Below are positions 1-44,004 of a stretch of 44,004 bases of DNA, in pieces. The notes beneath the pieces were generated by a model. The model had not been told where the DNA came from and searched no databases. It worked only from the letters and a program-made list of their open reading frames with translations. Source of the stretch: Acidobacteriota bacterium. Its GTDB lineage: Bacteria > Acidobacteriota > Vicinamibacteria > Vicinamibacterales > UBA8438. The translations under genes and the position numbers were made by a program. The stretch spans positions 1 to 44,004 of the forward strand of contig VXME01000026.1 of assembly GCA_009861545.1 (NCBI GenBank). Direction: 5' to 3'. Numbering within the stretch: the stretch's first letter is position 1; each line of letters begins with the position of its first letter.

Positions 1-56
1 CTTTTGCATTCTGTAACTTACGGGTAGCCGCCTCGAGTTTCTTGGGACACTAGTGT
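1..56 (-). mobile_element. Possible outward-facing mobile-element terminus at left edge
   Basis: Read on the minus strand, positions 54-28 show AGTGTCC, then GAAACT and AGGCGG, running out of the window. The same pattern (AGTGTCC, GAAATCT, AGGCGG) occurs on the plus strand at 43932-43957, also facing outward. The bases are more AT-rich than the genes beside them. Inference: both edges may lie in copies of related insertion sequences. No transposase is visible, and the match is short and gapped. Confidence 0.22.
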
Positions 57-199
57 GTCGTGCACCCGATCCCGAGGCGCCGGAAGAGGCCGCCGTTGCC
101 GCTGCCATCGTTTTTTTCCGGCGTTCCTCGGCTAAATCGCCATCTGTAATCGCCCCTTTCCGTGGGGTCGATGATCTCTGATCTCTGGTCGTTGTGAGG
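57..199. other. Non-coding stretch downstream of the unknown operon
   Basis: No plausible start/stop pair, RNA gene or clear terminator is seen here. The region follows the stop codon of the last gene of the minus-strand operon and runs to the possible element edge. Confidence 0.4.
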
Positions 200-631
200 T
201 CACGGCAGGTCGAGCCATCGTGACCGTGCTGCCAGCTCGGTCGCATGCCCCTTCTGCTGATCCCGCGCCTCATCTCCGACGATGTTCAAGAAGATGTCAG
301 CGTGATAGATGTTGTCCGGCTGCGGCGTGGCCTCGACCGTCCTCCTGTTGGACGCTGCTTTTCGTACGGTTATCACTGCCCAGCCGTGAAGCTGCCGTGG
401 CGGTTTCCTGTTCTTCGCCCGCTTGCGGCCCAGAACGGCCATCTCGTCGAGCGTTGCGTGATCCATGCGGTCGACAGACAGGGACGGAGCTTCCACCGCC
501 TCCAGAAAAACGTCCCGGATGATCACGCCGCTCGTCCGCCATGTCTTTGCGGCTCGGCTTGCCACAATGCTTCTGCCCAGCCGCTCGTCCTGTTCGAGCT
601 CGGGCAGAGCTTCCCGTCGTGGGAGCGGCAT
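200..631 (-). CDS. Conserved-looking hypothetical protein, third gene of unknown operon
   Basis: This encodes 143 residues of unknown function. It is soluble, with no signal peptide or membrane segment. The N-terminus is rich in charged residues (MPLPRREALPELEQDERLGR). The C-terminal third carries the phrase HADIFLN followed by a QQKGHATELA helix and a final tryptophan; it reads like a conserved domain, but I cannot name a family. The start is well fixed: ATG at 631-629 overlaps by one base the TAA stop of the upstream gene (TAATG), which implies translational coupling. It is the last gene of three. From the spacing I infer that the three products act together. Whether the system is for defence, repair or something else cannot be told from sequence alone. 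Confidence 0.7.
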   Translation of the reverse strand: MPLPRREALPELEQDERLGRSIVASRAAKTWRTSGVIIRDVFLEAVEAPSLSVDRMDHATLDEMAVLGRKRAKNRKPPRQLHGWAVITVRKAASNRRTVEATPQPDNIYHADIFLNIVGDEARDQQKGHATELAARSRWLDLP

Positions 632-1278
632 TATGCCCCGGCCTCTGCCGCCAATGCCTCCAGCTGCGCCATCACGAACGCGTCCGGCAGATCTGATGAG
701 TCATCTGAGCGGAGCCGCCGGTTCCTTCCGCCGATGCTCGAAAACCACGCCCCCTGTCCGTCATTGCTCAGCTCAATCAAGACGGCCGCCGGCACGCCCG
801 GCGACTGGAAGTGAATGACGATTTCTCCGTCGTCCGTAGGGTAAATCGTCGGCTGAATCGTTCGTCCGGCCAGTTCCCGCAGGATCCTCGCCGCTTCGCC
901 CTTCGTTCTCGTGCTGATCGCGGGCAGGCCGTCCTCGATGACTTCCCGGTCGATCTCTTCCAGGTCCTCCAGGGCGCTCTCGATCCAGGTCGTAGCAGGC
1001 TGTGTGGGCGTATCCCAGATTAGCAGCATGCTGTTCTCCAAATGCCGGATCCAAATGGCGCGGAAAACGGAAGCTGCTGATTCCGCGGCGGCGGGATCTA
1101 CGCCAGTGCGGAAAGGATTCTCCTCTTTCGGTCCGAACGCTGACGCTGCCGTCGGCCGCATCGTCCTTCGCAGGCTCCTGCCGACCGAAAAAGGATCGGG
1201 CCACGCATGCTCGCGTGCCGGCGGCGGCGCGTACGGGTTTTCCGCCATGTTCCCAAGCATTGACGAAACACCCATCAT
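631..1278 (-). CDS. Conserved-looking hypothetical protein, second gene of unknown operon
   Basis: This encodes 215 residues with no recognised domain and no export signal. After a proline-rich start (ENPYAPPPAREHAWPDP) it has an amphipathic middle section, an acidic helix (ALEDLEEIDREVIEDGLP) and a C-terminal part rich in beta-strand. The phrase DGEIVIHF, then SSIGGRNRRLR and SSDLPDAFV, looks like a small conserved fold. The frame is open upstream to 1452, but the ATG at 1278-1276 is preferred because it overlaps the preceding TGA by one base (TGATG), the same arrangement as at the next junction. I have a general impression that proteins of this type are widespread and unannotated; no family name can be given from sequence alone. 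Confidence 0.7.
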   Translation of the reverse strand: MMGVSSMLGNMAENPYAPPPAREHAWPDPFSVGRSLRRTMRPTAASAFGPKEENPFRTGVDPAAAESAASVFRAIWIRHLENSMLLIWDTPTQPATTWIESALEDLEEIDREVIEDGLPAISTRTKGEAARILRELAGRTIQPTIYPTDDGEIVIHFQSPGVPAAVLIELSNDGQGAWFSSIGGRNRRLRSDDSSDLPDAFVMAQLEALAAEAGA

Positions 1279-1976
1279 CAGTCTCCCCTGTGCAATCCTA
1301 CCGCCCGATCCGCCATCGCGTGCAACCGGGCGACAGCCTGCTCGAGACCGCCGAACGCTTCGAGTTCCGACTCGGGCATGTAAATGCTCGTTGTTACGAA
1401 CAGCCCCTTGGCAAGCGACGTCGACTCTTCCACTGAGCGGTGCAGTTGCCAACGCCGGTCGTGTTCCTTAAACGTCACCCGTATCGAGGGCCGGTACCTG
1501 ATTCCTGGCTCCTGTTCCGTGACTGCAACTGCACCTTCGTGTGCAAATTGCCCAAGGTACGTGTCGACCGCGGCGTCATCTGAAGTCGCAACATCCTGAC
1601 TCGAGTGCAGCGAGAACCAAGCAACTCCGTTGTCGGGGAACTCCGATGCCAGAAACTCCCAGCCTCGTCGAATGGCCTCGAATACGACCTCGTACGCAGG
1701 TCGCGTCACGTTTGCGAAACTCAGGTTGAGCGTGTCCGCGTTGAGGACGATGCTCCCTGCGCCCCCAAACAGTCGACAGGTACATGACGCGTCGCCCAGC
1801 GAGTTCGCGTAGCTCATGCTGATATCCTGCGGCTGGATCGCCGTCAACTCGTGGAGCCGGTACGGGACCCCGGCGACGAATTTGCGCTGAGCAGACAGCC
1901 AGTCCGTGATGAAGTGTCGCAGCTTGATGCTGAGCTCGATCTGTTCAGGCTCCGGCGCGACCCGCAGGGTCTTCAT
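1278..1976 (-). CDS. Hypothetical protein, first gene of unknown operon
   Basis: This encodes 232 residues, with no signal peptide or membrane segment. The start chosen is ATG at 1976, preceded by GGAGGA about 10 bases upstream; the frame itself is open back to 2093. The protein alternates beta-strand-like stretches (SIVLNADTLNLSF, GVAWFSLHSS, SIRVTFKEH) with a helix ending near GWEFLA. That pattern recalls the loosely defined TIGR04255-type proteins, but the likeness is too weak to call. It leads a three-gene minus-strand unit, followed with single-base overlaps by the genes at 631-1278 and 200-631. Function unknown. Confidence 0.65.
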   Translation of the reverse strand: MKTLRVAPEPEQIELSIKLRHFITDWLSAQRKFVAGVPYRLHELTAIQPQDISMSYANSLGDASCTCRLFGGAGSIVLNADTLNLSFANVTRPAYEVVFEAIRRGWEFLASEFPDNGVAWFSLHSSQDVATSDDAAVDTYLGQFAHEGAVAVTEQEPGIRYRPSIRVTFKEHDRRWQLHRSVEESTSLAKGLFVTTSIYMPESELEAFGGLEQAVARLHAMADRAVGLHRGD

Positions 1977-2667
1977 GGGAGTCGCGTCCTCCGGGTCCAA
2001 CCTGCGTAGGCCCTTCCCGGCGCTGACACGGCCCAGCCCTGGTTGCGGCGAGATTCCGGACAACGCTGGGGATGCGATCCCATGTTTCCTCATTGCGCCG
2101 ACGACCGGTCTGCATCATGACCAGTCCAGCAGACTGATCCTCGCCCCCCCGATTGATCCGGCCGGGCAGGTTCGTTCCTGCCCGATTTGCGGGCATTCTC
2201 GTTTGCGACGCCCGATCTGTCAACGGGGCGCCCGCGCTCGGCGCGTCGTCGCGGGGCCGCTCAGGCCTCCGTCGTTGCGGCCTCTCTGCTTCATCGTAGC
2301 ACCGAGCGCGCGTGTGGCCGCGCCGAGCTCCTCCTCGAGCTCGAGCTGAGCCAGGTCGGCGCGCGAGACGAACCGCGGCTCCGGCGAAGAATCAGGAGCG
2401 AACTGGTCGGCAGGCTCGACTCCTGACCGACGTCGGGCATGGTGAAGACCGGTGGCAACACCGTGCCGGGGCGCTGCGCGGCCGCGCCCTGCGGCAGCGT
2501 GTAGGCGTGCCGCGTCGATTACCGGACATGGACGAAGGCCCTGACGATCGGGCCGCAACCCCAGGACCGGCGACCGGGTGTCGATGCGCGCCCGGACCAC
2601 GGTCAACACGCTCAAGCTCCTCGAGGATCCCGACGGGGGTGCGGATCCAGGTGCGACTTCTATCGGT
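1977..2667. other. Gene-poor stretch between unknown operon and tRNA-Val
   Basis: About 690 bases hold no gene I can support. A minus-strand frame at 2220-2615 has a short plausible helical piece (LAQLELEEELGAATRALG) near its end, but the rest is arginine- and proline-rich, as expected from chance frames in GC-rich DNA. It could be a decayed gene fragment. The promoter of the 1976 gene must lie here, but no convincing -35/-10 pair was seen. Confidence 0.35.
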
Positions 2668-2742
2668 TGGTGGGCGGTACAGGATTCGAACCTGTGACAA
2701 CCGGTGTGTAAAACCGGCGCTCTACCCCTGAGCTAACCGCCC
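2668..2742 (-). tRNA. tRNA-Val (anticodon TAC)
   Basis: The minus strand folds as a complete cloverleaf of 75 nt. The acceptor stem GGGCGGT pairs with ACCGCCC. The D-arm is GCTC/GAGC. The anticodon stem CCGGT/ACCGG encloses the loop TTTACAC, giving anticodon TAC (valine, GTA codons). The T-arm is ACAGG-TTCGAAT-CCTGT. The discriminator base is A, and the 3' CCA is encoded (2670-2668). It stands alone, downstream of the LPS operon on the same strand. Confidence 0.96.
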
Positions 2743-2822
2743 CGGCGCCCGCGGCCACCGGAAACAGCACCGGCGCCATGGCGGGCGGATGCAACCGTTC
2801 CATTAAACACGACCTCGACTCG

Positions 2823-3365
2823 CTATGCGGCCTGCCAGGCCCTGGCGCACAGCAGCAGCACCGCGGCGGCGAGTCCGAGCAGGGCCAGGTGCTCGCCGTT
2901 GCCGGTGGCGCGGCGCAGGCTGAACCGGCGGAGCGAGGCCGTCGCTTCACCCGCCGCGTAGCGCGCGTAGATGTCGCCGAAGTCCGCCCGCAGGGTCGCC
3001 TCCTCGAGTCGGATCGCCGCCGCCAGCATGACGGCGAGGTACGCGAGCACGACGCCGGCGACGAGCGCCGACGCGGCCGCCACGACGAAGCCGACGCCGA
3101 TGACGGCCGAGCCGACGTACAACGGATGGCGCATCAGCCGGTACGGCCCCGACATCGTCACCTCGCGGCTCTTGACGAGATGGCCCGCCGCCCAGAGCCG
3201 CAGACCCTCCCCCAGCAGCGCGATCGGGACGCCGGCCGCGAGAGACGACCACGAGGGCCGCGCGCCGGCGAACGCCACCGCCGCGACGACGAAGCCGGCG
3301 ATCACGCGGCGGCGTGCGACGCGGAACAGGAAGCGGAGGAACGGGTCGGCGTCGAGATCAAGCAT
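2823..3365 (-). CDS. Isoprenylcysteine carboxyl methyltransferase-like membrane methyltransferase
   Basis: This 180-residue integral membrane protein belongs to the ICMT/PEMT-type methyltransferase fold. It has four or five hydrophobic segments (about 21-40, 41-58, 86-106, 108-125 and 160-177). The family hallmark GPYRLMRHPLYVGS lies at about 73-86, followed by an EEATLRADFG...YARYAA motif at about 120-138, which together form the SAM pocket in relatives. Bacterial members are mostly uncharacterised; a role in methylating a lipid or envelope component is inference. The start overlaps the 3' end of the heptosyltransferase gene by 8 bases, making this the last gene of the LPS operon. No substrate can be assigned. 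Confidence 0.8.
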   Translation of the reverse strand: MLDLDADPFLRFLFRVARRRVIAGFVVAAVAFAGARPSWSSLAAGVPIALLGEGLRLWAAGHLVKSREVTMSGPYRLMRHPLYVGSAVIGVGFVVAAASALVAGVVLAYLAVMLAAAIRLEEATLRADFGDIYARYAAGEATASLRRFSLRRATGNGEHLALLGLAAAVLLLCARAWQAA

Positions 3366-4425
3366 GTCGGGAGGCAGCCTCCCGGCTGCGTTCGAGGCGC
3401 CGCAGGCGCCGGTCGACGGCGGCGCAGACCTGCCCCACGGAGACGCCGTCGAGGCAGCCGGTCCGCTCCCGGCAGCGGCGCACCATGTGGACCTCGCGTC
3501 CGGTCCCGGCCCGCCGCGCGGCGCAGGCGCAGTCGGGAAAGGCCGAGACGACCTCGTCGTGGGGCGACCACGGCCCGTTGCGGGCCGGATCGCTCGGGCC
3601 GTACAGGCCCACCACCGGGGTCCCGAGCGCGGCGGCGAGGTGCAGCGGTCCCGTGTCGCCCGACACCAGCAGGGCGCCGGCCCGCAGCAGCGCGGCCAGC
3701 TCGACGAGGTCGGTCGGAGGTGCCAGCCTCGCCGCGCCGGCCGACGCCGCCACCACCGCGGCGGCGCGGGCCTCGTCCCCCGGTCCCCAGATCACCACGC
3801 ACGGCCTGCCGTGCGCGCGGGCGACGTGCGCCGCGACCGCGCCGTAGCGCGCGGGCGGCCAGCGCTTGGTCGACCAGGCGGCGTTGGGGTTGATCAGGAC
3901 GGAGCCGCGGGGCGGATCGAGACTTCGCCGCGGTGCGTCCACGGCGGGCGGCGCGTCCGCCCGGATCGGGAAGCGCCAGTCGCGGTCGGCCAACCCCAGC
4001 GCGCTCAGGATCCCCAGGTTGCGGTCGACGACGTGACGCGGGCGGCCCGGGTCGGCGCTCTCCGTGTGGAGCCAGCGCGCCCAGGGCTCGCGCAGGAAGG
4101 GCGTGCTGAAGCCGACCACCCGGCGCGCGCCGCTGAGCCGCGCCACCAGCGCCGACTTGCCCAGTCCCTGCACGTCGAGGGCGACGTCGTACGGCACTTC
4201 CCCGAGCTCGCGGCGCAGCGCCGCCCAGCCCGCCGCCGTCCGGCCGCGGGTGCGCAGCACGACGCGGCGGTCGAGGCCCGGCACCAGGTCCAGCAGGGGG
4301 GCGTAGCGTTCGTCGATCGCCCAGTCGACGAAGGCGTCCGGAAACCCGCGCCCGAGGGCGGCGGCGACCGGAATCGCGTGGACGACGTCGCCGAGCGCCC
4401 CGAGACGGACGATCAGGATGCGCAT
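3358..4425 (-). CDS. waaC: LPS heptosyltransferase (GT9; WaaC/heptosyltransferase I type)
   Basis: This 355-residue glycosyltransferase family 9 enzyme is expected to transfer L-glycero-D-manno-heptose from ADP-heptose onto Kdo-lipid A on the cytoplasmic face of the inner membrane. The N-terminus MRILIVRLGALGDVVHAIPV is the classic GT9 start, with the catalytic-region Asp in GDVVHAIP. The C-terminal half has VSGDTGPLHLAAALGTPVVG followed by LYGPSDPARNGPW, the ADP-heptose binding region. A cysteine cluster (CACAA...CRERTGC) near the C-terminus is often seen in GT9 proteins. It sits directly after the two ADP-heptose synthesis genes (13-base gap). Whether it is heptosyltransferase I or II rests on overall resemblance; I lean to I. 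Confidence 0.88.
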   Translation of the reverse strand: MRILIVRLGALGDVVHAIPVAAALGRGFPDAFVDWAIDERYAPLLDLVPGLDRRVVLRTRGRTAAGWAALRRELGEVPYDVALDVQGLGKSALVARLSGARRVVGFSTPFLREPWARWLHTESADPGRPRHVVDRNLGILSALGLADRDWRFPIRADAPPAVDAPRRSLDPPRGSVLINPNAAWSTKRWPPARYGAVAAHVARAHGRPCVVIWGPGDEARAAAVVAASAGAARLAPPTDLVELAALLRAGALLVSGDTGPLHLAAALGTPVVGLYGPSDPARNGPWSPHDEVVSAFPDCACAARRAGTGREVHMVRRCRERTGCLDGVSVGQVCAAVDRRLRRLERSREAASRHA

Positions 4426-4438
4426 CGGCTCGACCGGC

Positions 4439-4918
4439 CTATTCCGGGCGCGCGCCGGCGATCCGGCTCAGCAGGTCGCGCGTCGAGTGGTCCTTCGGAT
4501 CGCCGACGATGGCGGTCCGCCCGCCGTAGGCGCGCACCACCTCGCGCTCCGGCACCGTCTCGGCGGTATAGTCGGTCCCCTTGCAGTGGACGTCGGGCCG
4601 CAGCCGCTCCAGCAGACCGGCGACCGTCGCCTCCTCGAAGATCACGACGTAGTCGACCATCCCGAGCGCGGCCAGAATCTCGGCCCGCTCCGCGGCGGCC
4701 TGCACCGGCCGGCCGCGCCCCTTCAGGGCCGCCACCGAGCGGTCGGCGTTGACGGCGACGAGCAGGCGGTCGGCTTCCGCGGCGGCCCCCCGCAGGTAGC
4801 GGACGTGCCCGACGTGCAGGAGATCGAAGCACCCGTTGGCGAGCGCCACGGTGCGCCCGGCGGCGCGGTCCGCCCGGACGAGCGCCGCCGCGCGATCGGG
4901 CGAGACGACCAGTCCCAC
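4439..4918 (-). CDS. rfaE2: D-glycero-beta-D-manno-heptose 1-phosphate adenylyltransferase
   Basis: This encodes 159 residues, the usual size for a stand-alone RfaE2 domain (the C-terminal half of E. coli HldE). It transfers AMP from ATP to heptose-1-phosphate to give ADP-D,D-heptose. The nucleotidyltransferase signature [16 protein letters not shown] (about 26-41) carries the HxGH motif. Further marks are [17 protein letters not shown] and the domain-typical [14 protein letters not shown]. Its partner kinase is encoded immediately upstream, with a 5-base gap, so the two halves of HldE are separate proteins here, as in many non-enteric bacteria. The kinase-adenylyltransferase-heptosyltransferase order covers consecutive pathway steps. 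Confidence 0.93.
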
Positions 4919-4923
4919 CGGGC

Positions 4924-6057
4924 TCAGCGCTCCTCTCCCCGATCGGCTCGATCGCCTTCGCGATCGGCGCGATCAGCGAGATCGGCGCGATCGCCTTCGA
5001 GATCGGCGAGATCGGCGCGATCAGCCCGGATCGCCCGGATCAGCTCGGCGCCGGTGACGGTCGCCGTGCCGCGCTTCATCACCACCAGGCCCCCCGCGTA
5101 GTTGGCGAGGCGCGCCGCTTCGTACAGGGACGCGCCGGCCGCGAGGGCGAGCGAGAGCGTCGCGATGACGGTGTCGCCCGCCCCGGTCACGTCGGCCACT
5201 TCGTCGGATCCGAAGATGCCGATGTGGTCGGTCTCCCGCCCGGGAACGAACACCGCCATACCCCGGCTGCCGCGGGTCAGGACCACGCCCCCCGCCCCCG
5301 TCCGCGCCAGCAGCTCCCTGCCGGCCCGCTCGAGGCGCGCCGGATCGTCGCCTATCGGCCCGCCGAGCGCCTGCTCCGCCTCCGCCTCGTTCGGCGTGCA
5401 CGCCGTGCAGCCGCGAAAGGCGGCCAGGTTGTGGCGCGAGTCGACGAGCATCGGAATCGGCGGTCTGCCGCCGCCCCCCGCGAGACGTTCCCGAAGTCGA
5501 GCGAACAGCGCCGGCGTCACGAGCCCGGACCCGTAGTCGGAGCAGAGCACCGCGTCGCAGCCGTCGAGCGCGTCGAGCGCCGCCTGTCCGAAGTCGGCGG
5601 CGGCGGCTTCCGCATCGCCGACCGACCGGCGATCGACCCGCACGATCTGCTGGCGGGCCGTGTGCCGTCCGCCGGCGAGAATACGGGTCTTGACCGGCGC
5701 CCGATAACCCGCCGGCCGCAGCACGCGCGAGACGTCGACCGACGCCCGCAACCCGTCCAGCAGCTCCTGCTCGCCGGGACCGACGAGGCCCACGAGCCTG
5801 ACCTCGCCTCCGAGCGCGCCGGCGTTGGCCGCCGCGTTGCCGGCGCCGCCGGGCACGACGGCGGTGCGGTCGTGCTCGAGGATCAGAACCGGGGCCTCGC
5901 GCGAGACGCGGGCGGGCCGCCCGTAGAGGAACTCGTCGGCGATGACGTCGCCGATCACCGCGATCCGCAGGCCGGCGAACCGCTCGGCCAGACCGACGAG
6001 CCGGGGCGATGGATCGGCTTCGCGCCGCGGCGGGAACGCTCCTGACGATGGACTCAC
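4924..6057 (-). CDS. rfaE1: D-glycero-beta-D-manno-heptose-7-phosphate kinase (PfkB family)
   Basis: This 377-residue carbohydrate kinase phosphorylates heptose-7-phosphate at C1 in ADP-heptose synthesis. It shows the ribokinase/PfkB features: [15 protein letters not shown] near residue 32, the Gly-rich [17 protein letters not shown] (about 68-84), [14 protein letters not shown] in the middle, and the C-terminal signature [20 protein letters not shown] with the catalytic Asp. No ATG fits, so the start is taken as GTG at 6057-6055, after the stop of the acyltransferase gene. The C-terminus has an odd charged extension of about 35 residues made of repeated Arg-Ala-Asp/Leu-Ala-Asp units, encoded by a dense GATC repeat. 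It lies beyond the usual kinase domain. Confidence 0.92.
4941..5041. repeat. GATC-dense low-complexity repeat in the 3' end of rfaE1
   Basis: Eleven GATC tetramers occur in about 100 bases, starting at 4941, 4950, 4962, 4971, 4980, 4989, 5001, 5010, 5019, 5029 and 5038. The spacing is 9 bases with occasional 10 or 12. The units are variants of GATCGGCGC and GATCGCCTTC. They encode the Arg-Ala-Asp-rich tail of the heptose kinase. The repeat looks like expansion of a 9-12 bp unit by slippage. Confidence 0.9.
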
Positions 6058-6074
6058 GGTAGGACGTCCGGATT

Positions 6075-6995
6075 CTAGCGTATCGGCGCCGCGGCGCCCC
6101 GGGAGGGAGCCGGCGCCGGGGCGCGCCAGCGGCGGTGCATCCACAGCCACAGGTGCGGGTCGCGCCGCACGTACCGCTCCAGCAGGTCGGTGCAGCGCTG
6201 CGTGCAGGTGCGGACCGCGTCCGGGTCGTCGGCGTCCGGCGGGACGATCGGCGCCTCGTAGATCAGCCGGTAGCGGTTGCCCGGCAGCGGCAGCGCGAAG
6301 ACCGGCACGATGGCCGCGCCGGTGTGCAGCGCGAGCGATGCGATGGCGGACGTCGTCGAGGCCGGGCGCCCGAAGAAATCGACGTCGACGGCGCTGCGGT
6401 CCTGGATGTGCTGGTCGATCATCATGCCGACCGAGCCGCCGCGGCGCAGCTCGCGCAGCAGCTCGCGCAGCGCGCCCTGCCGCGGCAGCACGCGCGTGCC
6501 CACGCGGGTGCGAATCCGCTCTATCAGCCCCTCGAGCAGCGGGTTGTCCAGGGTCCGCGCGACCATCACGATGGGCTGGAAGCGCAGCGCGTGCACCATG
6601 ATCTGCAATTCCCAGCTTCCGAAGTGGCCGGCGAAGTACATCACGCCGCGTCCGCGGGCGGTCGCGCGCCGGACGTGCTCGGCCCCCTCGATCTCGACCA
6701 GCGGCAGCATCTGCTCCAGGCGCATCGCGTCGAAGCAGAGAAAGTCGACGACGTGGCGGCCGAGCTGCGCGAAGGTCGCGCGCAGCACGTCGCGGCAGTC
6801 CGCCTCCGTCCGTGCCGGAAACGCCGCGCGCAGGTTCGCCACCGCCAGCTCCCGGCGGGCGCCGTGGAGACGGTGAAAGAGGGCCCCGAGCGCCCCGCCC
6901 GCGGCCAGGCTGACCCGCCGCGGGAGCGTCCTCGCCAGGGCCCGGATCCCCAGGACCGCGGCGTACTCCAGGCGGTGGCGGATCGAGGCGCTCAC
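6075..6995 (-). CDS. LpxL/HtrB-family lipid A lauroyl-type acyltransferase
   Basis: This 306-residue late acyltransferase of lipid A synthesis moves an acyl chain from acyl-ACP to Kdo-lipid A precursors at the inner membrane. The catalytic H-x4-E motif is visible in FAGHFGSWEL (about 120-129). Further family marks are RFQPIVMVARTLDNPLLEGLI, SVGMMIDQHIQD, VDFFGRPASTTSAIASLAL and the C-terminal WLWMHRRW. An N-terminal hydrophobic segment (about 11-40) anchors it. The start is GTG at 6995-6993, which overlaps the lpxK stop by four bases (GTGA). Upstream neighbours are lpxK and waaA, so it works after Kdo addition. Which of lpxL, lpxM or lpxP it resembles most cannot be judged by eye. Confidence 0.9.
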   Translation of the reverse strand: MSASIRHRLEYAAVLGIRALARTLPRRVSLAAGGALGALFHRLHGARRELAVANLRAAFPARTEADCRDVLRATFAQLGRHVVDFLCFDAMRLEQMLPLVEIEGAEHVRRATARGRGVMYFAGHFGSWELQIMVHALRFQPIVMVARTLDNPLLEGLIERIRTRVGTRVLPRQGALRELLRELRRGGSVGMMIDQHIQDRSAVDVDFFGRPASTTSAIASLALHTGAAIVPVFALPLPGNRYRLIYEAPIVPPDADDPDAVRTCTQRCTDLLERYVRRDPHLWLWMHRRWRAPAPAPSRGAAAPIR

Positions 6996-8101
6996 CTGCC
7001 GTCTCCCGCCGCCGCGGCGACGCGCTCGAGCAGCCACGTGCGGAAACGGTCGGCCGGCTCCACCGCGACGCGCAACGGCGCCGCGGCGGCGGCAAAGTCG
7101 AACGGGGCGAACGGTGCAAGCCGCACGGCGTCCTTCTCGGTGGTCAGCACCAGGCCCGCGCCGTGCGCGGCGGCCTGCGCCGCGATCCGGCGCACGTCGG
7201 CCGGGGTGAACGGATGGTGATCCGCGAACGCGAGCAGGCCGGCAACGTCGAAGCCGGCGGCGGCCAACGCGTCCCGGAAGCGTTCCGGCGCGGCGATGCC
7301 CGCCACCGCGAGCACCGGCCCCGCTGCCTGGCCGATGCCGCCGCCGCCCACCGCGGGGCCGCGCGACTCGCCGCCGCCCACCGCGGGGCCGCGCGACTCG
7401 CCGCCGCCCGCACTCGCGGCGGCCGCGGTCCCGTCCGCCGCCCGGCGCACGACAGGCCGGGGAGCCCCGAGCGAGCGGCGCAGCAGGAACCAGATGCGCG
7501 CGCCGAGCCGGTCCGCCACCGCGCCGGCCGCGTCCACGTCCGCCGCGTCGACGACGAGGGCATCGGCCAGGCCCGCCGCCGCCGGGCGCTCGCGCAGGCG
7601 TCCGGCGGGAAACGTCGGCTGATCGAGATCCTCCGCGCGCACGAGCACCAGATCCACGTCGCGGGCGAGCGGCAGGTGCTGAAATCCGTCGTCCAGCACG
7701 TGCACGGTCGCGCCCAGCCGCGTCTCGGCCACGCGCCCCGCCCGGTAGCGGTCGCGGCTCACCAGCACGGACACGCCGTCGAGACGCTCGGCGAGCATGC
7801 GCGGCTCGTCGCCGGCCGTGTCGATGCCGGCGCGCAGTCGGTCCGGATCGCGCACCACGACGACCCCGCGGGTGGGAAGCCGCCGCCCGTAGCCCCGGCT
7901 CAGAACCGCCGGATGCTCGCCGGCGTCGCGCAGCAGCTCGGCGACCAGGGCGGCCACCGGCGTCTTGCCGCTGCCGCCGGCGGCCAGCGCACCGACGCTG
8001 ACGACGGGCCGCGACAGCCGGCGCCGCGCGCCCGGCCGCGCGTACCACTGCCGGCGCCACGCCGCCCCGCGCGCGTAGAGAGCACTCAGCATGCTCGTCA
8101 C
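6992..8101 (-). CDS. lpxK: Tetraacyldisaccharide 4'-kinase LpxK
   Basis: This 369-residue membrane-associated kinase phosphorylates the 4' position of the lipid A disaccharide to give lipid IVA. The P-loop AAGGSGKTPVAA lies at about 40-51, followed by VLSRGYGRR and the LpxK-typical HVLDDGFQHLPLARDVDLVLV. A C-terminal LLAFADHHPFTPADVRRI and LVLTTEKDAVRL complete the family pattern. The start ATG overlaps the waaA stop (ATGA). An insert at about 231-253 contains a perfect 30-bp tandem duplication coding GGGESRGPAV twice, in a loop that is unlikely to be catalytic. Length is slightly above the usual ~330 residues because of this insert. Confidence 0.94.
   Translation of the reverse strand: MTSMLSALYARGAAWRRQWYARPGARRRLSRPVVSVGALAAGGSGKTPVAALVAELLRDAGEHPAVLSRGYGRRLPTRGVVVVRDPDRLRAGIDTAGDEPRMLAERLDGVSVLVSRDRYRAGRVAETRLGATVHVLDDGFQHLPLARDVDLVLVRAEDLDQPTFPAGRLRERPAAAGLADALVVDAADVDAAGAVADRLGARIWFLLRRSLGAPRPVVRRAADGTAAAASAGGGESRGPAVGGGESRGPAVGGGGIGQAAGPVLAVAGIAAPERFRDALAAAGFDVAGLLAFADHHPFTPADVRRIAAQAAAHGAGLVLTTEKDAVRLAPFAPFDFAAAAAPLRVAVEPADRFRTWLLERVAAAAGDGR
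7341..7409. repeat. Perfect 30-bp tandem repeat inside lpxK
   Basis: Two identical 30-bp units (7341-7370 and 7371-7400) are followed by a 9-bp partial third unit. They encode repeated Gly-Gly-Gly-Glu-Ser-Arg-Gly-Pro-Ala-Val. Because 30 is a multiple of three, copy-number change would keep the frame. Confidence 0.93.
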
Positions 8102-9435
8102 GTCGATTCGCGGTCCTCCGGCGGCAGCAGCTCCGCCGCCGCCGCGATCGTGCGCCGCGTCGCCCCCAGGTTCCGGTGGACGACGGCCCGCGCGGCGGCG
8201 CCGAGCCGTGACCGCCGCGCGCCGTCCCGCATCAGGTCCCCCAGCGTCTCCGCCAGCGCATCCGCGTCCCGCACCTGGATCGCCGCGCCGCGCGCCACGA
8301 GCTCGCGCGCCACGTCGGCGAAGTTCTCCATGTGGGGGCCGAAGACGATCGCCCGGCCGGCGGCGGCCGGCTCGATCGGGTTGTGACCGCCGGCGGGGAC
8401 GAGGCTGCCGCCCACGACGACCGCCGACGCGATCTCGAACAGGCTCGCCAGCTCGCCCAGCGTGTTCAGGATGACCACCTCGGCGCCGGGTTCGCTGCCG
8501 GGCGCCAGCGCACTCCGCATCCGCACGCGATACCCTGCGCGCCGGGCGGTCTCCCGCGCCTCGTCGAACCGTTCGGGATGGCGCGGGGCGATCACCAGCA
8601 GCGCGTCCGGCGCCGCCCGCCGGATGCGCGCGAACGCCCGCAGGACCGGCTCCTCCTCCCCCCGCAACGTGCTCGCGGCGATGAGCACCGGCCGCGAGTG
8701 CGCGAAGGCGAACGCGGCCCGCAGGCCGTTACCGTCGCCGGCGTCGGGGTCGGGGTCCGCGCCGGGGTCGGGCGAGGATCCGGCGGGACCGCCGACCGCG
8801 TCGAACTTCAGGCTGCCGGTGACCGTGACGCGGTCCGGATCCGCCCCGATGGCCACGAACATGCGCGCCCATTCCTCCGTCTGCGCGCAGACGCGCCCCA
8901 CGTCGGCCAGCACCCGCCGCATCCCGCCGCGGACGAGACGATAGCGCCGGAACGAACGTTCGGACAGCCGGCCGTTGACGATCAGCGCGCCCACCCCGCG
9001 CCGCCGGCAGGCCCGGAGCAGATTGGGCCAGATCTCGGTGTCGACGACCAGGAACAGCGCCGGCGCGATGCGGTCGAGGGCGCGATTCACGAACCACGGG
9101 AAATCGAACGGCGCGTAGCACACGGCGTCGGCGTCCCGCCCGAAGCCGCGGGCCACCCGCTGTCCGGTCGCGGTGGTCGTGGACAGGACCAGCCGGTGCG
9201 CCGGGTACACGGCCCGCAGCGCCCGCAGCAGCGGCCGCGCCGCGAGCGCCTCGCCGACGGAGACGGCGTGCACCCACACCGACGGCCGGCGGTCGGGATT
9301 GACCGCGGCCGGCAGGCGGCCGAACCGCTCGCGCAGACTGCCGGGCTCCTTGCCCCGGCGCCATATCCCGTACGCCGTCGCCGGCAGAAGCGCCAGGAAG
9401 TAGACGAACAGCAGGACCGTGTAGAGCAGATGCAT
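8098..9435 (-). CDS. waaA: 3-deoxy-D-manno-octulosonic acid (Kdo) transferase
   Basis: This 445-residue GT30 enzyme transfers Kdo from CMP-Kdo to lipid IVA at the inner membrane. An N-terminal membrane anchor (LLYTVLLFVYFLALLPATA, about 3-21) is followed by the WaaA signature SVWVHAVSVGEALAARPLL, with the conserved Glu, and VLSTTTATGQRVA. The C-terminal domain holds VVVGGSLVPAGGHNPIEPAA, a hallmark of Kdo transferases. It is the first gene of the operon waaA-lpxK-lpxL-rfaE1-rfaE2-waaC-ICMT. No strong -10/-35 pair was found in the 117 bases between it and the divergent gene at 9553. Confidence 0.94.
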   Translation of the reverse strand: MHLLYTVLLFVYFLALLPATAYGIWRRGKEPGSLRERFGRLPAAVNPDRRPSVWVHAVSVGEALAARPLLRALRAVYPAHRLVLSTTTATGQRVARGFGRDADAVCYAPFDFPWFVNRALDRIAPALFLVVDTEIWPNLLRACRRRGVGALIVNGRLSERSFRRYRLVRGGMRRVLADVGRVCAQTEEWARMFVAIGADPDRVTVTGSLKFDAVGGPAGSSPDPGADPDPDAGDGNGLRAAFAFAHSRPVLIAASTLRGEEEPVLRAFARIRRAAPDALLVIAPRHPERFDEARETARRAGYRVRMRSALAPGSEPGAEVVILNTLGELASLFEIASAVVVGGSLVPAGGHNPIEPAAAGRAIVFGPHMENFADVARELVARGAAIQVRDADALAETLGDLMRDGARRSRLGAAARAVVHRNLGATRRTIAAAAELLPPEDREST

Positions 9436-9540
9436 CGAGGTCGGCGGAACCGGGTCACTCGCGTTCGAAGTGCACGGAATCGGACCTTAGCACGGCCGTC
9501 GCTCGCCAGGGCGCCGGCAGACCGCCGTACGGCCTGGCGG

Positions 9541-9546
9541 TAGAAT
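9541..9546 (+). promoter_or_regulatory. -10-like box TAGAAT directly upstream of 9553 gene
   Basis: TAGAAT ends six bases before the ATG at 9553, so a start of transcription about 7 bases on would coincide with the start codon. No SD sequence and no good -35 are seen. It suggests a leaderless transcript, on sequence alone. Confidence 0.35.
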
Positions 9547-9552
9547 CCGTCG

Positions 9553-10287
9553 ATGCAGAGAAACGTCGCCGTGGGGCTGCTGTTGCTCGCCGTGACGCCA
9601 CTGCCGGCGAGCGGTGAGGATCGCGATGTCCTCGCGTCCGCGGAGCAGCGCGCGGCCGCGGTGGAGCCGACGCCGGCCGCGGGCGGGCGCGGCCGTCCGA
9701 CGGCGAAGATCGCCACCACGCTGGCGCTCGTCGGCGCCGGCGTCGGCATGGTGCTCGCGGGCAGTCCCGCGTACGTGCCGTCCCGGTTCGCGCCGGGGAA
9801 CACGCCGCGGCGGGTCGACCTGAGCGTCTACCTGGGCGCAGGCAGCTACCCCGGCCACAGCTACCGCCTCACCCGCCGGCGCGGCGACGCGTTCGGGACG
9901 GGCTACGGATGTCCGGCCGGCGCCGCCCGTTGCGTCGTCGACGCGCAGGAGCTGGCGGACCAATACGGCTTCGGCCTCACCGACGGTTACGATCTCGGCC
10001 GCTTCGAGGGGCTGGTGGCCGGCCACCGGGAGGGCTTCGACGCCGGTCAGGCGGCCACGATCCGGATCCTCGACGCCAACGGGTTCGTGGTGTACGACGG
10101 TGGCTTCACGCCGGCCTCGTACGTCGAAGAACGGTTCAGCGACCGCAAGAACCTCCGCTACGGCGGGGTCGGCCTGCTCGCCGCCGGCGCGCTGATCAGC
10201 CTGTTCTGGCCGGACTCCCCGGCGCGGAACCTGGATCTGCAGCCGCTTCCGGGCGGCGGCCGGATCGGCGCCGCGGTCGGCTTCTGA
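9553..10287 (+). CDS. Exported or membrane-anchored hypothetical protein
   Basis: This encodes 244 residues of unknown function. An N-terminal signal peptide is clear (VAVGLLLLAVTPLPASGED, cleavage near residue 20). A second hydrophobic segment at about 57-74 (TTLALVGAGVGMVLAG) and a third at about 196-214 (YGGVGLLAAGALISLFW) suggest an inner-membrane protein with a periplasmic middle domain. That domain has a Gly/Tyr/Asp-rich stretch (YGFGLTDGYDLGRFEGL) and two cysteines (GCPAGAARC). The gene stands alone on the plus strand, divergent from waaA and convergent with the quinoprotein gene. No family recognised. Confidence 0.75.
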   Translation: MQRNVAVGLLLLAVTPLPASGEDRDVLASAEQRAAAVEPTPAAGGRGRPTAKIATTLALVGAGVGMVLAGSPAYVPSRFAPGNTPRRVDLSVYLGAGSYPGHSYRLTRRRGDAFGTGYGCPAGAARCVVDAQELADQYGFGLTDGYDLGRFEGLVAGHREGFDAGQAATIRILDANGFVVYDGGFTPASYVEERFSDRKNLRYGGVGLLAAGALISLFWPDSPARNLDLQPLPGGGRIGAAVGF

Positions 10288-10363
10288 TCCGGTCCCCGCG
10301 TTCCCATCGCGACCGCGACCACGCCGCCGCGGCCGCGGCGGTCGGCGGTCGGCGGTCGGCGCG

Positions 10364-12112
10364 TCAGCACTGGCAATCGATTGCGAACGCCGCGACCATG
10401 CTGCCGGCGTCCGAAGCGCCGCCGTGCGGCGAGAGCTGCAGAGCGACGTACTGCGTGCCGCCAACCGCGTACGACGTCACCACCGACCGCACCAGGTACC
10501 CCTGCACGGCATAGCGCCACAGCGGCTCGCCCGTCAGGGCGTCGAAGGCACGCAAGACCCCGCCGCTGTCGGCAAGAAAAACCAGGTCGCCGGCGGTCGC
10601 CAGCACGGAACCGGCGCGGGCCTGCAGCTCGTAGGTCCACACCCGCTCTCCCGTATCGAGATCCCACGCCTGCAGCTCGCCCACGTGGTCGGTCCCGTCC
10701 CGCCTGTATACGTTGACGCTCGCACCTGTGTAGGGCAGGCCCGGACGGTATTCGACGGCTCGACCTTCCATGGACGAGCAGAGATTGTCGACGGCGGGAA
10801 CGTAGAGCAGGCCGGTCCGCGGATTGAACGCGTCGGGCCGCCAGTCCCGGCCTCCCGCGAACGAGGGGCAGAACTCGACGCGCTTTCCGATGCCGGGCTT
10901 GCGCGCGCTGTCGTACTCCGGACGGCCGGTGAACGGATCCACGCTCGTGAACACGTTCTGATGCACGAACGGCTGCGCTTCCAGGAACCGCATGCCGCCA
11001 TCGCTCCGATCCAGCAGCCACAGGTAGCCGTTTCGTCCGGGGTGCGCGAGGGCGGGAATCGTCCGCCCGCCGCGTTCGATGTCCACGAGCAGGGGCGCGT
11101 TGGCTTCGTCCCAGTCCCAGGACCCGTTCCAGTGATACTGGTGGTGGTTCAGCAGCGCGCCGGTGGCGGCGTCGAGCGCGATGGTCGAGTTCGTGTAGAG
11201 GTTGTCGCCGGGGCGCGCGTCGCCCATCCAGGGGCCGCCGTTGCCGACTCCCCAGTAGGTGATGCCGAGCGCCGGATCGTAGTTGCCGGTTATCCACACC
11301 GGGCCCCCGCCGGTCTGCCACGAATCGCCCGACCAGGTCTCGGCGCCCGGCTCGCCCGGCGCCGGGACCGTGTACCGCCTCCAGACCTCGTCGCCGCTGC
11401 CCGCATCGAGCGCGACGACGAACCCGCGGACGCCGTGCTCGCCGCCGGAGGTGCCGACCATGACCATGCCGTTCACCGCCAGCGGCGCCATGGTGATGTA
11501 GTAGGTGCGGCGGTAGTTGGCGATCACCCGCTTCCAGACGACCCGGCCGGTCGCCGCCTCGAGCGCCACGACGCGCGCGTCGAGCGTGCCCACGTAGACC
11601 CTGTCGCCGTACAGCGCCACGCCGCGATTGGTGGCATGGGGGCGCCGCACGTCGGCGGGCAGCGGATGCCGGTAGCGCCACACCAGGTTCCCCGTCTGCG
11701 CATCGAGTGCGATCACCTGCTCGGCCGTCGTGACGAACATCATCCGGCCGTTGACGATCGGCGGCGACTGCGGGACCCCGTCGTTCGCGCCGGTCGTGAA
11801 CGTCCAGGCCGGCGCCAGATCCGCGACGTTGGAGTTGTCGATCTGGCTCAGCGGACTGAATCCCCATCCGTCGTAGGTCCGCCGGTACATGAGCCAGCTC
11901 TCGGGTTCCGGATCCAGCAGGCGCTCGTCGGTCACCGGAATGACCATGGGAACGCCCGGCACGGCGCGCGGCAGGTCCTGCGCGGACGCCACCTGCGCGG
12001 CCGTTGCGGTCAGGCCGCTCGCGAGACAGCCGATGACCGCCAGACGCGCTGCCCGGCGGGCGCGGTCCGTGGCCCGGCGGGCGGCGATCCGCGTGCGCAT
12101 CGACAGGAACAT
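10364..12112 (-). CDS. PQQ-dependent dehydrogenase-like quinoprotein
   Basis: This 582-residue protein has a Sec-type signal peptide (to about residue 45, ending ATAAQVASA) and an eight-bladed beta-propeller of the methanol/ethanol dehydrogenase type. Tryptophan-docking repeats are visible (VIALDAQTGNLVWRY, VVALEAATGRVVWKR, VVALDAGSGDEVWRR, LQAWDLDTGERVWTY, LRAFDALTGEPLWRY). Calcium/PQQ ligand regions look present: Glu in GGEHGVRG, Asn in GVGNGGPW, Asp in WDWDEANAP. The adjacent-cysteine pair that normally precedes NRGVALYG is missing: the sequence there is RRPHATNRGVALYG. No cytochrome c domain follows. The likely role is periplasmic oxidation of an alcohol or sugar; the substrate is unknown. 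A damaged partial copy lies at 18358-19420. Confidence 0.87.
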   Translation of the reverse strand: MFLSMRTRIAARRATDRARRAARLAVIGCLASGLTATAAQVASAQDLPRAVPGVPMVIPVTDERLLDPEPESWLMYRRTYDGWGFSPLSQIDNSNVADLAPAWTFTTGANDGVPQSPPIVNGRMMFVTTAEQVIALDAQTGNLVWRYRHPLPADVRRPHATNRGVALYGDRVYVGTLDARVVALEAATGRVVWKRVIANYRRTYYITMAPLAVNGMVMVGTSGGEHGVRGFVVALDAGSGDEVWRRYTVPAPGEPGAETWSGDSWQTGGGPVWITGNYDPALGITYWGVGNGGPWMGDARPGDNLYTNSTIALDAATGALLNHHQYHWNGSWDWDEANAPLLVDIERGGRTIPALAHPGRNGYLWLLDRSDGGMRFLEAQPFVHQNVFTSVDPFTGRPEYDSARKPGIGKRVEFCPSFAGGRDWRPDAFNPRTGLLYVPAVDNLCSSMEGRAVEYRPGLPYTGASVNVYRRDGTDHVGELQAWDLDTGERVWTYELQARAGSVLATAGDLVFLADSGGVLRAFDALTGEPLWRYAVQGYLVRSVVTSYAVGGTQYVALQLSPHGGASDAGSMVAAFAIDCQC

Positions 12113-12120
12113 GCAGCGGG

Positions 12121-12126
12121 ATCATA
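12121..12126 (-). promoter_or_regulatory. Extended -10 (TGC-TATGAT) for the quinoprotein gene
   Basis: On the minus strand TATGAT, preceded by TGC, ends eight bases before the ATG at 12112. With usual spacing, transcription would begin within a few bases of the start codon. No -35 and no SD are seen. It lies in the 327-base divergent region between the quinoprotein and gap, which otherwise holds only the gap promoter and leader. Confidence 0.4.
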
Positions 12127-12289
12127 GCAGCCCGGTCGGGGGCGCCCGCCGGATGGAGATCGACGACAACTCGCCTTTTTTCCGGTTGCCAGGGACGCGA
12201 TCGGCCGGCTCGTGGCCCCATCCCGAGCGGTGGACGCGGCAGGACGCGGGAGGACCCGTGCGCCGGGGAGAAACGGTCTGCAAGCGGGT

Positions 12290-12319
12290 TTGACCGGCTT
12301 CCGCGCGCGTCGGTACAAT
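12290..12319 (+). promoter_or_regulatory. Sigma-70-type promoter of the gap-pgk operon
   Basis: TTGACC (12290-12295) and TACAAT (12314-12319) are separated by 18 bases, close to consensus and the best promoter in the window. Transcription would start near 12326, leaving a leader of about 114 bases before the gap ATG. No riboswitch fold was recognised in that leader. Confidence 0.7.
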
Positions 12320-12439
12320 TGTTCGTTTTGCTTCCGTGCGGGAGACCGCGCCGGGGGTGGAACGACGCGCTTGTCGGCCGTCACATCTATCGAAACAACA
12401 GAAACATCGAGAGCGAGCGCCTCGCGGAGGACAGGGGAA

Positions 12440-13453
12440 ATGGCCATCAAGGTGGGGATCAACGGGTTCGGGCGGATCGGCCGCAACATCATGCGGGCCG
12501 CCCTGCGGAGCGGCGAGCAGGGTATCGAGTTCGTCGCCGTCAACGACATCACGAATCCGGAGACGCTGGCCCACCTGTTCAAGTACGACTCGGTGCTCGG
12601 CAACCTGTCCGACGAGGTGGCGGTCGAAGGCGGCGGGCTGCGGGTAGGCGCGCGCCACTTCCAGGTGCTGTCCGAGCGCGACCCGGCGGCCCTTCCCTGG
12701 AGCGACCTCGGCGTCGACATCGTGGTGGAGTCGACCGGCCTGTTCACGAAGCGGGACGACGCCGCGAAGCACCTCGCCGCCGGAGCGAAGACCGTGATCA
12801 TCAGCGCCCCGGGCAAGGCTCCCGACCTGACCCTGGTGCTCGGCGTCAACGACGACCAGTACGACCCGGCGCGGCACCGGATCATCTCCAACGCCTCTTG
12901 CACCACCAACTGCCTGGCCCCGGTGGCCAAGGTGCTGCACGAGAGCTTCGGCCTGCGCCGCGGCTGGATGACGACGATCCACTCGTACACGAACGACCAG
13001 AAGCTGCTCGACCTGCCGCACCAGGACCTGCGGCGCGCGCGGGCCGCCGGCGTCTCGATGATCCCGACCACGACCGGGGCGGCGTCGGCGGTCGGGCAGG
13101 TGCTGCCGGAGCTGCAGGGCCGGCTGGACGGCATCGCGATGCGGGTGCCGACGCCCAACGTGTCGGTGGTCGACCTGGTGGCCGAGGTGGAACGGAAGGC
13201 CGGCGCGGAGGAGATCAACGCCGCGTTCGGCGCCGCGGCCGGCGGCCCGCTCGCCGGCATTCTCCAGTTGTCGCAGGAGCCGCTGGTCTCGGTCGATTTC
13301 AAGGGCAACCCCCACTCGTCGATCGTCGACGCGTCGTACACGAAGGTGATGGAAGGCGACTTCGTCAAGGTGCTGTCGTGGTACGACAACGAGTGGGGCT
13401 ACTCGTCCCGCTGCGTCGACCTGGTGAAGCTGATCGCGGCGAAGTCGGCATAG
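12440..13453 (+). CDS. gap: Type I glyceraldehyde-3-phosphate dehydrogenase
   Basis: This 337-residue NAD-dependent enzyme of glycolysis oxidises and phosphorylates glyceraldehyde-3-phosphate to 1,3-bisphosphoglycerate. The N-terminal Rossmann motif [12 protein letters not shown] is followed by FVAVNDIT. The catalytic cysteine lies in [12 protein letters not shown] (about residue 153), and the base histidine in [11 protein letters not shown]. The C-terminus has [16 protein letters not shown]. The ATG at 12440 is preceded by GGAGG about 10 bases upstream. pgk starts six bases after the stop, so the two are co-transcribed from the promoter at 12290. The antisense strand has long open frames, but these are composition artefacts. 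Confidence 0.97.
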
Positions 13454-13459
13454 GGCGGC

Positions 13460-14650
13460 GTGGCCAAGCGCTCCATCCGCGACCTCGATCTCGCCGGTCG
13501 GCGCGCGTTCGTGCGCGTCGATTTCAACGTGCCGCTGGCCGGCGGCGCGGTGACCGACGACACCCGCATCCGGGCGGCGCTGCCGACGCTGCGGCACGCC
13601 CTGGAACGGGGCGCCTCGCTCGTTCTCGCGTCGCATCTCGGCCGCCCGAAGGGCAGGCCGAAGCCAGAGCTCAGCCTGCGGCCGGTGGGGGCGCGGCTGG
13701 CGGATCTGCTCGGCCGCCCGGTGCGCTTCGCCGCCGACTGCATCAGCGAGCCGGCGCGGGCGGCGATGGCGGACGCCGGCGCCGGCGGCGTGACCCTGCT
13801 GGAGAACCTCCGCTTCCACGCTGAAGAAGAAGCGAACGACCCGGACTTCGCGGCGGCGCTGGCGGCGCTGGCCGACGTCTACGTCGACGACGCGTTCGGC
13901 TCGGCGCACCGCGCCCACGCCTCGACCGCCGGCATCGTCGCCCACGTCGCCGACGCGGCGGCGGGACTGCTGCTGGAACGCGAGCTGGAACACCTCGGGG
14001 CCCTGCTCGCCTCCCCCGCGCGGCCGTTCGTGGCGGTGCTCGGCGGCGCGAAGGTGTCGGGCAAGTTGGAGGTCATCGAGAACCTGCTGCCGCGGGTCGA
14101 CGCGCTGTTGATCGGCGGGGCCATGGCCTACACCTTCTTCCGGGCGCGCGGGCTGCCGGTGGGCCGCTCGCTGGTCGAGCCGGACCTGGTCGAGACCACG
14201 CGGCGCGTCGAGCGCGACGCGGCCGAGCGCAACGTCCGGCTGGAGCTGCCGGCCGACCACGTGGTCGCCACCGGACTCGAGGCCGGCGCCGCCTGCGAGT
14301 GCCTCGCGGTGGACGACCCGGCCATCGGCGAGCGGCTGGGCGTGGACATCGGCCCCCGGACGCGGAAGACCTACGCCGACATCATCGGCGCGGCCCGGAC
14401 CGTGGTCTGGAACGGACCGCTGGGCGTGTTCGAGGTGGATGCGTTCAGCCAGGGGACGCTGGCCGTCGCGCGCGCGGTCGCCGACACCGCGGGCGCCACC
14501 GTCGTCGGCGGGGGCGATTCGGTCGCCGCGATCGCCAAGGCGGGCGTCGGCGCGCAGGTCACGCACATCTCGACCGGCGGCGGGGCGTCGCTGGAGTTTC
14601 TGGGGGGCCGCACGCTGCCGGGCGTGGCGGCGCTGCCGGACAGCGGCTGA
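13460..14650 (+). CDS. pgk: Phosphoglycerate kinase
   Basis: This 396-residue enzyme makes ATP from 1,3-bisphosphoglycerate and ADP. The N-terminal substrate domain shows the signature [15 protein letters not shown], then ASHLGRPKG and [12 protein letters not shown]. The central [18 protein letters not shown] and the C-terminal nucleotide-binding WNGPLGVFE and [14 protein letters not shown] are all intact. It starts with GTG at 13460, six bases after gap. The usual continuation to tpiA is broken by a toxin-antitoxin pair on the opposite strand, which ends 14 bases after the pgk stop. Confidence 0.97.
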
Positions 14651-14664
14651 GCCGCCGGCTTCGC

Positions 14665-15300
14665 TCAGATCACGATCGTGATGCCGGCGCGCCGCCCGGC
14701 CCGCCTGACGTCAGCGAGGAACAAAGGCTCACGCCGCCCGTCCCGGCGGGCGACGACTCGGAAGTCGAGGGTGCGCACGCGGTCCCCGAAGAAGAGGCAA
14801 GCATCGTCAGGGTCGCACTGATTCGAGGTCCACACCAGCCCCTGCACCTCCGGAAACTGGTCATGAACCGCCTTGGCCCAAGCGGCCGTTCGTGGGTAGA
14901 GCTTCGGCGAGCTCCCAATCAGCGAGTTACGGGAAATGTGCCATTTCGACAGATCGGGCTCGCGGAGGCTGGCAAGCCGGATGTCGCACCGAAGCTCGAG
15001 CGTTCCGTGGACGCAGTCCATGACGCGGCTCGACAACACGGACTTCCTCTTTGCCTTCGCGGGCACGTCATGGAAGATGGTTTCGTACGCAGCCGCAATG
15101 AAGGTGCTCCCCGCATACAGCGACGGAACGCATCGTCCGCGGGCATCCAGGATCGGCGCAAACCGCGTCGGATTGCCCCGGCACGGGTTGAATTCGTTGG
15201 AGAGCCGGTTCCAGGCGTGCACGCGATGCAAACGGGTTCCCGCCTGGCGCACCACGATATTTGGAGGCGCGAGCGCGGGTGAGGGCCCGAGAATCGTCAC
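14665..15300 (-). CDS. RES-domain toxin (NAD+-degrading type)
   Basis: This 211-residue protein fits the RES domain, the toxin half of Xre/MbcA-RES type II systems, whose studied members consume NAD+. Visible family marks: RLHRVHAWN followed by SNEFNPCRGNPTRFAP (conserved Arg, Asn-x-Phe-x-Pro, Arg-Phe-x-Pro), then LYAGSTFIAAAYETIFHDV with the conserved Tyr and Glu, and the C-terminal GLVWTSNQ stretch. The gene starts 14 bases after the stop of the antitoxin-like gene at 15315-16013, in the usual antitoxin-first order. It sits convergent to pgk in an otherwise glycolytic block. All key residues I can recognise are present, so it is probably active. Confidence 0.85.
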   Translation of the reverse strand: MTILGPSPALAPPNIVVRQAGTRLHRVHAWNRLSNEFNPCRGNPTRFAPILDARGRCVPSLYAGSTFIAAAYETIFHDVPAKAKRKSVLSSRVMDCVHGTLELRCDIRLASLREPDLSKWHISRNSLIGSSPKLYPRTAAWAKAVHDQFPEVQGLVWTSNQCDPDDACLFFGDRVRTLDFRVVARRDGRREPLFLADVRRAGRRAGITIVI

Positions 15301-15314
15301 ACTACGAACGCCCG

Positions 15315-16013
15315 TCAGCCCTCGGCCCGCTCAGCGAGCCGTCGCGCCGCTTCGACGACCTCGCCGGGCGCATCGAGCCGGTCCTGTGGCTCCGCCCCGT
15401 CGAGCCAGCCGTTTCCGGACGCGAACCACAGGGCGATCTGCCACCCGGTCGCCGTTGCAGGAACCTCACGGAGAATCCGCTTGACGATGGGTCGGGGCTG
15501 TCCGTCCTCGAATTGAAACGCCGGGTACAGATCCCGGCCCCCGTGGCGAACGGCAAACACTCTTCGTTCCCGCTTCCAGCGCGATGCCGGTTCGCTCGCG
15601 TTCTTCGGGCTGAGCCCCGAGGCGGCGCGGATCTCGGGTCCGGTAAGCACCCGCGTTTCCTGCAGGTAGTCGGCCCGCAGCCGGGCATTGTCCGTTTCCA
15701 GTTCGGCGCGAACCTCGGCGCGCGGCGCGTCCGGAAGGATGCTCCGGATCATCAACTCGATGTTGCGCTCGGTGAGTTCCTGCCGGTGTATCGCAGCCAT
15801 CGACGGCAGACGCGCGAGCACGCGCCGAAAGAGCTCGGCGAGTTCCCAATCCGCGGTCCCCACGAGGGCCCAATCGCCCGGCATTCCGGCATCGGTATTG
15901 GCGATCCGCTCGCGAAGCCGCTCGGGAAGCGCGCTGATGTCGTCGGCAGCCAGGAAGAAACTGACCAGCAGGTTCGTCTGACAGGCCTCCGGCTGCGCCT
16001 TGTCGCGTGACAT
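15315..16013 (-). CDS. RES-associated antitoxin (Xre/MbcA/ParS-like toxin-binding type)
   Basis: This 232-residue protein is the upstream partner of the RES toxin. The C-terminal part matches the toxin-binding domain pattern: TGPEIRAASGLSPKN, then SRWKRERRVFAVRHGGRDLYPAFQFEDGQPRP, GWQIALWFASGNGWLDGAEPQDRL and a closing VVEAARRLAERA helix. The first ~110 residues are helical and lack a clear canonical HTH, so the DNA-binding part is uncertain; this group is often longer than the ~130-residue Xre antitoxins. The upstream bases 16021-16035 contain CTAGTATGGATACTAG, an imperfect inverted repeat that would suit an autoregulatory operator. The start ATG at 16013 is the first in frame. Confidence 0.8.
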   Translation of the reverse strand: MSRDKAQPEACQTNLLVSFFLAADDISALPERLRERIANTDAGMPGDWALVGTADWELAELFRRVLARLPSMAAIHRQELTERNIELMIRSILPDAPRAEVRAELETDNARLRADYLQETRVLTGPEIRAASGLSPKNASEPASRWKRERRVFAVRHGGRDLYPAFQFEDGQPRPIVKRILREVPATATGWQIALWFASGNGWLDGAEPQDRLDAPGEVVEAARRLAERAEG

Positions 16014-16018
16014 CCTCG

Positions 16019-16034
16019 CTAGTATGGATACTAG
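16019..16034. promoter_or_regulatory. Imperfect inverted repeat upstream of the RES antitoxin gene
   Basis: The sequence CTAGTATGGATACTAG has arms CTAGTAT and ATACTAG separated by GG, a near-perfect dyad just before the antitoxin ATG (16013). Antitoxins of this class repress their own promoter through such sites. The assignment as operator is inference. Confidence 0.45.
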
Positions 16035-16072
16035 TGAAAATCAGGTCAAGGCACGTGCCGTGGCACGAGTCC

Positions 16073-16168
16073 GCGACAGTGACGGAACGGCAGACGCTCC
16101 AGCTTGAGCGGCTCGTGAGTCATAGGCTCGTGGCGGTTCGAATCCCCCCTTCCGCCCCTTCCGCACCA
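16073..16168 (+). pseudogene. Decayed tRNA-Leu(GAG)-like copy
   Basis: The segment aligns along its length with the intact tRNA-Leu at 17772-17858, with about a dozen substitutions. It keeps GACGGAACGGCAGACGC, the CTTGAG loop and AATCCCCCCTTCCGC. The acceptor stem has two mismatches (GCGACAG against CTTCCGC), and the anticodon stem and T-stem have one each. The 3' end carries an extra TTCCGCCCC before TTCCGCACCA. A functional tRNA is unlikely. It lies between the toxin-antitoxin pair and tpiA. Confidence 0.72.
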
Positions 16169-16390
16169 CCAGAGTAGAATCGACGCCCGATGGCAGCTCG
16201 GAAGCGTGGGGGCCCGGTTGCCGGCGCTCGACTGGGCGTCGGGGGCCCGTGAAGGCCTGGTCGTCGTGTCGAAGCGACACACATCATCGAGTTGACGCCG
16301 TGGGATGAGGATGATTCCCCACCGCCTCCACAAGAAATCGAACTCTGGAGGCGATAGGCGTCGCCAGCAAGGTCCGTAACCGAAGGGATC

Positions 16391-17158
16391 ATGATGCGTA
16401 CGCCCGTCCTGGCCGCCAACTGGAAGATGCACAAGACGATCGCCGAGGCGACCGCGTTCACGACGGCGTTCCTGCCTCTGGTGGCCGGCGTCGACGACGC
16501 CGAGATCGTGCTCGCGCCCCCGTTCACGGCGCTCGCGGCGGTGGCCGCCGCGTGCCGCGGCAGCAACGTCGCCGCCGCCGCCCAGAACGTCCACTGGGAG
16601 CCGGGGGGCGCGTTCACCGGCGAGATCAGCCTGGCCATGGTGCAGGACACGGGAGCGGGCCACGTCATCGTCGGCCACTCGGAGCGGCGCCACCTGTTCG
16701 GCGAGGACGACGCTGCGGTCAACCGCAAGACGCGGGCGGTCCTCGCGGCCGGCCTGACGCCCATCGTCTGCATCGGCGAGACGCTCGCCGAGCGCGAGGC
16801 CGACGAGACCGCGGCGGTGCTCGACCGGCAGATCGACGGCGGGCTGGCCAATGTGACGGCCGAGCGGATCGCCTCCCTGGTGATCGCCTACGAGCCGGTC
16901 TGGGCCATCGGCACCGGACGCACGGCCACGCCCGACCAGGCGCAGGAGGCCCACGCGCACGTCCGCCGGCGCCTCGCCGCGCTGGCCGGCCGGGGGGCCG
17001 CCGACCGCTGCCGCCTGCTGTACGGCGGCAGCGTCAAGCCCGCCAACGCCGCCGACCTGTCCGCGCAGCCGGACGTCGACGGGGCGCTCGTCGGCGGCGC
17101 CAGCCTCGACCCGCACAGCTTCGCCGCGATCGTCGACACGTGTCGGGAAGCACCGTGA
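16391..17158 (+). CDS. tpiA: Triosephosphate isomerase
   Basis: This 255-residue TIM-barrel enzyme interconverts dihydroxyacetone phosphate and glyceraldehyde-3-phosphate. All catalytic elements are visible: Lys in LAANWKMHK, His in IVGHSERR, Glu in IAYEPVWAIGTG (family signature), and the phosphate-binding YGGSVKPANA and GALVGGASL near the end. The start is ATG at 16391, with AAGGG eight or so bases upstream; a second in-frame ATG follows at once. It is separated from pgk by about 1.7 kb of accessory DNA and followed by secG, which starts 193 bases after its stop. Confidence 0.97.
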   Translation: MMRTPVLAANWKMHKTIAEATAFTTAFLPLVAGVDDAEIVLAPPFTALAAVAAACRGSNVAAAAQNVHWEPGGAFTGEISLAMVQDTGAGHVIVGHSERRHLFGEDDAAVNRKTRAVLAAGLTPIVCIGETLAEREADETAAVLDRQIDGGLANVTAERIASLVIAYEPVWAIGTGRTATPDQAQEAHAHVRRRLAALAGRGAADRCRLLYGGSVKPANAADLSAQPDVDGALVGGASLDPHSFAAIVDTCREAP

Positions 17159-17351
17159 ACCCCTCCGGACAGCTCGCGTCCCGCGGACGTTGATGCGCAC
17201 ACTGGCACCACGGCCCACGCATCCCGGAATCTCACCGACTCTACTTCCCGTTCGCGCACGACCGCCTCACGCACGGCCTCTTGCGGATCCGCCGGGTCGC
17301 CACAGGTCCCAGAAATCCGCAGGCAGCACGACGCCGCTTGGAGTATCATTG

Positions 17352-17732
17352 GTGGCTGTGCTGACCATGATCGCATCCGGCGTCTACGTGCTCGCGTGCC
17401 TGCTGCTGATTCTCGTCGTGCTGCTTCAGCAGGGCAAGGGAGGCGACATCGCCGCCGCATTCGGCGGCGGGGGCACCCAGGCCGCCTTCGGCGCGCGCGC
17501 CGGGGCCTCGCTGCTGACCCGCGTGACGACGGTGCTCGGCACGCTGTTCATGGCCGGCTCGCTGCTCCTGGCGATCATCGGCCAGCGAGGACCGAGCTCG
17601 GTGCTCGGCGGCCTCGACGCGCCGGAAGCGGCCCCGGTCGAGGTCGAGGAGCCGGCGACGTTGCCCGAGCCGGCCGCGACGGACGACGAGTCCGAGAGCG
17701 GGGATTCGGCGACGACCGAGGACCCGCAGTAG
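17352..17732 (+). CDS. secG: Preprotein translocase subunit SecG
   Basis: This is a protein of about 126 residues with two membrane segments, an auxiliary part of the SecYEG channel. The first helix ends in CLLLILVVLLQQGKGGD, the SecG hallmark. Next come AAFGGGGTQAAFGARAGASLLTRVT and the second helix (TLFMAGSLLLAIIGQ). The C-terminal ~50 residues are acidic and alanine/glutamate-rich, an extension of low complexity. The start is taken as GTG at 17352 because GGAG lies 8 bases upstream and it restores the usual first-helix length; ATG at 17367 is the alternative. Neighbours tpiA and tRNA-Leu(GAG) are in the order known from E. coli. Confidence 0.92.
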   Translation: MAVLTMIASGVYVLACLLLILVVLLQQGKGGDIAAAFGGGGTQAAFGARAGASLLTRVTTVLGTLFMAGSLLLAIIGQRGPSSVLGGLDAPEAAPVEVEEPATLPEPAATDDESESGDSATTEDPQ

Positions 17733-17771
17733 CCGCGCCGGGACGCCCGGCTCGGACGCCCGCCCACGAAC

Positions 17772-17858
17772 GCGGAAGTGGCGGAACGGCAGACGCGCCA
17801 GCTTGAGGGGCTGGTGGGCCAATGGCCCGTGGGGGTTCAAATCCCCCCTTCCGCACCA
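17772..17858 (+). tRNA. tRNA-Leu (anticodon GAG)
   Basis: This is an 87-nt class II tRNA with acceptor GCGGAAG/CTTCCGC, anticodon stem CCAGC/GCTGG around TTGAGGG (anticodon GAG, for CTC/CTT), a variable arm TGGGCCAATGGCCCGT, a T-arm GGGGG-TTCAAAT-CCCCC, discriminator A and encoded CCA. It follows secG closely. The accessory DNA begins immediately downstream, as expected of a tRNA used as an integration or recombination point. Confidence 0.96.
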
Positions 17859-17878
17859 ACATCCCACCTGACAGCGGA

Positions 17879-18574
17879 ATGAAGTCAACACTGCAGCAAC
17901 GCGCCGAAGCCGCCGCCGAGCGGTTCAGTACGGCCAGAAAGCCGGTGGTGATCGAGGAGGAGATCCTGTTTCTTCCCGCCGACGCCGTGGCGCCGCTCTT
18001 TGAGACGGACACATGGATCGGCAGGTCGGCGGCGCAGCAGCTTGTCGAGTTGTTCACCACGAGGGGCACTTTCAGAAGCCGAGAGGCCATGGAGTCCGAC
18101 CTCACGCTGGTTCAGGCGCTGCCGGTCGTGGTCGTGCGCAACCGAAGCGGCGACCTCTTGCGACTGAAGCGCCGAGAGCGGCGCGAGGACAACCCGCTCC
18201 ACGGAAAGATAGTGATCTGGGCCGGCGGTCACGTCAGACGAGAGGATGGCGCCAACGGGCCATCCATCGGACGGGGCGCGGTCCGCGAGCTTCAGGAAGA
18301 GCTCCGTCTCAGCGTCGAGCCACGCGAGCTGGAACTGCTCGGCGCGGTCTGGATCCGGGGCCGACCGCATACGACGACACCACCGACCGCACCCGGTACC
18401 CCTGCACGGCGTAGCGCCACAGCGGCTCGCCCCCCAGGGCGTCGAAGGCGCGCAGGACCCCGCCGCTGTCGGCAAGAAAAACCAGGTCGCCGGCGGTCGC
18501 CAGCACGGAACCGGCGCGGGTCTGCATCTCGTAGGTCCACACCCGCTCTCCCGTATCGAGATCCACGCTCGTGA
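17879..18574 (+). pseudogene. NUDIX hydrolase gene, 3' end replaced by rearranged DNA
   Basis: The first ~160 residues look like a NUDIX-fold protein. The NUDIX box is recognisable as AGGHVRREDGANG...GAVRELQEELRL, with the REx2EE core intact. From about position 18360 the sequence becomes the reverse complement of the quinoprotein gene (matching 10461 onward), so the reading frame runs on into arginine/proline-rich nonsense until a stop at 18574. The native C-terminal part after LELLGAVW is therefore lost. A stable hydrolase is doubtful because the truncation removes the last strands/helix of the fold. It begins 20 bases after tRNA-Leu. Confidence 0.7.
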
Positions 18575-19420
18575 ACACGTTCTGATGCACGAACGGCTGC
18601 GCTTCCAGGAACCGCATGCCGCCATCGCTCCGATCCAGCAGCCACAGGTAGCCGTTTCGTCCGGGGTGCGCGAGGGCGGGAATCGTCCGCCCGCCGCGTT
18701 CGATGTCCACGAGCAGGGGCGCGTTGGCTTCGTCCCAGTCCCAGGACCCGTTCCAGTGATCGGGCCCCGCCGGTCTGCCACGAATCGCCCGACCAGGTCT
18801 CGGCGCCCGGCTCGCCCGGCGCCGGGACCGTGTACCGCCTCCAGACCTCGTCGCCGCTGCCCGCATCGAGCGCGACGACGAACCCGCGGACGCCGTGCTC
18901 GCCGCCGGAGGTGCCGACCATGACCATGCCGTTCACCGCCAGCGGCGCCATGGTGATGTAGTAGGTGCGGCGGTAGTTGGCGATCACCCGCTTCCAGACG
19001 ACCCGGCCGGTCGCCGCCTCGAGCGCCACGACGCGCGCGTCGAGCGTGCCCACGTAGACCCTGTCGCCGTACAGCGCCACGCCGCGATTGGTGGCATGGG
19101 GGCGCCGCACGTCGGCGGGCAGCGGATGCCGGTAGCGCCACACCAGGTTCCCCGTCTGCGCATCGAGTGCGATCACCTGCTCGGCCGTCGTGACGAACAT
19201 CATCCGGCCGTTGACGATCGGCGGCGACTGCGGGACCCCGTCGTTCGCGCCGGTCGTGAACGTCCAGGCCGGCGCCAGATCCGCGACGTTGGAGTTGTCG
19301 ATCTGGCTCAGCGGACTGAATCCCCATCCGTCGTAGGTCCGCCGGTACATGAGCCAGCTCTCGGGTTCCGGATCCAGCAGGCGCTCGTCGGTCACCGGAA
19401 TCACCATGGGAACGCCCGGC
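18358..19420 (-). pseudogene. Partial, deleted copy of the PQQ quinoprotein gene
   Basis: The sequence matches 10458-11960 at near identity but lacks the signal peptide and carries two internal deletions. One, about 276 bp, joins GATCC at 10660-10664 to GATCC at 10936-10940 and keeps the frame. The other, about 164 bp after TTCCAGTGAT (original 11136), shifts the frame. The result is two separate broken frames, one with the N-terminal blades (about 18780-19420) and one with the C-terminal blades (about 18360-18770). The junctions with foreign sequence lie at about 18360 and 19420. No functional product is expected. Confidence 0.85.
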
Positions 19421-19514
19421 AAGGGGATCATAGCGGCATGGGCCGCCGGGCGAAACGATGAGCGACACTACGGCTTCTCGCCGGGGTGGCCGCCGAGGCG
19501 GGCCGTCTCGACCT

Positions 19515-19520
19515 TATAAT
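19515..19520 (+). promoter_or_regulatory. Consensus -10 box TATAAT upstream of tandem gene 1
   Basis: A perfect TATAAT stands about 60 bases before the chosen start of the first tandem gene. No matching -35 is evident 16-18 bases upstream, where the DNA is GC-rich. Transcription would begin near 19527. Confidence 0.4.
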
Positions 19521-19582
19521 CATGGCGCAGTCAACGTTATGTCCGGACACCCACGCGCTTGGCGGCGTGGCGCGGCGATCTG

Positions 19583-22411
19583 ATGCCATCCCTCTCGCGA
19601 GCCGGCCGCTGGTACCTGGCGGGAGCGGTTTCGCTCACCGTCTTCTGGCTGGCCCTGCGCGGCTTCGCGCCGGCCCCCGGGCTCACGCGCAGCTACCACT
19701 ACCCGTACGCCCCGCTCAACCGCTCGACCGAGCCAGCCCTCGAAGAACTGGCCGCCCCGGTCGTCGAAGAACACATCTCCACGGTCGACCTTGCGTTTAT
19801 CGACGAGCGAGGTCACCCCGCAAGAGACTACCTGGTGCGCTGGAACGGAGTCTGGTTTTCCCCCCGCCCGGAACGGATCGACTTCTACGCCGCCGCCGAC
19901 GATGGCGTGGTCGTGCGGCTGGACGGCGAGATCGTGATCGAACGGAACCCCGACACCGGCATGGCAACCGCGGTGCGGACGGTGGAGCTCGACGCGGGCG
20001 CCCACCGACTGGAGATCGACCACTGGCAGCACGGCGGCCCATCCGGGCTGTACCTGGCATGGGCTCCCGCGGGCGGCGATTCTCCGGTCCCTCTCGGCCC
20101 GGATCGGCTGTTCGCGGCGGATCCGGGCGCCCTCGCCTACCGGATGCTGGCGGCGTTGCCGGCGCTGGGCATGCTCGTTCTGCTGGGCTGGGGGGCGCTT
20201 CCCGCATTGATGCTCGGCCGGATGGTCCATCGAGAAGTCTCCGCCTTGACCAGACAGGTGCTGGCGACCCGCCTGCGGGTCGTGCTGTTCCCCGCGCTCC
20301 TCGGTCCAAGTCAGCTCTTGATGTTCGGCCCCTGGACGGTGCATGCCACCAATCGGACCGAGTTCCTGGTGTCGTTCTGGAGCCTGGCTCCACGCTGGCT
20401 CTGGCTGCTGGGCCCCATCGCGGGTGGACTGGCGGCGCTCGGGATCGTCCTGCCGGAGCGATGGTTTACGCGCTACGTCGCCGCGCTCTGGGCTGTCGGC
20501 GTGCTGCTCTGGGTACAGGGCAACCTGCTGGTCGGCAACTACGGCTTGCTGGACGGTGCCGGACTCGACCTGGCGTCGCACGCCTGGCGGGCCCCGGCCG
20601 AGGCGGGGCTCTGGATCGGTGGAATCGGCTTGGCGACGTTGCTTGCCGGGGCGGTCATGCGGGCCGCCCCTCTGGCGAGCGCGCTCCTGATGGCGCTTCA
20701 GGCGGCCGTCCTGCTGCTGCCGGCGGCGGTCGCACCGGCGGTGGACCGGGCATCCACCCTGCCTACCACCTGGGAAGGGGACACCGACTGGCAGTTGCCG
20801 CCGGAGGGAATTTACGAGCTGTCGCGTACCCGCAACATCATCCACATCGTGCTCGACATGTTCCCGACGCACGTGTTCGCCGAAATTGCCGCCGCCGATC
20901 GGCCTGCCTTCGACGACCGCTGGTCCGGGTTCACCTTCTTCCGGGATCACCTGGGCGCTTTCCGCACCACGAAGGCCAGCATGCCCGCGATGCTCACCGG
21001 AGTGGCCTATCGCAACGAGTTGCCGTTCAACGAGTTCAGAGCGCACCGGGCGAACGTCACCGTACTGCATGCGCTCGGGGAGCAGGGCTATCGGCTCCGG
21101 TGGGCAGCGCCCTGGGCGCCGCCGCGCGGCGACCGCCCGGCCCCGTCCCTGCCCGCCGGTCTCGATGCGTCGACATCGTACCGCATCCCGTCGCCGTACG
21201 GGAGTCGGCGGGACTACCTTGCCGTCTCGGCAGCCCAGTTGCTCGACCTGTCCCTGTTCCGGCACGCACCCCACGACCTGAAGGCCGGCGTCTACAACGA
21301 TGGGCAATGGCTTCTCCAGCCGCGGGTTGCAGCGCGGATGGAGGTGGAGGCGGCTACGGAACGAGCCGTCGGGGACCTCCGGTTTCTGCGGGAGTTCGCC
21401 GACCGGATCAACCCGGGGGAGGATGCCCCGGTGTACGCCCTGCTGCACGCGATCGCACCGCACTACCCGATCGTCGTGGACGCGGACTGCCGGTACTTCG
21501 GGAAACGACTGCCGGTCTCCAAAGACAGCTACGACGCACAGGCGCGATGCGCGTTGAGCAGTGTCCAGGCACTGCTCGACAGGCTCCGCTCTCTCGATCT
21601 CTACGACCGCACCGCCATCGTCTTGACATCCGATCACGGATTGGCCGCGCTGGCTCCCGGCGACCATCCGCTGCGCGGGATACGCTCACCGGCCGGGGTG
21701 CTCGACGGGATCGCGACCGATGCCACGCCGCTACTCGCGATCAAGCCCTTCGGCGCGCGCGGGCCGCTTCGCACGTCCGACGCCCCGACCGCGATCACCG
21801 ACCTGCCGGCCACGCTGCTCGACCTCGCGGAGCTGCCGAATACCCTGCGTCGGGGCACGTCGGTGCTTGCGCTCGATCCGGCGACGCCTCGCGAGCGCAC
21901 GTACGCCCATTACGAGTGGGGGAGGCGAAACGGCTGGGCGAGTCCGTACTTCGACGTGCTCCACGTGTTCTCCGTCAACGGACGCGTGACCGATGCCGAA
22001 TCCTGGCGCTATCGAGAGGCGCTCTTCCAGCCATATTTCGATCGCGAGGGGCAACGCAGGACACATCGCGTCGGCCTGCATGCGCTCGAGGACCGAACGA
22101 CGGGCCAGACCGGCCGACCGGTCTACCGGACCGACGGCTACGCGGTCTTCTACGCGGCGCCCGACAACCCGCGCATCACGTTCGACGTGCGCAACGCGTC
22201 GACCGCCCGGTCGCCGCGGACGGTGACCGTGCGCATCGACGGCGATGTCGTCGGCGAGCACCTTGTAGACGAGACGTGGCGCACGCTCGCCTATCCCGTC
22301 GCGGCGCGCGACGCGGACGACAGCCCTTTCTGTGTAGAGTTGCTGGTCAGCCCGGTCCGGCGCGCCGGCGAGGACCCCGACGGCGCGATGTTGCTCCGGG
22401 GCGAGTTCTGA
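19583..22411 (+). CDS. Membrane sulfatase/phosphoglycerol-transferase-like protein with PA14-like domain, tandem copy 1
   Basis: This encodes about 942 residues. Order: N-terminal membrane anchor (RWYLAGAVSLTVFWLAL); a periplasmic PA14-like region (IDFYAAADDGVVVRLDGEIVIE, then AGAHRLEIDHWQHGG); six or seven membrane helices (about 190-400); and an alkaline-phosphatase-superfamily domain. In that domain IIHIVLDMFP supplies a metal-binding Asp, TTKASMPAMLTG the likely nucleophile region, and VLTSDHGL the Asp-His metal pair. Relatives act on surface polymers (LTA synthase, EptA, OpgB type) or as sulfatases; the substrate is unknown. ATG 19583 is used. TTG 19559 is possible, while ATG 19539, which matches the start of copy 2, is out of frame here. 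The gene shares a 1,113-bp block with copy 2. Confidence 0.8.
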   Translation: MPSLSRAGRWYLAGAVSLTVFWLALRGFAPAPGLTRSYHYPYAPLNRSTEPALEELAAPVVEEHISTVDLAFIDERGHPARDYLVRWNGVWFSPRPERIDFYAAADDGVVVRLDGEIVIERNPDTGMATAVRTVELDAGAHRLEIDHWQHGGPSGLYLAWAPAGGDSPVPLGPDRLFAADPGALAYRMLAALPALGMLVLLGWGALPALMLGRMVHREVSALTRQVLATRLRVVLFPALLGPSQLLMFGPWTVHATNRTEFLVSFWSLAPRWLWLLGPIAGGLAALGIVLPERWFTRYVAALWAVGVLLWVQGNLLVGNYGLLDGAGLDLASHAWRAPAEAGLWIGGIGLATLLAGAVMRAAPLASALLMALQAAVLLLPAAVAPAVDRASTLPTTWEGDTDWQLPPEGIYELSRTRNIIHIVLDMFPTHVFAEIAAADRPAFDDRWSGFTFFRDHLGAFRTTKASMPAMLTGVAYRNELPFNEFRAHRANVTVLHALGEQGYRLRWAAPWAPPRGDRPAPSLPAGLDASTSYRIPSPYGSRRDYLAVSAAQLLDLSLFRHAPHDLKAGVYNDGQWLLQPRVAARMEVEAATERAVGDLRFLREFADRINPGEDAPVYALLHAIAPHYPIVVDADCRYFGKRLPVSKDSYDAQARCALSSVQALLDRLRSLDLYDRTAIVLTSDHGLAALAPGDHPLRGIRSPAGVLDGIATDATPLLAIKPFGARGPLRTSDAPTAITDLPATLLDLAELPNTLRRGTSVLALDPATPRERTYAHYEWGRRNGWASPYFDVLHVFSVNGRVTDAESWRYREALFQPYFDREGQRRTHRVGLHALEDRTTGQTGRPVYRTDGYAVFYAAPDNPRITFDVRNASTARSPRTVTVRIDGDVVGEHLVDETWRTLAYPVAARDADDSPFCVELLVSPVRRAGEDPDGAMLLRGEF
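19754..20866 (+). repeat. 1,113-bp block shared with 22766-23878, unit 1
   Basis: By reading the two genes side by side, every base from 19754 to 20866 appears identical to the sequence 3,012 bases downstream, while bases just outside differ at many positions. The block covers the PA14-like region and the membrane helices. It is a direct repeat embedded within a larger diverged tandem duplication. Confidence 0.9.
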
Positions 22412-22540
22412 CGCGGCACGGGTCGGGTTGCCGGCCGATAATCCGGCGGGCGTCGCCCGCGTCATGGAAGCGATCCGCTGGGTGGATCCGCCTGCCAGGA
22501 AGCGATCGGGTTAGCGGCGCAACGGCGAAGAGGGGACGGA

Positions 22541-25414
22541 ATGTCGGAACACCCACGCAGCACCGCTCGCCTGCCGGCATGGCGCGGCGGCTTGGCGCCA
22601 TCCCTCTCGCGCGCTGGTCGCTGGTACCTGGCGGGAGCGATCGCGCTCACCGTCCTCTGGCTGGTCGCGCGCGGCTTCGCACCGACCACCGGGCTCATGC
22701 GCAGCTACCACTACCCGTACGCCCCGTTCGATCGCTCGACCGAACCGGCCTTCGAAGAATTGGCTGCCCCGGTCGTCGAAGAACACATCTCCACGGTCGA
22801 CCTTGCGTTTATCGACGAGCGAGGTCACCCCGCAAGAGACTACCTGGTGCGCTGGAACGGAGTCTGGTTTTCCCCCCGCCCGGAACGGATCGACTTCTAC
22901 GCCGCCGCCGACGATGGCGTGGTCGTGCGGCTGGACGGCGAGATCGTGATCGAACGGAACCCCGACACCGGCATGGCAACCGCGGTGCGGACGGTGGAGC
23001 TCGACGCGGGCGCCCACCGACTGGAGATCGACCACTGGCAGCACGGCGGCCCATCCGGGCTGTACCTGGCATGGGCTCCCGCGGGCGGCGATTCTCCGGT
23101 CCCTCTCGGCCCGGATCGGCTGTTCGCGGCGGATCCGGGCGCCCTCGCCTACCGGATGCTGGCGGCGTTGCCGGCGCTGGGCATGCTCGTTCTGCTGGGC
23201 TGGGGGGCGCTTCCCGCATTGATGCTCGGCCGGATGGTCCATCGAGAAGTCTCCGCCTTGACCAGACAGGTGCTGGCGACCCGCCTGCGGGTCGTGCTGT
23301 TCCCCGCGCTCCTCGGTCCAAGTCAGCTCTTGATGTTCGGCCCCTGGACGGTGCATGCCACCAATCGGACCGAGTTCCTGGTGTCGTTCTGGAGCCTGGC
23401 TCCACGCTGGCTCTGGCTGCTGGGCCCCATCGCGGGTGGACTGGCGGCGCTCGGGATCGTCCTGCCGGAGCGATGGTTTACGCGCTACGTCGCCGCGCTC
23501 TGGGCTGTCGGCGTGCTGCTCTGGGTACAGGGCAACCTGCTGGTCGGCAACTACGGCTTGCTGGACGGTGCCGGACTCGACCTGGCGTCGCACGCCTGGC
23601 GGGCCCCGGCCGAGGCGGGGCTCTGGATCGGTGGAATCGGCTTGGCGACGTTGCTTGCCGGGGCGGTCATGCGGGCCGCCCCTCTGGCGAGCGCGCTCCT
23701 GATGGCGCTTCAGGCGGCCGTCCTGCTGCTGCCGGCGGCGGTCGCACCGGCGGTGGACCGGGCATCCACCCTGCCTACCACCTGGGAAGGGGACACCGAC
23801 TGGCAGTTGCCGCCGGAGGGAATTTACGAGCTGTCGCGTACCCGCAACATCATCCACATCGTGCTCGACATGTTCCCGGCGCACGCGTTCGCGGGGATCG
23901 CCGCCGCAGACCGGCCCGCCTTCGACGACGACTGGTCCGGGTTCACCTTCTTCACGAATCACCTCGGCGCCTTCCCGACCACGAAGGCCAGCATGCCGGC
24001 GATGCTCACCGGAGCGGCCTATCGCAACGAGTCGCCGTTCTACGAGTTCAGGGCGCGCCGTGCGAACGACTCCGTCCTGCACGCGCTCGGGGAGCAGGGC
24101 TATCAGCTCCGCTGGGTGACCCCCCTGGGCGGCGACCGTCCGGCCCCGTCGCTGCCAGGGCTCGATGCGTCGGCCTGGTACCGCATCCCGTCGCCGTACG
24201 GGAGCCGGCGAGACTACCTTTCCGTCTCGGCGGCCCAGTTGCTCGACCTGTCGCTGTTCCGGCATGCGCCGCACGACCTGAAGGCCGGCGTCTACAACGA
24301 CGGGCGGTGGCTGCTCCAGCCGCGCGTTGCAGCGCGGCTGGAGGTAGAGGCGGCTACGGAACGAGCCGCCGGGGACATCCGATTCCTGCGCGAGCTCGCG
24401 GGCCGGGTCACCCCGACGGGCGATGCCCCGGTGTACGCCCTGCTGCACGTGATCGCGCCGCACCCGCCGATCGTCGTCGATGCCGACTGCCGGTACCTCG
24501 GGGAGCACCTGCCGGTCACCGCGGCCAGCTTCGACGCGCAGGCGCGGTGCGCGTTGAGCGGTGTGCAGGCGCTGCTCGACAGACTCCGGGATCTCGATCT
24601 GTACGACCGCACCGCCGTCGTCGTCACGTCCGATCACGGATTGGCCGCATTGGCTTCCGACGACCACCCGCTGCACGGGGTACGCTCACCGGCCGGGCCG
24701 CTCGACCGGATCGCGACCGATGCCACGCCGCTGCTCGCAGTCAAGCCGTTCGGCGCGCGGGGACCGCTTCACACATCCGACGCGCCGACCGCGATCACCG
24801 ACCTGCCGGCCACCCTGCTCGACCTCGCGGAGCTGCCGAATACGCTGCGCCGGGGCACTTCGGTGTTCGCCCTCGATCCGGCAGCGCCCCGCGAGCGTAC
24901 CTACGCCCATTACGAGTGGGGCAGACGAAACGACTGGGCGAGTCCGTACTTCGACGTGCTCCACGTGTTCTCGGTCAACGGACGGGTGACCAATCCCGAA
25001 GCCTGGCGCTATCGAGAGGCGCTCTTCCAGCCGACCGACGATCGCGACGCACAACGCCGGGCGCATCGCGTCGGCCTGCATGCGGTCGAGGACGGACCGG
25101 CGGACCGGACCGGCCGTCGGGTCTACCGGACCGGCGACTACGCGGTCTTCTACGCAGCGCCCGACACCCGGCGCATCACGTTCGACGTGCGCAAGGAATC
25201 GGCGGCCCGGCCGCCACGGACGGTAACCGTACGCATCGACGGCGAGGTCGTCGGGGAACACCGCCTTGCGGACGAGGCCTGGCGCCCGCTCGCCTATCCC
25301 GTTGCGGCGCGCGGCGGGGACGACAGCCCTTTCTGCGTAGAGTTGCTGCTCAGCCCGGTCGGACGCGCCGGCGAGGGCGCCGACGGCGGGATGTTGCTCC
25401 GGGGCGACTTCTGA
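22541..25414 (+). CDS. Membrane sulfatase/phosphoglycerol-transferase-like protein with PA14-like domain, tandem copy 2
   Basis: This is a 957-residue paralogue of the gene at 19583-22411 with the same architecture: N-terminal anchor, PA14-like region, membrane-helix block, then the phosphatase/sulfatase-superfamily domain (VLDMFP, TTKASMPAMLTG, VVTSDHGL). It starts with ATG at 22541 after a purine-rich GAGGGGACGG. The N-terminal ~75 residues and the catalytic half differ from copy 1 by scattered substitutions, including differences near the active site (APHPP for APHYP, TNHLGAFPTT for RDHLGAFRTT), so the two enzymes may have distinct substrates. It is followed by convergent methyltransferase and glycosyltransferase genes, which supports a surface-glycan role. 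Confidence 0.82.
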   Translation: MSEHPRSTARLPAWRGGLAPSLSRAGRWYLAGAIALTVLWLVARGFAPTTGLMRSYHYPYAPFDRSTEPAFEELAAPVVEEHISTVDLAFIDERGHPARDYLVRWNGVWFSPRPERIDFYAAADDGVVVRLDGEIVIERNPDTGMATAVRTVELDAGAHRLEIDHWQHGGPSGLYLAWAPAGGDSPVPLGPDRLFAADPGALAYRMLAALPALGMLVLLGWGALPALMLGRMVHREVSALTRQVLATRLRVVLFPALLGPSQLLMFGPWTVHATNRTEFLVSFWSLAPRWLWLLGPIAGGLAALGIVLPERWFTRYVAALWAVGVLLWVQGNLLVGNYGLLDGAGLDLASHAWRAPAEAGLWIGGIGLATLLAGAVMRAAPLASALLMALQAAVLLLPAAVAPAVDRASTLPTTWEGDTDWQLPPEGIYELSRTRNIIHIVLDMFPAHAFAGIAAADRPAFDDDWSGFTFFTNHLGAFPTTKASMPAMLTGAAYRNESPFYEFRARRANDSVLHALGEQGYQLRWVTPLGGDRPAPSLPGLDASAWYRIPSPYGSRRDYLSVSAAQLLDLSLFRHAPHDLKAGVYNDGRWLLQPRVAARLEVEAATERAAGDIRFLRELAGRVTPTGDAPVYALLHVIAPHPPIVVDADCRYLGEHLPVTAASFDAQARCALSGVQALLDRLRDLDLYDRTAVVVTSDHGLAALASDDHPLHGVRSPAGPLDRIATDATPLLAVKPFGARGPLHTSDAPTAITDLPATLLDLAELPNTLRRGTSVFALDPAAPRERTYAHYEWGRRNDWASPYFDVLHVFSVNGRVTNPEAWRYREALFQPTDDRDAQRRAHRVGLHAVEDGPADRTGRRVYRTGDYAVFYAAPDTRRITFDVRKESAARPPRTVTVRIDGEVVGEHRLADEAWRPLAYPVAARGGDDSPFCVELLLSPVGRAGEGADGGMLLRGDF
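22766..23878 (+). repeat. 1,113-bp block shared with 19754-20866, unit 2
   Basis: This is the second copy of the apparently identical block, offset by exactly 3,012 bases. Homology, but not identity, continues on both sides, from the start codon region to past the stop codon (both followed by GACGCGGC-CGGGTCGG). Confidence 0.9.
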
Positions 25415-25539
25415 CGCGGCGCGGGTCGGCCCGCCGGCCCGGTGTGACGGGTAGGTCGCGCGAGCCGGAGCGCAGCGCCGTGCGGGCCGAAGGATTTCGC
25501 CGGTGGCGGCGGGTCGAAGATGACTGATCCCGTCGGCCG

Positions 25540-27108
25540 TCACGGACGCCTGCCGATCGCCGCATAGTCCTGCTCGGCGAAGAGCAGGCCGTTCAATCGC
25601 TCGGCATGTTGATTGAAGGCCGTCGCCAGCTCCAGGACCGTCGCCCCCGCTGGGGTATCCCCTATCGTCGGGTCGACCGCGACCTGCTGCAGCTTCGCCA
25701 CCTCGGGCAACGGCGATCGGTAAACGATCTCGATGTCTACGAAGCCGCCGGCGCGCAGCAGGTACTTCAAGGTCTCCGGGTGCACCGGGTGCCTGTGCGT
25801 GATATCCCGCACGTAGGCGCTGAAGAACGCCATCCAGCACGCGGGGTTGAGCGTTTCCACCACGATACGGGAATCCGGACGGAGGCTGCGGTGCGCCTCG
25901 GCCAGCAACCGCTGGAGATACGTGGCCTCGAGGTGCTCGACGACCTGACTCGAGAACAGCCCGCCGATCGACTCGTCGGCCAGCGTCCGCAGGTGCCCGA
26001 GCGCGTCGGCGCGGGTCGCGTCGAGTCCCTGTTCCCGGCACCGCTCGACCGCCTCGGCATTGCCGTCGACGCCGCGGGCGGTGATCCCGCCCTCGCGCAG
26101 CACGGACAGGAACTCGCCGCGGCCGCACCCGAGGTCCACCACGTCCGACGCGCCTTCGAAATACGACAGGTAGGCGCGCTGGTGCGCCATGATCTCCTCG
26201 CGCGACCCGCGGAAGGAGTCCTCGAAGCAGACGTACTTGTACGCGTCGAGATCGGGCTCGACCGGCCGGGGCGGCCCGGAGATGGCGGGCTCTGCCGCGG
26301 GCGAGGGCGCGCGGCAGAGCCGTTCGAGCTCGCGCTTCATCGAGTGCGTGCCGGCGGTGACGAGATCGACCGACTGGCGCAGGCCCTGCTGCTCCGCCGA
26401 GCGTTTCTCGACTTCGCTCTGAAGAGCCTCGATCTCGTTCCGAGTCTGGCGAGTCGACTCTGCAAGGCTCTCCATGTCCGCGGCCATATGGCCCAAATGA
26501 TCCAGCCTCTGGCGGGTCGACTCCATGCCCGCAGCGATGCGATGGCCATGCACGGCCGCGGACTCCAGACGCATCCGGAACTCGTCTGTCACGCTGTCGA
26601 GCCCGGCGGTCAGGCTCTGTTCCAGTCGACCGATCTCGCGGCGGTCCTTCGTATCCACGTACAGCGTGATCTGCTGCAGGTACTGGATGAGCCGACTGTG
26701 AAAGGCGGCCAGCGCCTGCAGATGGGTGTCGAGGGCCGTGATGACGCCGGATACGGACGTCCGACCGGAGGTTTCACCCTGGTGATTCCGGTTGACGTGC
26801 TCGACGAGCGCCGCGTTGAATCGCTCCTGCCGCTCCAGGAACGGCCCGATCAGGTTCCACACGAACCGGCGCAGGCGGCCCCGCCACCCGGTACCCCAAT
26901 CGATGTCTGCTTCGGACACGATGCGCCAGCTCGTGTTGAGCGGATGAATCTGAAAGTCGTCGAAGCCCGCCGGCGGCTCAGGTAGTACGGGCCGCTCCGG
27001 CAGGGCGCCGTCGAGCGCGGTGAGCGCTTCGTTGTAGAGGCGGTCGGACTCCTTGCGCAACCGCTCGAGACGCGCGAGTGCGTCTTCGGGTTCATGCATC
27101 GACGCCAT
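25540..27108 (-). CDS. Class I SAM-dependent methyltransferase with long N-terminal coiled-coil region
   Basis: This encodes 522 residues. Residues ~1-290 are helical with strong coiled-coil character (for example QTRNEIEALQSEVEKRSAEQ at about 215-235). The C-terminal half is a Rossmann methyltransferase: motif I VVDLGCGRGEFLSVL, then ARGVDGNAEAVERC, LFSSQVVEHL and LNPACWMAFFSAYVRDITH. Proteins of this layout occur in O-antigen and capsule loci, where the coiled-coil may set or measure polymer length and methylation caps the chain (WbdD is the studied analogue, though it also carries a kinase). It lies five bases after the glycosyltransferase gene at 27114-28481, in one unit. Substrate inferred, not shown. 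Confidence 0.85.
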   Translation of the reverse strand: MASMHEPEDALARLERLRKESDRLYNEALTALDGALPERPVLPEPPAGFDDFQIHPLNTSWRIVSEADIDWGTGWRGRLRRFVWNLIGPFLERQERFNAALVEHVNRNHQGETSGRTSVSGVITALDTHLQALAAFHSRLIQYLQQITLYVDTKDRREIGRLEQSLTAGLDSVTDEFRMRLESAAVHGHRIAAGMESTRQRLDHLGHMAADMESLAESTRQTRNEIEALQSEVEKRSAEQQGLRQSVDLVTAGTHSMKRELERLCRAPSPAAEPAISGPPRPVEPDLDAYKYVCFEDSFRGSREEIMAHQRAYLSYFEGASDVVDLGCGRGEFLSVLREGGITARGVDGNAEAVERCREQGLDATRADALGHLRTLADESIGGLFSSQVVEHLEATYLQRLLAEAHRSLRPDSRIVVETLNPACWMAFFSAYVRDITHRHPVHPETLKYLLRAGGFVDIEIVYRSPLPEVAKLQQVAVDPTIGDTPAGATVLELATAFNQHAERLNGLLFAEQDYAAIGRRP

Positions 27109-27113
27109 GGATC

Positions 27114-28481
27114 CTAGTCGCTCCCGTCGCGGCGGAGAAAGTTCGGCAGTACGTCGAAGGGTTTCAGGATGTCCCGCGCCCGCTGGCCGCCGTCCTCATC
27201 GAGATGCGGGGGTGCCGCGGAACTGCCGGTCGGACGGGCGGCCGCGGCGGACATGACCCGTTCGTAGTCCTCCGCCAAGTGTTCCATCCGGAAGTTGGCC
27301 GCCCAGTACGCGCGGGCGGCCGCACCGAGCCGCTGCCGGAGATCGGGGTCGCGCGCCAGAACCGACATGGCTGCCGGAAGCACGTGCCCCTCATCGCAGA
27401 TGTCGACGGCGACCGCGACCGGAGCGGGAGACGCTCCACCGTGCGCCTCCGGCGCCGATCGTGTCCAGGCGGCGGTGGCGGAGAGCACGGGAACATCCTG
27501 AGTGTGTGCGAGATCGGTGATGATCGTGGCCTTTCCGGCCGCGAGCGCGCGGAGCCACGTGGCGGAGGTCTCGCGCATCGTCGGCCACCGCAGACAGAGA
27601 CAGACATCGGTGGCGGACAGGTATCGCGCCACGTCGGCGTCGTCGACGTAGCCGGCGACAGTCACCCGGTCTTCCAGACCGACCGCCCGCAGATCGGCGC
27701 GCACGTCGTAGTGGTCCACCGCGCTTCCGACCAGCAGCAGATGGGCGCTCTGCTCCTTGTCCGCCAGACCGGCCATCGCACGCAGAATCTGCGGCACGCG
27801 TTTCTCGCGTGTGACCCAGCCGAACGCGCCGAACACGACCGCCTCGGGCGGGAGCCCGTGTCTGGCGCGCACCATCGCCCGCGCCGTCCCGGCGTCCTCG
27901 GATACCGGATCGTCGATGCCCGGGCGGATCACCTCGATGTGCGCGTCGGGATAGCGACCGCGAAGCCGTGCGGCGAGCCACGGATTGTGGACCGCGGCGG
28001 TTCGGGCCGTCGAGACCGCCGCCCGTAGCATCGGCCATTGCAACCGGAGCGTGCGCGACACGCCGGCGATGACGAGCTCGGCCGCGGCGGCGTGCCGTGG
28101 ATCCTCATAGGCGAACTCGGCCCGGTATCCTTCGACGTCGCCGCGCAACAGGAAGTAGTCACCGCGCGCCGCCTGCAGGTTGCCGTCGTGGATGACGACG
28201 AGTCCCGCGTAGCGGACCAGGTACGGCCACATGTAATTGTGGGCGGGGGAATTGCCGAGCTGGTAGACGATGAGATCGTAGGGGTCCCGCGCATGCCTCC
28301 AGACGATGTCATGGGCGCTGACAACACGCGCGGAACCGCGCGGAACGTGACTGCGCTCGGGTGTTTCGTCCGTGAACAGGTCGATCCGGTGCCGCCGCGC
28401 CATCCACGGCAGCAACGCGGCGGTGTACGAGGCGATGCCCGACTTTCTCGGCTCGACCGGTGCGAACAGAGCGATCCGCAT
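27114..28481 (-). CDS. Glycosyltransferase family 4 protein
   Basis: This 455-residue GT-B type retaining glycosyltransferase starts MRIALFAPVEPRKSGIASYTAALLP, with the Gly-Ile-Ala-Ser-Tyr loop typical of GT4. The middle has VIRPGIDDPV and FGAFGWVTREKRVPQILRA (donor-side motif). The C-terminal domain holds DRVTVAGYVDDADVARYLSATDVCLCLRWPTMRETSATWLRALAAGKATIITD, shown here as the region 250-345; its Glu and following residues replace the usual E-x7-E. The last ~40 residues are a low-complexity tail. It sits between a second GT4 gene and the coiled-coil methyltransferase on the same strand, which suggests assembly of one surface glycan. Confidence 0.87.
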   Translation of the reverse strand: MRIALFAPVEPRKSGIASYTAALLPWMARRHRIDLFTDETPERSHVPRGSARVVSAHDIVWRHARDPYDLIVYQLGNSPAHNYMWPYLVRYAGLVVIHDGNLQAARGDYFLLRGDVEGYRAEFAYEDPRHAAAAELVIAGVSRTLRLQWPMLRAAVSTARTAAVHNPWLAARLRGRYPDAHIEVIRPGIDDPVSEDAGTARAMVRARHGLPPEAVVFGAFGWVTREKRVPQILRAMAGLADKEQSAHLLLVGSAVDHYDVRADLRAVGLEDRVTVAGYVDDADVARYLSATDVCLCLRWPTMRETSATWLRALAAGKATIITDLAHTQDVPVLSATAAWTRSAPEAHGGASPAPVAVAVDICDEGHVLPAAMSVLARDPDLRQRLGAAARAYWAANFRMEHLAEDYERVMSAAAARPTGSSAAPPHLDEDGGQRARDILKPFDVLPNFLRRDGSD

Positions 28482-28542
28482 GGCGCCTGTTATGTTCTCG
28501 TGCCGTGCACCGGCGCCGCCGCCGGGCCCTGACTCGGACGCG

Positions 28543-29583
28543 TCATCCGGAGACGAGCGCCTCGATCACGCCGTCCCAGGTGACGCCGGACGCCCGCTCG
28601 CGGCCGGCTTCTCCCAGCGCCTGCGCACGCGCCTCGTCGACGAACGTATTCAAGGCGGCTGCAAGTGCTTCTGCCTCGGGCTCGCAGACGACCCCGGAGA
28701 CGTCGTGTTCGACGAACTCCAGCGGCCCTCCCGAATCGGTCGTCGTGACCACCGGCTTGGAGGCCAGGAAAGCTTCGAGCGTGACGTACCCGTAGTCCTC
28801 GTCGTAGGGAGGAAAGACGACGGCCCGCGCATTGGCGTACAGATCGACGAGCTCGTCGTCACCCACCCTCCCGCGGAACTCGACCCGGTGCGAAACGCCG
28901 GCGGCGGCGGCTTTTTGGCGCAGCCTGTCCTCGTCCGGACCCTCGCCGGCGACTACGAGACGAAGCGACTCGTGGACGTGCGGCATCGCCTCGATGGCCA
29001 GATCGACTCGTTTCATGAGATTGAGGCGTCCGACGGAAAGCACGTAGGACCCGTACGAATCGTTGCGGAGGCGGCCCGTCAAACTCGGCGGATGGTACAA
29101 CGCCTGGGCCTGCAACCCATTGAACCGCTGCAGCCGCGTGGCCGTCTTCGCCGAAATCGAGTAGCGGCGCCGGCATTCGCCGAGCATCTCGCGGTCGAGC
29201 GCGTGGAGACGCTGCCGGAGCCCTACGTCCAGATCGACGTGCGTGAAATTACTGTACTCGGTGCCGCACAGATCGTACGCGGCCCGGTGCTGGTGCATGA
29301 GCCAAGCGACCTTGTTCGGATGGCGCACGAAGTACGTCGGAAACTTGGTGCAGATGACGACGTCGACGGGCTTTTCGGCGCTCTCGGTCAGATCCAGGAG
29401 CCGCCATGCCGCGGCGTGCGCCAGGATCTCTTCCTTCGGATACCATTTGAACGGAACGGAAACCAGATCGGTCTCGTATCCCCCGGCGCGCAGACGGTCG
29501 ACCAGCTCCCGCACCAGAGACTCCGCGCCACCGGTCACGAAGGGCACCTGAGTCTCGCACACGAGAACGGTTCGCACGGCCAT
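28543..29583 (-). CDS. Glycosyltransferase family 4 protein
   Basis: This encodes 346 residues, the normal length for a GT4 enzyme. The N-terminal acceptor domain has VCETQVPFVTGGAESLVREL, with the Gly-Gly-Ala loop. The donor domain has YVLSVGRLNLMKRVDLAIEAM, then VVAGEGPDEDRL, VEFRGRVGDDELVDLYANA and the signature EDYGYVTLEAFLASKPVVTTTDSGG with the E-x7-E pair. It is the first gene of the three-gene minus-strand glycan unit, and 61 bases separate it from the next glycosyltransferase. The divergent gene on the other side is the M1 peptidase. The sugar specificity cannot be told. Confidence 0.9.
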   Translation of the reverse strand: MAVRTVLVCETQVPFVTGGAESLVRELVDRLRAGGYETDLVSVPFKWYPKEEILAHAAAWRLLDLTESAEKPVDVVICTKFPTYFVRHPNKVAWLMHQHRAAYDLCGTEYSNFTHVDLDVGLRQRLHALDREMLGECRRRYSISAKTATRLQRFNGLQAQALYHPPSLTGRLRNDSYGSYVLSVGRLNLMKRVDLAIEAMPHVHESLRLVVAGEGPDEDRLRQKAAAAGVSHRVEFRGRVGDDELVDLYANARAVVFPPYDEDYGYVTLEAFLASKPVVTTTDSGGPLEFVEHDVSGVVCEPEAEALAAALNTFVDEARAQALGEAGRERASGVTWDGVIEALVSG

Positions 29584-29743
29584 CTGCTGTACACCGAACG
29601 CCCACGCTGCCCTCTCAATCGGCGGGAGGCCCGTGGCCGCGGTGATGATACACGATTCGGCGCCGGCCGCCGGTCGCGGCCGGCCTTGAACCGTGACGGG
29701 TTCCCGCCTTTACGCCGACCAGGAAAACCGGCATGATGCGGGC

Positions 29744-32431
29744 GTGCGCAGCTTCCCTCCCGACGCCCCGCGAATCGCGCGGCGCATCGTCACCCTTCTC
29801 GCCGCCGCGCTCTTTCTGCCGACCGGCGTCGCGTCCGCGGACGACGACGAGCCCGGCCTCGGCCCGCCGCCGCTGTACGACGAGTTGCGCGAGGCGGTGC
29901 CCGAGCCGGCCGGACACGTCCGCGGCGGGCGGCTGTGGATCGACCGCTTCGAGTTCGAGCTGGAGCGCGGCGATCTCTTTCTGACGCCGCCGGTCGGCGA
30001 TCACGCGCACGCCGCGGTGTTTCTCGGCCGCGGCACCGTGCGCGCGTGGCCGCCGGACGGCGTGGAGCACCAGCAACTCCGGAAGCTGATCGACGAGGAC
30101 CGCCTCGAGGAAGAGTTCGAGCGGTTCGTCTTCTGGTTCACCGGCGACCTCGACGAACGGCTGCGGGCGCTGGTGACCGATCCGCCGGCGCGCGGCGGGC
30201 GGGGCGGGCGCGCGGCGCGGCGGCAGCGCGACCGGGCGGTGGACCTGCTCGAGGACCGCCGGGAGTCGCTGCTGGAAGACCGCCTCCGCAATCCGGACGC
30301 CCGCGTTGCGCTCGACCGCTGGCGCGCGGCGGCGGGGCTGGCCGCGCCCGCCGACCGCCCCTACTTCTTCGCCGAGCTGGACGGCCGCGAGCACGACTGG
30401 TTCTCCATCGAGATCGAGCCGCGCGACCTGGAGGAGGTCACGATCGGCAAGTTCGATCGGCGCCGCAAGCTGCTCGACGTCTGGATGGGCTTCCACGCCC
30501 TCGACGAGTTCGCGCCGGCGTTGGTCGAGCCGACGCTCGGTCGTTTCCCCCGCGATCCGGAGACCGCCGGGCCCGTCCATCCCGACGCCGAGCGGGACGA
30601 CGACGAGTGGAGCTTCCGCGATTACGGCCTGTCGCCCCGCTATCTCGTCCCCGACGAAGAGCGCTGGTACCCGCGGATGGGGGTCTCCCGCACCGACGTC
30701 GACATGGCCATCGAGAGCAACGGCGACGTCCGCGCGAGCGTGGCGCTGGTGATGGAGCCGCGGGTGCCGCTGGCCGCGTTCCGCCTGACCATCTCGCCGT
30801 TCGCCGACGTCACCGACGTGCGCTGGCGGATGGACCTGCCGCCGGACGTCGACGACGCGACGCGCGTGGCGCTGCTCGCCCCGGACCGTGCGCCGCCGGA
30901 GCAGGTGGCGGAACGCGACCCGGACGACGCGGACGACGGGCCGCCCGGCCCGGACGAACCGGCCCCCATCGCCGGCGAGCAGCTCCACTACGTGCAGGCG
31001 ACCCACGACCGGCGCTTCTCCGAGGACCTGCACGACCCGTGGCTTACCGTGCTGCTGCCGCGCCCGGTGGCCGCCGGCGAGCGCTTCGTGCTGGAGATCG
31101 CCTACGAGGCGGAGCTGATCGAGCGGCTGCGCGACGCCTCCGGGTACCTGCTGAAGGACACCGGCCTGTGGGTCCCGCGCCATCCGGACAACCGGCGGCG
31201 GCGCTTCGACCTGACGTTCCGGGTGCCCGAGCGCTTCCGGATCGCGAGCGGCGGCGCGTTGCTGGACGAACGCGTCGAGGACGACACCCGCATCATGCGC
31301 TGGGTGACGAACCGGCCGGTCCGCGGCACGATGTCGTTCCACATGGGGCGGTTCGAGGTGGACGAGGTGACGCGCGAGGGCCTGCCTCCCATCGCCGTGT
31401 ACGCCGACCGCAACCACGTCGGCTTCGCGCCCGGCAACCGCGAGAAGACGCTCGACGACCTGATCGGGTCGCTGCGGACCTACATCGACTACTTCGGACC
31501 CTATCCGTTCGATTCGCTGGCCGTCACCGAGACGCGGAGCAGCGGCGGGCAGGCGTTTCCCGGACTGGTTCTGCTGACCTTCCACGTGTTCGGCGCGCTG
31601 CACACGGGAGAGTCCGAGCTGTTCCGCGCCCACGAGGTCGCCCACCAGTGGTGGGGCGCCGGCGCCGACTGGGAGTCGTACCGCGACCAGTGGATCACGG
31701 AGGGCTTCGCCAACTACTCGGCCGCGCTCTACGTGCTGTCGGGACTCGGCGAGGAGGACCAGTTCCGGGACATGCTCGACGCGTGGCGGCTGGACGCCCT
31801 CGGCGAGGTCAACGTCGGCCAGGGCTTCGGCAAGCGCTACGGCTTCGTGCCGGCGGTGGTCCGCGAGAGCGACGGCAACGAGTCGGGAGCGCTGGTGGTC
31901 GGCTTCCGGCTGCGCACCACCGACACGCCGTTCGACTACCGCCTGATCGTCTACGAGAAGGGCGCGTTCGTCCTGCACATGCTCCGCATGCTCCTGATGG
32001 ACCTCGAGACCGGCGACGACGGGCGCTTCCGCGACCTGATGCGCGGGTTCATGGACGCTTACGTCGGCGGCGTCACGAACACCCGCGCGTTCGAGGCGGC
32101 GGTCACCGAGGCCTTCGGCGAGCCGATGGACTGGTTCTTCGACCAGTGGGTCTACGGCGTCGACGTGCCCACCTACCGCCCCGACCTGGAGGTCTCGCCG
32201 TTGCGCGACGCGCGGGAGCCGTTCGTGCTGCACGGCCGCGTGCGGCAGGAGGACGTGCCGCCCGGCTTCCGGAGCTCGGTCCCCATCCGACTGGAGTTCC
32301 GCGACCGCGACCCGATAGTCCGGCGGATCCTGATCGACCGGCCGGAGGTCGACGTGGAGATCCCGATCCCCGCCGAGCCGACCCGCATCGAGTTCAACTA
32401 CCTGCACGGAGTCCTCGCCCGCGTCCGCTAG
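29744..32431 (+). CDS. Exported M1-family zinc aminopeptidase-like protein
   Basis: This encodes about 895 residues. A signal peptide follows the GTG at 29744 (IARRIVTLLAAALFLPTGVASA); an upstream in-frame GTG at 29693 would add 17 residues. Residues ~40-550 form a large beta-rich N-terminal region with Asp/Glu- and Arg-rich segments. The catalytic gluzincin motif HEVAHQWWG is followed 18 residues on by the third zinc ligand Glu in WITEGFANYSA, as in M1 peptidases. The usual GxMEN exopeptidase motif is replaced by SSGGQAFPGLVLL. The protein is longer than typical M1 enzymes and likely periplasmic or outer-surface. It may cleave peptides, or belong to the poorly known non-aminopeptidase M1 relatives. 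Confidence 0.86.
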   Translation: MRSFPPDAPRIARRIVTLLAAALFLPTGVASADDDEPGLGPPPLYDELREAVPEPAGHVRGGRLWIDRFEFELERGDLFLTPPVGDHAHAAVFLGRGTVRAWPPDGVEHQQLRKLIDEDRLEEEFERFVFWFTGDLDERLRALVTDPPARGGRGGRAARRQRDRAVDLLEDRRESLLEDRLRNPDARVALDRWRAAAGLAAPADRPYFFAELDGREHDWFSIEIEPRDLEEVTIGKFDRRRKLLDVWMGFHALDEFAPALVEPTLGRFPRDPETAGPVHPDAERDDDEWSFRDYGLSPRYLVPDEERWYPRMGVSRTDVDMAIESNGDVRASVALVMEPRVPLAAFRLTISPFADVTDVRWRMDLPPDVDDATRVALLAPDRAPPEQVAERDPDDADDGPPGPDEPAPIAGEQLHYVQATHDRRFSEDLHDPWLTVLLPRPVAAGERFVLEIAYEAELIERLRDASGYLLKDTGLWVPRHPDNRRRRFDLTFRVPERFRIASGGALLDERVEDDTRIMRWVTNRPVRGTMSFHMGRFEVDEVTREGLPPIAVYADRNHVGFAPGNREKTLDDLIGSLRTYIDYFGPYPFDSLAVTETRSSGGQAFPGLVLLTFHVFGALHTGESELFRAHEVAHQWWGAGADWESYRDQWITEGFANYSAALYVLSGLGEEDQFRDMLDAWRLDALGEVNVGQGFGKRYGFVPAVVRESDGNESGALVVGFRLRTTDTPFDYRLIVYEKGAFVLHMLRMLLMDLETGDDGRFRDLMRGFMDAYVGGVTNTRAFEAAVTEAFGEPMDWFFDQWVYGVDVPTYRPDLEVSPLRDAREPFVLHGRVRQEDVPPGFRSSVPIRLEFRDRDPIVRRILIDRPEVDVEIPIPAEPTRIEFNYLHGVLARVR

Positions 32432-32464
32432 CGCCCACCCTGCGTGGCGCCGAGAGCGGTGGGG

Positions 32465-32470
32465 TACAAT
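32465..32470 (+). promoter_or_regulatory. -10-like box TACAAT upstream of radical SAM gene
   Basis: TACAAT lies 47 bases before the ATG at 32518. The -35 region (about 32442) is GC-rich and not recognisable. It is a plausible independent promoter for the radical SAM gene. Confidence 0.35.
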
Positions 32471-32517
32471 GAATTTCCCGCGCCGCCGGCATACGGATCC
32501 TGCGACGGGCATCCGCG

Positions 32518-33948
32518 ATGCGTGACAAACGAGAGATACGCACCTACATCGACGCGCACCGGCATCGCCGGCAGAGCAACAAGGTGCTGCACGGGCATCC
32601 GTCCCCCGTCTTCTGGCTGGATCGGGACGTCTCCGTGCCGGCCGTCATGCATGACCGGCGGCGCGCGGCGCGCGAGGTCCGCAAGCGGATAAACCTCTAC
32701 GTCGGCACCCCCTACTGCCTGCCGACGGACCCGGGACGCTGCGGTTTCTGCCTGTTCCCCACCGAGGTCTACCGCGACCGGCAGCAGCTCGACACCTACC
32801 TCGACTACCTGGCGCGCGAAGGGGAGATGTTCCGCCCGCACCTCGAGGGCGCCGAGCTGGCGAGCATCTACTTCGGCGGCGGTACGTCGAATCTCTACAA
32901 GGCCGACCAGTACGCGGCGCTCATGAACATCGTCCGCGGCGTCTTCGACGTGCCGCCCGATATCGAGGTGACGCTGGAGGGCATTCCGCAGACGTTCAGC
33001 CACGAAAAGCTGGCCGCCATGCAGGCCTGCGGGATCAACCGCATCAGCATGGGCGCGCAGCAGCTCGACGACGAGCTGATCAAGGCGAGCGGGCGCAAGC
33101 AGACCGCCGCCCAGGTGTTCCGGACGCTCGATTCCTGCCGGGCGCTCGGCCTGCCGGTGAGCGTCGACCTGATCTTCGGCTGGCCGAACCAGACGACCGA
33201 CCACATGCTGCGCGACCTGCAGGCGCTGGTCGAGGCCGGTCTCACGCACATTACGCACTACGAGCTGAACGTGGCGGGGCGCACCGACTTCGCACGCAAC
33301 CGCCGCGACGAGCTGCCTTCGACCGAGCGCAACCTGGAGATGTACCGCATCGGCCGCGACTACCTGGTGTCCGAGGGGTTCACGCAGGTGACCCCCTACG
33401 ACTTCCAGCGCAACGGCCCGCTGCAGAGCAGCTATCTCTACGAGGAGCTGTTCCGCAAGCCGTTCCGCGAAGACGACGGACAGCTCGTGGGCTACGACGC
33501 CTGGGGCTGGGGATTCGCCGGCATTTCGTTCTTCTTCGGCACGCCCCGGAATCCGGGCTGGGCCTACATCAACCAGACCCGCGTGGACGACTACTTCCGG
33601 GACCTGGACGCCGGCCGGTTCCCCGTGATGCGGGGCTTCCACTACTCGGAGTCCGACCTCCGGCTCCACCTCCTGTTCCAGGAGCTCCAGAGCCTGGAGG
33701 TCGATCGCCGGCGCTACCTGACGCTGGTCGGCAGGGACGCGGTGGCGGAGCACCGTCCGGTGTGGGACGCGCTGGCCGACCTGGGGTGGGCGACGGTCGA
33801 CGAGGACCTGATCGCCATCGAGGGAGACGGCGCCTTCTACCTGCCGCTGATCCAGAACGCGCTGGCCCACGACCGGCTGGACGCGATGCGCAGGGAACGG
33901 CGGACCACCGCGGACGTCGCCGTCATGCCGGCGGCCCGCGCCAGTTGA
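32518..33948 (+). CDS. HemN-like radical SAM protein with C-x7-C-x2-C cluster motif
   Basis: This 476-residue protein has the HemN/coproporphyrinogen dehydrogenase-like layout. The iron-sulfur motif reads YVGTPYCLPTDPGRCGFC, with cysteines at 67, 75 and 78, instead of the normal C-x3-C-x2-C. Other HemN-family marks are intact: SIYFGGGTSNLY, IEVTLEGIPQTF, INRISMGAQQLDDELIKASGR and VSVDLIFGWPNQT. The C-terminal domain (about 330-470) differs from true HemN. Family members include haem synthesis enzymes, HemW chaperones and radical methyltransferases; I cannot choose. It stands alone, 86 bases after the M1 peptidase gene. No SD precedes the ATG. Confidence 0.85.
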   Translation: MRDKREIRTYIDAHRHRRQSNKVLHGHPSPVFWLDRDVSVPAVMHDRRRAAREVRKRINLYVGTPYCLPTDPGRCGFCLFPTEVYRDRQQLDTYLDYLAREGEMFRPHLEGAELASIYFGGGTSNLYKADQYAALMNIVRGVFDVPPDIEVTLEGIPQTFSHEKLAAMQACGINRISMGAQQLDDELIKASGRKQTAAQVFRTLDSCRALGLPVSVDLIFGWPNQTTDHMLRDLQALVEAGLTHITHYELNVAGRTDFARNRRDELPSTERNLEMYRIGRDYLVSEGFTQVTPYDFQRNGPLQSSYLYEELFRKPFREDDGQLVGYDAWGWGFAGISFFFGTPRNPGWAYINQTRVDDYFRDLDAGRFPVMRGFHYSESDLRLHLLFQELQSLEVDRRRYLTLVGRDAVAEHRPVWDALADLGWATVDEDLIAIEGDGAFYLPLIQNALAHDRLDAMRRERRTTADVAVMPAARAS

Positions 33949-34029
33949 CGCCCGGCCTCGGCGGGCAGGGGACGCGCGGCGCCCCGCGAGAGGCCCGCGG
34001 CGCCAGCGACCGCCGCGCGCACGCCGTCG

Positions 34030-34905
34030 TCAACCGGCCGGTGCGCCGCCCGACTCCACCGCCGCCGCTACCGCCAGCGTCCGCCGCGCCGACGCGATGA
34101 CGGGCCGCTCGATCAGCTTGCCGTCGACCAGCAGCACCCCGCCCCGGTTGCGGTCGTAGGCCTCGACGATGCGCCGCGCCCAGGCCACCTCCGCCGCCGC
34201 CGGCGAGAACGCCGCCTGGATCACCGCGACCTGCGTCGGGTGGATGGCGGCCTTGCCGTCGAAGCCGAGCCCGCGGGTGCGGCGGCTCTCGGCGGCCAGC
34301 CCGTCGAGGGCGGGGACGTCCATGAACGGCGAGTCGAGCGCGCTGGCGCCGACGAGGGCGGCGGCGACCACCACGCGCGAGCGCGCGTAGAGGGCGGCGT
34401 CCCAGCTCACCTCGCACCCGACGTCGGCCGCGAAGTCGATGGCGCCGAAGAAGACCGCGGACACGGTGGGCGCCGCGGCGGCGATCGCCGCGGCGGCGGC
34501 CACGCCGCGCGCCGTCTCCACCATCACGATGAGGGGCAGGTCGGGCAGGGCGTCGCCGAGCGCCCGCGCCACGCCGCGGATCTCCTCCGGACCCTCGCAC
34601 TTCGGCAGCATCAGCGCGTCGGGGCGGATGCCGGATTGCCGCACCGCCTCCAGGTCGCGCTGTCCGAGGTCGGTCTTCGGGTCGTTGATGCGCAGGCTGA
34701 CCTCGGCGCGCACCGGCTCGCGGCCTGCGAACAGGGCCAGCGCCCGGTCCCGCGCCTCGTCCTTGGCGTCGAACGAGACGCCGTCCTCCAGGTCGATGCA
34801 GACCGCGTCGGCCCCGGTCGCCAACGCCTTGGGATAACGGTCGGGGCGGACCGCCGGAACGAACAGCAGGCTGCGCCGCACGCGGAATGCCGGCTTCTCG
34901 GGCAT
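34030..34905 (-). CDS. CitE/HpcH-type CoA-ester lyase (citramalyl- or malyl-CoA lyase-like)
   Basis: This 291-residue TIM-barrel lyase is related to the citrate lyase beta subunit. Conserved features: RRSLLFVPAVRPDRYPKAL at the start, the metal/substrate region DAVCIDLEDGV, the Arg in SLRINDP, MLPKCEGPEEI, the metal-binding Glu in LIVMVETARGV and the C-terminal GFDGKAAIHPTQV. It starts four bases after the PrpD-like gene. With a MaoC hydratase and a class III CoA-transferase in the same unit, the best fit is (S)-citramalyl-CoA lyase, which releases acetyl-CoA and pyruvate in itaconate breakdown. Malyl-CoA lyase activity is an alternative. It is the last gene of the operon. Confidence 0.87.
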   Translation of the reverse strand: MPEKPAFRVRRSLLFVPAVRPDRYPKALATGADAVCIDLEDGVSFDAKDEARDRALALFAGREPVRAEVSLRINDPKTDLGQRDLEAVRQSGIRPDALMLPKCEGPEEIRGVARALGDALPDLPLIVMVETARGVAAAAAIAAAAPTVSAVFFGAIDFAADVGCEVSWDAALYARSRVVVAAALVGASALDSPFMDVPALDGLAAESRRTRGLGFDGKAAIHPTQVAVIQAAFSPAAAEVAWARRIVEAYDRNRGGVLLVDGKLIERPVIASARRTLAVAAAVESGGAPAG

Positions 34906-34909
34906 CGCG

Positions 34910-36283
34910 TCAGGCCGGCTGCGGTTCCGCGGACCCGACGGCGAGCCGGGCGGCGAGATCGCGCACCGACGCCGCCGTGTCGAGCGTCCGCAGGAAGTCG
35001 AGCGCCGCGGCCGCCGCTTCCGCGGGCGCCGCGCGCCGGGCGCAGGTGGCGAACTTGCCGTCCAGCTCGTCCCGCGACGCCGGCCGGGCGGGATAGCCGC
35101 GCGCCCCGCGGACGAAACGCTCCAGCGTGCGCCCGCCGGCCAGACGCACCGTCACGCGCGCCTCGGTGAGCGGCGGCGACTCGCGGCCGAGGCGATCGTC
35201 GGCCCGCATGGTGACGAGCGGGACGAGCCGCGCCACCGCCGGCGCCCGCATGGCGTCTCGCTCGAAGGTGTCGATGCCGACCCGACCCGCCGCCAGCGCG
35301 GCGGCGGCGCAGTAATGCAGGCTGAACTTGCCCTCGAGTCCGGTCGCCGGCCGGTCGTGGATCAGCACCGTCGGGGTCACCGGATCGACGTCGATCTCCA
35401 CGGCTTCGACCGCGGCCGGGTCGATGCCGTGCTCCCGCCGCAGGTCGATCAGCGTATCGATGGTCGGGTGGGTCGCCGCGCACGACGGGTAGAGCTTGAC
35501 GGTGATGCCGCCCTCGACGATCTCCCAGCGGCGGCCGAGCGGATCGATGGCCTTCTGGGCGTCCCGGCCGGCGCTCCCCATGGCGACCAGGAACCCCTGC
35601 GGGCCGTCGATGGCGTGCGCCGACGCGGTGAACGCCTCGCGCGCGAGGAGCGCGGCCAGCACGCCGTTGCGGGCCGCCAGCCCGCCCTGCAGCGGCTTGA
35701 CCATCGTCCCGAAGTTCTCCTTCAGGCCGCACGCCTCGGACGCCGCGATGGACAGCGCCCGCCCCGTCGTCTCCGCGTCCAGCCCCAGGACGCGGGCGGC
35801 GGCGGCGGCGGCCCCGATGGCGCCGATGGTCGAGGTGCAGTGCCAGCCCTGCTCGTAGTGGGCGGGGTTCATCACGACGCCGAGGGCGCATTCCACCTCG
35901 AAGCCGACGACGTAGGCGTCCAGCAGCTCCCGGCCGGAAGCGCCGGCCGCCTCGCCCGCGGCCAGGCCGGCGGCGACGAGCGGCGCGCTCGGATGCGCCA
36001 GCGACACCCAGCACATGTCGTCGAAGTCGAGCGCGTGGGCGGCCGTGCCGTTGGCCAGCGCGGCCCAGGTCGGGCCGGCGGTCAGGTCCGTCCCGAGGAC
36101 GCTGCACGCGCCGGGGCCGGCGTCCGCCCGCGCCACCCGCTGCACGATGCGGGCGGCCGGCTCGCCGGCGCCCGCCAGGGCGACGCCGACGGTGTCCTGC
36201 ACGGCGTCCCGCGCCGCGGCGCGGGCGGCGGCGGGAACGTCGGCCGACGAGACGAACTCGGCGAATCGGGAGATGGCGGTCAT
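34910..36283 (-). CDS. MmgE/PrpD family protein (2-methylcitrate dehydratase-like)
   Basis: This 457-residue protein follows the MmgE/PrpD pattern: AARAAARDAVQDTVGVALAG near the N-terminus, NGTAAHALDFDDMCWVSLAHPSAPLV in the region 75-100, HYEQGWHCTSTIGAIGAA, GLKENFGTMVKPLQGG, KLYPSCAATHP and FSLHYCAA. Characterised members dehydrate 2-methylcitrate or make itaconate from cis-aconitate, but the family is broad. The start is ATG at 36283, with GGAG about 10 bases upstream; the frame is open further but without good start context. It lies between the MaoC and CitE genes. A PrpD-like gene is also present in the itaconate cluster of Pseudomonas aeruginosa, which supports this assignment. Confidence 0.87.
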   Translation of the reverse strand: MTAISRFAEFVSSADVPAAARAAARDAVQDTVGVALAGAGEPAARIVQRVARADAGPGACSVLGTDLTAGPTWAALANGTAAHALDFDDMCWVSLAHPSAPLVAAGLAAGEAAGASGRELLDAYVVGFEVECALGVVMNPAHYEQGWHCTSTIGAIGAAAAAARVLGLDAETTGRALSIAASEACGLKENFGTMVKPLQGGLAARNGVLAALLAREAFTASAHAIDGPQGFLVAMGSAGRDAQKAIDPLGRRWEIVEGGITVKLYPSCAATHPTIDTLIDLRREHGIDPAAVEAVEIDVDPVTPTVLIHDRPATGLEGKFSLHYCAAAALAAGRVGIDTFERDAMRAPAVARLVPLVTMRADDRLGRESPPLTEARVTVRLAGGRTLERFVRGARGYPARPASRDELDGKFATCARRAAPAEAAAAALDFLRTLDTAASVRDLAARLAVGSAEPQPA

Positions 36284-36406
36284 CGCTGCGGTCTCCAACG
36301 GGATGCGGACCCGGCCGGCCGCGGGTCCTGGCCTGCCGGCTTGCGCGGCTCGCCGCCGCAGGCGGCCGCCGCGGTGATTGCGGTCAGCGCGAGCACCCAC
36401 TGAAGG

Positions 36407-36913
36407 TCATGCCTTCACCTCCGGACGCGCGCCGGCGTATTCCGGCACGTGGCCGCGCCGGTAGACCATGAAGGTCCGCTTGTAGGTGATGACGACGGTG
36501 CCGTCCTGCTTGAAGCCGCGCGTCCTCACGGTCACGATGCCGACGTTGGGCCGCGACTTCGACTCGCGCTTGTCCAGCACCTCGCTCTCCGAGTAGATCG
36601 TGTCGCCCTCGAAGACCGGGGCGGGCAGCCGCACCTCGTCCCACCCGAGGTTGGCCATCACGTTGACGGACAGGTCCATCGTCGACTGGCCGGTGACCAG
36701 GGCCAGGGTGAACGTGGAGTCGACGAGCCGCTGGCCGAACTCCGTCTTCTCGGCGTAGGCCGAGTCGAAGTGGATCTTGTTGACGTTCTGCGACAGCAGC
36801 GTGAACCAGACGTTGTCGGCCGCGAGCACGGTCCGGCCGAGGGGGTGCTTGTAGACGTCGCCGACCTCGAAGTCCTCGTAGACCCGGCCGGTCCAACCTT
36901 CCTTGACGGGCAT
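36407..36913 (-). CDS. MaoC-family (hot-dog) enoyl-CoA hydratase
   Basis: This 168-residue single hot-dog domain protein probably adds water to a 2-enoyl-CoA ester. The N-terminus GRVYEDFEVGDVYKHPLGRTV and the hydratase motif region NVWFTLLSQNVNKIHFDSAYAEKTEFG, with Asn/Asp and His in the usual places, mark the MaoC family. The segment FEGDTIYSESEVLDKRESKSRP is typical of the mesaconyl/itaconyl-CoA hydratase-like group. GGAGA lies about 8 bases before the ATG. In this operon the natural role would be itaconyl-CoA (or mesaconyl-CoA) hydration to citramalyl-CoA, feeding the CitE-like lyase. The toxin-antitoxin pair separates it from the CoA-transferase gene. Confidence 0.86.
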   Translation of the reverse strand: MPVKEGWTGRVYEDFEVGDVYKHPLGRTVLAADNVWFTLLSQNVNKIHFDSAYAEKTEFGQRLVDSTFTLALVTGQSTMDLSVNVMANLGWDEVRLPAPVFEGDTIYSESEVLDKRESKSRPNVGIVTVRTRGFKQDGTVVITYKRTFMVYRRGHVPEYAGARPEVKA

Positions 36914-36994
36914 TTGCGATCTCTCCTGAACAGCGGCGCTCCCGCGACGGATCCGCGGGCGCCCGAACGAGAGATTGTAAATCAGCAGCCTGCA

Positions 36995-37297
36995 TCAGCC
37001 GCCGAGAGCACTGACTACCGCTTCCGGATTCCGGTCGATGACGGTCAACAGAACGCGGGCGGCGCGATCCGGCACGCGACGACCTTGTTCCCAATCCTGA
37101 ACCGCCCGCGCGTCGAGTCCGAAGCGGTCAGCGAACTGCCGGCGGCTCAGCTTCATTCGACGGCGAAGCGCGATGATCCGCTCGGCGGTCGGATCGTCGA
37201 CGATACGACACGGCAACTCGACCTCGCCGCGAACATGGGCCAGAACCTCACCCAGCGCGTCCTCGATCTCTCGCCCCCTGGCAGTTCGATCCGTCAT
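36995..37297 (-). CDS. HTH-domain antitoxin (HigA/NadS-like)
   Basis: This 100-residue protein has a C-terminal Cro/CI-type helix-turn-helix (IIALRRRMKLSRRQFADRFG then ARAVQDWEQGRRVPDRAARVLL). The N-terminal ~40 residues are acidic and probably bind the toxin. It starts six bases after the stop of the RelE-like gene, preceded by a purine-rich SD (AGGGAAGGG). Toxin-first order and this HTH type match HigBA-like systems. The antitoxin is expected to neutralise its neighbour and repress the pair's promoter, upstream of 37648. Confidence 0.85.
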   Translation of the reverse strand: MTDRTARGREIEDALGEVLAHVRGEVELPCRIVDDPTAERIIALRRRMKLSRRQFADRFGLDARAVQDWEQGRRVPDRAARVLLTVIDRNPEAVVSALGG

Positions 37298-37303
37298 CCC
37301 TCA

Positions 37304-37648
37304 TCACCCTTCCCTCTTGATCGCGGCAACCAGCCGGGTCAGGGCCTTCCTGTCTGACGGACTCAGGTCTTCCCGATCCGCTTTGGCGTAGGCTGTCAAC
37401 ATGTACAGGGCCTCCGGGTCAGCGTGGTAGAAATAGATGGTTCGGATGCCGCCCCGCTTGCCGCGACCGGACCCCGCCCAACGCAACTTGCGCACCCCTC
37501 CTGTGCCTCGGATGAGCGGCGCTCCGGCAGGATCCGCGACGATTGTGGCTTCCATCGCCTCACGCACCGAAGCCGGGATCAGCTTGCGGATGGCACGCTC
37601 GTACGTCCTGGTGGCGAACACCCTCACGGACTGCCAAGTATGCGGCAT
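37304..37648 (-). CDS. RelE/HigB-type toxin
   Basis: This 114-residue protein belongs to the RelE/ParE superfamily. Visible marks are the N-terminal RTYERAIRKLIPASVREAM helix pair, the strand LIRGTGGVRKLRWAGSGRGKRGGIRTIYFYH, split here as about 47-77 and rich in the basic residues that contact RNA, and YMLTAYAKADREDLSPSD near the C-terminus, as in HigB-like/NadS-associated toxins. Family members cut mRNA on the ribosome; ParE-like action on gyrase is less likely given the sequence type. It lies in the middle of a catabolic operon on the same strand. Confidence 0.86.
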   Translation of the reverse strand: MPHTWQSVRVFATRTYERAIRKLIPASVREAMEATIVADPAGAPLIRGTGGVRKLRWAGSGRGKRGGIRTIYFYHADPEALYMLTAYAKADREDLSPSDRKALTRLVAAIKREG

Positions 37649-37678
37649 TGCCGCACCAAGAGCAAGGCCGACGCCACG

Positions 37679-38893
37679 TCAGACGATGCCGGCGGCCCGC
37701 CAGGCGGCGACCGTGTCCGGGGCGTAGCCGAGCTCGGTCAGAATCGCCGCCGTATGCTCGCCGACCTCGGGGATGGCGTCCATGCGGGACGCCGCGCCGT
37801 CGAGCGTGGCCGGCGGCAGGGTCATCCGGAGCGGGCCGGCGCTGGACGGCACCTCGCGCCAGCGATCGCGGGCGCGGAGCTGCGGATGCCCGGCGAGCTG
37901 CGCGACGGAGTTCATCCGGCCGTTGGCGATCTGCGCCGCGTCGAGGCGGGCCACGATTGCCTCGGCGGTGAGTGCAGCGAAGACCTCGTGGATGGCGGTC
38001 TCGAGGGCCTCGCGGTTCGCCACCCGCTTCGCGTTGGCGTCGAAGCGCGAATCGGTGGCCAGCTCCGGCCGCTCCAGCACCTCGGCGCAGAAGCGCACCC
38101 ACTCCCGCTCGTTCTGCAGCCCGAGGAACACCGTCTCCCCGTCGGCCCCCTCGAACGGGCCGTAGGGTGCGATGGCGGCGTGCCGGGCGCCGCTGCGGGG
38201 CGGCGGCGTGCCGCCGTACAGCGTGTAGTAGAGGGGAAAGCCCATCCACTCGCCGAGCGCCTCCAGCATCGAGACCTCGATGGCGGCCCCTTCCCCGCTC
38301 CGCTCGCGGCGGAACAGCGCGGTCAGCACGCCGGAGTAGGCGTACATGCCGGCCGCGATGTCGGCCACCGAGATGGACGACTTCACCACCTCGTCCGCGG
38401 TGCCGGTGATCGACACCAGTCCCGCCTCGGCCTGCACCAGCAGGTCGTAGGCCTTCTTGTCGCGGTAGGGCCCGCTGGCTCCGTAGCCGGAGACGTTGCA
38501 GACGATGAGCCGGGGGCGGCGGGCACGCAGGGTGCCGGCGTCGAGCCCGAGACGGTCCGCCGCGCCCGGCGCGAGGTTCTGCACGAAGACGTCGGCCCCG
38601 TCGATCAGCCGCGCCACCACCTCGCGCGCCTCGGGCCGCTTCAGGTCGAGGGTCAGCGACTCCTTCGACCGGTTGAGCCAGACGAAGTGGCTCGACAGCC
38701 CCTTGACCGTCGCGTCGTAACCGCGGGCGAAGTCGCCCACCACCGGACGCTCCACCTTGATCACCCGCGCACCGAGGTCGGCGAGCTGCCGGGTGGCGAA
38801 CGGCGCCGCGACGGCCTGCTCCAGGGTGACCACCGTCACCCCGTCGAGGGGCCGGCGCGACCCAGCGGGATCCGGCGCGCCCGGCGGCGTCAT
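37679..38893 (-). CDS. Class III (CaiB/BaiF) CoA-transferase
   Basis: This 404-residue enzyme of the formyl-CoA transferase family moves CoA between carboxylic acids. It shows LDGVTVVTLEQAVAAPFATRQLADLGARVIKVERP, reported here as the region 17-51; VWLNRSKESLTLDLKRPEA; the catalytic Asp in KKAYDLLVQAEAG; and ISVADIAAGMYAYSGVLTAL. The start ATG overlaps the TGA of the acyl-CoA dehydrogenase gene by one base (TGATG). With the hydratase and lyase downstream, the likely substrate is itaconate (or mesaconate/citramalate) with succinyl-CoA as donor. Its distance from those genes is caused by the inserted toxin-antitoxin pair. Confidence 0.88.
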   Translation of the reverse strand: MTPPGAPDPAGSRRPLDGVTVVTLEQAVAAPFATRQLADLGARVIKVERPVVGDFARGYDATVKGLSSHFVWLNRSKESLTLDLKRPEAREVVARLIDGADVFVQNLAPGAADRLGLDAGTLRARRPRLIVCNVSGYGASGPYRDKKAYDLLVQAEAGLVSITGTADEVVKSSISVADIAAGMYAYSGVLTALFRRERSGEGAAIEVSMLEALGEWMGFPLYYTLYGGTPPPRSGARHAAIAPYGPFEGADGETVFLGLQNEREWVRFCAEVLERPELATDSRFDANAKRVANREALETAIHEVFAALTAEAIVARLDAAQIANGRMNSVAQLAGHPQLRARDRWREVPSSAGPLRMTLPPATLDGAASRMDAIPEVGEHTAAILTELGYAPDTVAAWRAAGIV

Positions 38894-40056
38894 CAGAAGG
38901 AGCGCGGCAGGCCGAGCACGTGCTCGGCGATGTAGGAGAGGATGAGGTTCGTCGAGATCGGCGCCACCTGGTAGAGCCGGGTCTCGCGGAACTTCCGCTC
39001 GATGTCGTAGTCCTCGGCGAAGCCGAAGCCGCCGAACGTCTGCAGCGCCACGTTGGCCGCCTCCCACGAGGCGTCGGCCGCGAGCAGCTTGGCCATGTTG
39101 GCCTCGGCCCCGCACGGCTTCCCGGCGTCGAACAGCTCGGCCGCGCGCACCCGCATCAGGTCCGCCGCCTCCACGTTGACGTGGGCGCGGGCGATCGGGA
39201 ACTGCACGCCCTGGTTCTTGCCGATCGGGCGGTTGAAGACGACCCGCTCGTTGGCGTATTTCACGGCCCGCTCGATGAACCAGCGGCCGTCGCCGACGCA
39301 CTCGGCGGCAATCAGGATGCGCTCGGCATTCAACCCGTCGAGCAGGTAGCGGAAGCCGCGCCCCTCCTCGCCGATGCGGTTCTCGGCCGGCACCTCGAGG
39401 TTGTCGAAGAACACCTCGGTGGTGGCGTGGTTCATCATCGCGCGAAGCGGCCGGATGGTGACGCCGTTGCCGACGGCACTGCGCAGATCGACGAGGAACA
39501 CGGACAGCCCGTCCGTCTTCTTCGCGACCTCCTCGCGCGGCGTCGTGCGTGCGATCAGCAGCATCAGGTCGGAGTACTCCGTGCGGGAGATCCACACCTT
39601 CTGGCCGTTGACGACGTAGCGGTCGCCGGCGCGCACCGCCATGGTCTGGAGCTGCGTGGTGTCGGTGCCGGTGGTCGGCTCGGTCACCCCGAACGCCTGC
39701 AGCCGCAGCTCGCCGCTCGCGATCTTCGGCAGGTACTCGCGCTTCTGCTCCTCGGATCCGTGCCGCAGCAGCGTGCCCATGATGTACATCTGGGCGTGGC
39801 ACGCCGCGGAGTTGCCGCCCGATCGGTTGACCTCTTCCAGGATGATCGCCGCCTCGGTGATCCCCAGCCCCGAGCCGCCGTACTGCTCGGGTATCAGCGC
39901 CGCCAGATAGCCGGCCTCGGTGAGCGTCTGGACGAACTCCGCCGGATAGGCTTCCTCGCGATCGAGGTCCCGCCAGTAGGTATCCGGAAACCGCCGGCAC
40001 AGCTCGCCGACGGCGCTTCGCAGGTCCTGGTGCAGCTCGACGTCGGGTACGGTCAC
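38893..40056 (-). CDS. Acyl-CoA dehydrogenase family protein
   Basis: This 387-residue flavoprotein of the acyl-CoA dehydrogenase fold would oxidise an acyl-CoA to the 2-enoyl-CoA and pass electrons to ETF. Family signatures are present: GYLAALIPEQYGGSGLG, AFGVTEPTTGTDTTQLQT, NGQKVWISRTEYSD, RPIGKNQGVQFPIA and LQTFGGFGFAEDYDIERKFRE. The usual catalytic Tyr-Glu-Gly-Thr near the C-terminus reads LYQVAPISTN, so the standard Glu is not there; another residue may act as base, or the reaction differs. The start is GTG at 40056, with AAGGAGG 4-5 bases upstream, a strong SD. It is the first gene of the catabolic operon. Confidence 0.88.
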   Translation of the reverse strand: MTVPDVELHQDLRSAVGELCRRFPDTYWRDLDREEAYPAEFVQTLTEAGYLAALIPEQYGGSGLGITEAAIILEEVNRSGGNSAACHAQMYIMGTLLRHGSEEQKREYLPKIASGELRLQAFGVTEPTTGTDTTQLQTMAVRAGDRYVVNGQKVWISRTEYSDLMLLIARTTPREEVAKKTDGLSVFLVDLRSAVGNGVTIRPLRAMMNHATTEVFFDNLEVPAENRIGEEGRGFRYLLDGLNAERILIAAECVGDGRWFIERAVKYANERVVFNRPIGKNQGVQFPIARAHVNVEAADLMRVRAAELFDAGKPCGAEANMAKLLAADASWEAANVALQTFGGFGFAEDYDIERKFRETRLYQVAPISTNLILSYIAEHVLGLPRSF

Positions 40057-40206
40057 GGTCCTCCTTCGTGCTGGGCACATTCTCGCGCCCCGGCCGCGCC
40101 GAAGGCAAACGGCCGGCGGCACGCTCGACGATGGACGCCCCCCCGCCCGTAGTGGATTCCTCACCCCGACAGTCCCGGACGCACCCGCGGAGACGCTCCG
40201 GGCCTC

Positions 40207-40215
40207 TGCTACAAT
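40207..40215 (+). promoter_or_regulatory. Extended -10 (TGC-TACAAT) of the ATPase/Dam/nuclease operon
   Basis: TGC-TACAAT ends nine bases before the ATG at 40225. A transcript starting about 7 bases after the box would have a leader of only a few bases, with no SD. No -35 is visible, which suits an extended -10. Confidence 0.5.
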
Positions 40216-40224
40216 CGGGGCGGC

Positions 40225-41349
40225 ATGCTGACACGCATCCACATCGACAATTACAAGTGCCTGACCAACTTCGACCTGCGCCTCGATAACCTCACGCTGC
40301 TCGCCGGAGCGAATGGCTGCGGCAAGTCGGCCATATTCGAGGTGATGGACAAGCTGCGCGAATTCGCGCGCGACACGCAGGTCGATAAGCTGTTTCTCGC
40401 GGACGACCTCACCAGATGGACGACGAAGAGAGAGCAACGCTTCGAGCTGGAGTTCTCGACGGACGGCGGAGTATTCATATACAAGCTGAGTATCGAGCAC
40501 AAGACGGACAGGAAAAGGGACGCCGAAATCAAGAGCGAACACCTTTTGTACGGTGGCAAGCCGGTATTGTCGCATTCCGATCGGGAGTTGAAGCTCTACC
40601 GCGACGACGGCAAGGAGTCTACCTATCCCTTTGGCCGGTTCCGTTCCGCACTGGCGACGGAGGTCGATGAACGCCTTCACTCGCGTCTGCGTCGATTCCG
40701 TGACCATTTGTGTCGGTTTCAAACGCTCTCGCTGGCGCCAAGCCTGATTGACAGTGGATCCAAGGTCGAATCCGACGTGCTTGCTCGCGACGGCGCGAAC
40801 TTCGCCGCCTGGTACCGCGGCCAGATGCTGAACGATCCGCAACAGCTTCAGACCGTGACAGAACGCCTTTCGGAAGTCCTTCCCGGGTTCGCCGGCCTGA
40901 AGCTGTCGGCAAGAACCGGTGACTATCGCGAGCTTCTGGCCACGTTCTCGTCGGAAGGTGACGGCACCTCCCGCGCGTATCGTTTCGATCAGCTTTCAGA
41001 CGGACAGCGGGCTCTACTCGTACTGTATTCGCTCGTTTTCGAGACGATACCCGATACGGGGTCCCCGGGTGGTTCCACCGACATCTCACGCACCCTGTTT
41101 CTCGACGAGCCGGACAACTACGTGACGCTGCCCGAGCTGCAACCATGGCTTGCCGAGCTCGAAGACGGCGCTGGGGATACACTGCCCCAAGTGGTACTGA
41201 TCTCGCATCACCCCGAGGCTATAGACTTCCTGGCCCGCAACACAGTTTGGCTCGCCCGTGAGCCCGAGAGCCACACGCGCGTTGTAAAGCCCAAGAACGA
41301 CACCAGCCTGCAAATGTCCGAAGTGTACGCGCGAGGATGGGCTCCATGA
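40225..41349 (+). CDS. AAA/ABC-type ATPase (SMC/RecF/OLD-like), probable defence protein
   Basis: This 374-residue P-loop ATPase starts MLTRIHIDNYKCLTNFDL, a typical RecF/OLD-like beginning. Walker A is GANGCGKS (28-35), the ABC signature-like LSDGQ lies at about 257-261, Walker B LFLDEPDN at about 291-298, and the switch His in SHHPE at about 327-331, so all catalytic elements are intact. The central region (~90-240) is helical and lacks a zinc hook. There is no TOPRIM domain, so it is not a complete OLD nuclease. The gene overlaps the Dam-type methylase gene by four bases (ATGA), which makes the two a coupled unit. It is the first gene of the proposed defence operon. Confidence 0.88.
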   Translation: MLTRIHIDNYKCLTNFDLRLDNLTLLAGANGCGKSAIFEVMDKLREFARDTQVDKLFLADDLTRWTTKREQRFELEFSTDGGVFIYKLSIEHKTDRKRDAEIKSEHLLYGGKPVLSHSDRELKLYRDDGKESTYPFGRFRSALATEVDERLHSRLRRFRDHLCRFQTLSLAPSLIDSGSKVESDVLARDGANFAAWYRGQMLNDPQQLQTVTERLSEVLPGFAGLKLSARTGDYRELLATFSSEGDGTSRAYRFDQLSDGQRALLVLYSLVFETIPDTGSPGGSTDISRTLFLDEPDNYVTLPELQPWLAELEDGAGDTLPQVVLISHHPEAIDFLARNTVWLAREPESHTRVVKPKNDTSLQMSEVYARGWAP

Positions 41350-42314
41350 AACGCGCGCAGGTCACGCACGACGCGGACCACAGAGCCGGCAATCGGGCTT
41401 TGCGTCCGTTCCTGAAGTGGGCCGGCGGCAAGCGGCAGCTCCTTCCCGCACTTCGCGAGTTCTACCCCGGCAAGTTCAAGACGTACCACGAGCCGTTTCT
41501 CGGGAGCGGCGCCGTCTTCTTCGACCTCGCCGAGAGCGGCGCGCTGCAGCGCGGCAGGGTCAGGCTCACCGACGTCAACGCCGACCTGATCGGCTGCTGC
41601 CTCCGCCTGCGCGACGAGCCGCACGCGGTGATCCGACATCTCCGGCAACTCGAGGCGGGCTATGCCGCGGCGCCGGAGGAACACTACTATCGCATCCGGG
41701 ACGAGGTCTTCAACCCGGCGCGCGCAGCCATTACGAACGGTCGTCACCCGCGGCCGGAGGCGTACTCGCCCGAGCTCGCCGGGATGCTCATCTACCTCAA
41801 CCGCACCGGCTACAACGGTCTTTTCCGTCTGAACTCGAGTGGGCTTTTCAACGTCCCCCGCGGTAGGTACAAGAACCCCAGGATCTGCGACGAGGAGAAC
41901 CTCCGGCGGGTATCCTCCACACTGTCGGAACTCTCCGTGAAGATAGAACTCCTCCGGTTCGAGACCGTCGTGAAATCGGCGCGGAAAGGCGACTTCGTCT
42001 ATTTCGATCCGCCGTACGCTCCCCTGAGTGCAACCGCGCACTTTACGTCCTACACGTCGGATGGATTCGACACCGAGGATCAGCGCGAGCTTCAGCGGGT
42101 AGTGTTCGAGCTGGTGCGCAAGGGATGCCATGTGGTGCTCAGCAACTCGACGGCGCCGGAGATCAAGGAGCTGTACACGGACAACGCGGTAGCAGAGAGG
42201 CTCCACATCAAGGCGCACACCGTGCCGGCGCGCCGCGCCATCAACTCCAACGCGTCTCGCCGAGGGCACGTCGACGAGTACATCATCACGAATGTGCCGA
42301 GACGGGCGGTATAG
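41346..42314 (+). CDS. Dam-type (D12 class) N6-adenine DNA methyltransferase
   Basis: This 322-residue methylase transfers a methyl group from SAM to adenine N6. The N-terminal RPFLKWAGGKRQLLPAL (SAM-binding and start motif of D12 enzymes), HEPFLGSGAVFFD (FxGxG, 49-60), LNRTGYNGLFRLNSSGLFNVP (about 151-170) and the catalytic DPPY (221-224, in FVYFDPPYAPLS) are all present. Dam-like members commonly modify GATC. The ATG at 41346 overlaps the ATPase stop; an ATG at 41337 is also in frame but lacks SD spacing. The nuclease gene starts on the base after its stop codon, pointing to a restriction-modification role rather than a housekeeping one. Confidence 0.93.
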   Translation: MKRAQVTHDADHRAGNRALRPFLKWAGGKRQLLPALREFYPGKFKTYHEPFLGSGAVFFDLAESGALQRGRVRLTDVNADLIGCCLRLRDEPHAVIRHLRQLEAGYAAAPEEHYYRIRDEVFNPARAAITNGRHPRPEAYSPELAGMLIYLNRTGYNGLFRLNSSGLFNVPRGRYKNPRICDEENLRRVSSTLSELSVKIELLRFETVVKSARKGDFVYFDPPYAPLSATAHFTSYTSDGFDTEDQRELQRVVFELVRKGCHVVLSNSTAPEIKELYTDNAVAERLHIKAHTVPARRAINSNASRRGHVDEYIITNVPRRAV

Positions 42315-42713
42315 ATGGCCGGCGGGCGCACGGCCATAGCGAGCGGCACGGATCTCGAACGAGAGGTGGCGAGCCTCGCCGAACGGCTCGGACTTCGCGT
42401 CGGCAGCCAGATCAGGGTCGGCCGGAGACTATGGGGAGCTGAACGCCGTATCGACCTGGTCCTGCGCTACGGGGACTCCGGTCGGAGCCTCGGCATCGAA
42501 TGCAAGTACCAGGGGGTCGGCGGCTCCGCGGAGGAGAAGATCCCGGCGACGATCCAGGACATCGCGGCGTGGCCCATTCCGGGCATCGTCGTTTTCGCCG
42601 GACACGGATTCTCCGACAACATGCGCGCCTATCTGCATTCCACGGGCAAGGCCGTGGCCCATGAGGACCTGCGAGGATGGCTGACACTCTTCTTCGGTCT
42701 GCCGGACGACTGA
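42315..42713 (+). CDS. PD-(D/E)XK-type restriction nuclease
   Basis: This is a small 132-residue protein with the PD-(D/E)XK nuclease core. Glu15/Glu17 lie in a first helix (DLEREVASLAERLGL), Asp47 in RRIDLVLRYG, and Glu62-Cys-Lys64 in LGIECKYQG, giving the D-x14-E-x-K arrangement. The following helix (EEKIPATIQDIAAW) and strand (GIVVFAG) complete the minimal fold. No separate DNA-recognition domain is present, so specificity must come from a partner or from dimerisation. The ATG directly follows the TAG of the methylase gene (TAGATG). The last 37 bases overlap the start proposed for the NamZ-like gene. Probably the effector of the ATPase/Dam operon. Confidence 0.83.
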   Translation: MAGGRTAIASGTDLEREVASLAERLGLRVGSQIRVGRRLWGAERRIDLVLRYGDSGRSLGIECKYQGVGGSAEEKIPATIQDIAAWPIPGIVVFAGHGFSDNMRAYLHSTGKAVAHEDLRGWLTLFFGLPDD

Positions 42714-43903
42714 TCCGACCGGGCGAGGGCGACGCGGCGGCGGGGGTGACCCTCGGCTCCGAACGGCTCCTCGCCTCCGGCATGCTGACCGGCTGGCGCG
42801 TCGGCGTCGTCTCGAACCCCGCGTCGGTCGACGGTGCGTTTCGCCACATCGTGGACCGCATCGCCGCGGAGCCGGGCGTGACGCTGGCCGCGCTGTTCGG
42901 CCCGCAGCACGGCTTTCATGCCGACGTGCAGGACAACATGGTGGAGACCGCCCACGCGCGACACCCGCGACTGGGCGTGCCGATCCACTCGCTCTACAGC
43001 GACACGCGGGAGCCGACGGCGGAGATGCTCGACGGGCTCGACCTGCTGGTCATCGACCTGCAGGACGTCGGGACGCGCGTCTACACGTACATCTACACGC
43101 TGGCCAACTGCCTGCGGGCGGCGCAGCGGTGCGGGTTGCCGGTAGTGGTGTGCGACCGGCCCAACCCGATCGGCGGCGAGGCGGTGGAGGGACCGGTCCT
43201 CGACCCCGCGTTCGCCTCCTTCGTCGGGCAGTTCCCGATCCCCCTGCGCCACGGCATGACGATCGGCGAGCTGGCGAGGCTGTTCAACGACCGGTTCGGC
43301 ATCGGGGCCGACCTGCGGATCATGCCGCTCGACGGCTGGTCGCGCGCGATGCACCACGACGAGGCCGGCGCCCCCTGGGTCATCCCGTCACCGAACCTGC
43401 CGACCCTCGACAGCGCGCTGGTGTACCCGGGGATGGTGCTGCTGGAAGGGACGCTCCTGTCGGAGGGCCGCGGCACCACGCGGCCGTTCGAGCTGGTGGG
43501 CGCGCCGGGGATCGATCCGGAGGGACTGGCCGGATCCCTGAACGGGCTCGGCCTGCCCGGCGTACACTTCCGGCCGGCGACCTTCGAACCGACCTTTCAG
43601 AAGCACGCCGGACGGCCCTGCGGCGGCTGCCAGATCCACGTGACCGACCGGCGCACGTTCCGCCCCGTGCTGGCCGCGGTCGCGGTGATCGCGGCGGGCC
43701 GGGAAGCGCTCGGAGACGGTTTCGGCTGGCGCGAGCCGCCGTACGAGTACGAGCACGACCGAATGCCGATCGACATCCTGGCCGGCTCGGCCGCGCTGCG
43801 GCGCGAGGTCGACGCCGGCCGCGCCGCCGCCGAAATCGCCTCGGGCTGGGAAGGCGCCGTCGAGGCGTTCGAGGCGATCCGGCGGGACTTCCTCCTGTAC
43901 TGA
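42677..43903 (+). CDS. DUF1343/NamZ-type exo-beta-N-acetylmuramidase
   Basis: This 408-residue protein belongs to the family of B. subtilis NamZ, which removes terminal MurNAc residues from peptidoglycan fragments. Family features: GWRVGVVSNPASVDG, LFGPQHGFHADVQDNM, PIHSLYSDTREPTAEMLDGLDLLVIDLQDVGTRVYTY (about 112-148), CDRPNPIGG, PSPNLPTLDSALVYPGMVLLEGT and LSEGRGTTRPFELVGAP. No signal peptide is seen with either start. The ATG at 42677 overlaps the nuclease gene by 37 bases. The GTG at 42746, after the nuclease stop, agrees better with where family homology begins (VTLGSERLLASG) and may be the true start. It is probably a housekeeping gene read through from the operon or from its own promoter. 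Confidence 0.88.
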   Translation: MADTLLRSAGRLIRPGEGDAAAGVTLGSERLLASGMLTGWRVGVVSNPASVDGAFRHIVDRIAAEPGVTLAALFGPQHGFHADVQDNMVETAHARHPRLGVPIHSLYSDTREPTAEMLDGLDLLVIDLQDVGTRVYTYIYTLANCLRAAQRCGLPVVVCDRPNPIGGEAVEGPVLDPAFASFVGQFPIPLRHGMTIGELARLFNDRFGIGADLRIMPLDGWSRAMHHDEAGAPWVIPSPNLPTLDSALVYPGMVLLEGTLLSEGRGTTRPFELVGAPGIDPEGLAGSLNGLGLPGVHFRPATFEPTFQKHAGRPCGGCQIHVTDRRTFRPVLAAVAVIAAGREALGDGFGWREPPYEYEHDRMPIDILAGSAALRREVDAGRAAAEIASGWEGAVEAFEAIRRDFLLY

Positions 43904-43923
43904 GCCGGCCGTCCGTCCGGCTC
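43902..43923 (+). terminator. Stem-loop after the NamZ-like gene
   Basis: GAGCCGG (43902-43908) pairs perfectly with CCGGCTC (43917-43923) around an 8-base loop, starting within the stop codon region. No U-tract follows, so intrinsic termination is uncertain. Confidence 0.35.
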
Positions 43924-43931
43924 CGCGGGGC

Positions 43932-44004
43932 AGTGTCCTAGTTTGAAATCTAGGCGGAAGTTTCAGCGGTCGTTTTCCCGGAACCCATAGATTCTAAAGG
44001 CTTT
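43932..44004 (+). mobile_element. Possible mobile-element terminus at right edge
   Basis: AGTGTCCTAGTTTGAAATCT followed by AGGCGG starts an AT-richer stretch that runs off the window. The first ~25 bases resemble, with gaps, the outward-reading minus strand at the left edge (54-28). It may be the inverted-repeat end of an insertion sequence; no transposase is in view. Confidence 0.25.

Follow-up and report, generated by a model that had tools for sequence, protein, structure and literature searches.

The C-x7-C-x2-C arrangement of cysteines in radical SAM enzymes has been described before. It is invariant in the HemN-like polyketide cyclopropanases, in which C68, C76, and C79 are the ligands of Jaw5, and Jaw5, Pfl2, and Log2 are encoded in the jawsamycin, fuelimycin, and S. 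longispororuber clusters, respectively (PMC13389473, a 2026 study of polycyclopropanated fatty acids). It is also found in PoyC, a B12-dependent methylase (PMC5682303, PMC11285071). Catalysis by the class C methylases involves two SAM molecules, whose contacts are known from the structure of NocN, where Y96 holds the methionine part of SAM-II (PMC12871812).

The window analyzed here, a stretch of 44,004 nucleotides from an Acidobacteriota bacterium (contig VXME01000026.1), encodes a HemN-like radical SAM protein with the same arrangement at positions 32518 to 33948 of the forward strand. The open reading frame starts with ATG, specifies 476 amino acids, and is conserved in four phyla. The original prediction had noticed three cysteines at positions 67, 75, and 78 and a four-residue insertion (LPTDPGR between the first two), and this is borne out by the reading frame and by a pairwise alignment with E. 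coli HemN (1olt), in which they align with C62, C66, and C69 across a four-residue gap in HemN. The motif C67-LPTDPGR-C75-GF-C78 spans positions 32716 to 32751 (+), with the cysteine codons at 32716 to 32718, 32740 to 32742, and 32749 to 32751. The reading frame is a real gene: the protein matches a single Pfam family, Radical_SAM (PF04055; 4.1e-18, 66.5 bits against a cut-off of 29.5), the GC content by codon position is 0.68/0.43/0.93, and the pairwise dN/dS values of 0.15 to 0.23 against four relatives indicate purifying selection. A long opposite-strand reading frame at 32428 to 33870 (−), which overlaps the gene, was taken as a shadow of the GC-rich genome. The domain match and the invariance of C67, C75, and C78 place the protein in the radical SAM superfamily.

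A clade with fixed C-x7-C-x2-C spacing

The spacing was exactly x7 in all 42 loci from genome contigs and in every further relative with a readable motif, and no other spacing occurred. It occurs in relatives from four phyla, and a sequencing error or a mutation private to this sequence is ruled out by this conservation. The relatives belong to one family of Vicinamibacterales (Acidobacteriota), Methylomirabilota (11 of 79 sampled genomes), Granulosicoccaceae, and two Deinococcus plasmids, the latter being the only matches above 40% identity in the plasmid collection. Relatives were present in 18 of 48 genomes of Granulosicoccales and in 1 of 369 in a class-wide sample. The scan of genome contigs relied on the strict patterns RQSNKVLH and NLYVGTPY, which miss distant members, so this distribution is a lower bound; the control genomes of the genome search contained no Streptomyces. 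Zero relatives were found in the viral contigs searched, giving no sign of viral carriage, and a literature search combining Granulosicoccus with radical SAM returned no report. Matches in Embleya and Nonomuraea were considered as Jaw5-like sequences and rejected, as they have C-x3-C-x2-C and look like STM4012.

A maximum-likelihood tree was built together with other proteins of the HemN type, among them two more from the window's genome, both with C-x3-C-x2-C. In it, a branch with 100/99 support separates all C-x7 sequences from HemN, HemW, HutW, and STM4012. The clade has a signature that opens near the N terminus with NKVLHxxPSP and continues at the cluster with YVxxPxCxxTxPxxCGxCLFPxE, YI replacing YV in two Methylomirabilota members. 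NKVLH (residues 21 to 25; 32578 to 32592, +) and, within the insert, T70 and P72 do not vary among the 16 diverse members compared. In one Methylomirabilota copy (L087/L088, genome G268), which has PCCLPT instead of PYCLPT, a frame change apparently divides the N-terminal from the C-terminal half.

The best NCBIfam models for the window protein are HutW, STM4012, HemW, HemZ, and HemN, and all score far below their curated cut-offs: 154.7 bits against 400 for HutW/ChuW (TIGR04107, E = 3e-45), 154.4 against 380 for STM4012 (NF006067, E = 5e-45), and 116.9 against 324.95 for HemN (TIGR00538). Membership in any of these five families was rejected on these scores. At least one clade member has been annotated as a coproporphyrinogen oxidase family protein, a name that is corrected here, since the clade fails the tests for that family.

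Hence, the proposal of a distinct subfamily is supported by the fixed spacing and by the single, well-supported clade of its carriers. The spacing is indeed rare, as had been claimed, but it is not new. Because it has been published both in Jaw5, Pfl2, and Log2 and in the unrelated PoyC, the spacing alone marks no new reaction, and the suggestion that it signals a reaction of its own is not supported as stated.

Fold and SAM-binding residues

An AlphaFold2 model computed from an alignment of 31 relatives (mean pLDDT of 85) predicts a full-length HemN fold. It matches HemN (1olt) with a Z score of 34.8 over 405 residues (10 to 455) at 22% identity, the next structure having a Z score of 13.9. 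The cluster loop (residues 71 to 80) belongs to the regions modeled with the lowest confidence (pLDDT of about 58), and hence the model does not fix the geometry of the longer loop.

The original prediction held that all other HemN-family motifs are kept, which is not entirely correct. The SAM-I amino-group motif GGGT (residues 120 to 123; 32875 to 32886, +) is invariant and aligns with G98 to T101 of NocN and with HemN. Nine SAM contacts mapped from NocN by alignment are identical or conservatively changed in the window protein (Y34 to Y61, Y96 to Y118, G100 to G122, T101 to T123, R153 to R175, G157 to G179, R171 to R193, D196 to D217, and S225 to T246), and they are invariant in the 16 members except that Y118 is phenylalanine in the two Deinococcus proteins. 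R230 and C133 of NocN are not kept, the window protein having N251 and G155 at these positions. Many of these contacts also occur in HemN, and their conservation therefore backs two-SAM chemistry more than methylene transfer specifically.

Two residues of HemN are not kept. H58 and C71 are important for coproporphyrinogen III oxidase, and the window protein has G63 (alanine in Deinococcus) and F80 in their place. HemN has a histidine at position 109, where the clade has tyrosine or phenylalanine like Y96 of NocN; judged by the alignment, this aromatic residue (Y118 in the window protein) leans to the NocN type.

Gene neighborhoods

The genes near the radical SAM gene differ between phyla. On the Deinococcus plasmids, it is clustered with genes for a reducing type I polyketide synthase (PKS; KS-AT-DH-ER-KR-ACP), a condensation-adenylation-nitroreductase-like nonribosomal peptide synthetase, a thioester reductase, an aminotransferase, and a GNAT protein, with KASIII and acyl carrier protein (ACP) genes directly downstream. 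In Methylomirabilota (L051, L052, L053, L054, L074, and other loci), the frame of about 850 codons runs on into a C-terminal alpha/beta-hydrolase of about 300 residues, and in Granulosicoccaceae a homologous hydrolase has its own gene, the next one downstream, which overlaps the radical SAM gene or lies no more than about 300 bases from it. The serine, aspartate, and histidine of this hydrolase are invariant, and acid lipase and monoglyceride lipase are the nearest structures to its model. The fusion in one phylum and the gene pair in another point to a joint function of the radical SAM protein and the hydrolase, and the PKS/ACP context together with the lipase context suggests acyl substrates.

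Several Granulosicoccaceae loci have additional features. In 11 loci within L059 to L073, the gene immediately preceding the radical SAM gene, in the same orientation, encodes a GGDEF-EAL protein (PAS-GGDEF-EAL in L073), a hint of control by c-di-GMP. In the Granulosicoccus loci L070, L072, and L073, the hydrolase gene is followed by a gene of the arginase/agmatinase family, which in two of the three starts at most 4 bases from the end of the hydrolase gene. The radical SAM and hydrolase pair is also present in a bryozoan symbiont, Chromatiales bacterium ex Bugula neritina AB1 (L067).

In the window, an M1-like metallopeptidase with HEVAH at residue 647 (29693 to 32431, +; PF01433, 8.5e-12) is encoded 86 bp upstream of the radical SAM gene. 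Such a gene is directly upstream in 19 of the 21 Vicinamibacterales loci, two of which are pieces of one genome, and is not near the radical SAM gene in the other phyla. The neighbor on the opposite strand, an HpcH/HpaI-type C-C lyase (34030 to 34905, −), is probably not part of the function. No PKS was found among the scanned window genes, the window's genome gave no match to a PKS dehydratase (PS-DH), and neither this genome nor 11 others of its family contained a homologue of the partner hydrolase at an E value of 1e-8 or better. The genome does encode ordinary CFA-synthase-like (CMAS) genes.

Elsewhere in the window, two sulfatase-domain proteins of about 950 residues with hydrophobic N-terminal stretches are encoded by a tandem duplicate (19559 to 22411 and 22541 to 25414, +) with identities of 88.5% (protein) and 91.6% (DNA). 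Near the contig end there are genes for a D12-class DNA adenine methyltransferase (41337 to 42314, +) and a NamZ-type exo-muramidase (42677 to 43903, +).

Proposed function and relation to known enzymes

We propose, with about an even chance of being right, that the protein is a two-SAM class C-type one-carbon (methylene) transferase, a methylase or cyclopropanase, that acts on an acyl chain and is related to the polyketide cyclopropanases. In a HemN-fold enzyme of this separate clade, C67, C75, and C78 would hold one [4Fe-4S] cluster for SAM cleavage, and the extra residues would lengthen the cluster loop with no ligand lost. Two SAM molecules would be bound as in HemN and the class C methylases, to judge from the conserved contacts. 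The substrate would most likely be an unsaturated acyl chain, presumably an ACP-bound polyketide in Deinococcus and a lipid-type acyl chain in the groups with a fused or neighboring lipase-like hydrolase, and the expected product would carry the added carbon. For the organism of the window, the assignment of an acyl substrate is the least secure part, as no carrier or hydrolase gene lies nearby. This genome has neither a PKS dehydratase match nor a partner-hydrolase homologue at the E value given above, so the complex proposed for Deinococcus cannot be the substrate here, and its CMAS genes count against the proposal in that there is no evident need for another route to cyclopropanes.

The same site could serve a different purpose. 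With two SAM molecules bound and used in the manner of HemN, the second radical might instead remove a hydrogen from the substrate, acyl or not, so that the outcome is desaturation, decarboxylation, or coupling with no transfer of carbon. We consider this possible but rather doubtful. The HemN fold extends over the full length, the two-SAM contacts are largely common to HemN and class C, so that conservation cannot tell them apart, and hydrogen abstraction is within reach of a two-SAM site, as the revised mechanism of HemN cited in PMC12871812 demonstrates; however, the NocN-like aromatic residue in place of HemN H109 argues against it, and the HemN-like enzymes that we found described with x7 spacing are one-carbon transferases only. 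It is improbable that the protein is a heme-pathway enzyme or heme chaperone (HemN, HemW, HemZ, HutW, or STM4012) whose motif has drifted. These families do supply the best NCBIfam matches, but with the low scores given above, H58 and C71 of HemN are lost, the window's genome already has its two HemN-type proteins with C-x3-C-x2-C, and no heme genes were seen near the gene in the window, while the Deinococcus neighbors are PKS genes.

The M1-like peptidase upstream in Vicinamibacterales and the peptide substrate of PoyC, which has the same spacing, would fit a peptide- or protein-modifying enzyme with the peptidase (in the window) or the hydrolase (elsewhere) as maturation protease. This, too, is unlikely, given that the 86-bp gap is too small for a precursor gene between the peptidase and radical SAM genes, that the hydrolase model is lipase-like, and that the peptidase association does not extend to other phyla. 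The nonstandard spacing could finally be read as an error or as the broken cluster motif of a dead enzyme, which has a negligible probability in view of the x7 spacing shared without exception by independently assembled relatives, the low dN/dS, the invariance of all the cysteines, and the near-complete invariance of the SAM residues.

Returning to one-carbon transfer onto acyl chains, we tentatively hypothesize, as a bolder and less likely reading than the general proposal, that in Acidobacteriota, Methylomirabilota, and Granulosicoccaceae a C-x7 HemN-like lineage outside polyketide clusters uses two-SAM radical chemistry to place methyl or cyclopropane carbons on acyl chains, either free or in membrane lipids, with a fused radical SAM-lipase or a gene pair in two of these groups. 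To our knowledge, no lipid pathway with two-SAM radical addition of methyl or cyclopropane carbons and a fused radical SAM-lipase has been described. If one-carbon transfer onto acyl chains is borne out, the radical route to cyclopropane or methyl-branched acyl chains, so far studied in actinobacterial polyketides of fuel interest, would extend to uncultured bacteria of soil, groundwater, and the sea, with the fused lipase as a direct lead to its substrate. Should the acyl one-carbon reading be wrong, the clade still stands as a well-defined orphan family, recognizable by its fixed signature.

Among the known systems, HemN resembles the window protein in its whole fold and its SAM-binding residues and differs in having C-x3-C-x2-C and the H58/C71 pair replaced here. 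HutW/ChuW and STM4012 give the highest-scoring NCBIfam models, yet they have C-x3-C-x2-C and occupy separate branches of the tree. The class C methylases NocN/NosN, TbtI, and C10P share the HemN fold, and the SAM-I and SAM-II residues of NocN are largely conserved in the window protein, although these two-SAM residues do not separate class C from HemN; NocN differs in having C-x3-C-x2-C, and C10P acts with a partner methyltransferase, none of which was found for the window clade. PoyC, the polytheonamide C-methylase, provides the same spacing in a working enzyme, but it is a class B, B12-dependent enzyme with a peptide substrate and is not HemN-like. The closest in published description are Jaw5, Pfl2, and Log2, which like the window protein are HemN-like, stand-alone, and C-x7-C-x2-C, with the cysteines at 68/76/79 versus 67/75/78, and we infer kinship to them from the shared motif as described in PMC13389473. 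They are tied to a type I PKS and an ACP, as are the Deinococcus members of the clade, the only ones located beside an iterative type I PKS. The survey of cyclopropanases covered actinobacterial PKS clusters (PMC13389473), whereas most clade members, that of the window included, have no adjoining PKS, and, unlike Jaw5, Pfl2, and Log2, many of them have a lipase-like hydrolase attached by fusion or encoded alongside.
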